A stretch of DNA of 64,000 nucleotides from Anaerovibrio lipolyticus LB2005 (lineage in GTDB: Bacteria > Bacillota > Negativicutes > Selenomonadales > Selenomonadaceae): positions 124,001-188,000 of the forward strand of contig NZ_JHYA01000002.1 in NCBI RefSeq assembly GCF_000621545.1. The letters run 5' to 3'. Below are positions 1-64,000 of the stretch, piece by piece; the first letter of the stretch is position 1, and every line of letters begins with the position of its first letter. The translations under genes were made by a program, and so were the position numbers. The notes beneath the pieces were generated by a model, which was given only the letters and a program-made list of their open reading frames with translations, did not search any database and was not told the origin of the DNA.

Positions 1-101
1 TCTGTACCGGGGAAGAGGCGGCAGAATGTATAGAGTGTCTTAAAAGAAGGGTAAATAAAATCGGTTGCAGTGTTGTGTGTGACCGGGGAGATTATAGGTG
101 A
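1..101 (+). CDS. hydE: [FeFe]-hydrogenase maturase HydE, 3' end only
   Basis: Only the last 32 codons or so are inside the window, in frame from base 3 to the TGA at 99-101. HydE is a radical SAM enzyme that helps make the dithiomethylamine-bearing 2Fe subcluster of the H-cluster. The visible tail contains Cys, seven residues, Cys, two residues, Cys. That is the CX7CX2C ligand set of the accessory cluster near the HydE C-terminus, and it is followed by a typical ending with D-R-G-D-Y. The stop overlaps the GTG start of hydG (GTGA at 98-101), which suggests translational coupling. The SAM-binding domain lies outside the window, so the call rests on this motif and on the hydG-hydF neighbours. 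Confidence 0.85.
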   Translation, partial: CTGEEAAECIECLKRRVNKIGCSVVCDRGDYR

Positions 102-1525
102 TTCAAATGTATGATATGAAATCTATGAAGGCTGAGGAGTTTATTTCCGATGAGGAAATTCAGGCAACTCTAAGGTATGCTGACGAAAACAAAGATAATA
201 TGGAGGTCCTTGATGCCATTATTGCCAAGGCAAAATTGGGGAAGGGCCTCAGCCATCGTGAGGCATCTGTGCTTTTGGCCTGTGACAATGAGGAAAAGCT
301 CCAGGAGATCTATGATTTGGCAAGACAGATTAAGGAGGATTATTACGGTAACCGTATAGTATTATTTGCTCCCTTATATTTGTCCAATTATTGTGTAAAT
401 GGCTGTCTTTATTGTCCATACCACGCAAAGAATAAACATATCAGCCGCAAGAAGCTGACTCAGGATGAAATACGTCGTGAGGTAATGGCTTTGCAGGATA
501 TGGGACATAAGCGTCTGGCAATTGAACTTGGTGAGGATCCTGTAAATAATCCTATTGAATATGTACTGGAGTCTATTAATACCATTTACAATATCAAGCA
601 CAAGAATGGTGCTATACGCCGTGTTAATGTTAATATTGCGGCAACCACTGTGGAGAATTACAAAAAGCTCCATGATGCGGGAATTGGCACATATATACTT
701 TTTCAGGAGACTTATAACAAAAAGTCTTATGAGGAGCTTCATCCAACGGGACCAAAGCATGATTACGCATATCATACTGAGGCCATGGACAGAGCCCAGG
801 AGGGCGGAATTGATGATGTGGGCTTAGGCGTCCTCTTTGGGCTTGAGGGATATCGTTATGAGTTTGCGGGACTTTTGATGCACGCAGAGCATTTGGAGGC
901 AGTTCATGGCGTTGGGCCGCATACCATTAGTGTACCAAGGGTTAAGAAGGCAGATGACATTGATCCGGAAGCCTTTGATAACGGTATCAGTGATGAAATC
1001 TTTGAGAAGATTATTGCCCTCATTCGTGTGGCAGTGCCTTATACGGGAATGATTATTTCCACCCGTGAAGGCAAGACTGTCCGTGAAAAGGCATTGGAGC
1101 TGGGGATTTCCCAGATAAGTGGTGGATCCCGTACCAGTGTTGGCGGTTATGTAGAGGAGGAGCCGGAGGATGATAACTCTGCTCAGTTTGATGTAAGTGA
1201 CCGACGTACTCTGGATGAGGTGTTGAACTGGCTTATTACCCTTGGCTATGTGCCAAGCTTCTGCACTGCATGTTATCGGGAGGGACGTACTGGCGATCGG
1301 TTCATGTCCCTCTGTAAGAGCAAACAGATATTGAATTGCTGTCATCCAAATGCCCTTATGACCTTAAAGGAGTATTTGGAGGATTATGCTAGTGAGGATA
1401 CCAAGAAAAAGGGCATGGCAATGATTGAGTCGGAGCTGAAGAAAATTCCAAATGAAAAGGTTCGTCAGATTGCAGCCCAGCATTTAGCCGAAATAAGTGA
1501 AGGTAAGAGGGACTTTAGGTTTTAA
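98..1525 (+). CDS. hydG: [FeFe]-hydrogenase H-cluster radical SAM maturase HydG
   Basis: HydG is a radical SAM tyrosine lyase that cleaves tyrosine to supply the CO and CN ligands of the H-cluster, as an Fe(CO)2(CN) synthon. The SAM-cluster motif CX3CX2C is at about residues 99-106 (C-V-N-G-C-L-Y-C). The C-terminal region has the second-cluster motif CTAC followed about 22 residues later by a third Cys. At 475 aa the length is normal for the family. GTG at 98 has a GGGGAG ribosome site at 85-90 and overlaps the hydE stop. An ATG at 107 is the alternative and gives the N-terminus (M-Y-D) more usual in homologues. hydF follows one base after the stop, so hydE-G-F form one operon. Confidence 0.97.
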   Translation: MIQMYDMKSMKAEEFISDEEIQATLRYADENKDNMEVLDAIIAKAKLGKGLSHREASVLLACDNEEKLQEIYDLARQIKEDYYGNRIVLFAPLYLSNYCVNGCLYCPYHAKNKHISRKKLTQDEIRREVMALQDMGHKRLAIELGEDPVNNPIEYVLESINTIYNIKHKNGAIRRVNVNIAATTVENYKKLHDAGIGTYILFQETYNKKSYEELHPTGPKHDYAYHTEAMDRAQEGGIDDVGLGVLFGLEGYRYEFAGLLMHAEHLEAVHGVGPHTISVPRVKKADDIDPEAFDNGISDEIFEKIIALIRVAVPYTGMIISTREGKTVREKALELGISQISGGSRTSVGGYVEEEPEDDNSAQFDVSDRRTLDEVLNWLITLGYVPSFCTACYREGRTGDRFMSLCKSKQILNCCHPNALMTLKEYLEDYASEDTKKKGMAMIESELKKIPNEKVRQIAAQHLAEISEGKRDFRF

Positions 1526-1526
1526 T

Positions 1527-2747
1527 ATGGCAGAGTTAAATTCAACACCAAATGCCAATAGACTTCACATAGGAATCTTTGGTAGAACAAATAGTGGTAA
1601 ATCTTCTTTGATAAATCTTCTGACGGGGCAAAAAACATCTATTGTGTCTGAGGTGGCAGGTACTACCACAGACCCGGTCTATAAGGCCATGGAAATAAGC
1701 CCTTTGGGAGCCTGTGTTATCATCGACACTCCGGGTATAGAGGATAATTCCTCTTTAGGAGCACAGCGTTTGGTGAAGACCAAGCTGGCCATGGAAAAGA
1801 CGGACGTGGCAATTCTGGTTTTTGCGGCTAATTTCCAAGGCAATTTTGAGGAAGAATATAAGCTGCTGGAAATTTTTCAAAAGAAAAAAGTGCCTGTCCT
1901 ATGTCTTGTTAATTCCTTTGGGAAGATTTTGGGGGAAGACAAGTTAAAGGATACAATATCCGAAAGGCTTCATGGCGACAGCAATGCACTTCTGGTGGCA
2001 GATTGTAGTGAAGCTGGTGGGGCCGATAATCGAAGCAACATCATAGGGGCCTTGTCCAAATTGATGCCAGAGGATTATGATGAAGAATTTATTACAGGTG
2101 GTCTGGTAAGGGAAGATGATCTTGTGCTGTTGGTAATGCCTCAGGATATTCAGGCTCCTAAACGACGCTTAATTCTTCCTCAGGTTCAGACTATAAGAGA
2201 GCTTCTTGACAGAAAATGTACTGTGGTTTCCACTACAACAGATAAGCTGGAAGTCACATTGTCCCGATTAAATGAGGCACCTCAGCTAATTATTACTGAT
2301 TCCCAGGCCTTTAAATACGTTTATGAGCATAAGCCAAAGAATAGCAGACTGACCTCTTTTTCCGTGCTCTTTGCAGCTTATAAAGGGGATTTAAAATATT
2401 ATGTTGAGGGGGCTCGATTTATTGACAGCCTTAATGAAAAATCCCGAGTCCTGATTGCTGAGTGCTGTACCCATGCACCTCTTACTGAGGATATAGGCAG
2501 GGTGAAGATACCACGTCTCCTTCGCAAACGCTTTGGGGAAGGCTTGCAGGTGGACGTGGTCAGTGGTACGGATTTTCCAGATGTTCTTACAAAGTACGAT
2601 CTGGTTATTCAGTGCGGGGGCTGTATGTTTAACCGACGGTATATACTGTCAAGAATTGATAAGGCAAGAATGGTATCTGTGCCAATGACCAACTATGGTG
2701 TGGCTATTGCACATCTTACTGGTATTTTGGATAAGATTGTTATGTAG
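1527..2747 (+). CDS. hydF: [FeFe]-hydrogenase maturation GTPase HydF
   Basis: HydF is the GTPase scaffold that receives the 2Fe precursor from HydE/HydG and loads it into apo-hydrogenase. The N-terminal G domain shows the P-loop G-R-T-N-S-G-K-S-S and the G3 motif D-T-P-G. The usual NKxD motif appears to be replaced by V-N-S-F-G-K. The C-terminal cluster domain has C-T-H and, some 50 residues later, Q-C-G-G-C; many family members have His where this one has Gln. ATG 1527 lies just after the hydG stop. A GTG at 1497 would add ten residues inside hydG and is less likely. The protein is 406 aa, the normal length. Confidence 0.96.
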   Translation: MAELNSTPNANRLHIGIFGRTNSGKSSLINLLTGQKTSIVSEVAGTTTDPVYKAMEISPLGACVIIDTPGIEDNSSLGAQRLVKTKLAMEKTDVAILVFAANFQGNFEEEYKLLEIFQKKKVPVLCLVNSFGKILGEDKLKDTISERLHGDSNALLVADCSEAGGADNRSNIIGALSKLMPEDYDEEFITGGLVREDDLVLLVMPQDIQAPKRRLILPQVQTIRELLDRKCTVVSTTTDKLEVTLSRLNEAPQLIITDSQAFKYVYEHKPKNSRLTSFSVLFAAYKGDLKYYVEGARFIDSLNEKSRVLIAECCTHAPLTEDIGRVKIPRLLRKRFGEGLQVDVVSGTDFPDVLTKYDLVIQCGGCMFNRRYILSRIDKARMVSVPMTNYGVAIAHLTGILDKIVM

Positions 2748-2835
2748 GTTGTTAGTATATAAATATTTAATAATTCCATAAAAACTAAGTATTTTTTTCT
2801 TTATAATTACGTGGTAAAATAATAAATATAGATTA

Positions 2836-2874
2836 TTGTGCGAATTTTGTGTCGATTGTGTACATGTTTTTGTG
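2836..2874 (+). promoter_or_regulatory. Four direct TTGTG repeats upstream of the hydrogenase gene
   Basis: TTGTG occurs at 2836, 2847, 2856 and 2870 in the 152-base gap between hydF and the hydrogenase gene, so the copies are 11, 9 and 14 bases apart. The gap is AT-rich and also has a TATAAT at 2802-2807, though with no good -35 box. The repeats could be half-sites for a redox regulator; Rex sites begin with TTGTG or TTGTT. They may equally be chance, since I see no inverted partner. Confidence 0.25.
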
Positions 2875-2899
2875 GAGTAGACGTTAGGGGAGTATATGT

Positions 2900-4390
2900 A
2901 TGAGTAACAAGATGTCGCGGCGCAAATTTTTAAAGGTTGTGGCCGGATCAGGCGTCCTGGGATTTGGAGTAATGGCTTCTGGCTGTAAAGGGAAGCCCTC
3001 CGGGGGCGATGGTTGGGTGTCCAGCCAGTATGAGGGAAAAGGCGATTTCCCTGTCAACTTAAAGGGGCGCGTGGCCATCAGTGCAACCAATCCGTCCATT
3101 GAACGTGATGACGAAAAATGCATTTTATGTGGTCAGTGCGTAGATGCCTGCAAAAATGTGATGGGTGTATATGGAAACTATCCATTGCCACTGAAGCAGG
3201 AGATTGCCTGCGTCGGCTGTGGTCAGTGCGTTATGCAATGTCCATCTGGTGCAATTACGGAAAAGAGCCATGTGCGCAAGGTACTGGACGCTCTTGATGA
3301 TGATACCAAGCACGTAGTAGTTCAGACTGCTCCAGCCACAAAGGTTTCCTTGGGTGAAGAATTCGGTATGCCACAGGGAACCAGTGTGGGCAAGAAGATG
3401 GCAGGCGCCTTAAAGGCAGCAGGCTTCGATTCAGTATTTGATACCTGTTTTGCTGCAGATTTGACCATTATGGAGGAGGCTTCTGAATTTGTGCATCGTC
3501 TCACCAAGAAAAAGGATGAGATACCGCATCTTACCTCCTGTTGTCCTGGATGGGTAAAATACTGTGAGTATTTCTATCCTGAATTAATGCACAATCTGTC
3601 CACCTGTAAGTCACCGCAAAATATGCTGGGGGCAACCATTAAGTCATTCTATGCGGATAAGATGGGCATTAATCCTTCAAATATTGTAAATGTTTCAATA
3701 ATGCCATGTACTGCCAAGAAGTTTGAGGTGGGCCGTGAGGAGCTGGAGGTTGATGGCCAGCAGGATATGGATTATGTTCTCACTACCAGAGAGCTGGCAG
3801 TATTATTGAAGCATAAGGGAATTGATTTAAATACTGTAGCTGAGGCGGAATATGATTCTGTTCTCGGTGAGTCCACTGGTGCAGGTCGTATTTTCGGTGC
3901 CACCGGTGGTGTTACTGAGGCCGCAGTTCGTACAGCTTATTATTTGGCAACTGGTTCTAATCCACCAGCTGATTTGCTGGATTGGAAGCCTATTCGTGGT
4001 ATGCAGTCTGTTAAGGAAGCCGTTGCCAGTATCCCGGGGGTAGGCGCCGTTAATATTGCAGTATGTCATGGCCTGGAAAATGCTCGTCAGCTTCTCGAGG
4101 GCATCAAGGCCACGGGCAGTAGCAAGTGGCAGTTTATTGAGTTCATGGCTTGCCCAGGCGGTTGCATTGGTGGCGGTGGTCAGCCAAAATCCATGGATGC
4201 AGTGGAAGCCAAGAAAAAACGCATTGAGGCCATCTACAAGGAAGACACTGGGGCCGCAAAGCGTTGTAGCCATGATAATGCAGAAATTCAGTCCATCTAT
4301 AAGGACTTCTTCGGCAAGCCTCTCAGCGAAAAGGCAGAGAAATACTTGCATACAACCTTTGTCAATCGGCACGACCGGTTGTTTGATTGA
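2900..4390 (+). CDS. hydA: Tat-exported [FeFe] hydrogenase catalytic subunit, probable lipoprotein
   Basis: This enzyme catalyses reversible H2 oxidation at the H-cluster. Residues 1-30 form a twin-arginine signal (S-R-R-K-F-L-K at 6-12), then a hydrophobic stretch and a lipobox-like M-A-S-G-C with Cys29. Two [4Fe-4S] sites follow, starting at about C74 and C104 (CxxCxxCxxxC each). The H-cluster motifs are T-S-C-C-P-G-W (C214), M-P-C-T-A-K-K (C270) and M-A-C-P-G-G-C (C418, C422). At 496 aa this is a compact M2-like enzyme with no NADH-binding domain. GGGGAG at 2887-2892 is seven bases before the ATG. The two downstream genes encode HybA- and HybB-like electron carriers, so a periplasmic enzyme reacting with the quinone pool is inferred. 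The direction of H2 metabolism cannot be read from sequence. Confidence 0.95.
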   Translation: MSNKMSRRKFLKVVAGSGVLGFGVMASGCKGKPSGGDGWVSSQYEGKGDFPVNLKGRVAISATNPSIERDDEKCILCGQCVDACKNVMGVYGNYPLPLKQEIACVGCGQCVMQCPSGAITEKSHVRKVLDALDDDTKHVVVQTAPATKVSLGEEFGMPQGTSVGKKMAGALKAAGFDSVFDTCFAADLTIMEEASEFVHRLTKKKDEIPHLTSCCPGWVKYCEYFYPELMHNLSTCKSPQNMLGATIKSFYADKMGINPSNIVNVSIMPCTAKKFEVGREELEVDGQQDMDYVLTTRELAVLLKHKGIDLNTVAEAEYDSVLGESTGAGRIFGATGGVTEAAVRTAYYLATGSNPPADLLDWKPIRGMQSVKEAVASIPGVGAVNIAVCHGLENARQLLEGIKATGSSKWQFIEFMACPGGCIGGGGQPKSMDAVEAKKKRIEAIYKEDTGAAKRCSHDNAEIQSIYKDFFGKPLSEKAEKYLHTTFVNRHDRLFD

Positions 4391-4405
4391 GGAGGGGTGA
4401 GATAG

Positions 4406-5203
4406 ATGGCTGTATTAGTAGATATTACCAAATGTATTGGTTGTGAAGGCTGTACTGTTGCCTGCAAGCGATATAACAATTTGAATTTCAAGGCAAAGCC
4501 AAGAAATGTAAAGGATGACGGCAATGTGGAGCTGGATGACAATCGTTGGACTGTTATTCAGGAGTTCCACGGTGAAAAAAATGATAAGCTGAGATTCGTT
4601 AAGAAGCAGTGCCTCCATTGTAAGGAGCCTGCCTGTGCATCAGCTTGTTTCTCCAAGGCGATTCAGAAGGATGAAAAAACAGGAGCTGTTGTTTATTATC
4701 CGGATTTGTGCGTAGGTTGTCGTTATTGTCTGGTGGCTTGTCCATATTCTATTCCTAAGTATCAATGGAACGAGCAGTTCCCACAGGTATCAAAATGCCA
4801 GATGTGTTCGGAGCGGGTAAGCAAGGGGGATGCTCCTGCCTGTGTATCTGCTTGCACCACTGGTGCCCTTATGTCAGGGGATAGGGATGAGCTGCTTAAA
4901 AAGGCCCATGAGATTATCAATTCTGATAGTCGTTATATTAACCATGTATATGGTGAGCATGAGGTTGGTGGCGCCGAGTGGCTCTATATCTCAGATGTTC
5001 CGTTTGAGGAATTGGGCTTCAAGGATGTCTCCAATGTACCTGTTACCAGCTATACCAAGAGCTATCTCTCCAAGGTTCCTGGCCTTGCCGCTTGCTGGGC
5101 ATTGTTCCTGTCAGGAATCGCATTCTACAATTATCGTGTGGACAAGAATAGAAATCAGATTCACGATCCTCACGATAATGACGATCAGGATAAGGAGGGC
5201 TGA
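4406..5203 (+). CDS. HybA/DmsB-like four-cluster ferredoxin subunit with C-terminal anchor
   Basis: This is an electron-transfer subunit that would pass electrons between the hydrogenase and the membrane subunit encoded next. Four Cys-rich groups are visible: C-I-G-C-E-G-C-T-V-A-C near residue 10, C-L-H-C with A-C-A-S-A-C, C-V-G-C-R-Y-C-L-V-A-C, and C-Q-M-C with A-C-V-S-A-C. Together they make 16 ligands for four [4Fe-4S] clusters, as in HybA, NrfC and PsrB. Near the C-terminus a hydrophobic helix (about residues 223-243) precedes an acidic tail and probably anchors the protein. It has no Tat or Sec signal of its own, so co-export with the hydrogenase is inferred. GGAGGGG at 4391-4397 sets the ATG. 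Confidence 0.9.
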   Translation: MAVLVDITKCIGCEGCTVACKRYNNLNFKAKPRNVKDDGNVELDDNRWTVIQEFHGEKNDKLRFVKKQCLHCKEPACASACFSKAIQKDEKTGAVVYYPDLCVGCRYCLVACPYSIPKYQWNEQFPQVSKCQMCSERVSKGDAPACVSACTTGALMSGDRDELLKKAHEIINSDSRYINHVYGEHEVGGAEWLYISDVPFEELGFKDVSNVPVTSYTKSYLSKVPGLAACWALFLSGIAFYNYRVDKNRNQIHDPHDNDDQDKEG

Positions 5204-5205
5204 GC

Positions 5206-6411
5206 ATGAAGGTATATAAGTGTTTTAGAATTTTGGGCTGGGACTTCACTATAACTCCCGTCCGATTTGTACTAACAGGATTAGTAGCCTTAATGGTAGC
5301 CACAGTTGTCCTTAGGCTTCTGACAGGTTTCCAGTATGTAACCAACCTGACAGATGAGACTCCATGGGGCATGTGGATTGCCTTTGATGTAATGTGTGGC
5401 GTTGCCCTTGCTGGTGGTGGCTACTCCACAGCCCTGCTGGTAAGTATATTCCAGTATAAGGAATTCCACGTTGTGGCTCGCGGCGCCCTGCTTACATCAT
5501 TGCTTGGCTACATCCTGGTTATGGCTGGTCTGTTCCTGGATATCGGTCAGTGGTTTAACTTTTGGCGGCCTTTCGTGTCATGGGGTTATACATCGGTACT
5601 CTTTGAAGTATTTTGGTGTATTTCCATTTATACCACTGTTTTGAGCATTGAGTTCTTTGAGATTATTACTGAACGAATACTCAGAAAGAAGCTGCATCGT
5701 TATATCGTGAAGATTTTGCCGGTTCTTGTAGTAATCGGTCTTATCTTCCCAGTAATGCATCAGTCCTCCTTGGGTGGTTTGTTCCTGATTATGAAGGAGA
5801 GAATGTTCCCACTGTGGTGGAGTGAATTCCTGCCACTTTACTTCCTCTTATCTTCCTTCTTTATCGGTTCTGCCATGGTTACTATAGAAACCACATTGGC
5901 AAAGACAGCTTATGGCCATGAGATTCCACATAATATTATGTTAAAGCTGACCCGTGTAGGTGCTGGCATGATGTTTGTGTATCTCCTGCTGAAGCTCTAT
6001 GATCTCTTTGAAAAGCATGAATGGAATTATGTATTCCAGGGTACTCTTCAGAGCAATATGTATTGCGTGGAAATGCTGTTTGGTATACTGATTCCTCTGG
6101 TTATAATTGTCAGTCCTCTCAGCAAGAAACGGGGCGGCCTTCTCACTTATGCTACTCTTACGGTATTTGGTGTAATTCTTAACCGCCTTAATTGTGTATT
6201 TACCTCCATGTATGAGTCCGGCTCTTACTTCCCGGGTATTGGCGAAATTATCGTAAGTGTTGGTCTTATTTCCATGGGTGTGCTGATTTATTGCTTCTTG
6301 GTTGAGAACTTCAATATTATTGGTAATGAACGGGCTGTTCAGGTTAAAATCGATAAGGATAAGGATATTAAGAACCTTATCTGGGCTCTGCTTCGTACCA
6401 AGAGACGTTGA
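5206..6411 (+). CDS. HybB/NrfD-family integral membrane subunit (quinone-reactive)
   Basis: This polytopic membrane protein has about ten hydrophobic segments and matches the NrfD/PsrC/HybB family, which exchanges electrons between a periplasmic iron-sulfur subunit and menaquinone. The stretch with N-L-T-D-E-T-P-W-G-M-W-I-A-F-D followed by A-G-G-G-Y is the HybB-type signature near the first helices. At 401 aa the length is close to E. coli HybB. It starts two bases after the preceding stop with GGAGGG just upstream, and a strong terminator follows, so the three genes form one unit. HybB partners are normally found with [NiFe] hydrogenases; here the catalytic subunit is [FeFe]. Confidence 0.92.
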   Translation: MKVYKCFRILGWDFTITPVRFVLTGLVALMVATVVLRLLTGFQYVTNLTDETPWGMWIAFDVMCGVALAGGGYSTALLVSIFQYKEFHVVARGALLTSLLGYILVMAGLFLDIGQWFNFWRPFVSWGYTSVLFEVFWCISIYTTVLSIEFFEIITERILRKKLHRYIVKILPVLVVIGLIFPVMHQSSLGGLFLIMKERMFPLWWSEFLPLYFLLSSFFIGSAMVTIETTLAKTAYGHEIPHNIMLKLTRVGAGMMFVYLLLKLYDLFEKHEWNYVFQGTLQSNMYCVEMLFGILIPLVIIVSPLSKKRGGLLTYATLTVFGVILNRLNCVFTSMYESGSYFPGIGEIIVSVGLISMGVLIYCFLVENFNIIGNERAVQVKIDKDKDIKNLIWALLRTKRR

Positions 6412-6444
6412 TAGATGTAGCGTAATTTCATAATGTGACTTTTA

Positions 6445-6486
6445 GGGCTGTGCCAAAATTGATGAGATTTTGGCGCAGCTCTTTTG
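6445..6486 (+). terminator. Rho-independent terminator of the hydrogenase operon
   Basis: A 15-base stem (GGGCTGTGCCAAAAT at 6445-6459 with ATTTTGGCGCAGCTC at 6467-6481, one G-T pair and one mismatch) closes a seven-base loop and is followed by TTTT. It ends the operon of the three hydrogenase complex genes. Confidence 0.88.
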
Positions 6487-6575
6487 TATGTGTCAGTAAT
6501 TGTTTCAGCCTTTTAACTGTATGGCGGATATGTTATACTTTTAAGGTAATCAATATTAGGAGCAGATTGACTGGA

Positions 6576-7223
6576 ATGGATAAAGAGCAAAAAGCATTTA
6601 TTTTTGATATGGACGGGGTAATCTATGATAGTGAGCCCATTCATGCCAAGGCCAAAAAGCAGGTGCTGGCTGAATGCGGTATAACTATTTCCGATGAGCG
6701 ACTAGCCACCTTTGTGGGACGCAGCAGCAGGGATTTTTATGGTACTATGGTGGAGGAAAATCCCCAGTGTCCTGTTTCATGGCAGGAGCTGGCCAGGCGC
6801 AAGCATGTGTTATATAAGAAAATGCTTGTGGAGGATGATTCTGTAAAGACTATGCCTGGTGTTAGGGAGCTTTTGGAGCGCATAAAGGCGGCAGGCTATA
6901 TTATTGGCCTCGGCTCCTCATCTACCATGGAAATGATAGAGCTGGTGCTGGGCCGGTTTGGGCTGAAGGACTATTTTAGCGTGTTGGTCAGTGGTGATGA
7001 ATTGCCACGGAGCAAACCGGATCCGTTGATTTTCCTTACGGTGGCAGAAAAGCTGGGGGTAAAACCAGAGAACTGCACGGTTATTGAGGATGCCTTTGCA
7101 GGGGTTACTGCAGCCAGAGCGGCGGGAATGCATTGTATTGGCTACTACAATCCTAATTCAGGAGCACAGGACTTATCTGGAGCAGACAGGATAGTAAAAA
7201 GCCACGATGATATAGTTGTGTAA
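6576..7223 (+). CDS. HAD-family phosphatase, beta-phosphoglucomutase-like
   Basis: This is a HAD superfamily hydrolase of subfamily IA with a helical cap, probably acting on a small phosphorylated metabolite; the substrate cannot be read from sequence. Motif I is F-D-M-D-G-V near residue 10, with the nucleophilic and acid Asp. Motif II is the Ser in G-L-G-S-S-S, motif III the Lys in R-S-K-P-D-P, and motif IV I-E-D-A-F-A-G. ATG 6576 gives 215 aa. An in-frame TTG at 6567 sits closer to the AGGAG at 6558-6562 and is a real alternative start. The gene lies between the hydrogenase terminator and deoD, with no clear functional link to either. Confidence 0.85.
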   Translation: MDKEQKAFIFDMDGVIYDSEPIHAKAKKQVLAECGITISDERLATFVGRSSRDFYGTMVEENPQCPVSWQELARRKHVLYKKMLVEDDSVKTMPGVRELLERIKAAGYIIGLGSSSTMEMIELVLGRFGLKDYFSVLVSGDELPRSKPDPLIFLTVAEKLGVKPENCTVIEDAFAGVTAARAAGMHCIGYYNPNSGAQDLSGADRIVKSHDDIVV

Positions 7224-7252
7224 TACAAGCAGATTTGAAAGGGGAGATTATA

Positions 7253-7966
7253 ATGAGTTTACATATTGGTGCACAGGCTGGTGAAATCGCCAAAAGAGTA
7301 TTGCTGCCTGGTGACCCTCTTCGTGCGAAGCATATTGCAGAGAATTTCCTGGAGGATGCCAAGTGCTATAATGAAATCCGTGGAGCCTTTGGTTACACCG
7401 GAACCTATAAGGGGGTTCCGGTATCTGTTCAAGGTACTGGTATGGGGATACCATCCATTTCTATTTACGTTACCGAGCTTATTAGGGAATATGGTGCAAG
7501 AAAACTGATTCGTGTAGGTACTTGCGGTGCCATGCATGAAAATATCAATCTTCGCGATATTGTAATTGCTCAGGGAACTACCACAGATTCCTCAATAATC
7601 CGTAATATTTTTGGACCTACGATTAATTTTGCCCCATTGGCGGATTATGAGTTGATGAGCAAGGCCATGGAGGTTGGTCAGTCACTTAAGATTCCAACTA
7701 AGGTGGGTAACATCGTCACTGTGGACCGTTTCTATGATGATGATATTGATAATGAAAAGCTGCGTCGCTATGGTATTTTGGCTGTAGAAATGGAAACTGC
7801 AGCATTGTATCTCCTTGCGGCAAAATATCGTGTTCAGAGCTTGGGCATCTTTACTGCATCTGACCATCTGCTGACCAAGGAGGCAGTCCCTGCAGAAGAG
7901 CGTCAGACTAATTTTAACGACATGATAAAAATCGCTTTGGAAACAATTATTCAGACCAAAATTTAA
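7253..7966 (+). CDS. deoD: Purine nucleoside phosphorylase DeoD
   Basis: DeoD cleaves purine (deoxy)nucleosides with phosphate to give free base and (deoxy)ribose-1-phosphate for purine salvage in the cytoplasm. The family motifs are present: G-D-P-L-R-A near residue 21 (phosphate site), R-V-G-T-C-G-A, V-E-M-E-T-A-A-L-Y and S-D-H-L-L-T with the catalytic Asp. ATG 7253 follows GGGGAG by six bases and yields 237 aa, the usual length for the hexameric bacterial enzyme. The gene is 29 bases downstream of the HAD phosphatase, so the two may be co-transcribed; a sugar-phosphate phosphatase beside a nucleoside phosphorylase would make sense but is not proven. Confidence 0.96.
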   Translation: MSLHIGAQAGEIAKRVLLPGDPLRAKHIAENFLEDAKCYNEIRGAFGYTGTYKGVPVSVQGTGMGIPSISIYVTELIREYGARKLIRVGTCGAMHENINLRDIVIAQGTTTDSSIIRNIFGPTINFAPLADYELMSKAMEVGQSLKIPTKVGNIVTVDRFYDDDIDNEKLRRYGILAVEMETAALYLLAAKYRVQSLGIFTASDHLLTKEAVPAEERQTNFNDMIKIALETIIQTKI

Positions 7967-7975
7967 TTACATAAG

Positions 7976-8039
7976 AAAAAACGCTATTATTAGCTGAGTC
8001 ACAGTGGTGTGAATATCACAGCAGATAATAGCGTTTTTT
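7976..8039. terminator. Bidirectional terminator between deoD and trxA
   Basis: AAAAAACGCTATTAT at 7976-7990 pairs with ATAATAGCGTTTTTT at 8025-8039 around a 34-base loop that can fold further. With A-runs on one side and T-runs on the other, it can end both deoD (+) and trxA (-). Confidence 0.85.
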
Positions 8040-8062
8040 AGTGTTAATTTTTTATTTTTAAA

Positions 8063-8380
8063 TTATGATTCATTCAGCAGCTTCAGAACGAAATCCTTTT
8101 GCACGAAGCCGATGTACTGGTTTACTACCTTGCCGTTTTTGAAGAAGTACAGGCTTGGAATGCTTACAATACCATATTGGGAGGAAAGATAGGATTCCTC
8201 ATCTACGTTAATTTTGGCCACCTTTATGGAGCCTTCATTTTCATCGGCAATTTCTTTAAGGATAGGTGCCATCATTTTGCATGGGCCACACCATTCTGCC
8301 CAGAAATCCACAATAACCGGAATATCAGATTCCAGAACCTCCTGCTGAAAATTATCCTTGGTAACCTTTACCTCTGCCAT
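8063..8380 (-). CDS. trxA: Thioredoxin
   Basis: This is a small cytoplasmic disulfide reductase of 105 aa with the active site W-C-G-P-C-K near residue 30, in the usual F-W-A-E-W-C-G-P-C context. The cis-Pro is in S-I-P-S-L. No signal peptide is present. On the minus strand an AAGGAGG site lies a few bases upstream of the ATG. It is convergent with deoD, shares its terminator, and appears to be a single-gene unit. A thioredoxin reductase gene is not in the window. Confidence 0.96.
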   Translation of the reverse strand: MAEVKVTKDNFQQEVLESDIPVIVDFWAEWCGPCKMMAPILKEIADENEGSIKVAKINVDEESYLSSQYGIVSIPSLYFFKNGKVVNQYIGFVQKDFVLKLLNES

Positions 8381-8558
8381 ATTTGTTTACCTCCTTTAGA
8401 GTTATGTACAAATTAAAATTTTTCTCACTATAGTTTTAATTTAAAGAAAAAATTCTTACTTGTAAAGTGTTTTGTGTTATTATAGTTATGATAAATATTA
8501 GGTATAATATACTATGAGATTATGAAAATAGAATGATTCATTAAGGAGTGATATACAC

Positions 8559-9257
8559 ATGAATGGTAAAGTGTTTGGTGTAGGCGTAGGTCCTGGGGAT
8601 TCCGAGCTTTTGACTGTGAAGGCCGTTAATGCCATAAAGGGTGCAGATGTTATTATTGCACCAAGAACTGAGAAAAAAGAAGGCAGTGTAGCGTTGGATA
8701 TTGCCCGTTGCTATATTGGCGAAAATACAGAAATAGTATATCAGATTTATCCTATGGTTAAGGGGTTCTCTGAGGACACCTCTGCCTGGGAAAAAAATAA
8801 AGCAGAGATTATGGCTATGCTGGAGCAGGGAAAACAGGTTGTATTCCTTACCCTTGGCGATCCAATGTTCTACAGCACTTACATATATGTATATAATCGC
8901 CTTAAGGAAGCGGGGGCCAATATTGAAACCATTCCTGGTATTCCTGCCTTCTGTGCCATTGCCAGCTATCTCGGCCGTTCCATTGTGGAGGGCGATGACA
9001 TCTTGAGCATTATTCCAGCCACTGTTTCCGAGGATAAGCTGAAGAAGGCTTTGGCTACCTGTGATAACGCAGTTATTATGAAGGTGTACAAGAATTTCTC
9101 CCAGGTGGTCGATAATTTGGATGAAGCCTCTATGCTGAAGAATGCCACTCTGGTAAGCCGTTGCGGCCTTCCAGATGAGGAAATTATCACTGATGTGGCA
9201 GCCAGCAAGGACAAGAAGCTGAATTACCTGTCCACAATTCTTACAAAGCGCGACTAA
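8559..9257 (+). CDS. cbiL: Precorrin-2 / cobalt-factor-2 C20-methyltransferase
   Basis: This SAM-dependent methyltransferase of corrin synthesis methylates C20 of precorrin-2 or its cobalt form. The N-terminal G-V-G-V-G-P-G-D-S-E-L-L-T matches the tetrapyrrole methylase P-loop-like motif, and L-T-L-G-D-P-M-F-Y-S-T-Y is the second family motif typical of the CbiL/CobI subgroup. At 232 aa it is a full-length single domain. AAGGAG at 8543-8548 precedes the ATG, and a TATAAT lies at 8503-8508. No other cobalamin gene is adjacent and a terminator follows directly. Whether it acts in the early-cobalt (CbiL) or late-cobalt (CobI) route is inferred only from anaerobic lifestyle. Confidence 0.9.
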   Translation: MNGKVFGVGVGPGDSELLTVKAVNAIKGADVIIAPRTEKKEGSVALDIARCYIGENTEIVYQIYPMVKGFSEDTSAWEKNKAEIMAMLEQGKQVVFLTLGDPMFYSTYIYVYNRLKEAGANIETIPGIPAFCAIASYLGRSIVEGDDILSIIPATVSEDKLKKALATCDNAVIMKVYKNFSQVVDNLDEASMLKNATLVSRCGLPDEEIITDVAASKDKKLNYLSTILTKRD

Positions 9258-9274
9258 AAGCGTAATAGGGCATC

Positions 9275-9316
9275 AAGAACTGTTGGGAATATTTCCCGGC
9301 AGTTCTTTTAATTTTT
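9275..9316 (+). terminator. Terminator after the corrin methyltransferase gene
   Basis: AAGAACTG...GGGAA at 9275-9289 pairs with TTCCC...CAGTTCTT at 9293-9307 and is followed by a T-rich run that includes TTTTTT at 9312-9317. Confidence 0.85.
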
Positions 9317-9320
9317 TATG

Positions 9321-9528
9321 GAGTGTTGGGACAGATGCCTTGAACAGTTTGGTACGATACGTTAAGAAATTTTTTGTTGCTTTACCTTAATATTAGTGAA
9401 AAAAATAATTTGTTTGAGCGAAGCCAAGCTAATCTTTTGGGCGAAGCGAGTTATGATTTTTTCCACTATATAAATGCAACAAAAAATTTTAGTATCGTGA
9501 CATTGTGAAAGGCACTGTCCCAACGCTC
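9321..9528. repeat. Long imperfect palindrome (208 bases), MITE-like or structured RNA
   Basis: The gap 9258-9624 holds no gene. After the terminator it is filled by a foldback sequence. The outer arms GAGTGTTGGGACAG (9321-9334) and CTGTCCCAACGCTC (9515-9528) are near-perfect complements. Pairing resumes further in, where TACGATAC and an A/T-rich block ending TTTTTTGTTGC on the left face GCAACAAAAAATTTTAGTATCGTGA-type sequence at 9476-9500. An inner stem pairs TAGTGAAAAAAATAA (from 9394) with TTATGATTTTTTCCACTA (9451-9468). The loop carries two near copies of TTTGAGCGAAGC (9413 and 9436). No transposase and no clear target duplication is visible. It could be a non-autonomous element or a hairpin RNA. 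Confidence 0.65.
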
Positions 9529-9624
9529 ATTTATATATGGCAAAAAAGGAACAACTAAGGTATAATAATACGATGTGATTTTATAGCTTGAGTTGTTTTT
9601 TACATAGATTTGGAGGATGCAGTT

Positions 9625-12129
9625 ATGGTTGAATTGTTGGCCCCGGCCGGCAGTAAGGAGGCCCTCATTGCAGCAATAGAAAGTGGTGCCAATGCCATTT
9701 ACCTTGCTGGCAATATGTTTGGAGCCAGAGCCTATGCAGATAATTTTGACGAAGAAGGCATGCGGGAGGCTATCAGAATAGCCCATTTGCGCAATGTCCT
9801 TATTAATGTTACCGTTAATACCATTGTAGATGATCAGGAGCTGCCACAGCTGGCAGATTATCTTCGTTTTCTATATGAAGCTGGTGCAGACGCTATCTTG
9901 GTTCAGGATTTAGGCGTGGCAAAGCTGGCCCGGGAAATAGTACCAGATTTGCCACTTCATGCCAGCACCCAGATGACGGTGCATAATCTTGATGGCGTAT
10001 TGGCCCTCCAGAAGCTGGGCTTTACCCGCGTGGTGCTTTCCCGTGAGGTTTCTCTGGAAGCCATTAAGCACATAATTGATAACTGTGATGTGGAAATAGA
10101 GGTATTTATCCACGGTGCCTTGTGTGTTTGCTATTCCGGCCAGTGCCTTATGAGCAGCATGATCGGTGGACGTTCCGGAAACCGGGGGCGCTGTGCCCAG
10201 CCTTGTCGTTTGCCATATACCTTGGTGGATGAGCACGACAACGATATGCTGAAGGACACTGCGGGAAAATATCTCCTCAGCCCAAGGGATATGAATGCTA
10301 TTGATTTAATCCCTCAGCTTATTGATGCTGGTGTGGCCTCTCTTAAAATTGAGGGCCGTATGAAACGTCCGGAGTATGTAGGCATTGTGGTAAATAATTA
10401 TCGTCAGGTTATTGACAGCCATTATGCCGGCAAGTTCCATGTAACGGATAAGACGCGGCACGACTTGGCTCAGGTCTTTAATCGTGATTTTACTACGGCT
10501 TTTCTTGAAAAGAAGCAGGGCCGCAACATGATGAGTGACCGCCGTCCGAATAATCGTGGCATAATGCTGGGAAGGGTTATGGAATATGACAGTGCTACTG
10601 GTTTTGTAACCATGAAGCTGTCGGATAGCTTATCTATTGGGGATCAAGTAGATTTTTGGGTTAAGGTGGGGGGCCGTGTAACCGCCACCGTTAAGGAACT
10701 TAATATTGTAAAGAACGGCAAAAACCGCAATATGGTTCCCGTAGATCAGGCCCAGTCAGGATCTGTGGTGAGTTTCCCGGTGGAGTCCCGGGTATTTGAG
10801 CATGACAGAGCCTTTAAAGTGTATGATGCACCACTTATGGAATGGGCTAAGGGCTTTTACAATACTGGTTCTCCGGTACGTAGGGTGTCAGTGGATGTAA
10901 GTGTCAGTGCTGCTGTGGGTGAGCCTCTTGTCATTTCCATGATAGATGGCGATGGCTATAAAGGGGAAGGCAGGACAGATTTTATTGGTCAGGAGGCCAT
11001 TAAACGTCCATTAAGTGAGGAAACCATTCACAAGCAGGTGTCCCGTTTAGGTACCTCCATATTTGAATTAAGAAATTTGGAATGTTACATTAAGGGCAAT
11101 GTTATGGTTCCCGTAAGTGAAATAAACGAGGCCAGAAGAAAAGCAGTGGAAATGCTGGAATATCAAAGGCTTTCCAAATATGAAAGAAAGCCTATTCCCA
11201 ATAACACTGCGGCGTTAAATAAGACCAAGATTAAGAAACGTGTTCAGGCTGGCATTACTGCTGTGGTGGATACCATGGAGCTTTTGCAGTCCGCACTGTT
11301 TGCAGGGGCAGATTGGGTTGTATTTGGCGGTGAATCCTATCATCATGATGCTATTATACCTATGCAGTACGAAAAGGCTGTATATATGGCTCATAAAGCT
11401 GGGGCAAAGATTGCCTTTAATACCCCTAGAATTATAAGAAACCATGAATTACAGGGATTCCATACATGGCTAAGAACTGTGGCTTCTTATAAGCCGGATG
11501 CAATTAATGTACATAATATAGGCTCCTTGGCGGCTGTAAGAGAGCTTACTGATATCCCAGTTCACGCAGACTATTCCTTGGTTTCTTATAACTTTAAGAC
11601 ATTACAGTACTTAGTGGAGCTGGGAGTTGAGGCTGTAACGCTTTCTCCTGAGCTTACGTTGGCTCAGGTGGAAAAGCTGGCCAAGGAAAGTGACATGCCT
11701 CTTTCCTGTATAGTGGATGGCAACATGGAGCTGATGGTATCAGAATATTGTGCCACTGGCAGCTTTATTGGGGGACTTCATACAGGTCAGTGCAGTGCAC
11801 CATGTGTAAACAGCGGTAAGAAATTCTTTTTAAAGGATCGCAAGGATGTTAAGTTCCCTCTTGTGATGGATCAGTATTGCCACATGCACGTATTGAATGG
11901 CAACAGACTAAGTATGCTGCCTCATGCCATGAAATTTGGTGCCATGGGTATCAGTCAGCTGAGAATAGAGGCGCGTTACATGAGTGCTGATCAGTTAAAG
12001 AAAACCATTGCCAATTACAAGAAGTATATGGCCTTTGATGGGGAGCTCAGCGACAGGGAAAAGGCTGCAGCGGAGGTCCTTGAGGGGGATAATATCACTC
12101 GAGGTCATTACTTTAGAGGTGTGGAGTAA
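9625..12129 (+). CDS. U32 family peptidase, double-length (RlhA/YhbU-type)
   Basis: Members of this family include prephenate-dependent enzymes that hydroxylate RNA pyrimidines (RlhA on 23S rRNA, TrhP on tRNA), so an RNA-modification role is more likely than proteolysis. Residues 1-300 are a U32 barrel starting L-L-A-P-A-G-S. Its Cys cluster runs H-G-A-L-C-V-C-Y-S-G-Q-C and later R-C-A-Q-P-C. A DUF3656-like middle follows. From about residue 540 a second U32-like unit appears with its own Cys set (E-Y-C, G-Q-C-S-A-P-C, D-Q-Y-C). GGAGG at 9612-9616 supports ATG 9625. The protein is 834 aa. A TATAAT is at 9561-9566. mutS2 follows 20 bases after the stop. Confidence 0.88.
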   Translation: MVELLAPAGSKEALIAAIESGANAIYLAGNMFGARAYADNFDEEGMREAIRIAHLRNVLINVTVNTIVDDQELPQLADYLRFLYEAGADAILVQDLGVAKLAREIVPDLPLHASTQMTVHNLDGVLALQKLGFTRVVLSREVSLEAIKHIIDNCDVEIEVFIHGALCVCYSGQCLMSSMIGGRSGNRGRCAQPCRLPYTLVDEHDNDMLKDTAGKYLLSPRDMNAIDLIPQLIDAGVASLKIEGRMKRPEYVGIVVNNYRQVIDSHYAGKFHVTDKTRHDLAQVFNRDFTTAFLEKKQGRNMMSDRRPNNRGIMLGRVMEYDSATGFVTMKLSDSLSIGDQVDFWVKVGGRVTATVKELNIVKNGKNRNMVPVDQAQSGSVVSFPVESRVFEHDRAFKVYDAPLMEWAKGFYNTGSPVRRVSVDVSVSAAVGEPLVISMIDGDGYKGEGRTDFIGQEAIKRPLSEETIHKQVSRLGTSIFELRNLECYIKGNVMVPVSEINEARRKAVEMLEYQRLSKYERKPIPNNTAALNKTKIKKRVQAGITAVVDTMELLQSALFAGADWVVFGGESYHHDAIIPMQYEKAVYMAHKAGAKIAFNTPRIIRNHELQGFHTWLRTVASYKPDAINVHNIGSLAAVRELTDIPVHADYSLVSYNFKTLQYLVELGVEAVTLSPELTLAQVEKLAKESDMPLSCIVDGNMELMVSEYCATGSFIGGLHTGQCSAPCVNSGKKFFLKDRKDVKFPLVMDQYCHMHVLNGNRLSMLPHAMKFGAMGISQLRIEARYMSADQLKKTIANYKKYMAFDGELSDREKAAAEVLEGDNITRGHYFRGVE

Positions 12130-12149
12130 TATATTTTTTGAGGTTATAG

Positions 12150-14525
12150 ATGGAACAGGATTCATTTAAAGTTTTAGAATATAAAAAAATATTGGAGCGT
12201 CTGCAAAATAAGGCGGGCTCTATTTTAGGCAAGGAACTGGCAGGAGGTTTGCAGCCTAGTAGCGATATAGACGAGGTCAAGGAAAGGCTGCGGGAGACTG
12301 CAGAGGCAGTTATGGTTTCTTCAATGGCTAATCCACCTTTGGGTGGTATCCGTGATATTCGTGAGTTGATGAAGAAAATTGGTATTGGTGCCATTATTGA
12401 AACCTCTGAAATCATGGATGTGCTCACTACCATGTACGCTATGCGGGGGGTAAAAAAATTCTTCAAGGAATTGGAGCTGGATGCCCCTATTCTCAAAAAT
12501 TGGGCTCGTGGTCTGGAGATCCTGGGTGAATTGGAACGCAATTTGGAAAATACTGTGGATGAGCATGGTAATCTCCGTGATGATGCCAGTGTGGAATTAA
12601 AGCGTATTCGTCGCGAGGTGAAGACATCTCAGGCCCGTATCAAGGACCATTTGAATAACATTCTTCACTCTGCGGAGTACCAGAAATATTTTCAGGATGC
12701 CATTGTCACCATGCGCGGTGACCGTTATGTGGTACCGATAAAACAGGAATACCGTCAGTATTTTCCAGGTATTGTCCACGACCAGTCTGCCAGTGGGTCC
12801 ACCGTATTTGTGGAGCCAATGGCCGTGGTTAATCTTAATAATGATATCAAGCAGCTGGTGGCAGCGGAAAAGCATGAGGTGGAACGTATCCTTAGGGATA
12901 TTTCTAACCAGATTCGCCGTAAGGATGATATTCTTATGGAAAATTGTGATATTTTGGCCTTTATCGATTTCACCTTTGCCAAGGCTGGTCTCGCCCGTGA
13001 AATGAAGGCTGTGGAGCCTGTTGTCAGTGAGGATGGAGCTACTTCCCTATTGTCAGCCCGTCATCCACTTATTGACAGTGATAAGGTGGTACCAATAGAT
13101 ATTTCCATTGGAGCTGATTACAATATGCTGCTGGTTACCGGTCCAAACACCGGTGGTAAAACCGTCAGTATGAAAACCCTTGGACTTTTGGTGCTTATGG
13201 CTCAGGCGGGACTGTTCCTTCCTGTGGAAAATGGTTCTCAGATTGCCGTGTATAATAATATTTACGCAGATATTGGTGATGAGCAGAGCATAGAGCAAAG
13301 CCTCAGTACCTTCTCTGCTCACATGACCCATTTGGTTGAAATCTTGGGCAAGGTGGAATCTGACGATCTCTTGCTTTTGGATGAGCTTGGAGCAGGCACT
13401 GACCCCGAGGAAGGTGCGGCTTTGGCCATGGCTATTCTGGAACAGCTCTTGAATATTAAGGCTACTGTTATGGCTACTACACATTATTCCGAGCTGAAAA
13501 CCTTTGCCTTTAGTCGTGATGGCATTGAAAATGCCTGCGTGGAATTTGATGTAAATACTCTTAGACCAACCTATAGATTGCTGACTGGTATTCCGGGGGC
13601 AAGTAATGCCTTTGCCATCAGCCGTCGTCTGGGACTTAGCGAGGCATTGGTTATTAGGGCAAAGCAGCTGATACAGGCGGATCATGCCCAGTTTGAGAAG
13701 GTTATTAATCAGCTGGAAAAAGAAAAGATGATGTATGAGCAGATGAATGCTGACATCGAGGCCAAGCTCCAGAGAGCCCAGAAGATGGAGGCCAAGGCTG
13801 AGGCCATGCGTACGGAGCTGTCCCAGAAAAAGGCAGATATTATCCGTAAGGCCAAGGATGAAGGCTCTGCCCTGGTTCGTCGCGCCCGTAGGGAATCCGA
13901 GGAAATCATTAAGCAGCTGAAAGAGCAGTTTAATGATATGGGGATTCAGAAGCGCCAGCAGGCTATTCAGGATGCCAGAAACAAGTTAAACGAGGAAGCT
14001 GGCCGGGTTCGTCCGGGTATTGTTTCTGCCAAGGCATTTAGAAAGCCTGTTGATTTAAAAACCATCGAGGTTGGGGATATAATCTATGTGACCAAGCTGG
14101 ACCAGAAGGGTACAGTTCTGGGGGTTCACGGCAAAGAATTGGAAATTCAGATGGGGGCTATGAAGACCACCATGAAGGCTTCCGCCTGCAAATTTGTGGA
14201 AAAGGGTAAAAAGGAACAACCATCCACTTTAAGCGGCAGAAAATCCAAGGGAGGCAGCAGCTTTATATCCAAAACCCAGGAGGCCCATCGTGATATTGAT
14301 ATTCGTGGCATGATGGTGGATGAAGCCGAGGTCGTTTTAGGCAAGTTCATCGATGACTCCATTATGGCGGGCCTGTCTCAGGTGCTTATTATTCATGGTA
14401 AGGGGACGGGAGCCCTTAGAAAGGGTGTACATGAGTATTTGAAGCATCATAGAAATGTGGCAGGCTTCAATTTTGCAGACATGAGCGAAGGTGGCACTGG
14501 TGCAACCTTGGTAACTCTTAAATAA
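12150..14525 (+). CDS. mutS2: MutS2 / RqcU-type ATPase with Smr domain
   Basis: MutS2 is an ABC-type ATPase that lacks the mismatch-recognition domain of MutS. Homologues act on branched DNA or split collided ribosomes (RqcU), and the sequence does not decide between these. Walker A is G-P-N-T-G-G-K-T at about residues 331-338, and the Walker B region reads L-L-L-D-E-L-G-A-G-T-D-P. A charged coiled coil spans roughly residues 510-640. The C-terminal Smr domain shows the D-I-R-G-M variant of the D-L-R-G motif and H-G-K-G-T-G. The 791 aa length is typical. It is closely spaced with the upstream U32 gene, as in many Firmicutes. Confidence 0.96.
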   Translation: MEQDSFKVLEYKKILERLQNKAGSILGKELAGGLQPSSDIDEVKERLRETAEAVMVSSMANPPLGGIRDIRELMKKIGIGAIIETSEIMDVLTTMYAMRGVKKFFKELELDAPILKNWARGLEILGELERNLENTVDEHGNLRDDASVELKRIRREVKTSQARIKDHLNNILHSAEYQKYFQDAIVTMRGDRYVVPIKQEYRQYFPGIVHDQSASGSTVFVEPMAVVNLNNDIKQLVAAEKHEVERILRDISNQIRRKDDILMENCDILAFIDFTFAKAGLAREMKAVEPVVSEDGATSLLSARHPLIDSDKVVPIDISIGADYNMLLVTGPNTGGKTVSMKTLGLLVLMAQAGLFLPVENGSQIAVYNNIYADIGDEQSIEQSLSTFSAHMTHLVEILGKVESDDLLLLDELGAGTDPEEGAALAMAILEQLLNIKATVMATTHYSELKTFAFSRDGIENACVEFDVNTLRPTYRLLTGIPGASNAFAISRRLGLSEALVIRAKQLIQADHAQFEKVINQLEKEKMMYEQMNADIEAKLQRAQKMEAKAEAMRTELSQKKADIIRKAKDEGSALVRRARRESEEIIKQLKEQFNDMGIQKRQQAIQDARNKLNEEAGRVRPGIVSAKAFRKPVDLKTIEVGDIIYVTKLDQKGTVLGVHGKELEIQMGAMKTTMKASACKFVEKGKKEQPSTLSGRKSKGGSSFISKTQEAHRDIDIRGMMVDEAEVVLGKFIDDSIMAGLSQVLIIHGKGTGALRKGVHEYLKHHRNVAGFNFADMSEGGTGATLVTLK

Positions 14526-14588
14526 ACTTCGCTAAATCGCAACATTTATGATAAAATGTTAGCGTATATGTGTATAAGGAGGTCTATC

Positions 14589-16673
14589 ATGGAAAAACGT
14601 ACAGGTGCGGCTCAGCAACGGGCTCGACAGGCGAAGAAGCCTCAGAAGTCCTCTGGCGGTAGCACTGCAAGTCGAATCCTGATAATTTTTGCTTCAATAA
14701 TGGTTGTAATGATTATTGGTGTTGGATGCGGATTTCTTACAGCCACATTGAATACAAAGGCTGACCTTGCTGATGTGAGGCCACCGGCATCTTCGCAGAT
14801 TTATGACATAAATGGTAATGAGATTGCCAATGTACATGCTGATGAAAATCGGGTGCCGGTTAAGATGAATCAGATTCCCGAAAATCTGAAAAATGCCTTC
14901 GTAGCTGTTGAGGATGCCAGATTTTATGAGCATTCTGGTGTTGACCCTCGTGGTATTTTGCGTGCCATGTGGTCTAATATTACTTCCCAGGGGGTAGCAG
15001 AGGGTGGCTCCACTATTACTCAGCAGCTGGCTAAAAATGCTTATCTGACACAGGACCGTACATTTAAGCGTAAGATACAGGAGATGTTCCTGGCCATTCA
15101 GCTTGAGCATCAGTATACCAAGGAGGAAATCCTCGAGCTTTATCTGAATCAGATTTACTTTGGTAACGGTGCTTATGGCGTACAGGCAGCATCCAAGACA
15201 TATTTTGGCAAAAATGTGGAGGAGCTGGACCTTAGTGAATGTGCTATGTTGGCTGGTATTCCAAAGAGTCCTAACTATTATTCACCGACTAATAATTTGC
15301 AGGCGGCTCAGCAGCGTAAGGCTACTGTGCTGGACCAGATGGCCAAGTATGGCTATATCAGTTCTTCTACTGCAAACAAAACAAAGAACGAGGAGCTGCG
15401 TCTGGTAAAGGCATCCTCCAAGGCAGGGGGAGAGGCTTCCTACTTTATTGATTATGTGACCCAGACCATGATTGAAAAATACGGTGCTGACGCTGTATAC
15501 AAGGAAGGTCTGAAAATTTATACCACCTTGGACATTGATATGCAGAAGGCTGCTGAGGAAGCTATGAAAAATCTTCCTGATATGTCCGAAAGCAATGGTA
15601 TTAAGCAGCCACAGGGGGCCTTGGTGGCCATTGATCCACATACAGGCTATATTAAAGCCATGGTGGGCGGTCGTGGTACTGACCAGTTTAATCGTGCTGT
15701 TTTGGCGGAAAGACAGCCTGGTTCTGCCTTTAAGCCTTTTGTTTTCGCGGCAGCTTTGGAGTCTGATTTTACTCCGTCAACAATTATTGAGGATAAGCCA
15801 CTTGATATTAATGGCTGGTCACCTCAGAATTACAGCCGTGAATTTAATGGTAAGGTTTCCCTGCGTTACGTTGCAGAGCAGTCTTTAAATGTTCCAACTG
15901 TCCGCGTGGCACAGGAGGTTGGGATTGATAAGGTTATTTATTTGGGCAAGGAAATGGGAATTTCCACCTTCGTAACTGAAGGCCCTCAGAATGATGGTAA
16001 TCTGTCAACTTCCCTTGGTGGTCTTACCCGTGGTGTAACTCCTTTGGAGCTTACCAGTGCTTACTGTACCTTTGCCAATGACGGCGTTCATGTAAAGCAT
16101 ACAGCTATCATCAAGGTCCTTGACCGCAATGGCAAGGTGCTGGAGGAAGAAAGAACCGAAAGCAAGCAGGTCCTCAAGAAAGCTACAGCCAATGATTTGA
16201 CCAGTATGCTGATGGGAGTTGTGGTCCGTGGTACTGGTACTGCAGCGCAGATTGACCGCCCCGCAGCTGGAAAGACTGGTACTACTAGTGATTACCATGA
16301 TGCCTGGTTTGTAGGCTATGTCCCTGATTTGGTAGTAGGCGTTTGGGTTGGTACAGATGATAACCAGCGCATGGGCACCATGACAGGTGGTACCACTCCT
16401 GCGGTAATTTGGAAGGCCTTTATGACCAAGGCTATGGCAGGAATGCCAGTCAAGAAGTTTGATGGTGCTGTTCTTACCAGTGTGGAAGCCCCTGTAAAGG
16501 ATGATACCAAGGAGAAGGAAACTAAGGACAAGGATAAAAAAGGTACAGAAAAGAAGGGCGCTGAAAAGCCAGCCAATACTGAAAGTACCAAGCCTAAGCC
16601 TAGCCCTGCTCCATCCCCATCCCGTACTCCTGCACCTTCCCCAACTGCACCTGCCGGGAAAACGGCAAATTAA
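14589..16673 (+). CDS. Class A penicillin-binding protein (PBP1A family)
   Basis: This is a bifunctional peptidoglycan glycosyltransferase and DD-transpeptidase anchored by one N-terminal helix (about residues 30-55). The GT51 motif has E-D-A-R-F-Y-E-H-S-G with catalytic Glu near residue 108, followed by G-G-S-T-I-T-Q-Q. The transpeptidase has S379 in P-G-S-A-F-K (SxxK), S-L-N (SxN) and K562-T-G-T-T. The last 70 residues are Lys/Glu-rich and then Pro/Ser/Thr-rich, a disordered tail outside the membrane. AGGAGG at 14577-14582 fixes ATG 14589 (694 aa). It is separated from mutS2 by 63 bases that include a small inverted repeat (AACATTT/AAATGTT), perhaps part of a promoter. Confidence 0.95.
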   Translation: MEKRTGAAQQRARQAKKPQKSSGGSTASRILIIFASIMVVMIIGVGCGFLTATLNTKADLADVRPPASSQIYDINGNEIANVHADENRVPVKMNQIPENLKNAFVAVEDARFYEHSGVDPRGILRAMWSNITSQGVAEGGSTITQQLAKNAYLTQDRTFKRKIQEMFLAIQLEHQYTKEEILELYLNQIYFGNGAYGVQAASKTYFGKNVEELDLSECAMLAGIPKSPNYYSPTNNLQAAQQRKATVLDQMAKYGYISSSTANKTKNEELRLVKASSKAGGEASYFIDYVTQTMIEKYGADAVYKEGLKIYTTLDIDMQKAAEEAMKNLPDMSESNGIKQPQGALVAIDPHTGYIKAMVGGRGTDQFNRAVLAERQPGSAFKPFVFAAALESDFTPSTIIEDKPLDINGWSPQNYSREFNGKVSLRYVAEQSLNVPTVRVAQEVGIDKVIYLGKEMGISTFVTEGPQNDGNLSTSLGGLTRGVTPLELTSAYCTFANDGVHVKHTAIIKVLDRNGKVLEEERTESKQVLKKATANDLTSMLMGVVVRGTGTAAQIDRPAAGKTGTTSDYHDAWFVGYVPDLVVGVWVGTDDNQRMGTMTGGTTPAVIWKAFMTKAMAGMPVKKFDGAVLTSVEAPVKDDTKEKETKDKDKKGTEKKGAEKPANTESTKPKPSPAPSPSRTPAPSPTAPAGKTAN

Positions 16674-16724
16674 AATCTAACATACAAATACCCTGTATTC
16701 AGGTTTAAGGAGAGAAATACAATA

Positions 16725-17948
16725 ATGTCAACAAGTGTTTTTGATGTGCTGAAAGAGCGTGGCTACATCGCCCAGTGTACTAACGAAGATGAAGTTCGTG
16801 CAATGTTTGAAAATGAGAAGGTTACCTTCTATATTGGTTTTGATCCAACAGCTGACAGCCTTCATGTAGGCCATTTTCTGGGGCTTATGGTTATGTCCCA
16901 TCTTCAGAAGGCTGGTCACAGACCAGTGTGTCTTGTAGGTGGTGGTACTGGGACTGTAGGTGATCCTTCTGGCCGCAGTGATATGCGCAAAATGCTCACC
17001 GATGAGGATATTGAGTATAACTGCAATCAGTTCAAGAAGCAGATGGCACGCTTCATTGATTTTAGTGACGGCAAGGCACTGATGGTAAACAATGGTGACT
17101 GGCTCCGCAAGCTGAATTATATTGATCTGCTTCGTGAGGTTGGTGCCCACTTCACTGTTAATCGTATGCTGGCAGCTGAGTGCTACAAGAACCGCATGGA
17201 AAAGGGCCTTACCTTCCTGGAATTCAACTACATGATTATGCAGTCCTATGATTTCCTGGAGCTCCATCGTCGCTATAATCTTAAGCTGGAAATGGGCGGT
17301 GATGACCAGTGGTCAAACATCATTGGTGGTGTTGAGCTGACACGTCGCATAACTGGTGATGCTGTATATGGTCTTACCTTCACCCTGTTAACCAAGAGTG
17401 ATGGCCAGAAGATGGGTAAAACTGCTGGCGGTGCTCTGTGGCTGGATAAGGAAAAGACCTCTCCTTATGACTTCTATCAGTACTGGAGAAATGTGGATGA
17501 CGCTGATGTTGAGCGTTGTCTGGCGCTTTTGACCTTCCTTCCTATGGAGGAGGTTCACCGTCTTGGCGCTCTTGAGGGGCAGGAGATTAACGAAGCCAAG
17601 AAGGTTCTTGCTTACGAAGTAACCAAGCTGGTTCACGGGCAGGAGGAGGCTGACAAGGCCAAGGCTGCTGCGGAGGCTGTATTTGGCGGCTCAGGCTCCA
17701 GTGAGAATATGCCTACTATTGAGCTTACCGCTGAGGATGCTGCTAAGAAACTGGTGGATGTGCTGGTGGCAGCTGAGGTATTCGGCTCCAAGGGTGAAGC
17801 ACGTCGTCTCATCCAGCAGAATGGTTTGTCTCTCAATGACGAGAAGGTGACTGACCCAGATTATACACTGTCAGACAGTGACTTCACCGAAGGTGAAGCC
17901 ATTGTTAAAAAAGGCAAGAAGAAATTCTATCGTCTGTTAAAGGCGTAA
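16725..17948 (+). CDS. tyrS: Tyrosyl-tRNA synthetase
   Basis: This class I aminoacyl-tRNA synthetase charges tRNA-Tyr. The HIGH motif appears as H-V-G-H at about residues 47-50 and the KMSKS motif as K-M-G-K-T at about 229-233, the form seen in one of the two bacterial TyrS types. An S4 RNA-binding domain fills the C-terminus, from about residue 340. At 407 aa it is full length. The 51-base gap after the PBP gene is too short for a T-box leader, so control by uncharged tRNA is not indicated here. A large palindrome follows the gene. Confidence 0.97.
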
Positions 17949-17953
17949 AAATC

Positions 17954-18097
17954 AATAGGTCAAGTAGGAGTACAACGGGGAACGCTCGCGCTCTCTAGTT
18001 TGCCTAGCGGTACTAAGCTCATGCTGCGCGTTTCAACTTGCATTCGCTAAGTACCAAGGCAAAATATGTCCCCTTTTGCACTCCTGCTTGTCCTATT
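17954..18097. repeat. Second long imperfect palindrome (144 bases)
   Basis: The 307-base gap between tyrS and yebC contains no gene. Its first half is a foldback: AATAGGTCAAGTAGGAGT (17954-17971) pairs with ACTCCTGCTTGTCCTATT (18080-18097) with two mismatches. Pairing continues with GGGGA against TCCCC, TTTGCCT against AGGCAAA, and GGTACTAAGC against GCTAAGTACC. The tip near 18022-18042 is GC-rich. The sequence is unrelated to the palindrome at 9321. It can act as a transcript-end structure for tyrS, but its length and internal conservation suggest a small mobile element. 18098-18255 holds weak promoter-like sequence (TATACT at 18185) ahead of yebC. Confidence 0.65.
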
Positions 18098-18255
18098 AAC
18101 GTAATGCAAATACCTATAATGTTGGTATACCGTTGTGCTTCGATATGGCAGTGTATAAAAGTGGCTAAAATTTGCCATTTGTGTTATACTATCTATCTGT
18201 GAAATATACCTTGGGTACTGTCCCCAAGAAAATGTAATAAAAGGAGTTTTCAGTA

Positions 18256-18987
18256 ATGTCAGGACATTCTAAATGGGCTAATATTAAGAGAAAGAAAGGT
18301 GCCAACGATGCTATCCGCGGTAAGATTACCACTAAAATAGGCCGTGAGATTACCATAGCGGTTCGTATGGGTGGTTCCGATCCAACAGGTAATATGCGTC
18401 TTAAGCTGGCACTGAGCAAGGCTAAGGCCAATAATATTCCTAAGGATAACATCAACCGTGCAATTCAGAAGGGACTGGGCGCATCTGATGGCAGCAACTA
18501 TGAGGAGATGACCTACGAGGGTTATGGCCCTGGCGGTACTGCAATCATGCTGGATATCCTCACCGATAACCGCAACCGTACTGCAGCAGATGTGCGTCAT
18601 ATTTTCTCCAAGTATGGCGGTTCTTTGGGCGCTAATGGCTGTGTATCCTGGATGTTCAACAAGAAGGCTGTTTTCGTAGTGGAAAAGGAAGCCTTTGACG
18701 ATGAGGATGCTCTCATGGAGCTGGTTCTTGAAGCTGGTGCGGATGATTTTGTGGCTGAAGATGATGCTTTTGAAATCACTGGCGAGCCTGATGCTTTTGA
18801 TGATATTCTTCAGGCGTTGACTGACAAGGGAATTGAAACTGCTTCTGCAGAAATTACAATGGTACCTGATAACACCGTTAAGGTTGAGGGTGAGAACGTT
18901 GTAAATATGCAGAAAATGCTGGATGCTTTCGATGACAATGATGATGTACAGGAAGTATATGGCAACTACGAAATGGACGAAGAATAA
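18256..18987 (+). CDS. yebC: YebC/PmpR-TACO1 family protein
   Basis: This family is annotated as a transcriptional regulator but is also linked to translation of proline-rich stretches; the sequence does not decide. The start M-S-G-H-S-K-W-A-N-I-K is the family signature, and the acidic domain 2-3 region (E-A-G-A-D-D-F) follows. At 243 aa it is the normal length. AAGGAG at 18241-18246 sets the ATG. A terminator separates it from ruvC, although yebC-ruvC order is a conserved arrangement. Confidence 0.95.
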   Translation: MSGHSKWANIKRKKGANDAIRGKITTKIGREITIAVRMGGSDPTGNMRLKLALSKAKANNIPKDNINRAIQKGLGASDGSNYEEMTYEGYGPGGTAIMLDILTDNRNRTAADVRHIFSKYGGSLGANGCVSWMFNKKAVFVVEKEAFDDEDALMELVLEAGADDFVAEDDAFEITGEPDAFDDILQALTDKGIETASAEITMVPDNTVKVEGENVVNMQKMLDAFDDNDDVQEVYGNYEMDEE

Positions 18988-18994
18988 AAATATG

Positions 18995-19020
18995 GCGGCC
19001 TGCGGGCCGCTTATTTTTTA
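18995..19020 (+). terminator. Terminator after yebC
   Basis: GCGGCC at 18995-19000 and GGCCGC at 19005-19010 form a compact GC stem with a four-base loop, followed by TTATTTTTT. Confidence 0.9.
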
Positions 19021-19046
19021 CATATTATTAAGGGGAGAAAAATAAA

Positions 19047-19541
19047 ATGCTTGCATTGGGTATTGACCCAGGAACGGCAATTTGTGGCTATGGCTTTGTG
19101 GAATCCAACGGCAGTCGCCTTATCGCCCATGAATATGGTGCCATAACCACCAGTGCCAAGGCCAGACCTGAGGACAGACTGGCAAAGATATATGATGAGC
19201 TGGATATGCTGATAAAAAAATACAAGCCAGATGTCATGGGGGTGGAACAGTTATTTTTTAATCGCAATGTCACTACGGCTATTCCAGTAGGACAGGCCAG
19301 GGGGGTAGTGCTTTTGGCGGCTGCCAAGAATGGCTTGGAGCTGGTGGAGCGTACACCGCTTCAGGTAAAACAGTCTGTAACGGGATATGGTAAGGCCACC
19401 AAGGAACAGGTTATCTATATGGTAACCAAGCTACTGAATCTTCCCGAGCCACCAAAACCGGATGATGTGGCAGATGCCTTGGCGGTTGCCATTTGTACCT
19501 CCCATGTTTTAAATAGCTTTACTTATAGAAATAAAATTTAG
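19047..19541 (+). CDS. ruvC: Holliday junction resolvase RuvC
   Basis: RuvC nicks Holliday junctions symmetrically at the end of recombination. The first catalytic Asp is in G-I-D-P-G-T-A near residue 7, the Glu in G-V-E-Q-L-F near residue 67, and the last acidic pair in [10 protein letters not shown]. At 164 aa the length is right. The gene follows yebC as in many bacteria. ruvA and ruvB, often next in line, are not here; an intergenic promoter and lysC come instead. Confidence 0.97.
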
Positions 19542-19608
19542 GTTTACATAGAATAGTGGATTGTACATAAAAAAATACAAAGTATACACTTTTTATTGGG
19601 GATTTCTG

Positions 19609-19637
19609 TAGACTGGAACACATAAATATATTATAAT
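19609..19637 (+). promoter_or_regulatory. Sigma-70-type promoter upstream of lysC
   Basis: TAGACT at 19609-19614 and TATAAT at 19632-19637 are 17 bases apart, leaving a leader of about 100 bases before lysC. The leader shows no obvious lysine-riboswitch features. Confidence 0.55.
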
Positions 19638-19747
19638 ACTTGTTGTTTGAGTGTATTAATGAGAATTTACAAAACAAATGTCTACTTAGTGCGGATTTTG
19701 CTAATTCCGTTACTTACGATGTTTGCTTTGAATCATAGGAGGTAAAT

Positions 19748-20977
19748 ATGGCTCTTATTGTTAAGAAGTTTGGCGGCTCATCAGTGGGAACCACTGAAAA
19801 AATCCTTAATGTGGCCAAGAGAATTATCGCCGAAAAACAGCCGGGTGATCAGATTGTTATGGTAGTTTCTGCAATGGGCGATACTACAGATGAGTTGATT
19901 GAACTGGCAAAACAGATTAATCCAAATCCATATCAGTATACCCGTGAAATGGATATGCTGCTGACCACTGGTGAACAGGTTTCTATATCCCTTCTTACCA
20001 TGGCATTCCGCACATTGGGACAGAAGGCTATTTCCCTTACGGGTCAGATGGTTGGTATGAAAACAAATTCCGTTCATACCAAGGGCAAGATTCTTGATAT
20101 TAAGCCTGCCAGAGTAAAGAAAGAGCTGGATAAGGGCAATATTGTTGTCGTTGCCGGCTTCCAGGGGGTTGATGAGCATGGAGACCCTGTAACCTTGGGA
20201 CGTGGCGGCTCTGATACCTCTGCTGTGGCTTTGGCTGGTGCCCTGAAGGCAGATTCCTGTGAAATATATACTGATGTTGATGGTATTTACTCAGCTGATC
20301 CCCGTCTTATTCCTGATGCCAGAAAAATGCAGGAAATTACTTATGACGAGATGTTGGAAATGGCCCGTTTAGGAGCTGGCGTTATGCAGCCACGCTCTGT
20401 GGAAATGGGTAAATACTTTAATATTCCAATTCATGTTCGTTCAACCTTTACAAATACACCAGGCACAATGATTAGGGAGGCATATACAATGGAAGAGAAG
20501 GATTTCTTGATTCGTGGCGTAGCTCATGATAAAAACGTAGCAAAAATTGCAGTTCTTGGCGTTCCTAATAATCCAGGTATCGCAAAGGAAATTTTCTCTG
20601 CTCTGGCAGACAAAAATATAGCAGTAGACATGATTGTTCAGAGTATCAGAAACATTGAGAAAAATGTTACTGATATGGTATTTACCACCACTCTTGATGA
20701 TCTTCCAGAGACCAAAAAGACTGTGGATGCTGTAGCAGAAAAGCTCCATGCAGTTGCTGTTCTCATTGAGGAGGATGTGGCAAAGGTATCTATTGTTGGT
20801 GCCGGAATGCTGGGTAACCCAGGTATTGCTGCAAGAATGTTTGGCGCACTGGCTGATGCCAATGTTAACATTGATGCCATAAGTACCTCTGAAATCAGCA
20901 TTAGCTGCCTTATTAAGGGGTCCGAGCTGAGCGAAGCAGCCAATGCAATTCACAAGGAATTTTTTCCTGAGAAGTAA
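19748..20977 (+). CDS. lysC: Aspartate kinase
   Basis: This enzyme phosphorylates aspartate, the first step to lysine, threonine and methionine, and is normally feedback-inhibited by end products through its ACT domains. The kinase motif K-F-G-G-S-S-V-G-T is at residues 7-15. Residues 1-240 are the amino acid kinase fold and 265-409 hold two ACT units. At 409 aa this is the LysC class without a fused dehydrogenase. AGGAGG directly upstream supports the ATG. It stands alone between a promoter and a terminator. Confidence 0.96.
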   Translation: MALIVKKFGGSSVGTTEKILNVAKRIIAEKQPGDQIVMVVSAMGDTTDELIELAKQINPNPYQYTREMDMLLTTGEQVSISLLTMAFRTLGQKAISLTGQMVGMKTNSVHTKGKILDIKPARVKKELDKGNIVVVAGFQGVDEHGDPVTLGRGGSDTSAVALAGALKADSCEIYTDVDGIYSADPRLIPDARKMQEITYDEMLEMARLGAGVMQPRSVEMGKYFNIPIHVRSTFTNTPGTMIREAYTMEEKDFLIRGVAHDKNVAKIAVLGVPNNPGIAKEIFSALADKNIAVDMIVQSIRNIEKNVTDMVFTTTLDDLPETKKTVDAVAEKLHAVAVLIEEDVAKVSIVGAGMLGNPGIAARMFGALADANVNIDAISTSEISISCLIKGSELSEAANAIHKEFFPEK

Positions 20978-21003
20978 ATAAAATACGATTTTGAATTTAA
21001 GAA

Positions 21004-21040
21004 GGGAGGATGTCTGTTATATGGACATTCTCCTATTTTT
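21004..21040 (+). terminator. Terminator after lysC
   Basis: GGGAGGATGTC at 21004-21014 pairs with GACATTCTCC at 21024-21033 (one mismatch), followed by TATTTTT. Confidence 0.8.
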
Positions 21041-21202
21041 GCGGGTCGAATGGCATATATATAAAATGATACATATTACGTATAAAAATGTTTAATAGGT
21101 AATATATATTATTTTAAATATAATAAAGGAAAATTCGCATAAAAGTGGTATAATGATTTAAAAGAGTAATAATATTTTTTATTTTAAGGAGGTTGATAAT
21201 GT

Positions 21203-22444
21203 ATGAGTTCACAGGTTGCTTCACATCGAGTTGGTAAAAAGCTGGTAGACGTTATTTTTGGCGCGAGTGGTGCCTGCAACGAAGCTATTAAGGTTCATGG
21301 TGCTGAAAAGGTTACTAATGCCACTGTTGGTTCTATAATAGGTGAGGATGGCAAGCTGGCCTGTCTTCCTACTATGGAAAAGGCTTTTAGAGGATTGAAG
21401 ATTTCTGATGTAGCTGCTTATGCTCCACCTGCTGGTCTTCCAGCATATCTGGATGCTGTTATCGGCCTGACCTTCGCCGATAATAAGCCTGAGGGCCATA
21501 TTGCCGCGTGTGCTACTTCTGGTGGAACAGGAGCACTGCATATGGCTATCCAGAATTATTCTGAAATCGGTGATCAGGTGTTGACATCTGACTGGTTCTG
21601 GGGGACCTACAATCCTCTTTGTCAGGAGGCTGGTCGTACTTTGGCTACCTACCAGCTATTCGATGAAAATCAGAATTATAATGTTAAGGCTTTGGAAGCT
21701 AAGGTGGAGGAGCTCTTTGCAAAGCAGGATTCCTTGCTGCTGATTATCAATACTCCTGCCCACAACCCAACTGGCTATAGCCTCACTGATGAGGAGTGGA
21801 CCAAGGTTATTGATATGTCCAAGGCATGGGCTGCCAAGGGCAAGAAGGTTAATCTGATGGTGGATATCGCCTATATCGATTATGCCGGGGAGAAGAATGA
21901 AACCCGTCGTTTTATGAAGCAGTTCAGCAATCTTCCGGAAAACATCTTTGTAATGTTTGCCTTCTCCATGTCTAAGGGCTATACCATGTATGGTCAGCGT
22001 ACTGGTGCTCTTATTGGACTTTCTTCAAGTGCAGAGCTTATTGAGGAATTTAAGAACGTTACCAAGTTTACTGGTCGTGCTACTTGGTCCAATATTAACC
22101 GTGGTGCCCAGACCCTGCTCACCACCATTCAGCAGGATAGTGCAATGCTGGCCCAGTTTGAAAAAGAGCGTGATGAGCTTTACAGTGTAATTCGCGACAG
22201 AGCTGCCATCTTTATGAAGGAAGCCGAGGAATGCGGGTTAAAGGCTCTTCCTTATAAGGCTGGCTTCTTTATCTCTGTTCCTGCCAAGGATTCTGCTGCT
22301 GTGTGCGAGAAAATGCATGAGGATTTGATTTTTGCTGTTCCATTGAAGAAGGGCGTTCGTATAGCTGTTTGCTCCATTCCAAAAGCAAAAATGTACGGAA
22401 TGGCTGCAAAGGTGCTGAAAGCGTTAAAGGCTGTTGAGGGATAA
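21203..22444 (+). CDS. Class I/II aminotransferase (aromatic/aspartate type)
   Basis: This is a PLP-dependent fold-type I transaminase. The PLP lysine is in S-M-S-K-G-Y-T. The N-P-T-G motif appears in A-H-N-P-T-G-Y, and R-T-G-A-L-I-G supplies the phosphate-binding Arg. The N-terminal sequence F-G-A-S-G-A-C-N-E and the S-D-W-F-W-G-T-Y stretch resemble aromatic-amino-acid transaminases of Firmicutes; the true amino donor cannot be set from sequence. AGGAGG at 21187-21192 lies ten bases before ATG 21203 (413 aa), and a TATAAT is at 21149-21154. The gene is a single unit ended by a terminator. Confidence 0.88.
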   Translation: MSSQVASHRVGKKLVDVIFGASGACNEAIKVHGAEKVTNATVGSIIGEDGKLACLPTMEKAFRGLKISDVAAYAPPAGLPAYLDAVIGLTFADNKPEGHIAACATSGGTGALHMAIQNYSEIGDQVLTSDWFWGTYNPLCQEAGRTLATYQLFDENQNYNVKALEAKVEELFAKQDSLLLIINTPAHNPTGYSLTDEEWTKVIDMSKAWAAKGKKVNLMVDIAYIDYAGEKNETRRFMKQFSNLPENIFVMFAFSMSKGYTMYGQRTGALIGLSSSAELIEEFKNVTKFTGRATWSNINRGAQTLLTTIQQDSAMLAQFEKERDELYSVIRDRAAIFMKEAEECGLKALPYKAGFFISVPAKDSAAVCEKMHEDLIFAVPLKKGVRIAVCSIPKAKMYGMAAKVLKALKAVEG

Positions 22445-22478
22445 TCATAGTAACATAATCTATGTTTATGACACTTAT

Positions 22479-22512
22479 AAAGAGGAGATATTATGGGGTA
22501 TCTCCTCTTTTA
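22479..22512 (+). terminator. Terminator after the aminotransferase gene
   Basis: AAAGAGGAGATA (22479-22490) pairs perfectly with TATCTCCTCTTT (22499-22510) across an eight-base loop. Confidence 0.88.
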
Positions 22513-22578
22513 CTATGAAATCATAGTGAATCAAATCCGAAGGATGCAGATGAGCTTTAGATTTCGTGTAAGGGCGTA

Positions 22579-22599
22579 GTGCAAAATATCATTTTGCAC
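22579..22599. promoter_or_regulatory. Perfect inverted repeat upstream of the phosphate-uptake genes
   Basis: GTGCAAAAT (22579-22587) and ATTTTGCAC (22591-22599) are exact complements with a three-base centre. It lies about 90 bases before the DUF47 gene, in a 242-base gap with no gene. It could be an operator or a short RNA hairpin; it has no T-run, so it is not a normal terminator. Confidence 0.4.
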
Positions 22600-22686
22600 G
22601 GAGTTTACTATGGGGAAAATTTATTGTTAAAAGGCTCTGTTATGTGTTATAGTTATAGTAGATTGGGATTGGTTAGGGAGGTTACT

Positions 22687-23316
22687 ATGTTTAATTTCAA
22701 CAGAAAAGGTGATTCTGAATTTTATGATCTTTTCCTGGAAAGTGCGCAATTTTTCTATCAGGGCTCGCTTTTGATGGATGAGGTTATGGTGGATCACCGT
22801 AAAGCTGATATAAAGGTTAAGGAGATAAATGATATTGAGCATAAGGCGGACAGAGTCAATGATCGGATAATTGACAAGCTGAATCAGACCTTTATTACTC
22901 CTATTGATCGTGAGGATATTTATGCTATTGCCAATGGCCTTGATGATGGAGTAGACCTGTTGCAGGGCATTCTTCAGCGTATTGTTATCTATCATACTGG
23001 TGAGGCCCGGGAGGGCGCTATAAGATTGACAAAGCTCCTTATTGAATGTACCCAGAAAATTATAAGGGTGCTTGAGCTGCTGCCGGAAATCAGCAAGAAT
23101 CAGGACGAGCTTCTCAGCCTGACCAGTGAAGTCAGCAAGCTCGAAAGTGAGGGCGACCATATATTTAGAAGTGAGCTGGCGTATCTTTTTGCCCAGGTAA
23201 AGGATCCTATTGAGCTTATCAAGTGGAAGGATTTGCTTGAGGATTTGGAGGATACCCTTGATCACTGCGAGAAAATGGCAGATTTGCTAAGAGGCGTGGT
23301 AATGAAGTATGCTTGA
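22687..23316 (+). CDS. DUF47 (PhoU-like) phosphate transport accessory protein
   Basis: This all-helical protein of 209 aa belongs to the DUF47/TIGR00153 family, distant relatives of PhoU that pair with Pit transporters and are thought to modulate them. The family's metal-binding E-x-x-x-D type motifs are visible, for example in I-N-D-I-E-H-K-A-D and in E-S-E-G-D-H-I. ATG 22687 has GGGAGG at 22676-22681. The gene overlaps the transporter gene by eight bases, which shows tight coupling. The protein has no signal peptide and should be cytoplasmic. Confidence 0.92.
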   Translation: MFNFNRKGDSEFYDLFLESAQFFYQGSLLMDEVMVDHRKADIKVKEINDIEHKADRVNDRIIDKLNQTFITPIDREDIYAIANGLDDGVDLLQGILQRIVIYHTGEAREGAIRLTKLLIECTQKIIRVLELLPEISKNQDELLSLTSEVSKLESEGDHIFRSELAYLFAQVKDPIELIKWKDLLEDLEDTLDHCEKMADLLRGVVMKYA

Positions 23317-24304
23317 TTTACATCCTTTTATCATTATAGTTATAGTATTGGCCCTGGCATTTGACTTTATAAACGGTTTCCACGATACGGCAAATGCTAT
23401 AGCCACATCTGTGTCCACCAGGGCTATTTCACCAAGTCGTGCTATTATGATGGCTGCAGTGTTGAATTTCTTTGGCGCTATGGTCAGCACTGGTGTAGCC
23501 AAGACCATTGGTGGCGACATTGTTGTGGGGCATATTGACCAGCCTATTATAATAGCCTCTCTGACAGGTGCTATTATATGGAATCTGCTGACCTGGAAGA
23601 TTGGCCTTCCAAGCAGCTCATCCCATGCGTTGGTAGGTGGACTTATTGGCGGTGTCCTCATGTCTGATATGGGCATGGAGGGACTTAATTTTACTGGCAT
23701 CGGAAAAATAGTTATTGCATTAGTGACATCTCCATTGGTGGGTATGGTGGTTGGTTATATCATCATGAATCTGATGTTCCGGTTTTTCCAGAATTCCAGC
23801 CCGTCAAAGGTTAATCATCGGTTTAAGAAAATGCAGATTGTTACTGCGGCTACCATGGCTTTTTCCCATGGCTCCAATGATGCCCAGAAATCAATGGGTA
23901 TTATCACGTTGGCTCTGGTTTCCGGTGGTGTACTGCAGGAGTTTGAGGTTCCTCTCATTGTAAAGGTACTTTGTGCCACCGCCATGGCTGTGGGCACATC
24001 CGTAGGCGGCTGGAGCATAATTAAAACTGTAGGTGGTAAGATTATTAAGCTGGAGCCTATAAACGGCTTTGCGGCAGATTTGAATTCATCTATCACCATT
24101 TTTACGGCTACGTTGCTTCATTTACCTGTAAGTACAACCCACGTTGTATCAGGCTCTATTATGGGTGTGGGGGCGGCCAAGAGAATTAAAGCTGTCCGTT
24201 GGGGGGTAGCTCAGCAGATGGTGATGGCTTGGGTGCTTACTATCCCGTGTACAGCTGCCATGGGAGCCATTTGCTATGGCCTGTTGATGGTCCTTTTTGA
24301 ATGA
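23309..24304 (+). CDS. pit: Inorganic phosphate transporter, PiT family
   Basis: This low-affinity phosphate (or metal-phosphate) symporter has about ten membrane segments in two inverted halves. The signature G-F-H-D-T-A-N-A-I-A is near residue 22 and its second copy G-S-N-D-A-Q-K-S near residue 191, as expected of the duplicated PD001131 motif. At 331 aa it is typical. The start overlaps the end of the DUF47 gene, and a terminator follows. The pair forms a phosphate uptake operon. Confidence 0.96.
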   Translation: MLDLHPFIIIVIVLALAFDFINGFHDTANAIATSVSTRAISPSRAIMMAAVLNFFGAMVSTGVAKTIGGDIVVGHIDQPIIIASLTGAIIWNLLTWKIGLPSSSSHALVGGLIGGVLMSDMGMEGLNFTGIGKIVIALVTSPLVGMVVGYIIMNLMFRFFQNSSPSKVNHRFKKMQIVTAATMAFSHGSNDAQKSMGIITLALVSGGVLQEFEVPLIVKVLCATAMAVGTSVGGWSIIKTVGGKIIKLEPINGFAADLNSSITIFTATLLHLPVSTTHVVSGSIMGVGAAKRIKAVRWGVAQQMVMAWVLTIPCTAAMGAICYGLLMVLFE

Positions 24305-24327
24305 TGTCAGCATGAGAATAAAGATGT

Positions 24328-24358
24328 AAAGTGACTGTCGCAAGCGGTCACTTTTCTT
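24328..24358 (+). terminator. Terminator after the pit gene
   Basis: AAAGTGACTG (24328-24337) pairs with CGGTCACTTTT (24344-24354), followed by CTTG; the tail is short. Confidence 0.75.
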
Positions 24359-24388
24359 GTATATATAGACTAAAGGATGGTGGGGGTT

Positions 24389-25381
24389 ATGTTTAAGGAA
24401 GTATTGGAGGAAGCAAAGGAATGGGCAAAAATTTTGCATTGTTCCTACGTTTCTGATTTAAATTCAATAATTGATAACGGTGGTATCAGCGATTTGATTC
24501 GCGTATCAGAGGCACTGCATGAAAAGAAAATTGCCAATATTGCAGACCGTATTACCGGAGACTTAAAAAACAATCGGCTTATTTTAATAGCTGGACCATC
24601 ATCTTCGGGAAAAACTTCCTTTGCCCAACGGCTGAGAGTTCAGCTCAGAGTAATGGGCCTGGAGCCAGTGTCCCTTTCCATTGACAATTATTTTGTCAAT
24701 AGGGAGGATACCCCTAAGCTGCCAGATGGGTCCTACGATTTTGAGTCCATAGATGCTGTGGATATAAAGCTCTTTAATAAACAGCTTACTTCTCTTATGG
24801 AGGGAGAGAAGGTAATTATTCCAACCTTTAATTTCAAAAAAGGTATAAGGGAAATGAACTCGGCTAATGTAAGGCAAATAGCATTGAACCAGCCTATTAT
24901 CATAGAGGGAATACATGGACTTAATGAAAAGCTTACCAGTTCCATTCCTCGTGATCACAAGTTTAAAATTTATGTCAGCGCACTAAATCAGCTGAATATG
25001 GATGAAAATACCAGAATTTCCACATCCAGAGTACGCCTTTTGCGTCGCATAGTCCGTGATTTCCGCACACGGGGGCGCAGTGCTGACAATACCATTGAAT
25101 TGTGGCCGGGTGTTAGGTCCGGGGAGGAGAAATATATTTTTCCTTATCAGGATGATGCGGATGTAATGTTTAATTCTGCTCTGATTTATGAGCTGGGAGC
25201 TTTGAAGCATTATGTTATGTATATGCTGGCAGAAATTTCTCCGGAGGAAAAATCCTACGAGAAGGCTCAGGAGCTTTTGGCGTTTTGCCGTAATTTCAAA
25301 TCAATATATGACCAGCGGGATATTCCATGTAACTCTCTTATAAGGGAATTTATAGGCGGTTCCTGTTTTGATGTAAGTTAA
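24389..25381 (+). CDS. Uridine kinase-like P-loop nucleoside kinase, short form
   Basis: This kinase of the phosphoribulokinase/uridine kinase family has Walker A G-P-S-S-S-G-K-T near residue 70, followed by S-I-D-N-Y-F with the catalytic-type Asp. Many Firmicute homologues are about 550 aa, with a TGS/ThrRS-like N-terminal half. Here only about 60 residues precede the kinase, and they resemble the end of that half (V-S-E-A-L-H-E-K-K-I). This is a short version rather than a visible frameshift. Start 24389 lies just after a purine-rich AAGGATGGTGGGGG; ATG 24377 is the alternative. Substrate is unknown. Confidence 0.8.
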   Translation: MFKEVLEEAKEWAKILHCSYVSDLNSIIDNGGISDLIRVSEALHEKKIANIADRITGDLKNNRLILIAGPSSSGKTSFAQRLRVQLRVMGLEPVSLSIDNYFVNREDTPKLPDGSYDFESIDAVDIKLFNKQLTSLMEGEKVIIPTFNFKKGIREMNSANVRQIALNQPIIIEGIHGLNEKLTSSIPRDHKFKIYVSALNQLNMDENTRISTSRVRLLRRIVRDFRTRGRSADNTIELWPGVRSGEEKYIFPYQDDADVMFNSALIYELGALKHYVMYMLAEISPEEKSYEKAQELLAFCRNFKSIYDQRDIPCNSLIREFIGGSCFDVS

Positions 25382-25414
25382 TGTATCCAGTTTTTAGCTT
25401 TTAATTTTTATTTA

Positions 25415-25443
25415 AGGACTTATTGCTGTCTGCGTGGTATAAT
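25415..25443 (+). promoter_or_regulatory. Extended -10 promoter before the secreted repeat protein
   Basis: TATAAT at 25438-25443 is preceded directly by TGG, an extended -10. The -35 region (AGGACT at 25415-25420) is weak. The start codon is 30 bases downstream. Confidence 0.5.
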
Positions 25444-25472
25444 ATAAAGAAAGGCGTAGAGGGGTGACTCCT

Positions 25473-26108
25473 ATGGTAAAGCTGAATCGTAATTATGGTG
25501 TTAAGTTTTTATCTGGATTATTGCTCGTAAGTTCTTTGGTATTTACATCAGGTTTTTGTCAGCAGGCTGAGGCCTCTGCGAACAGTAAGGGTGTTCATGC
25601 AGAAAAGCCTCAGACCAGGGTGCTTTATCAGGTGCCACGGCGTTGGGCTGACAGAAATGAGCTGGCTGCCACTATAGCTAACCACTATGGTGTGCCTTAT
25701 GGTGCTGTGATGAAATACTGCAATGAGAACGGATGCCTTGAGGATGCCTGTCGTATTGCTTTTATGGCTAAGCTGACGGATAAGTCCTTTGACAGCGTTG
25801 CTGATTTGAAAAAGAATGATAATACATGGATTGATGTATCTGAAGCTCTGGGTATTTCTGATGATTTGGTGAGGGTATATCGTAATAATGCCCTTATTGA
25901 CAGAATAAATCAAAGATATGGTATTGATAGGGCTTCGGTGGCTGCACTCATTGAGCAGCAGTATAAAATTATGGATATAGTCAAGGCAAGTCGTTTGGCC
26001 AAGGAATCGGGTATTGATGTGATGGCTGTTATGGGCCATAAGACCATAAACAATACTTGGACAGATGTGGCAAAACAGCTTATAGGCTGTGAGCTTGAGG
26101 GCCTTTGA
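25473..26108 (+). CDS. Secreted protein of unknown function with two tandem 65-residue repeats
   Basis: I do not recognise a named family. Residues 1-34 are a Sec signal peptide with Q-A-E-A-S-A as the likely cleavage region. The mature part carries two equal-length repeats, about residues 64-128 and 141-205. Both have Y-G-V/I near position 9, an Asp and Ala-rich centre, and the ending N-T-W-x-D-V followed by a helix. Single Cys pairs occur in the first repeat only. GAGGGG at 25459-25464 supports ATG 25473 (211 aa). The ending recalls helical repeats ending W-x-x-(I/V) then L-G in other anaerobe exoproteins, but I cannot name it. It is transcribed alone and ended by a terminator. Confidence 0.75.
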   Translation: MVKLNRNYGVKFLSGLLLVSSLVFTSGFCQQAEASANSKGVHAEKPQTRVLYQVPRRWADRNELAATIANHYGVPYGAVMKYCNENGCLEDACRIAFMAKLTDKSFDSVADLKKNDNTWIDVSEALGISDDLVRVYRNNALIDRINQRYGIDRASVAALIEQQYKIMDIVKASRLAKESGIDVMAVMGHKTINNTWTDVAKQLIGCELEGL

Positions 26109-26129
26109 TATTAGTTTTGTACATATATT

Positions 26130-26166
26130 GGGAGTCTGTGTATGGTCACAGATTCCCATTTATTTT
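26130..26166 (+). terminator. Terminator after the secreted repeat protein
   Basis: GGGAGTCTGTG (26130-26140) pairs with CACAGATTCCC (26147-26157), followed by ATTTATTTT. It covers an ATG at 26142 that would otherwise be read as the start of the next gene. Confidence 0.82.
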
Positions 26167-26177
26167 GGAGGTTTGTT

Positions 26178-27209
26178 TTGGCAGAAATAGATGTTACTGA
26201 TAAAGCAAAATTAGTTATTAAATACGGATTGGCTGGGGTTATTGCCCTGGCTCTGTTATGTTCCAGCTTGGTGTGGTACATAATGTACTGCTGGGGAAAT
26301 CTGGATATATATGATGCCAAGATTGCCGGCAATATGGTAGGGGCCAGAGCCGGGGCTCCTGGCAGTGTTACTGAGGTAATGGTGCATAATGGTGATACGG
26401 TAAAGGCTGGAGATGTAATTGCCCGCATTGAGGTAACAGTTACTGATGAGCAGATACGGCAGATGGAACAGACCTTGGAGCTCTCAGAAAAGAATTTGGC
26501 TCAGATAAAGCAGGGAGTTATGATTCAGCGTCCGGTGGTTCATTCAGGAGGCGGCGGTGCATCATCTGCTGAAATAGAAAATGCCAAAAACAAGCTGGAT
26601 CAGATGAACAGACTTTATGAAATGGGGGCTGTAAGTGGAATTCAGCGTGATGAAGCTGCAGCTCAGTATCAGGCAGTATTGTCCCGTGGTGGCGGTTCCA
26701 GTTCTGTTACTTACGAATCCTCATATCAGCCACCAAATGAAGAGGCTGTAAGACGGGCAGAGATTCAGGTAAATCAGGCCCGTATGGCTTTAGAACAGGC
26801 CAAGACCAGCAGTAGTGCTACAGAGATTACAGCTCCCGTGGATGGTGTGGTGTATCTTAATGGCATTGAAACCGGTTCAGAAATAAAGGCCGGAGATGTG
26901 GTCGCCTTCGTAGGCAACGATAATGATATTTGGGTTGAGGCTTATCTGAATCCTGATGAAAGTGATTATGCTGTTTTGGGACAGTTGGCATATTTCTTTG
27001 TGGATAGAAAGAAATATGAGGGGACTATTGTTGAGGTGATTTCTCCGGAGGGGGATGGAGAATCTCAGGATAGTAATACCGCCAACAGTGAAGCAGGTTA
27101 TACAAGCCCATATCCGTCTGGAAAGATCGTGGTGAAAATAGCTATCCCGCGGGAAGCAAAGGATGGAATTCATTTTGGTAACAATGTGGATTTAAGACTC
27201 AGCAAATAA
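26178..27209 (+). CDS. HlyD-family membrane fusion / efflux adaptor protein
   Basis: This periplasmic adaptor of multidrug or secretion systems has one N-terminal membrane helix (about residues 14-38). A first half-lipoyl segment follows (V-G-A-R-A-G-A-P-G-S-V near 52), then a coiled-coil hairpin (about 95-215, interrupted by a Gly/Ser-rich loop), the second half-lipoyl segment (I-T-A-P-V-D-G-V-V) and a beta-barrel. GGAGG at 26167-26171 sits six bases before TTG 26178, which I prefer over the upstream ATG inside the terminator; this gives 343 aa. No MFS, ABC or RND pump gene is adjacent, so its partner is elsewhere. Confidence 0.85.
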   Translation: MAEIDVTDKAKLVIKYGLAGVIALALLCSSLVWYIMYCWGNLDIYDAKIAGNMVGARAGAPGSVTEVMVHNGDTVKAGDVIARIEVTVTDEQIRQMEQTLELSEKNLAQIKQGVMIQRPVVHSGGGGASSAEIENAKNKLDQMNRLYEMGAVSGIQRDEAAAQYQAVLSRGGGSSSVTYESSYQPPNEEAVRRAEIQVNQARMALEQAKTSSSATEITAPVDGVVYLNGIETGSEIKAGDVVAFVGNDNDIWVEAYLNPDESDYAVLGQLAYFFVDRKKYEGTIVEVISPEGDGESQDSNTANSEAGYTSPYPSGKIVVKIAIPREAKDGIHFGNNVDLRLSK

Positions 27210-27224
27210 AATCAAAAAAATCCT

Positions 27225-27252
27225 TGCCAAAATGATTTCATTATGCTAATAT
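27225..27252 (+). promoter_or_regulatory. Candidate promoter for glnA upstream of a hairpin
   Basis: TTGCCA at 27225-27230 and TAATAT at 27247-27252 are 16 bases apart. If used, the transcript would pass through the terminator-like hairpin at 27291-27330 before reaching glnA. Confidence 0.35.
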
Positions 27253-27290
27253 CTGTCTTGTAAACAAATTGCATATTTTATGGCGATGAT

Positions 27291-27330
27291 GCCACACAGA
27301 CTACATATTTTGTCGTCTGTGTGGCTTTTT
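27291..27330 (+). terminator. Terminator hairpin between hlyD and glnA (possible attenuator)
   Basis: GCCACACAGAC (27291-27301) pairs perfectly with GTCTGTGTGGC (27314-27324) and TTTTT follows. It ends the hlyD transcript. Because a promoter-like sequence lies upstream of it, it may also attenuate glnA. Confidence 0.88.
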
Positions 27331-27400
27331 GGTTTGTTTACAGATAACTATTGTATTGAGGCTATTGTAAATATTAATTTATGAAAAGGTGGTAAAGGTT

Positions 27401-29287
27401 ATGGAAGATTTATTATTTGTCATCCCAGCAAATTCCAAGAAGGAAGAAATCATTGCAACATTAAAGGCTCATCCGGAAATCATGTATGTATCTTTGGTAG
27501 GTATTGATCTTGCTGGTAATGATACTGATGAGAAAATTCCTATGCGGGTTTTCTTGAAGGATATTGATGATTTCTATTCTGGTCGTGCCGTACAGACTGA
27601 TGGTTCTTCCGTAGTTCTTTCCGGTATTGCTACAATAAACAATGCAAAAGTAGATATGCCAATTGATCCAAGTGTAAAATGGTATGTGGATTATAACTTT
27701 GAGAATTACGATGAAAAGACGGGGTTGCCTGTAGGTACTCTCCGCATTCCGGCATTCTTGGTGCATAATGGCAAGCGCGTAGATTCTCGTTCAGTTTTAG
27801 CTGATACACTGACCTTTGTAAAAAAGGAATTGCTGAATATTTTCCACAATCATCCACAGATTTCCGGCTTGGAGCATATTGATTGCAGCAAGATTAAGGA
27901 CATTAGCTTTACTTCTGCCACTGAGCTGGAATTTTGGGTAAAGACCCCTCTTTCCCATGTTCATGTTGATGAAATGTTTGCCTCCCAGGTTATGCAGGAA
28001 CAGTATTGGCAGAGAACTCATGGCATTGTTCGTACTGCATTGGAGCAGACAGTTAAGCGCCTTGATGATTATGGCCTGAAGGTTGAAATGGGGCATAAGG
28101 AAGTTGGCGGTATCAAGGCCCAGATGGATAAGGGGGGCAATATGACCTCCGTTTGTGAGCAGATTGAGGTTGATTGGCGCTTTGATGAGGCTCTTCAGGC
28201 TGCTGATAACGAGCTTTTGGCCCGTACAATTATTAAGCAGACCTTCCGTCTCAACGGCTTGGAGGTTAGCTTTAAGGCAAAGCCAATGATTGGTGTTGCT
28301 GGTAACGGTGAGCATACCCATATCGGTCTGGCTGCAATTATGGAGGATGGTTCCTTCGTAAATCTCTTCGCACCAAAGGAAATGACAGCTGATTTCATGA
28401 GTGCTGTTGGTTATGGCGCTATTATGGGCCTTCTGAAGAACTATGAGGTTATTAATCCTTTTGTTTCTGCTACCAATGATTCCCTTAACCGTTTGAAGCC
28501 AGGATTTGAGGCACCTGTATGTATCGTTACTTCCCTGGGCCATACTCCTGAGGTTCCATCCCGTAATCGTACTATTTTGGCAGGCCTGGTTCGTGACGTT
28601 ACCAATCCGGCAGCTACCCGTTTTGAGCTTCGTGCATGCAATCCTTATACTGATACTTATTTGGTATTGTCAGCTATCTATTCTGCAGTATTGGATGGTG
28701 TTCGCTATTCTGTAACAAAGACAACCAAGGAACTCCTTGCTGAGCTTTCCAAGGAAGCTGGACAGGAAGCTGATTATCTGGAAAAGGATAGGGCATACCG
28801 TTCTGAGCAGGACGTATTTGAGGATTATACAGCTGAGGAACGCAACCGCCTCTTTGGGGCTCCGCCTGCAACAGTATGGGACAACCTTTCTGCTCTCGAC
28901 AAGTACACTGACAAGCGTGATACAATTACCTCTTCTGGTGCCTTTACTGATGCAATCATTGAGGCCTTCAAGGAGGGTGCTCTTATCCGTTGGAAGACTG
29001 AGCTGATTGCCCGTATTATTCCTGAGAACCGTGACATTGTTCGCGCTGCCAAGGAGATTAAATCCGAGTATGTTACTGACCAGGATGCTTATAATTGGAA
29101 CAAGATTAATGAGCTTCGTTATTATTTGGCCAAGGACAGTATTGATGAGAAGTCCCTCTTCACCCTGCTGATTAATGCTCTTAATGAGGGCGATTATGAA
29201 ATGGCTTCCGGCCTACAGGTGGAAATGTACGACCGCATCGAGGAGCTTAAGTCTCTCTATGATGCTTATGTTAAAAATATAATTTAA
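27401..29287 (+). CDS. glnA: Glutamine synthetase, long form (about 630 residues)
   Basis: This protein makes glutamine from glutamate, ammonia and ATP, if the family assignment holds. Residues 20-105 form the beta-grasp domain, with D-G-S-S-V and later K-V-D-M matching the classic F-D-G-S-S and S-D-M pattern. The catalytic domain shows E-L-E-F-W, G-N-G-E-H-T-H-I-G, L-N-R-L-K-P-G-F-E-A-P and F-E-L-R-A-C-N-P. About 150 extra residues at the C-terminus are helical and acidic. This is longer than GSI (about 440) and shorter than GSIII (about 700), and matches a class seen in Clostridia and Negativicutes. Start 27401 has AAAAGGTGG upstream (628 aa). A related gamma-glutamyl ligase function cannot be ruled out. 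Confidence 0.88.
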   Translation: MEDLLFVIPANSKKEEIIATLKAHPEIMYVSLVGIDLAGNDTDEKIPMRVFLKDIDDFYSGRAVQTDGSSVVLSGIATINNAKVDMPIDPSVKWYVDYNFENYDEKTGLPVGTLRIPAFLVHNGKRVDSRSVLADTLTFVKKELLNIFHNHPQISGLEHIDCSKIKDISFTSATELEFWVKTPLSHVHVDEMFASQVMQEQYWQRTHGIVRTALEQTVKRLDDYGLKVEMGHKEVGGIKAQMDKGGNMTSVCEQIEVDWRFDEALQAADNELLARTIIKQTFRLNGLEVSFKAKPMIGVAGNGEHTHIGLAAIMEDGSFVNLFAPKEMTADFMSAVGYGAIMGLLKNYEVINPFVSATNDSLNRLKPGFEAPVCIVTSLGHTPEVPSRNRTILAGLVRDVTNPAATRFELRACNPYTDTYLVLSAIYSAVLDGVRYSVTKTTKELLAELSKEAGQEADYLEKDRAYRSEQDVFEDYTAEERNRLFGAPPATVWDNLSALDKYTDKRDTITSSGAFTDAIIEAFKEGALIRWKTELIARIIPENRDIVRAAKEIKSEYVTDQDAYNWNKINELRYYLAKDSIDEKSLFTLLINALNEGDYEMASGLQVEMYDRIEELKSLYDAYVKNII

Positions 29288-29307
29288 TAGTCCTTTACCA
29301 CCTTAAT

Positions 29308-29353
29308 GACCCCCATATTATGAAGATTATTCTTCGGTATGGGGGTCCTTTTA
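29308..29353 (+). terminator. Terminator after glnA
   Basis: GACCCCCATA (29308-29317) pairs perfectly with TATGGGGGTC (29338-29347), followed by CTTTTA. Confidence 0.85.
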
Positions 29354-29445
29354 TTGGGAAGCCTTGAATTGTCTGAAAATTTGACGCAATTATAAGGAAT
29401 ATGATAGAATAAGTCTGTGTTTTAATTGAAAAGAGAGGTGATTTT

Positions 29446-30036
29446 TTGAGATTTGGCAAGCTGAGTATTTGCACATTAATTTGTGCAATGGTTATGATGT
29501 TTTGTGCTTCAGCTCTGGCATCCGGTATTTTAGTCAAGGAAGGCTCAACTGGCGCAGATGTGGTAACAGTACAAGCATTGTTAAAGGAAAAAGGTTTTTT
29601 CTCTGGTAAAGAAGACGGTGTTTGTGGACCGGAAACAGTGAAGGCGATTAAAGCATTTCAGAAATCTGAAGGGCTGGTAGTAGATGGTATTTGTGGCCCA
29701 CAGACCTATAAACGTTTGGACCCTTATGCTCAGGAAAGGGATATTGAACGGGGCATTGAAGGGGGACGGGCTGTGTTTGTTCACGCAACAGCATACAGTC
29801 CCGAGGAAACCAGTGGCGTAACAGCATTGGGCACCGCGGTAAGAAAGGGAATAATTGCTTCGGATCCAAATGTTATTCCAATGGGGACCAAGGTGTATAT
29901 TCCTGGTTATGGTGAGGCTGTAGCCGAGGATTGTGGTGGTAACATAGTTGGTAACATTATTGATATTGCATTTGATACCCACGCAGAAGCAATGGCTTTT
30001 GGTAGACAGGATATTGAGATTTATATTTTAGAATAA
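29446..30036 (+). CDS. Secreted peptidoglycan-binding and 3D-domain protein
   Basis: This is a probable cell-wall lytic exoprotein. Residues 1-25 are a Sec signal ending A-L-A-S. Residues 30-92 are a peptidoglycan-binding type 1 domain (G-S-T-G-A-D-V-V-T-V-Q-A-L-L, then F-Q-K-S-E-G-L and G-P-Q-T). Residues 107-196 are a 3D domain whose three conserved Asp-type positions lie in A-S-D-P, A-E-D-C-G-G and I-D-I-A-F-D, as in YocH/YabE-like muralytic proteins. The start is a TTG at 29446 five bases after GAGGTG; no ATG fits. It is 196 aa and ends at a bidirectional terminator. Confidence 0.88.
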   Translation: MRFGKLSICTLICAMVMMFCASALASGILVKEGSTGADVVTVQALLKEKGFFSGKEDGVCGPETVKAIKAFQKSEGLVVDGICGPQTYKRLDPYAQERDIERGIEGGRAVFVHATAYSPEETSGVTALGTAVRKGIIASDPNVIPMGTKVYIPGYGEAVAEDCGGNIVGNIIDIAFDTHAEAMAFGRQDIEIYILE

Positions 30037-30065
30037 AAAATGCGGCCCTGAAGGGTCGCATTTTT
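30036..30065. terminator. Bidirectional terminator (3D protein / diguanylate cyclase)
   Basis: AAAATGCGGCCCT (30037-30049) pairs with AGGGTCGCATTTT (30052-30064). A-run and T-run flanks let it serve both converging genes. Confidence 0.88.
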
Positions 30066-30080
30066 AGTTGCTAAAGTATA

Positions 30081-31151
30081 TCAACGGTTGCTGTTTTTGT
30101 TGGTATACATCATGGTATCCGCATTATGTATGATGTCGGCTACTTCATTTTCAGTATTAAAGATTTCATAGCCAACTGAGACAGTAGGAAGGCTTGGCTC
30201 CTTGCGGCGTAGCTCATCCAGAAGAGCATTAAAGCGTTTATTCAGTTTAATGACAGTTGACTCGCTTTGGAAGCTATTTTTGTTCAGAATTACACAGAAC
30301 TCGTCTCCACCTATACGGTAGCATAATCCTCGGGACAGGTAGCAGCGTATAATAGCCTTGGAAATCTTTTTCAATACTGTATCACCATAGGCATGCCCGT
30401 AGGTATCGTTGACACTCTTAAATTTGTCTATGTCAAAGATTATAACGGCTGTACGATAGTTCAGCTTAGCCAAATGATTCTCATAGGAACGGCGGTTTAA
30501 CAGTCTGGTCAGGCCATCACTTTGAACCACTAATTCAATGTAGTAGATATAAAACAGAACGCAACAGGTGGCTACAGATAGCCAGGCCGTTTTTATGTCG
30601 CCATCCATCGTATTGGCAACAATACCAATAAACAGAGAACTGAAGGCTGCAATGAGAGAACTGAAATTACGGTTTTGGTATTTCCGTGAGAAATAGTATG
30701 CCTCAAAGAACATTACTGCAATGGCTGTGGTGTAGCAGATTATATATATGAAGTAATACTCACCACGACAATAATGATTTCCCTCATCAATGTAATAGAT
30801 GGCGCCGGTCCAGATAGAGGAAAATTCTATCAATGCATGGAGCAGCAGGAATATAATAACAATACGACTATGCTTTATATTACCTATGGCATATACCCAC
30901 AACACCACCAGGCTGGGGGCAAGACTGAATTCTATTGCACTGAATAGATTATGAAGCCATATAGGAAATAGCGGTTTACCATCAGCAAAATACGTAAGCC
31001 ATTCCAAAAAAGAAACGAAGATGATAATGGTAAAGCTAATACAAAAACCTTTTCGTGCATTCTCTGTAACTATATTTGAATTGTTGATATGTACAATCAT
31101 TATTATGCTAAGCACAATAGTAATAAGTACAACTGTTGAATAAAAAGCCAT
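30081..31151 (-). CDS. Membrane diguanylate cyclase (GGDEF)
   Basis: This protein is likely to make cyclic di-GMP. The N-terminal 210 residues hold about seven hydrophobic segments, an unassigned sensory membrane module. The GGDEF domain (about 215-356) has D-G-L-T-R-L-L-N-R-R, F-D-I-D-K-F-K and an intact G-G-D-E-F. The RxxD inhibitory site normally found shortly before GGDEF is not visible (the Asp position reads Gly), so product inhibition may be absent. ATG at 31151 has AGGAG seven bases upstream on the minus strand, giving 356 aa. It is convergent with the 3D-domain gene and stands alone. Confidence 0.92.
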   Translation of the reverse strand: MAFYSTVVLITIVLSIIMIVHINNSNIVTENARKGFCISFTIIIFVSFLEWLTYFADGKPLFPIWLHNLFSAIEFSLAPSLVVLWVYAIGNIKHSRIVIIFLLLHALIEFSSIWTGAIYYIDEGNHYCRGEYYFIYIICYTTAIAVMFFEAYYFSRKYQNRNFSSLIAAFSSLFIGIVANTMDGDIKTAWLSVATCCVLFYIYYIELVVQSDGLTRLLNRRSYENHLAKLNYRTAVIIFDIDKFKSVNDTYGHAYGDTVLKKISKAIIRCYLSRGLCYRIGGDEFCVILNKNSFQSESTVIKLNKRFNALLDELRRKEPSLPTVSVGYEIFNTENEVADIIHNADTMMYTNKNSNR

Positions 31152-31397
31152 TTTGATACTCCTAAAAAACAATCCTTGAGTATTATATCATGAAATAATA
31201 ATAAATAATAGAAGTAAGCATAAGGTCCCAAAGAAAATTTTATAAAATTTTTCTATACGATAATAGGTACTATATAGTATAATACTTAAAAAAATATGTA
31301 AAGTTTTATAATTCTTTTAATTTGATATTTATAAATTGATAATATAACTTTTGAACGCTATATTATTTTTCTTGTGAAAAGGAAAGCGAGTGATTGT

Positions 31398-31790
31398 ATG
31401 TATACGTATTTACAGGAGGTTCATCACAAAACGGAGTTGCTTCCATTTGCCAGTATTTCAGATGCTGTTCGTGATAGTTATGATGTACGGTCTATAGGTA
31501 ATGCTGTTCCAAAAAGTTTTTTGCGTCGCCTGTTAGTGCTTCTTGAAGATGAGAAGGGGCATATATTCTATGCTCAAAAGCCTGAAACTATTTATATGAT
31601 TAATCGAGTGTATGGGTGTAAACAAGAGATTTTGGATGTTTTTGCCAAGATCGATAAGCTGCTGGAAAAAAATCCAGGTGTTATAGTGACAGTTGGTGAT
31701 AGTGAATATGTTATGAGCCGGACTATGCCGAAGCGTATACCTATTCCTCGGGAGAAAATGAAACGTATTACTATCGATGATATTTTATAA
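31398..31790 (+). CDS. Small cytoplasmic protein of unknown function
   Basis: I do not recognise it. The 130-aa product has no signal peptide and no membrane segment. Its centre is a predicted helix-rich segment (S-F-L-R-R-L-L-V-L-L-E-D-E), and the C-terminus is basic (K-R-I-P-I-P-R-E-K-M-K-R) before I-D-D-I-L. ATG 31398 follows a weak GGAAAGCGAG site; an upstream GTG at 31374 would add eight residues. It has its own AT-rich upstream region of about 240 bases, with several TATAAT-like boxes and divergent to the cyclase gene. It ends at a clear terminator, which supports a real gene. Confidence 0.6.
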   Translation: MYTYLQEVHHKTELLPFASISDAVRDSYDVRSIGNAVPKSFLRRLLVLLEDEKGHIFYAQKPETIYMINRVYGCKQEILDVFAKIDKLLEKNPGVIVTVGDSEYVMSRTMPKRIPIPREKMKRITIDDIL

Positions 31791-31795
31791 GAAAG

Positions 31796-31826
31796 ATAGA
31801 GCCTTTTTATGGGCTCTATTTTTTTA
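31796..31826 (+). terminator. Terminator after the 130-residue unknown
   Basis: ATAGAGCC (31796-31803) pairs with GGGCTCTAT (31811-31819), followed by TTTTTTT. Confidence 0.85.
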
Positions 31827-31932
31827 ATCACACTTCATTTTCCCTTGACTATAGGAAGAAAATTTAGGAAAATATAGTATAAGAGTAAAACTATGTTTTA
31901 ATTTACATTAGTTTAGGGGAGGCACTTGCCTT

Positions 31933-33999
31933 ATGGGTGTTGCGGAAAGGGTATCTGCTCTTGATACATGCTTAAAAGAATACTTATGGCGGTTTACCGA
32001 AGGAAAGGATAATGCTGAGTCCCACAACAGGGAGCTGCTAAAAGCTCTAAGGGAAAGTATGGACTGTGGTCTTGCGTTTGTGATGACCAGAAACTCGGCT
32101 GGTGACAGTATTTCAGTGGCGGAGGTGAGCTTTGAGGCCGGCGATGACAAGCTAAGCGGTGCTAAGTTTGAGGTTGACAGCCAAGAAGCCAAAAATCTCA
32201 TTCAGGTTTTGGATGAAAACTCCATTGGTACTGAAGGTCTGTCCTTTTTAGGGGAGAATTTTAACAATTCTGTTCTCTATTATGCTGTTGTGGTTATGGA
32301 TGAGCTATGGGGCCTTGTTGGCGTTATGGATATCCACAATACGAACCGTATCTGGTCTGATGAGGATAAGAATTCCCTTTCCAAGGTAGGTAAGATTTTT
32401 GCCCTTCAGATTGAAAATGTTCATCTGAAGGATGCTTTGCTTCGCACTGAAAATGCCAATAAGGCGAAACAGCAGTTCCTGTCCGATATGTCCCATGATA
32501 TCCGCACCCCAATGAATGCAATTATCGGCTTTGCAACTCTGGCAGGAAGTCATCTTCAGGAGCTTGAACGTGTCCAGGCTTATCTGGATAAGATTACTGC
32601 ATCCAGTAAGCATCTTCTCAGCCTGTTTAATGATGTACTTGATATTACCCGTATTGAGGATGGTCGGGTTCATTTGGAGGAGCTGCCACAGTCCTTGGGC
32701 GATATGATGCATGATATAAAGAATATCATTCAGGATCAGGCTGCTGCCAAGGAAATAAACTTTTTGATGGAAACCGCAGGTGTGGTTCATGAGCGGATTT
32801 TCTGTGATCGGCTGCGGTTTAATCAGGTGCTTTTGAATTTAATTAGCAATGCTGTTAAATATACCAACCAGGGTGGTGATGTAACTGTTACCATCAGTGA
32901 GGTTCCTTCAAGCAAGGAAGGCCATGTGTCCATTGATTTTGAGATTAGGGATAACGGTATTGGTATGAGTCCTGAATTTGTGGATCATATCTTTGAGCCT
33001 TTTGAGCGCGAAAACAATGCCGCAAGTAATGTGGTTCAGGGTACTGGTCTTGGTATGGCTATTACAAAAAATATAATTGATCTCATGGGTGGCGATATTG
33101 TTATTAACAGTACCCAGGGAGAAGGTACTCAGGTGCTGCTGCATCTGGATATGAAGCTGCAAAGTGATGTTTATGTTGATGGTGAAGTGGAACAACTTCC
33201 GGAGGTTGTGGGCAAGAGGGCCCTTATCATCGTTGATTCTGATGATACATGCAACAGCCTTATGGGGATTTTGGAGAAGCTTGGCTCTAAGACTGAATTT
33301 ACCTTATCTGCAGATAAAGCATTGGTTCTGGCTGAGCGGGAGAAATATGATGCTTACTTTATCAGCTGGCGCATAGATGATAAGGTTGGTGGCCTTGAGG
33401 TAGTAAAGAAGCTTCGTCAGCTGGTTGGCAACGATGTGCCGATGTTCCTCTTAACTGATGGTATGTATTCCGGTGTAGAGGAGGCAGCGTATAGTTCTGG
33501 TGTTTCTGCATTTATTGAAAAGCCACTTTTCCTGTCAGACGTGAAGAAAATTATCAAGAGTGCCATGAATATTCATGACACTGAAACTGAGGAGCGTTCT
33601 ATTGCCCAGGAAGAGTTTATGGGAAGACGTATCCTGCTGGCAGAGGATAATAAGATGAATCAGGAGATTGCCATTACCATTCTTGAGGAGGCAGGCTTCT
33701 TTGTAGATTTGGCAGAAAATGGAGAGATGGCAGTAACTAAGGTTACCAATCATCCACCGAAGCATTATGATATAATCCTTATGGATATTCAGATGCCTAT
33801 TATGGATGGCTATGAGGCTACCCGGCAGATTCGTGCCATGGAGGAAGAAGGCAAGAAGGACGTGCCTATCATTGCCATGACAGCGGATGCCTTCTTTGAA
33901 GACCGTCAGGCGGCTTTGGCCTGTGGTATGAATGAGCATCTTGCCAAGCCAGTGGATGTGGAAAGATTGTTTGCTATACTGAAATCTCTACTTGTTTAA
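31933..33999 (+). CDS. Hybrid sensor histidine kinase with pseudo-receiver and receiver
   Basis: This is a soluble hybrid kinase of 688 aa. Residues 1-165 look like a GAF-type sensor; no membrane helix or signal is present. HisKA has the phospho-accepting H188 in M-S-H-D-I-R-T-P. HATPase_c has the N box (L-I-S-N-A-V-K-Y), D-N-G-I-G-M and G-T-G-L-G-M. A first receiver (about 432-545) has its phospho-Asp position replaced by Ser478 (F-I-S-W). The second receiver (about 565-688) is intact, with D618 in L-M-D-I-Q-M-P and the conserved Lys in A-K-P-V. GGGGAGG at 31916-31922 supports the ATG. No partner regulator is adjacent. Confidence 0.93.
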   Translation: MGVAERVSALDTCLKEYLWRFTEGKDNAESHNRELLKALRESMDCGLAFVMTRNSAGDSISVAEVSFEAGDDKLSGAKFEVDSQEAKNLIQVLDENSIGTEGLSFLGENFNNSVLYYAVVVMDELWGLVGVMDIHNTNRIWSDEDKNSLSKVGKIFALQIENVHLKDALLRTENANKAKQQFLSDMSHDIRTPMNAIIGFATLAGSHLQELERVQAYLDKITASSKHLLSLFNDVLDITRIEDGRVHLEELPQSLGDMMHDIKNIIQDQAAAKEINFLMETAGVVHERIFCDRLRFNQVLLNLISNAVKYTNQGGDVTVTISEVPSSKEGHVSIDFEIRDNGIGMSPEFVDHIFEPFERENNAASNVVQGTGLGMAITKNIIDLMGGDIVINSTQGEGTQVLLHLDMKLQSDVYVDGEVEQLPEVVGKRALIIVDSDDTCNSLMGILEKLGSKTEFTLSADKALVLAEREKYDAYFISWRIDDKVGGLEVVKKLRQLVGNDVPMFLLTDGMYSGVEEAAYSSGVSAFIEKPLFLSDVKKIIKSAMNIHDTETEERSIAQEEFMGRRILLAEDNKMNQEIAITILEEAGFFVDLAENGEMAVTKVTNHPPKHYDIILMDIQMPIMDGYEATRQIRAMEEEGKKDVPIIAMTADAFFEDRQAALACGMNEHLAKPVDVERLFAILKSLLV

Positions 34000-34031
34000 G
34001 ATTTATCTGTATATTATTAAAATATTCCAAT

Positions 34032-34061
34032 AAAAATAGACTGCTTTTGCAGTCTATTTTT
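34032..34061. terminator. Bidirectional terminator (histidine kinase / small antitoxin gene)
   Basis: AAAAATAGACTGC (34032-34044, partly overlapping the stop of the minus-strand gene region) pairs with GCAGTCTATTTTT (34049-34061). It is symmetrical and serves both strands. Confidence 0.88.
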
Positions 34062-34227
34062 GCGTTTCATATAGCTTTTTCTGTATTTCGTTGTAGGCAT
34101 CCATTGACATAACCACCAGATTTTTGTCATTGGAGCGCTGTACGAAAATTGTTTCTTTTTCATCTGTGGCTTTATCAGCATAGATGGTAAATTCCTTCAG
34201 AAAATCAGATGATGGAACAGCTATCAT
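34054..34227 (-). CDS. Phd/YefM-like antitoxin, no toxin gene beside it
   Basis: This 57-residue protein starts at the ATG with complement at 34225-34227, preceded by a strong AAGGAGGGG site. The sequence D-F-L-K-E-F-T-I-Y-A-D-K-A-T, then E-T-I-F-V-Q-R-S-N-D-K-N-L-V-V-M-S, then M-D-A-Y-N-E-I follows the Phd/YefM antitoxin pattern of helix, strand pair and the S-x-x-x-Y-x-x-L-like helix. The usual RelE/YoeB toxin downstream is missing; the terminator follows at once. It lies 15 bases after the 76-residue gene and appears to be the third gene of the corA unit. It could be an orphan antitoxin or a regulator. Confidence 0.7.
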   Translation of the reverse strand: MIAVPSSDFLKEFTIYADKATDEKETIFVQRSNDKNLVVMSMDAYNEIQKKLYETQK

Positions 34228-34242
34228 ATATAACCCCTCCTT

Positions 34243-34473
34243 TTAGCATGAGGTTTTTCCAAGCCTTGGATGGCTGGTAGGTCGCAGGCTTCTGAGGCGA
34301 ATGGTTTTGATGGCTTCCTCAAGGTCCATATCCTCTCTGACAGCCTCGTACTCATATACGCATATGGGATGCTCCACGCCAAGCTCACTGGCAGGCATGT
34401 AGACGAATTCTGCCGTTTCATTGTCACCGAAGATTACGCCAGCCCTAAGCTGTGATTCAGTCATTGTGGCCAT
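34243..34473 (-). CDS. Small unknown protein between corA and the antitoxin-like gene
   Basis: I do not recognise this 76-residue protein. It has an acidic N-terminal two thirds (E-Y-E-A-V-R-E-D-M-D-L-E-E-A) and a basic end. GGAGGT five bases before the ATG on the minus strand, short gaps to both neighbours (17 and 15 bases) and a shared terminator support translation. It is not RelE-like, so it is not an obvious toxin for the antitoxin-like gene downstream. Confidence 0.6.
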   Translation of the reverse strand: MATMTESQLRAGVIFGDNETAEFVYMPASELGVEHPICVYEYEAVREDMDLEEAIKTIRLRSLRPTSHPRLGKTSC

Positions 34474-34490
34474 GGTGAACCTCCTTTATT

Positions 34491-35444
34491 TTAGAACATA
34501 TCCCGTTTCCACAGCAAATAGCCACAGATAACCACCAATATACCGGCAATGCCAAAGATATAGCTGAAAGCCCAAGTACTTTCTGACATTGGCACAGGCA
34601 CATTCATGCCGAAGAAACTGGATATAACCGTTGGTATTGCCAACAAAATGGTGACAGCAGCCAAGAATTTCATGACCTGATTCAGGTTGTTGGAAATAAT
34701 AGAGGAGAAGGTATCTGCCAGACGGGCAAGAATTTTGCTGTACATCTCAACCATTTCCTTGGCCTGTTTATTCTCGATGATAACGTCCTCCAGCAAATCC
34801 TCGTCTTCCTCGTAATATTTCAGCATAGGCTGCATGGTGGAGTTGGTCCTTAGGCGCATGAGCTTGTCCAGCACTGCACCATTGGATCGCAGGGAAGCGT
34901 TAAAGAATGTCAGTGATTTTTGTAATTCCAGGAGCTTTAGAATTTCCTGATTTCTCATGGAATGACGTAGGTTGCGCTCAATCTCATCGGACTGTTTGCT
35001 TATCTGACGCAGATAGCTAAGGTAGAAGGTAGCAGACCGATAAAGAATCTGGAACAGGAACCGGGTCTTTTTGAAGGTGCGGAAGAAACGGGCATTCTTT
35101 TCGTTGAAATATGAAAGCACAGGGGTTTCTTCCAGACATACGGTAATGATATATTCTTCAGTGACAATAATGGCCAAAGGCAGAGTATCGTAGCCGCCTT
35201 CTTCCCGAATAACAGGAACATTGGTCAAAATCATGACACTGTCGTCCTCAATATCAATATGGGAGCGTTCCTCATCATCAAGTGCTGAACGGAGAAAATC
35301 AGGCTCAACCTCGGTAAGGTTGCCTACCACTTTCAACTCGTATGGTGTAGGGGCAACAATGTTAATCCAGGCACCGTTTTCCAAGGTTTTCAGACTTAAT
35401 TCAGTGAGAGGACCATTCTCGTGTGATTTGTAAATTTTGAGCAT
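34491..35444 (-). CDS. corA: CorA-family magnesium/divalent metal transporter
   Basis: CorA forms a pentameric channel for Mg2+ (or Co2+/Ni2+) in the cytoplasmic membrane. The last 65 residues hold two membrane helices, with the diagnostic G-M-N-V-P at the end of the first. The large acidic cytoplasmic N-terminal domain and long stalk helix precede them. ATG at 35444 (minus) has AAGGAG eight bases upstream, giving 317 aa; an ATG at 35462 would swallow the ribosome site. A long hairpin lies in the leader and could be a control element. Confidence 0.93.
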   Translation of the reverse strand: MLKIYKSHENGPLTELSLKTLENGAWINIVAPTPYELKVVGNLTEVEPDFLRSALDDEERSHIDIEDDSVMILTNVPVIREEGGYDTLPLAIIVTEEYIITVCLEETPVLSYFNEKNARFFRTFKKTRFLFQILYRSATFYLSYLRQISKQSDEIERNLRHSMRNQEILKLLELQKSLTFFNASLRSNGAVLDKLMRLRTNSTMQPMLKYYEEDEDLLEDVIIENKQAKEMVEMYSKILARLADTFSSIISNNLNQVMKFLAAVTILLAIPTVISSFFGMNVPVPMSESTWAFSYIFGIAGILVVICGYLLWKRDMF

Positions 35445-35468
35445 TATGGTACTCCTTTCCATTTGAAA

Positions 35469-35550
35469 GAGACCATAAGCCCTTGCAGAATACTGTTATT
35501 TTATAAAATAATGGCAGGAGAAAAGGGATACGGTCTCAGTATTTTTTATT
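35469..35550. other. Long hairpin in the corA leader
   Basis: GAGACCATAAGCCCTT (35469-35484) pairs with AAGGGATACGGTCTC (35523-35537), and an inner arm CTGTTATTTTATAAAATAATGGCAG can fold again. On the + side it is followed by AGTATTTTTT, but no + gene lies upstream to terminate. On the - side it sits 25 bases before corA, where it could be an attenuator. A further 180 bases up to 35720 show CCGGAACCCCCGGG on the minus strand but I could not match a known riboswitch. The rest of 35445-35781 carries only promoter-like sequence. Confidence 0.5.
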
Positions 35551-35710
35551 AATTCACCCGGGGGTTCCGGACTAGGATAATCAGTATCCATTTTTCCTCA
35601 CCAACTTTTCATTTTATTTTGAATCTTATGATATATATTTAATATATTTAAAGACCATTAAAATATTACTACCAGAGTCGGCTTTCGTCAATGGTTTGCT
35701 TTATAATAAT

Positions 35711-35729
35711 ATTTTGCCAGTAGCAAAAT
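35711..35729. promoter_or_regulatory. Inverted repeat near the TVP38 promoter
   Basis: ATTTTGC (35711-35717) and GCAAAAT (35723-35729) are exact complements with a five-base centre. TATAAT boxes lie on both sides (35702-35707 and 35744-35749). This is a plausible operator for the gene starting at 35782; the regulator is unknown. Confidence 0.4.
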
Positions 35730-35781
35730 TTTAACAATGGCGTTATAATAAATCGGTTGAGTTATGTTTAGGAGGTATTTT

Positions 35782-36489
35782 ATGCAAAGGAAACGTTCTG
35801 CATCCACTATAAAAATAGGTGCAGTGTTAATAATGCTGGTTTTGTTTTTGATAATATACCTGATAAATCCCGCCTTCTTTAATGAGCTGTGGGGAGTATG
35901 TCTCAGCGGTGATATGAAGCAGGTGGCAGATTATATAAATTCCTTTGGCCCCTGGGCCATGGTGTTCAGCTTTCTGTTGGTGCTGTGCGTCAATGCCATA
36001 GGATTTCCCCCAGCCATTATTTTTTCTTCGGCTAATGCACTGATTTTTGGCATAGTACCGGGAATTATTCTGGCCTGGCTGGCTGAAACAGTAGGAGTGG
36101 TCATCAGCTTTTTGTTGCTGAGATTTTTATTTAGGGATGCGGCAGAGGAAGTTATTGCCAAATATTCCTATTTAAAGAAAATAGATGATATGAGTGGCAG
36201 GGAGGGCTTTAAAATAATGCTAATTGCCCGTTTGGTGCCATATCTTCCATCAGGCCTGCTTAATGCAGTGGGTGCTCTCAGCAAAATGAGCCTGAAGGAT
36301 TACACGCTGGCGGCCCTTATCGGCAAGCTGCCATCCACTGCCATTGAGGCCATGATTGGTCATGATGCGGTAACTGCCAGTGAAAATCCATATCGCCTGG
36401 TATTTAATATTGTGCTGGCTGTGGTGGTGGTAGGCTCTTTTCTCCTTTATGAAAAGCGCAAGAAAAAACAGCAGAATGTTGAGGAATGA
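35782..36489 (+). CDS. TVP38/TMEM64 (DedA-like) membrane protein
   Basis: This polytopic membrane protein of 235 aa has the VTT/SNARE-associated domain. Relatives are lipid flippases or scramblases (DedA, TMEM41B), so a role in lipid handling is inferred. Visible signature parts are N-A-I-G-F-P-P-A, the re-entrant-type G-I-V-P-G-I and R-L-V-P-Y-L-P-S-G-L-L-N with the conserved Arg and Pro. AGGAGG at 35770-35775 supports ATG 35782. The last four bases overlap the start of the acyltransferase gene, so the two are coupled. Confidence 0.9.
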   Translation: MQRKRSASTIKIGAVLIMLVLFLIIYLINPAFFNELWGVCLSGDMKQVADYINSFGPWAMVFSFLLVLCVNAIGFPPAIIFSSANALIFGIVPGIILAWLAETVGVVISFLLLRFLFRDAAEEVIAKYSYLKKIDDMSGREGFKIMLIARLVPYLPSGLLNAVGALSKMSLKDYTLAALIGKLPSTAIEAMIGHDAVTASENPYRLVFNIVLAVVVVGSFLLYEKRKKKQQNVEE

Positions 36490-37610
36490 TACGAGTCATG
36501 AAAAGAATATTTTTTCTGGATAATTTAAAGGCATTTATTATTTGCCTGATGATAGTGTTTCATATAGCCATGAGCTATATGCAGTATGCCCCTGAATGGT
36601 GGTATGCAGTGGATAAAAGTGATCCACAAATGTCCTTTACTGTGTTTGTCGTCTGGGCGGACATTTTTATAATGCCGGTTATGTTTTTTATTTCCGGTTA
36701 TTTTGGCATCATGTCCCTTTCCCGACAACCAGCAAAAAAATTCTGGACATCAAAGCTGATGCGGATATTTATTCCTTGGGTGCTCGGTGTTATTATACTG
36801 GCACCTGCTGTTACGTATCTAATCTTTTTGACCAGACATGTGCCACTTCCTTTTATGGAATTTTTGAATAAGGTGTTTTTCTTCGGACCTCTTTTTTCTC
36901 ACACTCAGTATTGGTTTTTGGGGACTCTGTTTTATCTCTATATTCTTTTATTTGTTGTGGCAAAAATCAAGCCAGTTATTAAGGAAAAACTCACACCAGC
37001 TGCTCCGGGGAAGGCGTTCTTTTTGATAATTGCCATACTGTCGTATACCTTGACAGTGGGAGCTTATTATTTGGTGGGTGGCAACAACGATAATTGGTCA
37101 AAGGTATGGCCGATTTTCCTTTATCAGCCCACAAGGATTTCCCTTTATGTAATATATTTCTTTGCCGGCGTATATGCCTGGAGAAAGCAGTGGTTCACGG
37201 AAAAGGGGTTCAGACTGGATCCCACTGTCTGGATACCGGCCTTTATTTTTACGGGAGTATTTTATACTGGATATGCCTTGTTCGGTCAGCTGACAGCTTC
37301 TCCTGTAACATTTATGGTGATTAAGTCAGCCCTTCATAGCTTGTTTGCCATGGCCTCTGTATTTGGTTTGTTGGCATTGTTCCAGTCCAAGCTGGATTAT
37401 ACCAATGGATTTTTGAAGGCAGTCAGTGATAATTCATATACCATGTATTACGCTCACATGGGATTGGTTATGCTGGTGGTATGGGCTCTTATGGGGGTGG
37501 CTTTGCCAGTGTATGTAAAATACATTTTTGCTTGTATATTGGGCTTGGTGGTTACCTATGTAGTAGGCAGAATACTGATGTTTCTTCCGTTCTTCGCCAT
37601 TAAGAAATAA
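36486..37610 (+). CDS. Membrane acyltransferase, acyltransferase-3 family
   Basis: This multi-pass membrane O-acyltransferase of about 374 aa has about ten hydrophobic segments. The N-terminal F-L-D-N-L-K-A-F with a His in V-F-H-I-A-M, and later R-I-F-I-P-W, are characteristic of the family (OatA, OPG and glucan-modifying enzymes). The acceptor, perhaps a surface glycan or lipid, cannot be named. The ATGA overlap at 36486-36489 suggests coupling to TVP38; ATG 36498 is an alternative start. Confidence 0.85.
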   Translation: MIRVMKRIFFLDNLKAFIICLMIVFHIAMSYMQYAPEWWYAVDKSDPQMSFTVFVVWADIFIMPVMFFISGYFGIMSLSRQPAKKFWTSKLMRIFIPWVLGVIILAPAVTYLIFLTRHVPLPFMEFLNKVFFFGPLFSHTQYWFLGTLFYLYILLFVVAKIKPVIKEKLTPAAPGKAFFLIIAILSYTLTVGAYYLVGGNNDNWSKVWPIFLYQPTRISLYVIYFFAGVYAWRKQWFTEKGFRLDPTVWIPAFIFTGVFYTGYALFGQLTASPVTFMVIKSALHSLFAMASVFGLLALFQSKLDYTNGFLKAVSDNSYTMYYAHMGLVMLVVWALMGVALPVYVKYIFACILGLVVTYVVGRILMFLPFFAIKK

Positions 37611-37633
37611 CGTGGCCAGACCTTTGAAAAATC

Positions 37634-37663
37634 TTGATTTTGCTTTGTATTACTCTGTATAAT
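37634..37663 (+). promoter_or_regulatory. Promoter upstream of DUF4321-maf-radC
   Basis: TTGATT at 37634-37639 and TATAAT at 37658-37663, 18 bases apart, lie 40 bases ahead of the DUF4321 gene. Confidence 0.6.
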
Positions 37664-37702
37664 TATTAGCGGAGAATTGTGTAATGGAGGTTTATTAACA
37701 GA

Positions 37703-37963
37703 ATGAAAAGAAGCTATGGCACGTTAATCGTGTTTGTAATAATTGGTGCCATTCTTGGTGGCATAATTGGCGATTTGCTGACAGGGGTGGATGCCTTGTC
37801 CGGCGTAATGCCGTACCTGGTTCATACATATCCGGTGCTGGATATGACTCCGGCCACATTGAATCTTTATGTGATCAAGCTGACTGTTGGCTTGGCTTTT
37901 ACACCAAACCTTATGAGTATTTTAGGTATGGTAATTGCTATTATTTTGTTCCGCCGTTATTAA
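37703..37963 (+). CDS. DUF4321 small membrane protein
   Basis: This 86-residue protein has two membrane helices (about 7-28 and 62-84) joined by a short loop with an invariant-looking G-G-I-I-G-D-L-L. It belongs to DUF4321, a family of unknown function that sits just ahead of maf-radC-mreB in many Firmicutes. That position suggests a link to envelope growth, but no activity is known. ATG 37703 has ATGGAGG-type sequence upstream. Confidence 0.85.
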   Translation: MKRSYGTLIVFVIIGAILGGIIGDLLTGVDALSGVMPYLVHTYPVLDMTPATLNLYVIKLTVGLAFTPNLMSILGMVIAIILFRRY

Positions 37964-37973
37964 GAGGTGCATG

Positions 37974-38561
37974 ATGATAATATTGGCGTCAGCATCTCCC
38001 CGCAGGCGGGAGCTTTTGGAGCAAATCGGCTGTAAATTTGAGGTTATAACAAGCAACGCCGATGAAATTACAGATGCCGGTCTGGAGCCTCACCAGCTGG
38101 TAGTACAAAACGCGCATTTAAAGGCAGCAGCTGTGGCAGCTGAGCATCCGGAATATCCGGTGCTGGGCTCAGATACAGTTGTAAGCCTTGATGGACATAT
38201 ATATGGTAAGCCTCGGGATAAGGAGCATGCCAGAGAAATGCTTAAAGCTTTTTCCGGAAGAACTCATCAGGTTATAACTGGTATTGTTCTTGCTTGGAAG
38301 GGTAAGTTCTGGCAGGCATGGGAAACGACAGAGGTTGTGTTTTCTCCTTTATCCGCAGATCAGATTGATGCTTACATAGCCACTGGAGAGCCGGCTGACA
38401 AGGCTGGAGCCTATGCTATTCAAGGCAGGGCGGCTGTGTTTGTAGACGGAATCAGAGGTTCTTACTCCAATGTCGTAGGTTTGCCGCTCCATTGTCTTGA
38501 TGGTCTTGCCCGGAAAGCGGGGATTGATTTATATGACAATGGTGAAGGATCTTCCAGTTGA
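37974..38561 (+). CDS. maf: Maf-family nucleoside triphosphate pyrophosphatase
   Basis: Maf proteins hydrolyse non-canonical or pyrimidine nucleoside triphosphates, and overexpression blocks septation in Bacillus. Seen here are L-A-S-A-S-P-R-R-R-E-L-L at residues 4-15 (the Maf signature), S-D-T-V-V and G-K-P-R-D. ATG 37974 gives 195 aa with GAGG six bases upstream; ATG 37971 is equivalent. The gene overlaps radC by 29 bases. Confidence 0.94.
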   Translation: MIILASASPRRRELLEQIGCKFEVITSNADEITDAGLEPHQLVVQNAHLKAAAVAAEHPEYPVLGSDTVVSLDGHIYGKPRDKEHAREMLKAFSGRTHQVITGIVLAWKGKFWQAWETTEVVFSPLSADQIDAYIATGEPADKAGAYAIQGRAAVFVDGIRGSYSNVVGLPLHCLDGLARKAGIDLYDNGEGSSS

Positions 38562-39219
38562 TGACCGTCCACGGGAGAGGCTTATGGCCTATGGCCCGGG
38601 AATTCTCAGCAACGCTGAGCTTCTGGCAATATTGCTAGGAAGTGGATCCAAGGAAAAGTCGGCAATGCAGTTGGCTCAGGATATTCTGAGTCAGCATCGT
38701 GAGAGCGGGGTATTGGCTCTGGCTACAATGTCTGTAGAGGAGCTGATGGAGTACAAGGGTATTGGCTCAGCTAAGGCCACATTATTGGCTGCAGCGGTGG
38801 AGCTTGGTAAAAGACTGGGGTTAAATACCACAGCTCAAAAACCTGTTGTGCGTTGTCCCGCTGATGCGGCGGATTATGCAATGCCCAGGCTGCGTTTTCA
38901 GCAGCGTGAGCATTTTGCTATCATACTGTTGAATATCAAACATCATATTTTGTCCATGCCAATTATATCCATAGGCAGTCTGACAGCTTCAGTGGTTCAT
39001 CCACGGGAGGTGTTTAAGGCAGCTGTCCAAAATTCTGCGGCGGCTATGATACTGGTTCACAACCATCCCAGCGGAGATCCCTCTCCTAGCAAGGAGGATT
39101 TGAACATTACCAGGCAGCTAATGGAGGCTGGAAAGCTAATGGATATACCTGTACTAGATCATATTGTCCTGGGAGATAATAAATATATTTCCCTTAAAGA
39201 GGAAGGTATGATACAATGA
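38533..39219 (+). CDS. radC: RadC family JAMM-domain protein
   Basis: This protein is widely annotated for DNA repair, but that role has been doubted. It has a helix-hairpin-helix segment (Y-K-G-I-G-S-A-K-A) near residue 75 and a JAMM metal site H-N-H-P-S-G-D then S-x-x-D in its last third. ATG 38533 lies inside maf; a GGGGA at 38518-38522 is upstream. The 228 aa length is typical. The maf-radC-mreB order is conserved in Firmicutes. Confidence 0.93.
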   Translation: MTMVKDLPVDDRPRERLMAYGPGILSNAELLAILLGSGSKEKSAMQLAQDILSQHRESGVLALATMSVEELMEYKGIGSAKATLLAAAVELGKRLGLNTTAQKPVVRCPADAADYAMPRLRFQQREHFAIILLNIKHHILSMPIISIGSLTASVVHPREVFKAAVQNSAAAMILVHNHPSGDPSPSKEDLNITRQLMEAGKLMDIPVLDHIVLGDNKYISLKEEGMIQ

Positions 39220-39320
39220 CATGTGGCTCATTATTTTTGGGCCAAATTAAAAGAAACAATATATAGGCCTTTGAATTAATCGAAATGCCTACCACTTATA
39301 TTGAAGGGAGTTATTTATTT

Positions 39321-40358
39321 ATGTGGAGTTTATTTGGTGGTTTATCCCATGATATGGGTATTGATTTGGGTACTGCAAACACCTTGGTACATGTTAAGGG
39401 CAAGGGTATTGTTCTTCGTGAGCCATCTGTTGTTGCGATAAAGAGCGATAGTGGTGAGGTACTGGCAGTAGGTGATGATGCTAAGCGTATGCTGGGTCGT
39501 ACTCCAGGCAGCATCATTGCAATTCGTCCTATGAAGGATGGCGTTATTGCTGATTTTGATGTAACTCAGGCTATGTTGAAATATTTTATCCGCAAGGCAA
39601 TGAACACCAAGTCTTTTGTTCGTCCTCGCGTGGTTGTAGGAGTTCCTTCCGGCGTTACTGAGGTTGAGAAGCGTGCTGTAATCGATGCTGCCCAGCAGGC
39701 TGGTGCCCGTGAGGCATATCTGATTGAGGAGCCTATGGCTGCGGCTATTGGTGCAGGCCTTCCAGTTGAAGAGGCTACTGGCTCCATGGTAGTTGATATC
39801 GGCGGTGGTACTACTGAAATCGCTGTAATTTCCCTTGGTGGTATTGTAACCAGCTGCTCTATCCGTATCGGTGGTGACGAGATGGATTCTGCGATTATAC
39901 AGTACATCAAGCGCGTATATAATCTGATGATTGGTGAGCGTACTGCTGAAGAGATCAAGATTACTATTGGCTCTGCTATCGTAAATCCAAATGCTGATAA
40001 GACCATGGATATCCGTGGCCGTGATTTGGTAAGCGGTCTTCCTAAGAATCTTACCATCAGAGCAAGTGAAATTCGTGATGCTCTCAGTGAGCCTGTATAC
40101 AAGATTATTGATGCTGTAAAGGGTACTTTGGAGAAGACTCCACCTGAATTGGCAGCAGACGTAATGGATCATGGTATTATGATGACTGGTGGCGGTGCTC
40201 TCCTCAGCAATCTGGATAAGCTCCTTAGCAATGAAACTGGTATGCCGGTATTGGTATCTGAGGATGCTCTTTCCTGTGTTGGTGAAGGTACTGGCCGTTC
40301 CCTGGAGAACATTGAGCTCCTGAAGCGTGTTGTTATGACTACAAAGAAGTTGAGATAA
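39321..40358 (+). CDS. mreB: Rod-shape actin homologue MreB
   Basis: MreB forms filaments that guide lateral wall synthesis. The ATP-binding motifs are D-L-G-T-A-N-T near residue 14, D-I-G-G-G-T-T-E-I and the adenine motif G-G-G-A-L-L near residue 290. At 345 aa it is normal. GAAGGGAG at 39303-39310 precedes ATG 39321. One base separates it from mreC, and the operon continues through mreD to PBP2. Confidence 0.98.
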
Positions 40359-40359
40359 G

Positions 40360-41292
40360 ATGAGCAGGATTAGACGGGATAATAATGCACGGAAGACAAC
40401 TTGGATGCTCGTGGTGGTAGCTCTAAGTATTTTTGTGATTATTTTTTTCGCCGCCCGTGGCCGTATGACACCTGTTTTGACCAGTCCTGCTGTAGTTTCG
40501 GCTTTGGCTCCGTTTCAGCGGGCCATTTCCTGGGCTGGGTCCCAGGTCAACGGTGTGGCTACAACTGTATGGGAAGTTGCAACTGTATATTATCAGAACA
40601 AGGAGTTGCGTGAAGAGGTTATTACCCTTCGCCAGCAGAATCTTCAGGCGTATGAATACGCAGCTGAAAATATGCGTCTAAGGGAAATGCTTAATTACAA
40701 GACTACAGCTGTTCAATTTGATTTGATGCCGGCCAAGGTTATTGGTCGGGAGTCTTCCACTTGGACCAGTATGATTGTAATTAATCGTGGCTCCTCTGAT
40801 GGTATAGCAAAAAATATGCCTGTGGTAACGGAAAAGGGCCTTGTAGGTGTGATTACTGAGGTGTCTCCAAATGCCTCCAAGGTTCAGTTAATCCTTGATC
40901 CACGCTCATCTGTGGGTACCTTGGTGCAGCGTCCGGAGTCCAGGGTTGCCGGCATTGTTCAGGGTAATCCAAGTGACCCTATGCTTCCTCAGATGATTAA
41001 CATTCCCCGCAATGCAGATGTAATTGAGGGGGATGTTATTGTTACCTCAGGCTTTGGCGGTGTTTATCCAAAGGGATTGCTGATAGGCTCTGTAGCCAAT
41101 ATTCAGAATGATGACGGTGGCCTTTTGGAGATAGCTTATCTTTACACAGCTGTAGATTTCCAGAAGCTGGAGGATGTACTTATCATTACGGCTTCCCGTG
41201 AAGCACCACCAGAGCCTTTGACTGCTCCTAAACAGACACCTGGAACGGAGACTGACAAGGACGGCAATCCAATAGGTGGGGATGGAAAGTGA
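40360..41292 (+). CDS. mreC: Rod-shape protein MreC
   Basis: This single-span bitopic protein links MreB to the extracytoplasmic wall synthases. It has a short cytoplasmic start, a membrane helix at about 15-33, a coiled coil near 75-105 and the beta-barrel domain from 120 (I-N-R-G-S-S-D-G-I and G-L-V-G-V-I). The last 30 residues are a Pro/Thr-rich tail. At 310 aa it is complete. Confidence 0.96.
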   Translation: MSRIRRDNNARKTTWMLVVVALSIFVIIFFAARGRMTPVLTSPAVVSALAPFQRAISWAGSQVNGVATTVWEVATVYYQNKELREEVITLRQQNLQAYEYAAENMRLREMLNYKTTAVQFDLMPAKVIGRESSTWTSMIVINRGSSDGIAKNMPVVTEKGLVGVITEVSPNASKVQLILDPRSSVGTLVQRPESRVAGIVQGNPSDPMLPQMINIPRNADVIEGDVIVTSGFGGVYPKGLLIGSVANIQNDDGGLLEIAYLYTAVDFQKLEDVLIITASREAPPEPLTAPKQTPGTETDKDGNPIGGDGK

Positions 41293-41786
41293 TGAAGAAT
41301 TTTCTGGCCTGGCTATTATTTGTTTTAGCAGTTTATGCATTTCAGTCCGCCTTTATGCCATTGGTGTATTTTTATGGTATTGGGCCGGATTTAATATTAT
41401 TGATGACCAGCTCTATAGGCTTCCTCAATGGAAAAAAAGTAGGCAGCTTTGCTGGTTTTCTGCTGGGTCTTTTTGAAGATCTGGCCACAGGGACTTTTTT
41501 TGGATTAAATGCCTTTACCAAGCTCATTGTAGGTTATGTATGTGGCGTTTTTTCCACCAGGGTGCTCAAGGACAGCTTTGGACTGCCAGTTACGGCATCA
41601 GTCCTGAATACGGCGGCAGTTTTCCTTATGACTGAGGCTATAATGCTGCTGTTGGGGTACCGGTTTAATATATTCACGCATTTATATACTAAGCTTGGTC
41701 CTCTTATTTGTTACAATTTAGTGTTTGCTTGGCCGATACATTGTGCCGTAAGATGGCTGCATAAAAAAACAGCAGATAAGAAATAA
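41292..41786 (+). CDS. mreD: Rod-shape protein MreD
   Basis: This small integral membrane protein of 164 aa has about five helices and is part of the elongasome. Its start ATG shares one base with the mreC stop (TGATG), a coupling arrangement; a GTG at 41289 is possible. The G-F-L-L-G-L-F-E-D-L-A-T-G-T-F-F-G-L-N-A stretch is the recognisable MreD core. Confidence 0.93.
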   Translation: MKNFLAWLLFVLAVYAFQSAFMPLVYFYGIGPDLILLMTSSIGFLNGKKVGSFAGFLLGLFEDLATGTFFGLNAFTKLIVGYVCGVFSTRVLKDSFGLPVTASVLNTAAVFLMTEAIMLLLGYRFNIFTHLYTKLGPLICYNLVFAWPIHCAVRWLHKKTADKK

Positions 41787-41806
41787 CGAGTGTGGGAGTT
41801 TTTTGA

Positions 41807-43750
41807 GTGAACACAAACACAAATAATATAGAGTTTGGCGGCCGCCTGCGGGTAATTGGCTATATTATTGTGCTGGTTATTGCAGTGCTGATAGGCCGCA
41901 TTGGTTATTTGCAGCTATATGATGGCGACTATTATGCAAGCCTTGCAGATGGTAATCGCATTCGTATAGTACCTGCAGTAGCTCCTCGTGGTACGTTTTA
42001 TGACAGAAATGGCAATATGATGGTCACCAACAGACCAGGTTTTGCAGTGTCTTTGTTGCCATTGACGGAGCCAATTTCTGATGAGGTTATAAATCGCCTT
42101 TCAGCGCTTCTGAAGGTTCCAACGGGGACTATAAATGAAAAGATTGATGCCCATATAGGCTTTGATCCTATTCGTATAAAGACAGATGTAGGTCCTGAAA
42201 TTCTCAGTATTATCGCTGAGCAGAAGGATCTTTATCCCGGAGTAGTGGTGGAGGTTCTGCCAATCCGGGAATATATTTACAAGGAACAGGCTGTACACGT
42301 ATTTGGTTACGTTAGTGAAATTAACGATGCTGAGCTGGAGGCCAAAAAAGATTCTCCTCACAAATACAAGATGGGAGATATTATTGGTAAGGCCGGTTTG
42401 GAACGGGTATATGATTTGGAGCTGCGCGGTGAAGACGGCGGCGAGCAGGTGGAGGTAGATGTTACTGGTAAGCCTGTGGAAATCCTTGGTAAGAAAAATC
42501 CTGTTCCTGGTTCTGATCTCTATCTGACCATTGACAAGGATATTCAGGCAGCCGCAGAAAAGGCTGTGGATGAACAGCTGGTGGCTGTAGGTGCCAAAGC
42601 AGCAGCTGTGGTGGTTATGAATCCACAGACTGGAGAGGTGCTGGCCATGGTCAGCCGTCCATCCTTTGACCCTAATTTGTTTGTAGGTGGTATTTCCTCT
42701 AAAAATTGGAATGCCATTAATAATAATCCAAATCATCCAATGGACAATAAGGCTATTACTGGTGAATATCCACCGGGCTCAACCTTTAAAATTGTCACTG
42801 GTACTGCAGCTCTGGCAGAGCATGTGGTTACCCCGGAGGAAAAAATCTTTGACTCTGGTAAGCATTGGATAGTAGATAAGGGAAATGCAGACGGAGAGGC
42901 TCTTGGTTATATAAACTTTGAAGAGGCCATGGCCCACTCCGATAATGTATATTTTTATGAGATGGGTAACCGTCTCGGTATTGATCGCCTTGAAAAATAT
43001 GCCCGCATGTTTGGCCTTGGAAAGCCTACTGGTATAAATCTGCTGTTTGAGGCAGAGGGGCTGGTGGCGTCTCAGGAGTACAAGCGCAAGGTATTTGATG
43101 AGGACTGGTATTTGGCGGAAACCTTTGATGCTGCCATTGGACAGGGCTTTAACAATGTTACGCCTATTCAGGCGGCCATGGTAATGGGCGAAATTGCTGC
43201 TGATGGCAAGCGGTATAAGCCATATCTGGTGGACAAGATTGTGGATCCAGATGGCAAAACCGTAAAGAAATTCAAGCCGGAAGTAGTGGGGCAACTGGAA
43301 GTTGAGCCTCAGCATATAAGACTGGTTCAGCAGGGCTTAAAGGGCGTAACAAAATATGGTACTGCGGCATCTGTTTTTAGAGGCTTTCCTATTGAAATAG
43401 CTGGTAAGACAGGTACTGCGGAGAACCCTCATGGACGTGATCATGGTTGGTTTGTGGCCTATGGACCGTTTGATAATCCAAGTGTTGTTGTTGCAGTTAT
43501 CGTGGAGCAGGGCGGTTATGGTGCTGCTTCAGCGGTTCCAATCGGCAGAAAGATTTTGGAGGCGGCCTTTAATATTCCGGACCCTGCCAAGCAGGCAGAG
43601 CTGGAACGCCAGAGAAAACAAGCAGAGCAGGCCCAGAAGAATAAGCAGAATAATTCCAATTCCAATAACAAGGCCCAGGAGCAGCCCGCTGTTGTAAATA
43701 ATGCCCCGGTGGCAGGCAAGGAATATGGTGCTGCAAACAGCAAACGATAA
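41807..43750 (+). CDS. mrdA: Penicillin-binding protein 2 (elongasome transpeptidase)
   Basis: This class B DD-transpeptidase cross-links lateral wall peptidoglycan together with RodA and MreCD. An N-terminal helix (about 15-35) is followed by the pedestal domain with R-G-T-F-Y-D-R-N-G. The transpeptidase has Ser325 in P-G-S-T-F-K, S-D-N and K534-T-G-T. A Gln/Asn-rich tail follows residue 600. The start is a GTG at 41807 with GGGAG eight bases upstream (647 aa). It follows mreD by 20 bases. Confidence 0.97.
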   Translation: MNTNTNNIEFGGRLRVIGYIIVLVIAVLIGRIGYLQLYDGDYYASLADGNRIRIVPAVAPRGTFYDRNGNMMVTNRPGFAVSLLPLTEPISDEVINRLSALLKVPTGTINEKIDAHIGFDPIRIKTDVGPEILSIIAEQKDLYPGVVVEVLPIREYIYKEQAVHVFGYVSEINDAELEAKKDSPHKYKMGDIIGKAGLERVYDLELRGEDGGEQVEVDVTGKPVEILGKKNPVPGSDLYLTIDKDIQAAAEKAVDEQLVAVGAKAAAVVVMNPQTGEVLAMVSRPSFDPNLFVGGISSKNWNAINNNPNHPMDNKAITGEYPPGSTFKIVTGTAALAEHVVTPEEKIFDSGKHWIVDKGNADGEALGYINFEEAMAHSDNVYFYEMGNRLGIDRLEKYARMFGLGKPTGINLLFEAEGLVASQEYKRKVFDEDWYLAETFDAAIGQGFNNVTPIQAAMVMGEIAADGKRYKPYLVDKIVDPDGKTVKKFKPEVVGQLEVEPQHIRLVQQGLKGVTKYGTAASVFRGFPIEIAGKTGTAENPHGRDHGWFVAYGPFDNPSVVVAVIVEQGGYGAASAVPIGRKILEAAFNIPDPAKQAELERQRKQAEQAQKNKQNNSNSNNKAQEQPAVVNNAPVAGKEYGAANSKR

Positions 43751-43790
43751 TTTTATCATTTTATCTTAATATAAGATAGGTGGGGAGAAT

Positions 43791-44438
43791 ATGAGCAGGG
43801 ATTTGGTAACCATAAAAGGGGGCAAGGATGGCTTCCGTTTATTGGTGGATAGTTCAGCCAGCATGGAGGAAATCGAAGCTGAAATTAAAAAGAAGCTCGA
43901 TGAAAATCCAGGCTTTTTCCCGGAGGGAACCAAGTTTGAGCTGGAGGTAGCTGACTTGGACCGCTCCGTCAAGAAGGGGATTAATCAAATATTAAGTCAG
44001 CATGGCTTGGGCGTGGAGCTGTCTGCAAAGAAAGATCCGCCACCAGTATCAGATGAACAATCACAGATGCCACCTCAGTATTTTATTCAGCATGATGGAA
44101 ATGTGGAAGCTCAGGAAATGACTGTGGTGGAGCACACTGTCCGTGGTGGTGAGGAGGTCACCAGCCAGGGTTCAGTGCTGGTTATGGGGAATGTTAATCC
44201 CGGTGCTCAGATTATTGCCGGGGGCAGTATAGATGTGCGGGGAACCTGTCGTGGCATGGTTCACGCCGGTGCTTGGGGTGATATTAGTGCCGTGGTTATT
44301 GCTGACAGGCTTATGCCAACGCAGATTCGTATAGCCAACATGATTGCCCGTTCTCCTGATATAATGGAGAAAAGTGATTTTGCTGAACGGGCATCTATCA
44401 AAGATGGACAAATAATTATTGAACCGATAGAAAGGTAG
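43791..44438 (+). CDS. minC: Septum site-determining protein MinC
   Basis: This inhibitor of FtsZ polymerisation is recruited to the membrane by MinD. Residues 1-100 are the variable FtsZ-binding N-domain, and residues 110-215 the C-terminal beta-helix (H-T-V-R-G-G-E-E-V, G-S-V-L-V-M-G-N-V-N-P-G-A and A-G-G-S-I-D-V-R-G). The protein is 215 aa. GGGGAG just before the ATG sets the start. minD follows 11 bases later. Confidence 0.95.
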   Translation: MSRDLVTIKGGKDGFRLLVDSSASMEEIEAEIKKKLDENPGFFPEGTKFELEVADLDRSVKKGINQILSQHGLGVELSAKKDPPPVSDEQSQMPPQYFIQHDGNVEAQEMTVVEHTVRGGEEVTSQGSVLVMGNVNPGAQIIAGGSIDVRGTCRGMVHAGAWGDISAVVIADRLMPTQIRIANMIARSPDIMEKSDFAERASIKDGQIIIEPIER

Positions 44439-44449
44439 GATTTATAAGA

Positions 44450-45238
44450 ATGAGTGAGGTTATTGTTGTTACTTCCGGTAAGGGTGGTGTAGGTAAGTCC
44501 ACTACTACTGCAAACCTTGGTGTGGGTCTGGCTATGCGAGGCAAGAAGGTTGTTCTGATTGATACCGATACCGGCCTCCGCAATTTGGATTTGCTCCTTG
44601 GTCTTGAAAATCGCATTATGTACGATTTGATTGACGTGGTTGAGGGACGTGTAGAAATTAAGAAGGCCCTGGTACGTCACAAGAAATATGAAAATCTGCA
44701 GCTTTTGCCTACTTCTCAGGTGAAGGATAAGTCTGCGGTAAATCCTGCCGATCTGATGGCTCTTTGTGATGAGCTTCGCAAGGAATATGATTTTGTGATT
44801 ATTGACTGTCCAGCAGGCATTGAACAGGGCTTCCAGACTGCAATTGCTGGTGCGGATACTGCTATTGTAGTTACCATGCCGGAGGTTTCCGCTGTTCGTG
44901 ATGCCGATAAGATTATTGGCGAGCTGGGTCGCTCTGAAAAGGATAATATTAAACTCATCATTAACAGAATCAGACCTGCTATGGTAGATAGCGGTGAGAT
45001 GATGGATATGGATGACATCAATGATATACTTGCCATCAAGTGCATTGGTCAGGTTCCAGATGATATTAAGGTTGTAACCTCTGCTAACCGCGGTGAGCCA
45101 GTTGTTGGTGAGAGTGATTCTCAGGCCGGCAAGGCTTATGAGAATATTGTGGGACGTCTCCTGGGTGAAGATATCCCGTTTATGGAATTTGAGAAAGAAG
45201 GCTTCTTCAAGAGATTGAAGAAAGCATTTAAATTTTGA
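44450..45238 (+). CDS. minD: Septum site-determining ATPase MinD
   Basis: This ParA/MinD ATPase binds the membrane with ATP and recruits MinC. The deviant Walker A S-G-K-G-G-V-G-K-S-T is at residues 9-18. The C-terminal amphipathic targeting helix reads F-F-K-R-L-K-K-A-F-K-F. At 262 aa it is complete. The gap to minE is 13 bases. Confidence 0.98.
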   Translation: MSEVIVVTSGKGGVGKSTTTANLGVGLAMRGKKVVLIDTDTGLRNLDLLLGLENRIMYDLIDVVEGRVEIKKALVRHKKYENLQLLPTSQVKDKSAVNPADLMALCDELRKEYDFVIIDCPAGIEQGFQTAIAGADTAIVVTMPEVSAVRDADKIIGELGRSEKDNIKLIINRIRPAMVDSGEMMDMDDINDILAIKCIGQVPDDIKVVTSANRGEPVVGESDSQAGKAYENIVGRLLGEDIPFMEFEKEGFFKRLKKAFKF

Positions 45239-45251
45239 GGGGGACTTGTAA

Positions 45252-45512
45252 ATGCTTGATTCAATAAAGCGCATCTTTTCGAGTGAGAAATCTGGCAAGG
45301 TGGCCAAAAGACGCCTCCAGATGGTGCTCATTCAGGACAGGGCCAGCGTTTCACCGGAAGTGATGGGCATGATTCGTGATGACATCATTCAGGTATTATC
45401 CAAATATATGATCATAGATAAGACGGATATGGAAATTTCTCTGGAGAATGTTGATGATTCTGTAGCACTGGTAGCAAATATTCCGGTTCAGAACATGAGA
45501 CATCATAGATAA
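45252..45512 (+). CDS. minE: Cell division topological specificity factor MinE
   Basis: MinE stimulates MinD ATPase and drives Min oscillation. It has 86 aa: an N-terminal membrane and MinD-binding segment (A-K-R-R-L-Q-M-V-L-I) and the C-terminal topological domain. Its presence means oscillating Min rather than DivIVA-only placement. A terminator follows after about 95 bases, which hold only a weak GAAGGG/CCCTTC hairpin near 45558. Confidence 0.94.
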   Translation: MLDSIKRIFSSEKSGKVAKRRLQMVLIQDRASVSPEVMGMIRDDIIQVLSKYMIIDKTDMEISLENVDDSVALVANIPVQNMRHHR

Positions 45513-45606
45513 GAATTACGAAGCTGTTGCATAATAGTGTGGCAGTGTTCATCTGAAGAAGGGGTGTTCCTGATGTATCCCTTCCAAACTTTTTAAAAGA
45601 TGATTT

Positions 45607-45648
45607 AAAATACAGTGATGGTCCTAGTGGGTGTCACTGTATTTTTTT
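45607..45648 (+). terminator. Terminator of the mre-min operon
   Basis: AAAATACAGTGA (45607-45618) pairs perfectly with TCACTGTATTTT (45634-45645) and runs into seven Ts. Confidence 0.9.
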
Positions 45649-45728
45649 GCTATACTTGGTTGTTCTTTCACATGGTTCGTGATAACATATATAAGCTATA
45701 CTAGAATTTAAATTTGGAGGAAGGATCC

Positions 45729-46838
45729 TTGATTTTAAATAAAAAATTTAGAAAAATAGATGTGGAGCTTATTGCCGGGGTGGCCGGTATAATCATTATG
45801 AGCCTTATCACCATTGGTAGTGCCACTCATATAAATACCCCATCTGAGGATAGATATTGGTATGTACTTAGACAGGGCATATTCACCCTTCTGAATGTGG
45901 GAGTTATATTCTTCTTTATGAATTTTGACTACAAGGCACTACAGTCTTATGGCAAGAAACTGTATATTTTTAACATAATTATGCTGCTGGCCGTAATGTT
46001 TTTGGGTCAGTCTGCTCTTGGTGCCCAGCGGTGGATTCAGTTGGGGCCAATATCCATTCAGCCATCGGAGTTTTCAAAGATAATTATGATCATCTGTATG
46101 GCCTCTGTCTTTCAGGATAAGATAGGGCAGATAAACAAGTGGTCTGATTTACTCCCATTGGCTGGCTATGTGGGGCTTCCTTTTTTACTGGTACTGAAGC
46201 AGCCGGATTTGGGGACATCTCTGGTGTTTATGGCTATTTTTCTTGGTATGATTTTTGCCTGTGGAGTTAATTTGAAGCTATTGGCCTGGATGTTTGGTGT
46301 AGCCATGGCCTGTGCTCCGTTGATGTGGCATTTTGTGCTGAAGGAATACCAGAAAATGCGAATTATGGTGTTTATGGACCCTAATGTGGATCCATTGGGA
46401 TCGGGCTATCATATTATTCAGTCCAAAATTGCTATAGGCTCCGGAATGTTATTTGGCAAGGGTCTATTTGCAGGAACCCAGAGTCAGCTTAATTTTTTGC
46501 CGGAGAACCACACTGATTTTATTTTCGCTGTAGTAGGAGAAGAATTGGGCTTTATAGGAGCGACTATTTTACTTCTGTTATATCTTGTGGTGCTGTGGCG
46601 GGGTATCAAAATAGCACAGCAGGCCCAGGATAGCTTTGGCATGCTGTTGGCTGTGGGTATAACCTCCATGCTGGCCTTCCATGTGCTGGTTAATGTGGGC
46701 ATGACAGCTGGTATAATGCCTGTAACCGGTATACCACTACCGTTTATGAGCTATGGTGTCAGTGCTCTTACCACCAATATGTTCGCTGTGGCCATTTTAC
46801 TTAATATTTATCTGAGAAACCAAAAACTCCAATTTTAA
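45729..46838 (+). CDS. rodA: RodA, SEDS peptidoglycan glycosyltransferase
   Basis: This ten-helix SEDS polymerase of the elongasome partners PBP2. The W-I-Q-L-G-P-I-S-I-Q-P-S-E-F signature near residue 105 (R-W-I in full family form) and the E-N-H-T-D-F-I-F motif with the catalytic-type Asp are present. The start is a TTG at 45729 behind GGAGGAAGG at 45716-45724; no ATG is placed better. The protein is 369 aa. A TATACT box lies at 45697-45702. Confidence 0.95.
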   Translation: MILNKKFRKIDVELIAGVAGIIIMSLITIGSATHINTPSEDRYWYVLRQGIFTLLNVGVIFFFMNFDYKALQSYGKKLYIFNIIMLLAVMFLGQSALGAQRWIQLGPISIQPSEFSKIIMIICMASVFQDKIGQINKWSDLLPLAGYVGLPFLLVLKQPDLGTSLVFMAIFLGMIFACGVNLKLLAWMFGVAMACAPLMWHFVLKEYQKMRIMVFMDPNVDPLGSGYHIIQSKIAIGSGMLFGKGLFAGTQSQLNFLPENHTDFIFAVVGEELGFIGATILLLLYLVVLWRGIKIAQQAQDSFGMLLAVGITSMLAFHVLVNVGMTAGIMPVTGIPLPFMSYGVSALTTNMFAVAILLNIYLRNQKLQF

Positions 46839-46873
46839 GGTTTCTGTTTTGAATCAATAGAGGAGCTTGAGCA

Positions 46874-48748
46874 ATGATTAAATTAGAACCTGAAATCCTG
46901 CAGGCCGTTGAAAAACCTGCCCGTTATACAGGTCATGAGTTAAATGCTGTACATAAGGACTGGGACGAAGTGGATTGCCACTTCGCCCTGGCCATGGCCG
47001 ATACCTATGAGGTTGGCATGTCCAATCTTGGACTGAAAATCCTTTATGAGGTGTTGAATAACCGTCAGGACACTGCCTGTGAAAGAGTGTATGCTCCTTG
47101 GACCGACATGGAAGCAATCATGCGGGACAGAAGCATACCTTTATTTTCGTTGGAGAGCTTTACTGAAATTAAGAATTTCGATTTTCTGGGATTTACTCTC
47201 CAGTATGAAATGATATATTCCAATATTCTTAATATGCTGGATTTGGCTGGGATTCCAATTTGGACCAAGGACCGCAATGATGAGGATACTTTTATAGTAG
47301 GCGGTGGCCCTACCGTTTATAATACGGAGCCTATTGCTGATTTTTTTGATTTCTTCATTTTGGGAGAAGGAGAAGAAGTTATCTCTGAAGTGGCGAAAAC
47401 CTTTGTGAAATGGAAAAGGGAAGGAAAGCCAGGTGGCAGAAAAGGATTTTTGAAGGAAGTAGCAAAGCTGGAGGGTATTTATGTACCTTCTTTTTATAAC
47501 GTTAAATATAACGAAAAAGGGTATTTTTCCTCTATAGAACCAAAAGAGCCTGAGGCAAGGGACAAGATTTATAAACGGGTGATTAGGGATTTGGACAGTG
47601 TTCATTTCGTGGAAAAGCCTGTAATGCCTTATATTGGTATAGTTCATGACAGAATTATGCTGGAGCTGTTTAGAGGCTGTACCCGTGGGTGCCGTTTTTG
47701 TCAGGCGGGTACCTCATATCGTCCTATACGCGAGAGAAGTCGTGAATATCTCCGGGAATTGGCCCGTAAGCTGGTGGATTCCTCCGGTTATAATGAAATG
47801 TCTCTTACTTCACTTAGCTCTGCAGATTATTCCTGTCTGGGAGAGCTGGTGGATGATTTATTCGCTGATTTTGAAGGAGAAAAGGTTAGTTTTTCTTTGC
47901 CATCATTGCGTATAGATAGCTTTTCCATTGATTTGGCCCACAAGATGCAGCAGGTACGCAAAAGCGGTCTTACCTTTGCCCCGGAGGCTGGAACTCAGCG
48001 CCTTCGTGATGTTATTAACAAAGGTGTTACTGAGGAAAATCTTATGACAGCTGTGGAAGCCGCCTTTAAACAGGGTTGGAAGCAGGTTAAGCTGTATTTT
48101 ATGATGGGCTTGCCTACGGAAACTGACGAGGATATTGTGGGTATTGCCAGACTGGCGGAGAAGGTAGCCAGAAAGTACAAGGAGGTTAAGGGCAAGTGGG
48201 GTGTTACTGTAACCATCAGTGTATCCTGCTTTGTACCAAAGCCTCATACTCCTTTTCAGTGGTTTGGTCAGCTACCAAAGGATGAATTTGAACGTCGTCA
48301 GCGTCTTTTAAAGGACAGCATTACTGAAAGAGCTGTAAAGTTCCATTACCATGATGCCAGAGTCAGCGTTCTTGAAGGGGCTATTTCCCGTGGAGACCGT
48401 CGTATTTCCCAGGTGATTTATCAGGCCTGGAAGGATGGGGCTAAATTTGATGGCTGGACAGACCTCTTTAAGGAAGATGTTTGGCACGAAGCCTTCAGAA
48501 AGTGCGGCATTGATATGAAGGAATACAGTGAGCGCACCCGCGATTTCGATGAACCATTACCATGGGAGCATACTACCCCAGGAGTTTCCAAGGATTTCCT
48601 TAAGCGTGAATGGAACAAGGCTGTTGCGGAGCAGCTGACAGAGGATTGCCGCCGTGGTAAGTGCTCCGGCTGTGGGGTCTGCCCATCCCTTAAGGTGGAT
48701 ATTGTAGACTGGAAGCGCAAAGAAGGGGAGGTGAAGGCAAATGTATAA
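46874..48748 (+). CDS. B12-binding-type radical SAM protein (TIGR03960 family)
   Basis: This large radical SAM protein of 624 aa has an N-terminal B12-binding-like Rossmann segment. The cluster motif C-T-R-G-C-R-F-C (CX3CX2C) is near residue 264. The C-terminus carries C-R-R-G-K-C-S-G-C-G-V-C, likely a further Cys ligand set. Its function is unknown; the invariant partner gene (TIGR03936) and nearby RNase G/ribosomal genes point to RNA or ribosome modification. The stop overlaps the next gene by eight bases. Confidence 0.92.
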   Translation: MIKLEPEILQAVEKPARYTGHELNAVHKDWDEVDCHFALAMADTYEVGMSNLGLKILYEVLNNRQDTACERVYAPWTDMEAIMRDRSIPLFSLESFTEIKNFDFLGFTLQYEMIYSNILNMLDLAGIPIWTKDRNDEDTFIVGGGPTVYNTEPIADFFDFFILGEGEEVISEVAKTFVKWKREGKPGGRKGFLKEVAKLEGIYVPSFYNVKYNEKGYFSSIEPKEPEARDKIYKRVIRDLDSVHFVEKPVMPYIGIVHDRIMLELFRGCTRGCRFCQAGTSYRPIRERSREYLRELARKLVDSSGYNEMSLTSLSSADYSCLGELVDDLFADFEGEKVSFSLPSLRIDSFSIDLAHKMQQVRKSGLTFAPEAGTQRLRDVINKGVTEENLMTAVEAAFKQGWKQVKLYFMMGLPTETDEDIVGIARLAEKVARKYKEVKGKWGVTVTISVSCFVPKPHTPFQWFGQLPKDEFERRQRLLKDSITERAVKFHYHDARVSVLEGAISRGDRRISQVIYQAWKDGAKFDGWTDLFKEDVWHEAFRKCGIDMKEYSERTRDFDEPLPWEHTTPGVSKDFLKREWNKAVAEQLTEDCRRGKCSGCGVCPSLKVDIVDWKRKEGEVKANV

Positions 48749-49445
48749 GTATCGTGCTCAGCTAACCAAGGGGGATGAAATCAGATATATTTCCCATTTG
48801 GATTATGCGGGAGTTATGGAGCGGGCTATTCGCCGTGCCAAGCTGCCAGCTGCTTATACTGAGGGATTTAATCCTCATCTGAAGATGTCCTTTGCTTCAC
48901 CATTGTCCTTGGGGGTAACCAGTGACGCGGAGTATATGGATTTTGAACTGACAAAGCCCCTCTGCCAGCCGGAGATTTTTGATAAGCTGTCAGCAGCCCT
49001 GCCTCCGGGGATAAGACTTATCAAGCTAAAGCCAGTAAAGGAACCAAAGCCTTGTGAGGGGAAAAAGCATAAGGCACTGATGGCTGAGGTGGAGCAGGGC
49101 ATCTATGAGGTGGTAGCACCTCTTATAGGTGACTGGGATGTTGCAGTTAAGGCTGTGGAAAGATATAATGCTGCCTCAGAGGTTAATTATCATCGTGTTA
49201 CCCCTAAAAAGACCCGTGATATTGAGGTTAAGCAGTACATGATTGAGCCAGTGAAAATTGGTATGAGTGGTGACTGGGTGAAGCTTACCATGAATATTTC
49301 CATTACCCAGACCGGTAGTATAAAGCCAGCGGAAATATTGGAGCTGTTATATAATGAATACGGCCTGCCAGTTGCATTGGGCCGGGCATTAATCAATCGC
49401 TGCAAGCTCATGGGGCAAGGAAAAGACCTTATTGATTTAGTATAA
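48741..49445 (+). CDS. TIGR03936/DUF2344 partner of the radical SAM protein
   Basis: This 234-aa soluble protein nearly always pairs with the preceding radical SAM gene and is in some species fused to it. The N-terminal Y-R-A-Q-L-T-K-G-D-E-I-R-Y-I-S-H-L-D and P-H-L-K-M-S-F-A-S-P-L-S-L-G are the family signature. No catalytic activity is known; a substrate-presenting or RNA-binding role is a guess from its neighbours. Confidence 0.92.
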   Translation: MYKYRAQLTKGDEIRYISHLDYAGVMERAIRRAKLPAAYTEGFNPHLKMSFASPLSLGVTSDAEYMDFELTKPLCQPEIFDKLSAALPPGIRLIKLKPVKEPKPCEGKKHKALMAEVEQGIYEVVAPLIGDWDVAVKAVERYNAASEVNYHRVTPKKTRDIEVKQYMIEPVKIGMSGDWVKLTMNISITQTGSIKPAEILELLYNEYGLPVALGRALINRCKLMGQGKDLIDLV

Positions 49446-49482
49446 ATTAAATGCTACATATTCACAGAAAGGAGGATTTGCA

Positions 49483-50916
49483 ATGAAAAACATATATGTG
49501 AATGTTATGCCGGAGGAAACTCGTATGGCTGTGGTTGAGAATGGTCAGCTCATGGCTTTGGAGCTGGAAAGACCGGACCATGCCCATTTAGTAGGCAACA
49601 TATACAAGGGGCAGGTTCAGAATGTCCTTAAGGGTATGCAGGCCTCCTTTGTGGATATTGGTCAAGCAAAGAATGCCTTCCTTTATGTAGGAAATGGCAA
49701 AATAGCTTCCACGGCCCAGGCCAATTCTCCCCGGGAAAATGTTACGGTGGGGCAAAATGTCATAGTCCAGATAATAAAGGATGAGGTGGGCACCAAGGGA
49801 CCACGGGCTACGATGCATTTGTCTATTCCTGGCCGCCATGTGGTATTGATGCCTAATTCTGCATATATTGGAACATCCCATCGTATAGAGAATAATGAGG
49901 AACGCCAGCGTCTCCATGATATTGTTCGGGCTGAAGTACCGAAGAACATGGGCTGTATTATACGTACTGCGGCTCAGGGACAGCCAGCGGAAAATATTGT
50001 TAGGGATATTCAATACCTAATGAAAATATGGGACGAGATATTGGCCAAGGCAAAGCTGTCCGCCACCAGCTCCCTATTATATCGTGATGCAGATTTGGTG
50101 ATTCGGATTGTCCGGGACTATCTCACTGATGATGTGGACAAGATGGTTATTGACAATCCAAAGATGTATAAAAGAGTCTGTGACCTTATAAAGGTTACTT
50201 CTCCAGATGTCTTGCAGCGAATTGAATTGTACGACGGCAGAAATATTTTCAAGGATAATGGCGTTACCGAGGCTTTGGAGCAGCTGAAGGGCCGCACGGT
50301 CCAGCTGAAGTCCGGTGGCTTCCTTGTAATAGATAAGACCGAGGCCATGACAGTTATTGATGTGAATACTGGCAGCTTCGTAGGTGATATGAATCTGGCA
50401 GATACGGTGTACAAGCTGAATATTGAAGCGGCCGATGAAATTATGCGACAGCTTCGTTTGCGGGATATTGGTGGCATAATACTGGTGGATTTCATTGATA
50501 TGGAAACACAGCAGCAAAATGATGCTCTGTTAGAGAGAATGCGGCAGCTGGCTGTGCGCGACCGCTCCAAGACCAACATAGTGGATATTACCTCTTTGGG
50601 GCTGGTGGAAATCACCAGAAGAAAATCACGGAAAAATATTGAAAGTATGCTGTATTGCCAGTGTCCTGTTTGTGAGGGCAATGGCAGAGTTTTGTCACCA
50701 GAGTCATTGGCAGTGAAGGTATGCCGTAACATTCGCCGAATAGAAGTCAGAAAGCATGCGGCTGATGGCTATATACTTCAGCTCAATCCCCAGACGGCCA
50801 ATGAAATCAAGGCTATGGACAGCTTTAGACGGCTTAGGGACGAATATGGGGTAGACATTTCCTTGGAGTCCTCACGGGAAGTAATGCCGGGGACTTATAT
50901 CCTTACACAAAAATAA
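49483..50916 (+). CDS. rng: Ribonuclease G/E family endoribonuclease
   Basis: This is a single-strand-specific endoribonuclease for rRNA maturation and mRNA decay. An S1-like RNA-binding domain spans about residues 36-125. The catalytic Mg-binding Asp pair lies in D-V-N-T-G-S-F and V-D-F-I-D-M. The Zn-link is C-P-V-C-E-G-N-G. At 477 aa without an extended C-terminal scaffold it is closer to RNase G than RNase E. AAAGGAGG precedes ATG 49483. In many Firmicutes rplU-rpmA follow; here rpsB does. Confidence 0.95.
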   Translation: MKNIYVNVMPEETRMAVVENGQLMALELERPDHAHLVGNIYKGQVQNVLKGMQASFVDIGQAKNAFLYVGNGKIASTAQANSPRENVTVGQNVIVQIIKDEVGTKGPRATMHLSIPGRHVVLMPNSAYIGTSHRIENNEERQRLHDIVRAEVPKNMGCIIRTAAQGQPAENIVRDIQYLMKIWDEILAKAKLSATSSLLYRDADLVIRIVRDYLTDDVDKMVIDNPKMYKRVCDLIKVTSPDVLQRIELYDGRNIFKDNGVTEALEQLKGRTVQLKSGGFLVIDKTEAMTVIDVNTGSFVGDMNLADTVYKLNIEAADEIMRQLRLRDIGGIILVDFIDMETQQQNDALLERMRQLAVRDRSKTNIVDITSLGLVEITRRKSRKNIESMLYCQCPVCEGNGRVLSPESLAVKVCRNIRRIEVRKHAADGYILQLNPQTANEIKAMDSFRRLRDEYGVDISLESSREVMPGTYILTQK

Positions 50917-50928
50917 TAATATTTATAG

Positions 50929-50957
50929 TTGCATTCTGTATTTGTATATGGTATAGT
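50929..50957 (+). promoter_or_regulatory. Promoter of the rpsB leader
   Basis: TTGCAT at 50929-50934 and TATAGT at 50952-50957, 17 bases apart, predict a transcript start near 50964, just ahead of the leader structure. Confidence 0.55.
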
Positions 50958-50963
50958 ATTTCA

Positions 50964-51070
50964 CGGTGTAATTAGAAAAACGCACGCCAGAGGACGTTTA
51001 ACCTGTGCCCAAAGTGGTGGTTTAAACGGATGAGGCTGGCGGAGGAAATAAAAACAGGAGGTGCACCACT
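50964..51070 (+). ncRNA. Structured 5' leader of rpsB, candidate S2 autoregulatory element
   Basis: Two nested stems are visible. The outer one pairs CGCCAG (50985-50990) with CTGGCG (51036-51041). The inner one pairs CGTTTAACC (50995-51003) with GGTTTAAACG (51019-51028, one bulge). They flank an internal loop of AGGA against GATGAGG. The apical loop contains AGTGGTG (51013-51019), which is the exact complement of CACCACT at 51064-51070, directly between the AGGAGG ribosome site and the ATG. A loop-to-start pseudoknot could therefore close the start site. Ribosomal protein leaders of this kind are known in Firmicutes; binding by S2 is inferred from the gene. Confidence 0.55.
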
Positions 51071-51787
51071 ATGGCAGTTGTTTCTATGAAACAGTTATTA
51101 GAGGCTGGTGTTCATTTCGGACATCAGACCAGAAGATGGAACCCTAAGATGGCTAAGTACATCTTCACCGAGCGCAATGGTATCTACATCATTGATCTTC
51201 AGAAGACCGTTAAGAAGGCTGAGGAGGCTTACAACTTCGTACGCAGCGTAGCTGAGTCTGGCAAGTCCGTTCTTTTCGTTGGTACCAAGAAGCAGGCTCA
51301 GGAGGCTATTAAGGAAGAGGCTCTGAAGGCTGACCAGTATTTCGTAAACGAGCGTTGGCTGGGCGGTATGATGACCAACTTCAAGACTATTCAGGCTCGC
51401 GTTAAGCGTCTGAAGGAGCTTGAGGCTATGGCAGAGGACGGTACTTTCGAGGTTCTTACCAAGAAGGAAGTACAGGGTCTGAAGCATGAGATGGAGAAGC
51501 TCGAGAAGTATCTCGGCGGTATCAAGGACATGAAGGAGCTCCCAGGTGCTCTGTTCATCGTTGACCCACGCAAGGAAAGAATCGCTGTAGCAGAGGCTCA
51601 CAAGCTGAACATTCCTATCGTGGCTATTATCGATACCAACTGCGATCCAGATGAAATCGATTATCCAATTCCTGGTAACGACGATGCTATCCGTGCCGTT
51701 AAGCTCATTACCGGCAAGATTGCAGATGCTGTTATCGAGGGTCGTCAGGGCGAAGCTGCAGAGGCTCCAGCTGAGGACGCTGAGTAA
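51071..51787 (+). CDS. rpsB: 30S ribosomal protein S2
   Basis: S2 binds 16S rRNA at the back of the small subunit. The opening [19 protein letters not shown] and the end [11 protein letters not shown] are standard. At 238 aa it is complete, with a short Glu/Ala-rich tail. AGGAGG at 51057-51062 is within reach of a pairing element of the leader. A terminator separates it from tsf. Confidence 0.98.
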
Positions 51788-51799
51788 TATAAACCTTAA

Positions 51800-51836
51800 A
51801 AGGGGTAAGGGGATATCCCTTATCCCTTGTTTTTTT
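51800..51836 (+). terminator. Terminator between rpsB and tsf
   Basis: AAGGGGTAAGGG (51800-51811) pairs with CCCTTATCCCTT (51817-51828, one mismatch), followed by GTTTTTTT. Partial read-through would set the S2 to EF-Ts ratio. Confidence 0.85.
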
Positions 51837-51871
51837 GAAATTATATCCGAATTAATAGGGGGAAATAAACA

Positions 51872-52744
51872 ATGGCACAGATTACTGCTGCATTAGTTAA
51901 AGAACTGCGCGAGATTACTGGCGCTGGTATGATGGACTGCAAGAAGGCTCTCGTTGAGTGCGATGGCGATAAGGACAAGGCAATCGATTACCTCCGTGAG
52001 AAGGGCATTTCCAAGGCTGCAAAGAAGGCTGGCCGCATTGCTTCCGAGGGTGTTGTAGCTGCTGCTTACGATGCTGCCTCTAACACTGCTTGCTTGGTTG
52101 AGGTTAACTCCGAGACTGACTTCGTTGCAAAGAATGATAACTTTAAGGCACTGGTTAAGAAGATTGCTGAGCACATCATTGCAACCAAGCCTGCTGATAT
52201 TGATGCTCTCAACGCTTCCATGTTGGATGGCAAGACTGTTGCTGATGTTATGACTGAGGCTGTTGCTTCCATCGGTGAGAAGCTGTCCCTCCGTCGTTTC
52301 GTTGTATATACTTCCGAGAACAAGCTGGCTACTTACATCCACATGGGTGGTAAGATTGGTGTAGTTGTAGAGCTTTCCGGCGGCAGCGATGAGCTGGCAC
52401 AGGACATCGCTCTCCAGATTACTGCTCAGAAGCCACAGAGCATTGACCGTAGTGGCGTTGATCCTGAGTATCTTGACCATGAGCGTGCTGTACTCCGTGC
52501 ACAGGCTCTGGAAGAGGGCAAGCCTGAGAACATCGTTGACAAGATGGTTGAGGGTCGTCTCAATAAAACCTATAAGGAAATCTGCCTGGTTGAGCAGGAA
52601 TTCTTCAAGTCTTCCGATCATGAGACCATTCAGGACATCCTCGGTGATGTTAAGGTTCTCCGCTTTACCCGCTTTGAGATGGGTGAGGGCCTTGAGAAGA
52701 AGAACGAGGACTTCGCAGCAGAGGTTGCAGCTCAGATTAAGTAA
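51872..52744 (+). CDS. tsf: Elongation factor Ts
   Basis: This nucleotide-exchange factor for EF-Tu has a UBA-like N-terminal domain ([12 protein letters not shown]) at about residues 12-30. The EF-Tu finger motif T-D-F-V-A-K-N is near residue 82. The 290 aa cover both core subdomains. It is preceded by GGGGGAA eight bases before the ATG. Confidence 0.98.
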
Positions 52745-52765
52745 TTAAATATTTTATTCTCATAG

Positions 52766-52799
52766 AAAAAGGGACTTGCAGACGCGGTCCCTTTTCTTT
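52766..52799 (+). terminator. Terminator after tsf
   Basis: AAAAGGGAC (52767-52775) pairs with GTCCCTTTT (52786-52795) over a ten-base loop; TTTCTTT ends it. Confidence 0.85.
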
Positions 52800-52880
52800 A
52801 AGATATAAATGGTAAATATTGTTTTTGAAAATAAAAATATATTAAAGATTTAGTTATTCTCGGATTTGGAGGTTGTTACA

Positions 52881-53597
52881 GTGGGAAAATACAAGCGCGT
52901 TCTACTAAAGCTTAGTGGCGAGTCTTTGGCAGGTGATCAGGGATTTGGCATTAATCCTGTTGTGGTTGAAGCTATCGGAAAGCAGATAAAGCGCGTACAT
53001 GATGCTGGTATTGATGTGGCTATCGTTGTGGGCGGCGGCAATATCTGGAGAGGCCTTGCAGGAAGTGCCAAGGGTATGGACCGTGCCCAGGCGGACTATA
53101 TGGGGATGCTGGCTACTGTTATTAATGCATTGGCAATTCAGGATGCTCTGGAGCAGCAGAATGTTCCTGCCCGTGTACAGACTGCTATCGAGATGCGTCA
53201 GGTGGCTGAGCCTTATATTCGTCGTAAGGCTACCCGTCACATGGAAAAGGGACGCGTAGTAATTTTTGGTGCTGGTACCGGCAATCCATATTTCTCCACT
53301 GATACCACTGCAGCTCTCAGAGCTGCCGAGATTGAGGCAGATGTTATTCTCATGGGCAAGAAGGGTACAGAGGGTATCTACGATAAGGATCCAAATCAGA
53401 ATGATGATGCCAAGAAATTTGACAATATCAGCTACAAAGAGATTCTTCTCCGCAGCCTGAGTGTAATGGATTCCACTGCAACCAGTCTGTGCATGGATAA
53501 CGATATTCCATTGGTTGTATTCAAGATTGATGATTTTGAGAATATTTACCGTGCAGCCATTGGCGAAGATATTGGTACTACTGTAGGAGGTAAATAA
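52881..53597 (+). CDS. pyrH: Uridylate kinase
   Basis: This enzyme phosphorylates UMP to UDP and belongs to the bacterial hexameric amino acid kinase fold. The visible motifs are K-L-S-G-E-S-L near residue 11, G-G-G-N-I-W-R-G and the T-D-T-T-A-A-L-R-A segment. The start is a GTG at 52881 with GGAGG at 52868-52872; an in-frame TTG overlapping that site is rejected. The product is 238 aa. frr begins two bases after the stop. Confidence 0.97.
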
Positions 53598-53599
53598 TC

Positions 53600-54157
53600 A
53601 TGATTAACGACATTGTATCTTCCAGCGAGGAACGTTTGAATAAGTCTATTGATGCACTTAAGAGAGAATTTGGTTCCCTACGTGCAGGCCGTGCCACTCC
53701 TTCTCTTTTGGATAAGGTTATGGTAGATTATTATGGCACCCCAACTCCTGTAAATCAGGTGGCAAAGGTTTCTGTTCCAGAGGCTCGTATGATTATGATT
53801 CAGCCTTGGGAAAAGACTATGCTACATGAAATTGAAAAGGCTATTATGAAGTCTGAGCTGGGACTTTCCCCTAACTCTGATGGCACTGCCATTCGCCTGT
53901 CTATTCCTCAGCTTACCCAGGAGCGTCGTAAGGAGCTGGTTAAGACTGTCAGCAAGAAGGCAGAGGAGGCCAAGGTGGCTATTCGCAATATCCGTCGTGA
54001 TGCCAATGAGCATATTAAGAAGCTGGAAAAAGACAAGGAAATCACTGAGGACGAGTCCAAGAAGGGACAGGAAAAGTTCCAGAAGATTGTTGACGGCTTC
54101 ATTAAGACTGTGGATACATTAAAGGAAGCCAAAGAAAAAGAAATTATGGAAGTATAA
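53600..54157 (+). CDS. frr: Ribosome recycling factor
   Basis: Frr splits post-termination ribosomes with EF-G. The 185-aa length, the [11 protein letters not shown] core near residue 30 and the long basic three-helix bundle are typical. GGAGG lies at 53585-53589 upstream. The next small gene starts one base after the stop. Confidence 0.98.
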
Positions 54158-54158
54158 T

Positions 54159-54386
54159 ATGGAAATTGATGTTGTAGGCAGACCTTGGCATTTAGCCAAA
54201 ACCTTGCTTAATGATGCCCATATAATGTATAATGTAACGGTAACCCGACCGACTAAGGATTTTTTTAAGCTTGAGCCTGAAGGGTATTATGTTATCAGAC
54301 AGCGTCAGCTTTCTGATGGCACGTTAGACATTAGGATAGCAGCTAGGCTGCTGAAGGAGGTTTCTAGTAATGGCTTACAAGATTGA
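54159..54386 (+). CDS. Small unknown protein between frr and a ferredoxin gene
   Basis: I do not recognise this 75-residue protein. It has no signal peptide, no membrane helix and no Cys. It is a mixed alpha/beta sequence with a conserved-looking R-P-W-H-L-A-K-T-L-L and Y-Y-V-I-R-Q-R-Q-L-S-D-G-T-L-D-I-R-I. It begins one base after frr and overlaps the ferredoxin gene by 17 bases, so it is almost certainly translated with them. A role tied to the ferredoxin is possible but unproven. Confidence 0.7.
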   Translation: MEIDVVGRPWHLAKTLLNDAHIMYNVTVTRPTKDFFKLEPEGYYVIRQRQLSDGTLDIRIAARLLKEVSSNGLQD

Positions 54387-54543
54387 AGATGGTTGCATTT
54401 CTTGCGGTACTTGTGCAGGCACTTGCCCTGTAGAGGCAATTTCCGAGGGCGACAGCAAGTACGAAATCAATGCAGATGTTTGCGTTGAGTGCGGTGCTTG
54501 TGCAGCAGGCTGCCCTGTAGGTGCAATTGTTGCTCCAGAATAA
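54370..54543 (+). CDS. 2[4Fe-4S] ferredoxin
   Basis: This clostridial-type low-potential electron carrier of 57 residues has two cluster motifs, C-I-S-C-G-T-C-A-G-T-C-P and C-V-E-C-G-A-C-A-A-G-C-P, related by internal symmetry. AAGGAGG at 54354-54360 is well placed for ATG 54370. In an [FeFe]-hydrogenase organism it may carry electrons for pyruvate oxidation and H2 metabolism, or for the isoprenoid enzyme IspG encoded downstream. Its site within the frr-uppS cluster is unusual. A terminator follows. Confidence 0.93.
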   Translation: MAYKIEDGCISCGTCAGTCPVEAISEGDSKYEINADVCVECGACAAGCPVGAIVAPE

Positions 54544-54584
54544 GACACATAGCAGCCGTAAGTGACTGATAAAAGTGTCAAAAG

Positions 54585-54621
54585 GCCCCTCAATATGCAA
54601 TATTTGAGGGGCTTATTTTCT
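54585..54621 (+). terminator. Terminator after the ferredoxin gene
   Basis: GCCCCTCAATAT (54585-54596) pairs with ATATTTGAGGGGC (54600-54612, one bulge), followed by TTATTTTC. Confidence 0.88.
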
Positions 54622-54644
54622 TTGTTTGTGAGTAGGTGTAAGAT

Positions 54645-55433
54645 ATGTGGAAAAAGATTTTTGGCAATACTAAAGATGAAAATTCTAATACGTATACATC
54701 CCTGCTTGAAAATATAGATAGAACCCGTTTGCCACGACATGTGGCTATCATTATGGATGGCAATGGCCGTTGGGCCAATGGAAAGGGTATGGTTCGTTCT
54801 GCCGGACATACGGCTGGCGTGAAGGCCTTGAAAAGAACCTTAAAGGCTGCTTCAGATTTTCATTTGGAGGCTTTGACGGTATATGCCTTTTCAACAGAAA
54901 ACTGGAAAAGACCAACAGCAGAGGTAGATTTCCTCATGAAGCTGTTTTCAGAATATCTTGAAAAAGAAATTGCAGAAATGGACAGTGAAAATGTCCGTAT
55001 TGATTTTATAGGCAGGCTGGATGGCTTATCCCCGGCACTGCAGAAGCAGATAGATGATGCCCGTAGGCGGACTGTCAATAATACTGGTGTTAAATTTAAT
55101 GTTGCTGTTAATTATGGTGGGCAGGACGAAATGGTGCGGGCAGTTCAGTCTTTGGCCCAGGATGTAAAGAATGGCAGCCTGGATCCGGAAAATATTGACA
55201 GTAAGCTGCTGGAATCACGGTTGGATACCAAGGATTTGCCACCAGTTGATTTGGTAATACGTACCAGTGGCGATATTCGTCTCAGTAATTTTCTGATTTG
55301 GCAAACGGCATACGCAGAATTTTGGTTTACGGATACCAACTGGCCGGATTTTACAAAAGATGATCTGGCAAAGGCCTTGCTTGATTTCAGTCAGCGGGAC
55401 CGACGGTTTGGTGGTTTAAATAAGAAGAAATGA
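54645..55433 (+). CDS. uppS: Undecaprenyl diphosphate synthase
   Basis: This cis-prenyltransferase makes the C55 lipid carrier for peptidoglycan and surface glycans. The catalytic Asp is in I-M-D-G-N-G-R-W-A (D38), followed by G-H-T-A-G and later T-E-N-W-K-R-P and R-T-S-G-D-I-R-L-S-N-F. At 262 aa it is full length. The cdsA gene begins 12 bases later. Confidence 0.97.
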   Translation: MWKKIFGNTKDENSNTYTSLLENIDRTRLPRHVAIIMDGNGRWANGKGMVRSAGHTAGVKALKRTLKAASDFHLEALTVYAFSTENWKRPTAEVDFLMKLFSEYLEKEIAEMDSENVRIDFIGRLDGLSPALQKQIDDARRRTVNNTGVKFNVAVNYGGQDEMVRAVQSLAQDVKNGSLDPENIDSKLLESRLDTKDLPPVDLVIRTSGDIRLSNFLIWQTAYAEFWFTDTNWPDFTKDDLAKALLDFSQRDRRFGGLNKKK

Positions 55434-55445
55434 GGAAACTAAGGG

Positions 55446-56273
55446 ATGCTTACTAGAATAATTACCGGAATCATTGGTATAGTACTGGCTGCTCTGGTTA
55501 TTCAGACTGGTGGAAGTGTGTTTGCCGGTGCTGTTTTGTTACTGGCCTTTGGTGCTTGGTATGAATATTGTAATGCCTTTAAACAAAAGGGATACAAGCC
55601 GACTTTGGTTACAGGAATGGTGCTGATTTCCATTATGTGGGCAGGGGGCTTCTTGGGAAACAATGGATTGCTTGTATGTTCGGTGATGTTTTCAGCATTG
55701 GTTATTATGCTGCTTACTGTTTTAAATCACGGAAAATTTGATGTTTTATCTGCTGTGATTTCAGTAGCAGGCATTTTCTACATAGGTTTGTCCTTTGTTC
55801 ACTTGATTATGCTTCGTTTTATAGGTGAGGAAGCCTATATTTCTACCAGCCTTGGGGATTTTCAGTTGGGCTGTGCATTGGTGTGGGTGGCCTTGATTGG
55901 AACTTGGGCCAGTGATACCTTTGCTTATTTTGCTGGTTGTTTTCTGGGAAAGCACAAGCTATGTGAAGCAATCAGTCCAAAGAAAACCATTGAGGGCTTT
56001 ATCGGCGGCCTGATTGGAACCACCGCGTCTGTGGCGGGGCTAGGCGTATTTTTCGGCTTTGATGTGGTTGTGATGGCTGTGTTGGGCTTTTTTATCTGTA
56101 TTGTAGCCACCTTGGGGGATTTGGTTGAATCTGTGGTAAAGCGTTATACAGGCATTAAGGATTCCGGAAATATTATTCCCGGCCATGGCGGAATATGGGA
56201 TAGATTTGATAGTGTAATCTATACTGTACCTTTCGTCTATTATTTCATGTATTGTGCAAGAATTGCTGGTTAA
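55446..56273 (+). CDS. cdsA: Phosphatidate cytidylyltransferase CdsA
   Basis: This integral membrane enzyme makes CDP-diacylglycerol from phosphatidic acid and CTP. It has about eight helices. The family signature S-V-V-K-R-Y-T-G-I-K-D-S-G-N-I-I-P-G-H-G-G is near the C-terminus, with the metal-binding Asp in W-D-R-F-D-S. It is 275 aa. Confidence 0.95.
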   Translation: MLTRIITGIIGIVLAALVIQTGGSVFAGAVLLLAFGAWYEYCNAFKQKGYKPTLVTGMVLISIMWAGGFLGNNGLLVCSVMFSALVIMLLTVLNHGKFDVLSAVISVAGIFYIGLSFVHLIMLRFIGEEAYISTSLGDFQLGCALVWVALIGTWASDTFAYFAGCFLGKHKLCEAISPKKTIEGFIGGLIGTTASVAGLGVFFGFDVVVMAVLGFFICIVATLGDLVESVVKRYTGIKDSGNIIPGHGGIWDRFDSVIYTVPFVYYFMYCARIAG

Positions 56274-56306
56274 GTTGCCACAATTATTATTGATGGCGTA
56301 AAAAGT

Positions 56307-56347
56307 GGCAGTAAAGCAAAAATGCTTTATTGCCTATTTCTCTTTAA
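56307..56347 (+). terminator. Hairpin between cdsA and dxr (weak terminator)
   Basis: GGCAGTAAAGCA (56307-56318) pairs with TGCTTTATTGCC (56323-56334, one G-T/A mismatch position) over AAAA. The T-run is interrupted (TATTTCTCTTT), so read-through into dxr is likely. Confidence 0.55.
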
Positions 56348-56370
56348 GTGGATTTTAAGGAGTATGTTGT

Positions 56371-57522
56371 ATGAAGAATTTAGTTGTTTTAGGGTCCACC
56401 GGCTCCATCGGTACCCAGACCCTTGATGTGGTCCGTGATAATCCTGAGTTGTTTCATGTGTCTGTCCTCGTAGCTAATCGCAGTGATGAGCTTTTGGAAA
56501 AGCAGATAAATGAATTTCAACCCGAATTGGCTGTGTTGTCTGATGAGGATGCTGCTAAGCGTTTAAAAAGCAGATATTCCGGAAAAACAAAAATAATGGG
56601 AGGCCGTGAGGCTGTTATTGAAGCTGCGGTTTTCCAAGAGGCTGATACAGTGGTTACTTCCCTTATGGGCTTTGCAGGCCTTGAGCCTACTATGGCAGCT
56701 TTGGAAGCCAGAAAAAATATTGCTCTTGCCAATAAGGAAACTCTGGTAGTAGCCGGTGAACTGGTAATGGCCAAGGCCAAGGAAATGGGCTGTGCTATTT
56801 TGCCAGTAGATAGTGAGCACTGCGCTCTGTTCCAGTGTTTACAGGGTCAGGACCGAAATGCTGTGGAAAAGCTGATTCTTACTGCTTCTGGTGGTCCATT
56901 TAGAGGAAAACAGGCAAGTGAGCTTACTGAAGTTACTAAATCCGATGTATTGGCCCATCCAACCTGGAATATGGGACAAAAAATAACCGTTGATTCTGCG
57001 TCTTTGGTGAATAAAGGGCTTGAAGTTATTGAGGCTAAGTGGCTCTATGGCGTAGCTTACGATCAGATTCAGGTGGTGGTTCACCCACAGAGTATTGTTC
57101 ATTCTATGGTGCAGTATCGTGACGGCACTGTAATGGCACAGCTTGGTTGCACAGATATGCGCCTTCCTATTCAGTATGCTTTGACATATCCTGAAAGAGT
57201 GGAATCCCGTTTTCCAAGGGTTGATTTCTACGAGTTGGGGAAGCTCACCTTTGAAAAGCCTGATATGGATACTTTCCGTGGCTTGAAGCTGGCCTTCGAG
57301 GCTGGAAAAACCGGTGGTACCATGCCTTGTGTTATGAATGCAGCCAACGAGGTAGCTGTGGAGGCCTTTTTAAAGGGTAAGTCTGGTTTCCTTAAAATCT
57401 ATGATCTTATCGAAAATGCCATGAATAAGGCTGAGGTTGTCTATAATCCTACTTTGGAGCAGCTTCTTGAGGCTGATAAGTGGGCCCGTGAGATTACCCG
57501 CCAGGAACTTTCTAAGTTATAA
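56371..57522 (+). CDS. dxr: 1-deoxy-D-xylulose 5-phosphate reductoisomerase
   Basis: This is the second step of the MEP isoprenoid pathway, converting DXP to MEP with NADPH. The NADPH motif G-S-T-G-S-I-G-T-Q-T is at residues 8-17. The metal and substrate loop is in P-V-D-S-E-H-C-A. The 383 aa are normal. It is the first gene of the dxr-rseP-ispG-proS cluster conserved in Firmicutes. Confidence 0.97.
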   Translation: MKNLVVLGSTGSIGTQTLDVVRDNPELFHVSVLVANRSDELLEKQINEFQPELAVLSDEDAAKRLKSRYSGKTKIMGGREAVIEAAVFQEADTVVTSLMGFAGLEPTMAALEARKNIALANKETLVVAGELVMAKAKEMGCAILPVDSEHCALFQCLQGQDRNAVEKLILTASGGPFRGKQASELTEVTKSDVLAHPTWNMGQKITVDSASLVNKGLEVIEAKWLYGVAYDQIQVVVHPQSIVHSMVQYRDGTVMAQLGCTDMRLPIQYALTYPERVESRFPRVDFYELGKLTFEKPDMDTFRGLKLAFEAGKTGGTMPCVMNAANEVAVEAFLKGKSGFLKIYDLIENAMNKAEVVYNPTLEQLLEADKWAREITRQELSKL

Positions 57523-57536
57523 AGGGAGTATACATT

Positions 57537-58568
57537 ATGTTATTGACTATAGTATCTGCGGTATTTGTATTTGGGCTTCTTGTGCTGGTCCACGAGTGGG
57601 GGCATTTTATCACCGCCAAGATGACTGGTATGCGGGTTGATGAGTTTGCCATTGGCTTTGGCCCGAAGCTGCTGGACTGGAGGAAGGGGGAAACCCTCTA
57701 CGCTATTAGGGCAATTCCTTTGGGTGGCTATAACAAAATAGCTGGTATGGACCTTGATGAGGAAGAAAATGATGCTGGTGAAAGAGCATATTATAGGCGA
57801 CCTGTTTGGGCCCGCATGATTGTTATTTTGGCTGGCTCATTTATGAACTTTGTGCTGCCTGTTGTACTGTTTTTTTTGATTTTTGCTTTTGCCGGTATTC
57901 AGACTCCTAATACAGAGCCTATTGTGGGAGGAGTTATGACTGGGGCTCCTGCAGAATCAGCAGGACTGATGGCAGGGGATAAAATTATCACCATTAATGG
58001 ACAGCAGGTAACAGAGTGGAAGGATATATCAACTCTTCTTAGCGATGGAGCAGGCAAGCCCTATGAGGTCACCTACCAGCGTGGTGAAGATATCGGAAAA
58101 ACCACTGTGATTCCTATGGAGGATGAAGCTACAAAGCGCGTTGTAATCGGTATTCAGGGTACTCTTGTGACTCAAAATGTGTCCATTGGTGAAGCCGCCA
58201 GTCTTTCCGTGGAAAAAACAGTGACTATTATAAAGAGTATGTTAGGCGCTCTTGTATTGCTGTTCACTCAGGAGGGGGCTTCTGCAGAGCTCTCCGGTCC
58301 TATTGGCGTTGCTCAGATGGCCGGCGAGGTGGCTCAGCATGGATTTATTCCATTACTTAATTTTGCAGCATTTTTAAGCCTCAATCTTGGTATCGTTAAT
58401 TTGCTTCCGGTTCCAGCTCTTGACGGCGGTCATTTTGTGACACTATGTATTGAGGCCGTACGTGGCAAGCAGATGAGCAAGCAGGTAATGTATTACATCC
58501 AGACTGTGGGAGTGGTACTTCTTATAAGTCTTATGATTTTCGCTACATTCAATGATGTAACCAGATAA
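57537..58568 (+). CDS. rseP: Site-2 zinc metalloprotease RseP
   Basis: This intramembrane protease processes anti-sigma factors or signal peptide remnants. HExxH appears as H19-E-W-G-H23 in the first helix, a PDZ domain lies at about 125-195 (G-A-P-A-E-S-A-G-L), and the third metal ligand is in P-V-P-A-L-D-G-G-H near the C-terminus. At 343 aa it has one PDZ domain, as usual for Firmicutes. Confidence 0.96.
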   Translation: MLLTIVSAVFVFGLLVLVHEWGHFITAKMTGMRVDEFAIGFGPKLLDWRKGETLYAIRAIPLGGYNKIAGMDLDEEENDAGERAYYRRPVWARMIVILAGSFMNFVLPVVLFFLIFAFAGIQTPNTEPIVGGVMTGAPAESAGLMAGDKIITINGQQVTEWKDISTLLSDGAGKPYEVTYQRGEDIGKTTVIPMEDEATKRVVIGIQGTLVTQNVSIGEAASLSVEKTVTIIKSMLGALVLLFTQEGASAELSGPIGVAQMAGEVAQHGFIPLLNFAAFLSLNLGIVNLLPVPALDGGHFVTLCIEAVRGKQMSKQVMYYIQTVGVVLLISLMIFATFNDVTR

Positions 58569-58582
58569 CGGAGGGATTTTCA

Positions 58583-59647
58583 GTGATAAAGCGTAAAGAA
58601 ACAAGACAGATTCATATTGGCAATGTTGCTATTGGTGGCGGGGCTCCTATTTCCGTGCAGTCAATGACCAATACAAAAACCACGGATACAGAGTCTACTG
58701 TGGCGCAGATTAACGCCCTGCAGGCAGCAGGCTGTGATATTGTTCGCTTGGCAGTGCCTGATATGGATGCAGCCCTCAATCTGGGGAATATAATTAAAAA
58801 GGTAAATGTGCCATTGGTGGCGGATATACATTTTGATTATCGTTTGGCTTTGGAAGCAATTAATCAGGGGATTTCAGCCCTTAGGCTGAATCCTGGAAAC
58901 ATTGGCGGAGAGGCCAATGTTAAAGCGGTTGTAGCTGAAGCTAAAAGGAATAATATTCCAATTCGCATTGGAGTCAATGCCGGTTCCTTGGATAAAAAGC
59001 TGTTGACCAAATACGGTGGTGTAACGGCGGAGGCTTTGGTCGAATCAGCGATGGAACACGTCCGCATCTTGGAGGCACAGGATTTTTACGATATGAAGAT
59101 TTCCTTAAAAGCCCATGATGTACCATTGACTTTAGCTGCTTATCAGCTTATGTCGGAAACTGTAGATTACCCGTTACACCTGGGAATTACCGAGGCTGGT
59201 ACTGCCCGTACTGGCATGATAAAATCAGCCGTAGGTATTGGCGCTTTGCTGGCTCAGGGCATTGGTGATACCTTCCGCATTTCCCTTACTGGTGATCCAG
59301 TGGTGGAGGTTAAGGTGGCCAATGAAATCCTTAAATCCCTCGGTATGAGAGAATATGGTCCAACACTTATTTCTTGTCCAACCTGTGGACGCACCAGCAT
59401 CGATTTGGCTGGTATTGCAGACGAGGTTGATAAAAGACTGCAAGAAATTACTAAGCCGATTTCCGTGGCTGTAATGGGCTGCGTGGTTAACGGTCCGGGA
59501 GAGGCAAAGGGTGCTGACGTGGGAATCGCCGGCGGTAACGGCGAAGGCCTGGTATTCAGAAAAGGTGAAATAATTCGCAAGGTAAAGGAAACTGAACTTG
59601 TTGAGGAATTATTCAAAGAAATAGATAATATTTTACAGGAGGACTAA
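58583..59647 (+). CDS. ispG: 4-hydroxy-3-methylbut-2-en-1-yl diphosphate synthase IspG
   Basis: This [4Fe-4S] enzyme of the MEP pathway converts MEcPP to HMBPP with a ferredoxin or flavodoxin. The cluster ligands are C265-P-T-C268 and Cys in M-G-C-V-V-N-G-P-G-E, with the catalytic Glu in that same motif. The start is a GTG at 58583 behind GGAGGG. The protein is 354 aa and lacks the plant insertion domain. Confidence 0.97.
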   Translation: MIKRKETRQIHIGNVAIGGGAPISVQSMTNTKTTDTESTVAQINALQAAGCDIVRLAVPDMDAALNLGNIIKKVNVPLVADIHFDYRLALEAINQGISALRLNPGNIGGEANVKAVVAEAKRNNIPIRIGVNAGSLDKKLLTKYGGVTAEALVESAMEHVRILEAQDFYDMKISLKAHDVPLTLAAYQLMSETVDYPLHLGITEAGTARTGMIKSAVGIGALLAQGIGDTFRISLTGDPVVEVKVANEILKSLGMREYGPTLISCPTCGRTSIDLAGIADEVDKRLQEITKPISVAVMGCVVNGPGEAKGADVGIAGGNGEGLVFRKGEIIRKVKETELVEELFKEIDNILQED

Positions 59648-59651
59648 GATA

Positions 59652-61361
59652 GTGCGCGCAACAAGACTTTATGCACCAACATTAAGAGAAACACCAGCAG
59701 AGGCAGAGGTAAAGAGCCATCAGCTTATGCTTAGGGCTGGTATGATAAGAAAGGCCGCTGGAGGCCTCTATACATACATGCCATTGGCTTGGAGAAGTCT
59801 TAAGAAAATTATGCAGATTATTCGGGAAGAAATGGATGCAGCCGGTGGTCAGGAAATTGCCATGCCAATCGTACAGCCTTCTGAAATCTGGAAAGAGACT
59901 GGTCGCTGGTCAGTATATGGGGATGAAATGTTCAGAGTTTCTGACCGTCATGGCCGGGAGTTCTGCCTTGGGCCAACTCATGAGGAAATGGTTACTACCC
60001 TTATTCGGGATGAGGTTCGCTCCTACAAGCAGCTTCCTCTTATGCTGTATCAGATTCAGAACAAATACCGTGACGAGATTCGCCCTCGCTTTGGCCTGAT
60101 GCGTGGCCGGGAGTTTATCATGAAGGACCTTTATTCCTTTGATAAGGATGAGGAGGGCATGAATGAGTCATATAAGATTATGTATGATGCTTACACTCGC
60201 ATCTTTAGTCGTATGGGGTTGGAGTTCCGCCCTGTAGAGGCTGATAACGGTGCTATTGGCGGTGGACACTCCCATGAGTTCACTGTATTGGCTGAGGCTG
60301 GTGAGTCCAATATCGCATATTGCACCAAATGTGATTATGCCGCCTCTGATGAAAAGGCAGAGCTCACTGTAATTAAGGCGACTGAGGAAGCCATGAAGGA
60401 GCTGGATAAGGTTTCCACTCCTGATGCCCATACTATTGAGCTTGTGGCAGAGTGCCTGCATCTTCCTTTGGACAAGACCATTAAGGCTGTTGCCTTCCAG
60501 GATGATAAGGATGAACTTATTTTGGCCTTCGTTCGTGGTGATCATGATGTTAATGATGTTAAAGTTGTAAATCTCTTTGAGGATTCCATTGAGCTTCACA
60601 TGGCAACAGATGAATCCATCATTGCCGCAGGCGGTGTACCAGGCTTTATGAGCCCTATTGGCTTAAAGGAAGGTACCAAAGTGGTGGTGGATGCCACTGT
60701 TATGGAAATGTTCAATGCCTGTGCCGGTGCAAATGAAAAGGACAAGCATTACATTAATGTAAATCCTAAGCGCGATTTCAAGGATGTCATTGTGGCTGAT
60801 ATCCGTATGATCAAGGAAGGAGATGCTTGCCCTCATTGCGGTGCTCCTGTAAAGATGACCCGTGGTATCGAGGCTGGTCAGGTGTTTACCTTAGGGACTA
60901 AGTATTCTCAGTCCTTGCATGCAACCTTCCTTGATGAAAACGGCAAGGAGAAGCCTTTGGTTATGGGTTGCTACGGAATTGGTGTAAGCCGTACTATGGC
61001 GGCTGCCATTGAGCAGAATAACGACGAAAATGGTATCATCTGGCCAAAAGCCATTGCTCCATTTGAGGTTGTAATTGTTCCTATTAATGCCAAGAATGAG
61101 GATCAGTTAAAGATAGCTGAGGATATTTACGAGGAACTGAAGGCTAAGGGTGTGGATGTTCTTCTGGATGACCGCAAGGATCGTGCTGGCGTCAAGTTCA
61201 AGGATGCTGATCTGATTGGTTATCCACTGCGTATCACCGTAGGTCCAAAATCCGTGGAGGAGGATTCCATAGAATTAAAGATTCGCCGTAATGGTGAAAT
61301 GGTAAACGCTACAAAGGCGGAAGTTGCAGCAAAGGCTGTTGAGATGCTGGAGAATCTTTAA
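59652..61361 (+). CDS. proS: Prolyl-tRNA synthetase, bacterial type
   Basis: This class II synthetase charges tRNA-Pro. Motif 2 has R-D-E-I-R-P-R-F-G-L-M-R-G-R-E-F, motif 3 is G-C-Y-G-I-G-V-S-R, and the INS editing domain lies at about 225-400. A GTG start at 59652 is nine bases after AGGAGG (59637-59642). At 569 aa this is the bacterial (long) form. Confidence 0.97.
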   Translation: MRATRLYAPTLRETPAEAEVKSHQLMLRAGMIRKAAGGLYTYMPLAWRSLKKIMQIIREEMDAAGGQEIAMPIVQPSEIWKETGRWSVYGDEMFRVSDRHGREFCLGPTHEEMVTTLIRDEVRSYKQLPLMLYQIQNKYRDEIRPRFGLMRGREFIMKDLYSFDKDEEGMNESYKIMYDAYTRIFSRMGLEFRPVEADNGAIGGGHSHEFTVLAEAGESNIAYCTKCDYAASDEKAELTVIKATEEAMKELDKVSTPDAHTIELVAECLHLPLDKTIKAVAFQDDKDELILAFVRGDHDVNDVKVVNLFEDSIELHMATDESIIAAGGVPGFMSPIGLKEGTKVVVDATVMEMFNACAGANEKDKHYINVNPKRDFKDVIVADIRMIKEGDACPHCGAPVKMTRGIEAGQVFTLGTKYSQSLHATFLDENGKEKPLVMGCYGIGVSRTMAAAIEQNNDENGIIWPKAIAPFEVVIVPINAKNEDQLKIAEDIYEELKAKGVDVLLDDRKDRAGVKFKDADLIGYPLRITVGPKSVEEDSIELKIRRNGEMVNATKAEVAAKAVEMLENL

Positions 61362-61385
61362 TTGTTTTTTGTCAAGGGAATTCTC

Positions 61386-61414
61386 TTGACAAACAATATA
61401 GCTGTCGCTATAAT
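61386..61414 (+). promoter_or_regulatory. Consensus sigma-70 promoter ahead of DUF177-rpmF
   Basis: TTGACA at 61386-61391 and TATAAT at 61409-61414 are separated by exactly 17 bases, a full consensus match. Transcription would start near 61421, within the GAGG at 61419-61422, so the leader before ATG 61434 would be about 13 bases. Confidence 0.85.
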
Positions 61415-61433
61415 AAATGAGGTTGATATCTAT

Positions 61434-61946
61434 ATGATGAAAATTAATATAATTGAAGCCAATGAAAACCTTGGTTCCCCCGTATCTTTTGAGTTTGTTT
61501 CCAATGCTCAGGAGCTGGATGCCGTTCACGAAAACTACAGTTTTGATGGCGATATCGTTGTCAAGGGTGAGTTCGTGGCTACAGGCAGGGGATATCGTGT
61601 AAGTGGCCAGATTTCCTGCACCAAGTCATTTGTCTGTGATCGTTGTTTGGAGCAGTCCTCCCAGCAGCAGGTTCACGATTTTGATGAGGCCTATCAGAGA
61701 AGAGGCCAGGGTTATGCTGAAGATGACCAAGATGTGAATTATTTTGATGGCGAGCAGGTGGATATATCTCCTATGATTAGGGATGTACTTTTGTCTGATC
61801 AGCCGTTAAATAATATATGCAACGCTGATTGTCGCGGTCTGTGCCTTAAGTGTGGTGCAAACCTCAATCATGGCGATTGTGGCTGTGACCGTACTGTTAT
61901 TGACCCAAGACTGGCGGCATTGCAGCAATTATTGATTAAGAAATAA
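61434..61946 (+). CDS. yceD: DUF177 (YceD) protein, precursor-rRNA-associated
   Basis: DUF177 proteins sit next to rpmF across bacteria and are linked to 23S rRNA maturation in plants and bacteria. The Zn-like C-D-R-C and later C-R-G-L-C-L-K-C-G-A-N-L-N motif with N-H-G-D-C-G-C are characteristic. ATG 61434 (or 61437) gives about 170 aa. It is driven by the consensus promoter just upstream and followed by rpmF. Confidence 0.92.
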   Translation: MMKINIIEANENLGSPVSFEFVSNAQELDAVHENYSFDGDIVVKGEFVATGRGYRVSGQISCTKSFVCDRCLEQSSQQQVHDFDEAYQRRGQGYAEDDQDVNYFDGEQVDISPMIRDVLLSDQPLNNICNADCRGLCLKCGANLNHGDCGCDRTVIDPRLAALQQLLIKK

Positions 61947-61990
61947 TTCTATTCATTAGTGAATGTTTCGTTAAGGAGGTGTATCCTGAA

Positions 61991-62170
61991 ATGGCAGTAC
62001 CAAAGCGTAAAATGTCTAAGGCTCGTCGTGATTCCCGTCGTGCCAACTGGAAGTTAGAGGTTCCTGGTTTCGTAGAGTGCCCACAGTGCCACGAGCCAAA
62101 GATGCCTCATCATGTTTGCACAGAGTGTGGTTACTATGATGGCAAGGAAGTTATTTCCGCAGCTGAATAA
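61991..62170 (+). CDS. rpmF: 50S ribosomal protein L32
   Basis: This 59-residue protein has the standard start M-A-V-P-K-R-K-M-S-K-A-R-R-D and the zinc-ribbon pairs C-P-Q-C and C-T-E-C. AAGGAGGTG at 61974-61982 precedes ATG 61991. The Cys-bearing form is the zinc-binding type. Confidence 0.98.
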   Translation: MAVPKRKMSKARRDSRRANWKLEVPGFVECPQCHEPKMPHHVCTECGYYDGKEVISAAE

Positions 62171-62180
62171 TTGACTGCTG

Positions 62181-62217
62181 AATGAGCAGGCTTCAGGGCC
62201 TGCTCATTTTTAATTTT
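62181..62217 (+). terminator. Terminator after rpmF
   Basis: AATGAGCAGGC (62181-62191) pairs with GCCTGCTCATT (62198-62208), followed by TTTAATTTTTT. The rest of the 329-base gap to fapR holds two promoters and an operator. Confidence 0.9.
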
Positions 62218-62279
62218 TTCTTGATAAATGTTTTAATTATACACACAATTCAAACATTTAGTAGTTGATAATATTTTTC

Positions 62280-62308
62280 TTGCCTTTTCATTGGAAAATT
62301 AATATAAT
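62280..62308 (+). promoter_or_regulatory. Distal promoter for fapR-plsX
   Basis: TTGCCT at 62280-62285 and TATAAT at 62303-62308 are 17 bases apart. The expected start near 62315 abuts the inverted repeat at 62318. Confidence 0.6.
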
Positions 62309-62317
62309 CATAAGCAG

Positions 62318-62337
62318 TTAGTAGGACTTGGTACTAA
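62318..62337. promoter_or_regulatory. Probable FapR operator
   Basis: TTAGTA (62318-62323) and TACTAA (62332-62337) are inverted, as in the FapR operator of Bacillus-type genomes (TTAGTA, five bases, TACTAA). Here the centre is eight bases, not five. The position just downstream of a promoter and upstream of fapR fits auto-repression relieved by malonyl-CoA. Confidence 0.6.
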
Positions 62338-62443
62338 TTTTTGTAATCCACGGTTATTTCAACCGTTTATGAAGTGTCAGATTACCAAAGGGATTGATGT
62401 ATTTAGGGATTAATTCATTTGTTAACCTGACAATTTGTATTGT

Positions 62444-62472
62444 TTGGAATGAAATGATTTTTGTGATATGAT
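62444..62472 (+). promoter_or_regulatory. Proximal extended -10 promoter for fapR
   Basis: TTGGAA at 62444-62449 and TATGAT at 62467-62472 are 17 bases apart, with TGA directly before the -10, giving an extended -10. Transcripts from here would escape the FapR operator upstream. Confidence 0.5.
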
Positions 62473-62499
62473 GGTTATGTTGTTTTAAAGGTGAGTACA

Positions 62500-63060
62500 A
62501 TGGCGCGGGTAAAAAAGAAAGAAAGACATACACTCTTAATGCGTCAGGTCAGCGAAAAACCTTTTCTCACTGATGAAGAATTGGCCAAACTTTTAGAGGT
62601 AAGTATCCAGACTATAAGGCTGGACCGTATGGAGCTGGGCATTCCTGAGGTGCGTGAGCGCATCCGCAGGGTAGCAGAAGAGGCTCGTGAAAAAGTAACC
62701 ACTATTGAAAAGGATGATCTTGTAGGTGAACTCATAGATCTTCAGCCCGGACGTTCCGGTATATCTCTTTTGAAGATTACTGAGGATATGGTGTTTTCCA
62801 AGAACCAGATTGCCAAGGGGCATTATATCTTTGCCCAAGCTAGTTCATTGGCTGTGGCTGTAATTAACGCACCAATGGCGTTGACCGGTGTGGCTAACAT
62901 CAAGCATAAGGTCCCTGTTAAGCTGGGGGAGATGCTTGTGGCCAAAGCGGAAATTATTCGTCAGCGCAGCAATAAATTCTTTGTCTGGGTTAAGACCAGA
63001 AATGACAGGGAAGAAGTTTTTCGGGCAAAATTCATTGTGGTTTCGTTGACTGAGAATTAA
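62500..63060 (+). CDS. fapR: Fatty acid and phospholipid regulator FapR
   Basis: This transcriptional repressor is released by malonyl-CoA and controls lipid synthesis genes. Residues 1-60 carry the helix-turn-helix (L-L-E-V-S-I-Q-T-I-R-L-D-R), and residues 70-186 form the hotdog ligand domain (S-S-L-A-V-A-V-I-N-A). The 186-aa protein starts at ATG 62500, with AAAGGTGAG upstream. plsX follows by 14 bases. Confidence 0.95.
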   Translation: MARVKKKERHTLLMRQVSEKPFLTDEELAKLLEVSIQTIRLDRMELGIPEVRERIRRVAEEAREKVTTIEKDDLVGELIDLQPGRSGISLLKITEDMVFSKNQIAKGHYIFAQASSLAVAVINAPMALTGVANIKHKVPVKLGEMLVAKAEIIRQRSNKFFVWVKTRNDREEVFRAKFIVVSLTEN

Positions 63061-63074
63061 TAGGAGGCTCAAAA

Positions 63075-64000
63075 TTGAAACTTGCAGTAGATGCAATGGG
63101 CGGTGATTACGCTCCAAAGCAGATAGTCATGGGGGCAATTGAGGCCGTTAAAAAATATGACTGTGAAATAGTCCTGGTAGGCGACCGGGAGAAAATAGAA
63201 GCTGAGATAAAGGCAAATAATGCACAGAATCTCGATAGATTGACTATTCACCATACCACTGAGGTTATTGAAATGGGAGAGCATCCTGTGGAGGCTGTCA
63301 GAAAAAAGAAGGACTCCAGTCTGGTGGTGGCAACTAAGCTGGTAAAAACTGGTGAATGTGACGGAGTACTGTCAGCTGGCAGTACTGGTGCTGCAACTAC
63401 AGCAGCTACCCTGTTTCTTCGTACTATTAAGGGCGTGGATAAGCCGTCTATAGCTACTCCGCTTCCTACAAAGGATGGGCTTGTTCTCCTCTTGGATTCT
63501 GGGGCAATCGTTGACAGTAAACCAAAGGACCTTACAGAGATGGCTCTTATGGGTTCCATTTATAGTCAGTATGTATATGGTATAGATAATCCTAAGGTGG
63601 GACTTCTCAACGTTGGTGAAGAGGAAACCAAGGGAAATAAAAAAGTCCAGGCTACATACCCAATGCTTAAGGGCATGAACTCCATAAATTTCATCGGAAA
63701 TGTGGAAGGACGCGATATTCCTACGGGAATGGCAGATGTTGTAATTTGCGATGGATTTGTTGGAAATATTGTGTTAAAATTTGCTGAGGGTTTGGCAGTA
63801 ACATTATTGGATTTGATTAAGGATGCCATTAAAAATGGTGGTATTTTCGCCAAGCTTGGTGCGGTGCTTGTTATGCCTGCACTAAAAAAGCTGGGAAAAC
63901 GACTTGATGTTACAGAGTATGGTGGCGCACCTTTACTTGGTGTTAATGGCTGCTGTATAATATGCCATGGTTCTTCCAATGCAAAGTCAATTTGCAGTGC
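63075..64000 (+). CDS. plsX: Phosphate acyltransferase PlsX, 5' part
   Basis: PlsX makes acyl-phosphate from acyl-ACP for phosphatidic acid synthesis. The start is a TTG at 63075 behind TAGGAGG (63061-63067). The sequence opens L-A-V-D-A-M-G-G-D-Y-A-P, the family signature, and continues G-A-I-E-A-V. The L-L-D-S-G-A-I-V-D-S-K-P stretch is a variant of the usual G-A-N-x-D-C-K-P. The gene runs off the window at about codon 308, near its usual end of roughly 330. Confidence 0.94.
   Translation, partial: MKLAVDAMGGDYAPKQIVMGAIEAVKKYDCEIVLVGDREKIEAEIKANNAQNLDRLTIHHTTEVIEMGEHPVEAVRKKKDSSLVVATKLVKTGECDGVLSAGSTGAATTAATLFLRTIKGVDKPSIATPLPTKDGLVLLLDSGAIVDSKPKDLTEMALMGSIYSQYVYGIDNPKVGLLNVGEEETKGNKKVQATYPMLKGMNSINFIGNVEGRDIPTGMADVVICDGFVGNIVLKFAEGLAVTLLDLIKDAIKNGGIFAKLGAVLVMPALKKLGKRLDVTEYGGAPLLGVNGCCIICHGSSNAKSICS

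Follow-up and report, generated by a model that had tools for sequence, protein, structure and literature searches.

A predicted periplasm-facing [FeFe]-hydrogenase on a HybA/HybB-type membrane module in Anaerovibrio lipolyticus

In this study, we analysed a 64,000-nucleotide stretch of the Anaerovibrio lipolyticus LB2005 genome (the window) and asked what an [FeFe]-hydrogenase with an export signal does beside two genes for HybA- and HybB-like proteins, and where this combination comes from. An earlier note had proposed that a module swap placed the [FeFe] catalytic subunit on the membrane relay of a [NiFe] Hyb hydrogenase, giving a periplasmic H2:menaquinone oxidoreductase. We suggest that the three proteins assemble in the membrane as a single H2:menaquinone oxidoreductase, which faces the periplasm and whose menaquinol most likely drives fumarate reduction, and we put the probability of this reading at about three in four.

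The operon and its three subunits

The gene cluster lies on the forward strand and enters the window with the 3′ end of the H-cluster maturase gene hydE (positions 1–101; the remainder lies to the left, G000 C2 123121–124101), which scores 570 bits against a cut-off of 254.6 and has its stop at about base 101. It continues with hydG, encoding the H-cluster radical SAM maturase (98–1525; TIGR03955, 929.5 bits, cut-off 312), and hydF, encoding the H-cluster maturation GTPase (1497–2747; TIGR03918, 504.5 bits, cut-off 326), so that the maturation genes do stand upstream of hydA, with HydG and HydF above the NCBIfam cut-offs. Between hydF and hydA (2900–4390) lie 152 bp of AT-rich sequence; the gene for the HybA/HmcB/FdnH-like Fe-S subunit (4406–5203) follows after 15 bp and that for the HybB/NrfD-like subunit (5206–6411) after a further 2 bp. 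The coordinates, frames and order of these three genes had been given correctly in the earlier note. Downstream, at 6444–6482, a terminator-like hairpin of 17 pairs was found by pattern only; with 7 hairpins of this kind against a mean of 6.0 in shuffled sequences, there is no excess.

HydA is a group A [FeFe]-hydrogenase (TIGR02512, 468.5 bits, cut-off 406; Pfam Fe_hyd_lg_C, 311 bits). It has two accessory [4Fe-4S] clusters of the CxxCxxCxxxC pattern (C74–C84 and C104–C114; 3119–3241), the H-cluster motifs TSCCPGW (3533–3553, residue 212), MPCTAKK (3701–3721, residue 268) and MACPGGC (4145–4165, residue 416), and a fused Fe_hyd_SSU domain (4205–4369; PF02256, 73.9 bits). The NADH-dependent group A6 was rejected, as HydA reaches 585.6 bits with NF040763, below the curated cut-off of 765; this match begins at profile position 132, and the N-terminal part is therefore missing from it. 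At its own N terminus HydA carries the twin-arginine motif SRRKFLK (residues 6–12, 2915–2935; RRKF at residues 7–10) and a lipobox-type Cys29 (ASGC, 2984–2986), which bears out the claim that a Tat motif and Cys29 occur together with all H-cluster motifs. In a 19-row alignment of HydAs from such trios, Arg8 is conserved in at least 90% and Gly28 is invariant together with Cys29; the −3 position of the lipobox is Ala rather than Leu, which counts against it. Of the 57 trio HydAs whose N terminus is complete, 56 have the RR motif, the single exception running into a contig end, versus 3 of 76 non-trio HydAs (duplicates removed; the latter chosen by similarity rather than at random, after removal of 14 rows close to contig ends and 7 that were incomplete). 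In a tree that left out other-type rows from loci above L110 and any Desulfovibrio HydA, one branch (SH-aLRT 97) parts the Tat-type HydAs from 42 other group A HydAs.

It might be argued that the signal is non-functional, so that the enzyme stays in the cytoplasm and meets a HybB of opposite orientation. The signal does have a weak hydrophobic stretch (mean 1.47), and the signal of the Desulfotomaculum ruminis enzyme is, in the available text, predicted to be uncleaved, yet the authors placed that enzyme outside (PMC3569383). However, Arg7 and Cys29 are invariant across the 19 diverse relatives, the RR motif tracks HybA/HybB neighbours, and the genome has a gene for TatC, next to which lie genes for a menaquinone decarboxylase (TIGR03701, 640 bits, cut-off 496) and for a prenyltransferase of the UbiA type. 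We therefore regard a cytoplasmic location as very improbable.

The second protein was described as a four-cluster ferredoxin-type subunit, and this holds: an alignment of 22 rows shows no change at any of its 16 cluster cysteines, and hydropathy gives one hydrophobic segment, a C-terminal membrane anchor at residues 221–239 (5066–5122), that is also present in the aligned relatives. By cysteine patterns and hydropathy it is thus a HybA-like protein with four [4Fe-4S] clusters and a C-terminal anchor. It is neither HybA proper (NF008134, 213.5 bits, cut-off 263) nor an E. coli-type HybA with its own Tat signal, since an RRxF signal before the first cluster, present in E. coli HybA, is found in none of 59 trio HybAs. 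HmcB of sulfate reducers is its best NCBIfam name by bits (270), again below cut-off (420). As the Tat signal is on HydA only, we infer that the HybA-like subunit is a co-exported passenger.

The third protein had been called a ten-helix NrfD/HybB protein. Hydropathy alone yields nine helices; an AlphaFold model (31-row alignment, mean pLDDT 81.7) has ten long helices before residue 370, in agreement with that description. The protein belongs to the NrfD superfamily by profile (PF03916, 57.9 bits, cut-off 25.8) and by its NrfD-type fold. HybB proper (NF008133) is its best family by bits but is rejected at 266.4 against a cut-off of 450, and the second name, HmcC of sulfate reducers, reaches 263 bits against 550. 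A sequence search returned no solved structure of a HybB relative at E 0.001, and folds were compared instead. Four structures of alternative complex III rank first, each through its chain C (Z 30.8–32.0); chain C of menaquinone-bound polysulfide reductase gives Z 17.0 over 235 residues, and cytochrome bd subunits score near or above it (Z 14.6–20.6), so that the fold alone is no proof of quinone chemistry.

According to the reading that we prefer, HydA would be matured in the cytoplasm by HydEFG, fold there and bind the HybA-like subunit before export by the Tat system. The HybA-like subunit would ride along, its C-terminal tail serving as an anchor, and HydA may be retained by the lipobox cysteine or by an uncleaved signal helix. 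In the assembled complex, electrons from H2 would pass from the H-cluster through the two HydA clusters and the four clusters of the HybA-like subunit to menaquinone in the predicted quinone-reactive HybB-like subunit.

Partners of the HybA/HybB-type module in Bacillota

A synteny survey across Negativicutes had been suggested and was run on 380 genomes of the class: 46 of 47 HybB-like matches adjoin a HydA of this family, although in four of the 46 (G113, G119, G271 and G095) the HydA match lacks its N terminus and the signal is unseen. In a draw of 398 Bacillota genomes, 29 of the 34 HydAs matching the profile from the signal region have HybA and HybB downstream. As at most 3–4 candidates were scored per genome in both searches, copy counts are lower bounds. 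The trio is present in scattered Bacillota and is not a one-off. Partial trios also occur, one without HybB (L288) and one with a split HybA (L228).

Tat-type HydAs without adjacent HybA/HybB (L055, L082, L286, L287 and L289) suggest that the catalytic unit can probably work otherwise. They raise the alternative that HydA is exported and passes its electrons to another periplasmic or membrane carrier, HybA/HybB being mainly an anchor; L286, L289 and L055, which adjoins a molybdoenzyme, favour it. However, the three genes stay closely together in many genera, the genome encodes a single NrfD-family protein, and the 16 invariant cysteines of the HybA-like subunit would be needless for an anchor. 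A mere anchor is thus improbable, if slightly less so than a cytoplasmic enzyme, and we retain an electron relay through HybA and HybB.

As worded, the proposed swap onto a [NiFe] Hyb relay is not supported, nor has the trio been grafted recently from [NiFe] Hyb. The linkage to HydA across the class argues against it, and the window HybB is below the NCBIfam HybB cut-off and only 31% identical to E. coli HybB. Hydrogenase 2 of E. coli (HybOABC) resembles the trio in having a HybA Fe-S subunit with a hydrophobic C-terminal tail and a HybB-type membrane subunit, but differs in its [NiFe] catalytic pair and in the Tat signal of HybA itself. Identity is 40–44% to two HybBs adjoining [NiFe] genes in Bacillota and 54% to a HybB adjoining a selenocysteine-type formate dehydrogenase. 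Formate-dehydrogenase partners are also the nearest non-[FeFe] rows in the HybB tree, though support for this branching is not strong (83/97). These formate dehydrogenases share a homologous HybA/HybB-like membrane module but have a molybdopterin catalytic subunit (Pfam-checked for L191); each of the 14 loci assigned to this class shows an in-frame TGA, always within the same sequence context.

Across Bacillota, HybA/HybB-like pairs serve Tat-type HydAs as well as selenocysteine-type formate dehydrogenases and, in rare cases, [NiFe] enzymes. For the HybBs that have an [FeFe] partner, a single origin is rejected (AU p 7e-52), a test that relied on rule-based labels and included long branches (E. 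coli HybB 4.5), and in which within-genome homogenization can mimic swaps. Judged by these sequences, the module has changed partners repeatedly. It offers a natural swap set for investigating how one quinone module takes electrons from three unrelated catalytic subunits.

Electron acceptors and direction

Fumarate, one of the two acceptors named in the earlier note, is credible. A fumarase gene is followed by genes for subunits of the succinate dehydrogenase/fumarate reductase family, namely a cytochrome b, a flavoprotein and an Fe-S protein, and the menaquinone enzymes are present. The flavoprotein and Fe-S subunits carry the NCBIfam name succinate dehydrogenase, and fumarate reduction is therefore something that we infer. 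Nitrite, the other acceptor, is unsupported, since NrfA was not found in a whole-genome PF02335 search in which the E. coli control was positive.

The trio is the only catalytic-type hydrogenase found in the genome. The sole other [FeFe] domain is fused to GGDEF, and a separate [NiFe] enzyme was rejected: two NiFeSe_Hases matches cover profile positions 1–67 and 1–70 only, the second being below cut-off; the first scores best as NuoD and the second lies, by eye, in a Nuo-like cluster.

The same complex might run in reverse, as a menaquinol:proton oxidoreductase disposing of electrons as H2 through reverse electron transport. At ordinary H2 pressures the step from quinol to H2 is energetically uphill, which counts against this direction; reverse-type H2 release is known from E. 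coli hydrogenase 2 during glycerol fermentation. As the trio is the only catalytic-type hydrogenase found, any H2 made probably comes from it. In Syntrophomonas wolfei, hyd2 transcript levels rise about 20-fold when the organism grows syntrophically on butyrate, and menaquinol oxidation to H2 has been modelled, according to the available text (PMC5101538). The fumarate reductase/succinate dehydrogenase genes adjoining fumarase also speak against this direction, and we consider it a real but less likely alternative; H2 release driven by the proton motive force may occur under low H2. In the direction that we favour, menaquinol would most likely be used here for fumarate reduction (H2 + fumarate → succinate). 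An exported [FeFe] enzyme on an NrfD/HybB-type relay is probably, as the earlier note had it, a periplasmic H2:menaquinone oxidoreductase, a view supported by the motifs, the linkage, TatC and the menaquinone enzymes.

Described relatives and classification

Whether the three-gene order is already a catalogued subgroup has a divided answer: publications describe the arrangement for Desulfotomaculum and, as a membrane enzyme of three subunits, for Syntrophomonas, but the 2016 HydDB paper contains no such subtype (PMC5037454). Exported, membrane-linked [FeFe]-hydrogenases are thus already known in a few anaerobes; this analysis adds a member from Negativicutes, the distribution of the trio, a HybA without a signal of its own and evidence that the membrane module is shared.

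In the available text, Tat-type, membrane-associated multi-gene [FeFe]-hydrogenases are described for D. ruminis (Desru_3431–3433, Desru_0447–0445) and D. gibsoniae (Desgi_0926–0928), with three-gene clusters, a Tat motif in the catalytic subunit and a predicted extracytoplasmic, membrane-anchored location; there the partners are not termed HybA/HybB (PMC3569383, PMC4148979). Both species differ from Anaerovibrio in being sulfate reducers. Genome G588, which we take to be D. ruminis, has two trios, and at one (L188) HydA, HybA and HybB are 52%, 53% and 54% identical to the window proteins; by rough numbering, the position of one of the two is at odds with Desru_0447–0445. Provided that this identification is right, the window trio is of the Desulfotomaculum type, with a Tat HydA, a three-gene cluster and homologous partners.

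Hyd2ABC of S. wolfei is, in the accessible parts of the reports, a membrane-bound three-subunit [FeFe]-hydrogenase, active in native gels and modelled as menaquinol-linked (PMC5101538, PMC3582634, PMC5626996). By these descriptions it resembles the trio in its three subunits, predicted outward-facing location and believed use of the menaquinone pool, but its membrane partner is called a b-type cytochrome (PMC3582634) and its role is H2 production in syntrophy (PMC5101538). A membrane-bound Fe-hydrogenase is mentioned for Pelotomaculum (PMC6046458), and all four hydrogenases of D. kuznetsovii are given as cytoplasmic (PMC5770442), each in the text available. The available portions of PMC8924675, PMC3306737, PMC5770442, PMC3551663, PMC9562222, PMC6046458 and PMC5113046 hold no direct match to the trio. 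Among the open-licence PMC matches listed (titles and abstract starts; some queries missed the spelling '[FeFe]-hydrogenase'), no paper on the trio in Anaerovibrio or Negativicutes was found.

HydDB assigns group A enzymes to A1–A4 by the next gene, with no quinone-linked subtype (PMC5037454). A2 and A3 need a downstream GltA/GltD-type or NuoF domain (PMC5037454); examined here with Pfam/NCBIfam rather than CDD, both are rejected, the downstream protein being HybA/HmcB-like instead. A4 is given for a downstream protein with the CDD domain HycB, and A1 otherwise by default (PMC5037454); HybA-like proteins may well trigger the HycB rule and misfile the trio as A4. In the available text of a HydDB-based rumen survey, A1 and A2 are counted as H2-producing (PMC6776011). 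Should the trio serve in respiratory H2 uptake, HydDB-based surveys would be classing an H2 sink, present in Negativicutes such as Anaerovibrio, as a source of H2 or as a bifurcating enzyme. We tentatively propose, at slightly less than even confidence, that the trios of Bacillota form a respiratory subgroup of group A that is self-contained and uncatalogued, in which one Tat-HydA lineage would have repeatedly exchanged partners with an interchangeable HybA/HybB quinone module used also by selenocysteine-type formate dehydrogenases and some [NiFe] enzymes. Here, as the sole catalytic hydrogenase, it would support H2-driven and possibly electrogenic fumarate respiration, and the 'fermentative' [FeFe] enzymes of rumen surveys may in part be uptake enzymes.

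Desulfovibrio HydAB is not known to have a HybA/HybB partner. In the accessible text this periplasmic, M2-type enzyme has a separate small subunit in DdHydAB, unlike the fused domain of the window HydA, and one-chain natural M2 homologues are described from Veillonella atypica and Solobacterium moorei (PMC12933642).

A probably exported hydrogenase of a known kind

At the left end of the window, the last ~100 bases of hydE are followed on the plus strand by hydG, hydF, hydA (2900-4390) and the genes for a HybA-like (4406-5203) and a HybB-like protein (5206-6411). HydA belongs to the group A [FeFe]-hydrogenases: it has the full set of three H-cluster motifs, two accessory [4Fe-4S] clusters and a small-subunit domain fused into the same chain, and its N-terminus carries a twin-arginine signal ending in a lipobox-type ASGC. 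The HybA-like protein has a hydrophobic C-terminal tail, and none of its 16 cluster cysteines varies across an alignment of 22 rows. The HybB-like protein is NrfD-type, with ten helices in the AlphaFold model, although hydropathy gives nine; in the structural comparison this model scores highest against alternative complex III, chain C (Z 30.8-32.0), with Z 17.0 for menaquinone-bound polysulfide reductase and Z 14.6-20.6 for cytochrome bd subunits. The gene content and motifs described in the earlier note were borne out. A second Tat-type signal, SRRNFIK, was seen by eye on a phosphoesterase-like protein (L003, 6163-7470) encoded approximately 4.5 kb to the left of the window.

A membrane-associated hydrogenase with a Tat motif and three genes is mentioned for Desulfotomaculum gibsoniae (PMC4148979), and a genome taken as D. 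ruminis holds two window-like HydA-HybA-HybB trios. The experimental relative is Hyd2ABC of Syntrophomonas wolfei; however, its membrane subunit has been described as a b-type cytochrome. Given the Desulfotomaculum and S. wolfei precedents, the window system belongs to a kind already in print, of which it is a further member. The 2016 HydDB paper, in its passages on group A, sorts the enzymes by next gene into A1-A4 and lists no quinone-linked subtype (PMC5037454). What is new is the distribution in Negativicutes, the signal-less HybA, the single group of Tat-type HydAs and the shared HybA/HybB module; among titles and the beginnings of abstracts, no published account of the trio in Negativicutes was found.

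Linkage of the three genes and their shared signal

HybB-like matches (E 1e-20) were present in 44 of 380 Negativicutes genomes, representing 16 of 102 genera, and within the window's own genus the gene is present in 15 of 16 genomes. When the place lists of HydA and HybB matches were compared by eye, with locus L245 added, a HydA of the window's family lay close by on the same contig for 46 of the 47 HybB-like matches, four of these HydA matches being without the N-terminus. The lone exception is genome G108, in which no HydA was found.

Beyond this class, a scan of named contigs showed the trio in at least three MAGs, one each from Desulforudis, Gracilibacteraceae and Peptococcaceae, and in an even draw of Bacillota a HybB-like match (E 1e-50) was obtained in 41 of 398 genomes. 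With at most three candidates scored per genome, at least 34 HydAs in 27 genomes of the same draw matched the profile from the signal region at 688-921 bits (in one, truncated at the edge of its contig, the match starts at profile position 27); below them came L290 at 676 bits and the next at 616 and lower. By our own count HybA and HybB lie downstream of 29 of the 34, including L211, whose HybB frame is short with a stop inside. The remaining five are L228 with a split HybA, L286, L287 and L289 without HybA or HybB, and L288 without HybB.

Several variants deserve mention. The L228 trio (309-5713) is interrupted by a 461-aa minus-strand ORF between the two HybA pieces, and in L288 (3090-6813, G749) the place of HybB after HydA and HybA is taken by an FlpD-like (methyl-viologen hydrogenase delta) protein. 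Two adjacent trios plus an additional HybB-like gene occur in L041 (6300-15404, G082), and a tandem HybB pair in L047 (2910-5659, G096). The HydAs of L286, L289 and L290 have the RR motif and no adjoining HybA/HybB; that of L290 lacks the lipobox Cys and adjoins a chemoreceptor gene. Also without HybA/HybB is the Tat-type HydA of L055 (4433-5947, G300), upstream of which are a molybdopterin oxidoreductase, a DmsB-like Fe-S subunit, a match to the nitrate reductase delta (chaperone) family and a rhodanese-like protein.

Among all fully read loci, with three double fetches removed, the RR motif is found in 56 of 57 trio HydAs whose N-terminus is complete but in only 3 of 76 non-trio HydAs (59/60 versus 3/76 with the double fetches, Fisher p 1e-33, for a sample that is not random). 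The one trio HydA without it is that of L219, a locus running into a contig end. An RRxF signal, present on E. coli HybA, is absent from all 59 trio HybAs. This would fit a process in which HydA and HybA are assembled before export and the pair is then exported on the single signal of HydA; for some Tat substrates, heterodimer export with the signal on one partner is reported (PMC10924467).

One catalytic lineage and a shared membrane module

In a census of 91 HybB-like proteins (at least 350 residues, E. coli HybB included, rule-based labels) the partner is an [FeFe] HydA in 60 cases, a molybdopterin enzyme in 14, an [NiFe] enzyme in four and other or unseen in 13; Pfam was run on one molybdopterin case (L191) and on the three [NiFe] cases other than E. 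coli (L213, L226, L227). In all 14 molybdopterin cases an in-frame TGA splits the catalytic gene in the conserved context HARL*HS, as would be expected for a selenocysteine formate dehydrogenase. Counted over the starred branches of the HybB tree, the [FeFe] label must have changed nine times or more, and a single clade of [FeFe]-partnered HybBs was rejected (p-AU 7e-52). Genome G685, to which the L228 locus belongs, has three HybB paralogues, 80.5-97.5% identical overall, whose respective neighbours are a formate dehydrogenase, an [NiFe] and an [FeFe] enzyme: the first two are 97.5% identical, while the HybAs of these two loci are merely 58% identical, and the HydA-side HybB is 82% identical to the [NiFe]-side copy. 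On the catalytic side, a single branch (SH-aLRT 97) of a quick, unbootstrapped tree separates all 61 Tat-type HydAs included from the 42 further group A HydAs. Taken together, the label changes and the single Tat-type group suggest that one catalytic lineage pairs with a membrane module that changes hands or is homogenised between operons. The module swap proposed in the earlier note is not supported as a graft of recent date: in the HybB tree the 31 rows from Negativicutes form one group (100/99), all [FeFe]-partnered, so in this class the association is an old one.

Likely role in Anaerovibrio lipolyticus

The TatC gene of this genome adjoins menaquinone-pathway genes, a TIGR03701 decarboxylase over the cut-off and a UbiA-type prenyltransferase. 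A fumarase gene is followed by genes of the succinate dehydrogenase/fumarate reductase family, for a cytochrome b, a flavoprotein and an Fe-S subunit; NCBIfam names the flavoprotein and Fe-S subunits succinate dehydrogenase, though from the fermentative setting we infer that they act as a fumarate reductase. The one NrfD protein of the genome is the window HybB, and nitrite, the other acceptor proposed, finds no support, as no NrfA was found in this genome. The simplest reading is that H2 oxidation, in a possibly electrogenic step, would reduce menaquinone, which would feed fumarate reduction. The main rival is that the trio runs in reverse and releases H2 from menaquinol, because S. wolfei Hyd2 has been modelled in that direction. 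For sulfate reduction, a paper concerning the Qrc complex (PMC6303296) states in its title that it shows an electrogenic redox loop.

Besides NuoD-like proteins, no [NiFe] catalytic subunit was found in this genome. Its one other [FeFe] domain (L254, 4800-6599, minus strand, contig C15) shares one polypeptide with a GGDEF diguanylate cyclase; this protein is probably a sensor, and the fusion suggests an H2- or redox-sensing cyclic-di-GMP switch.
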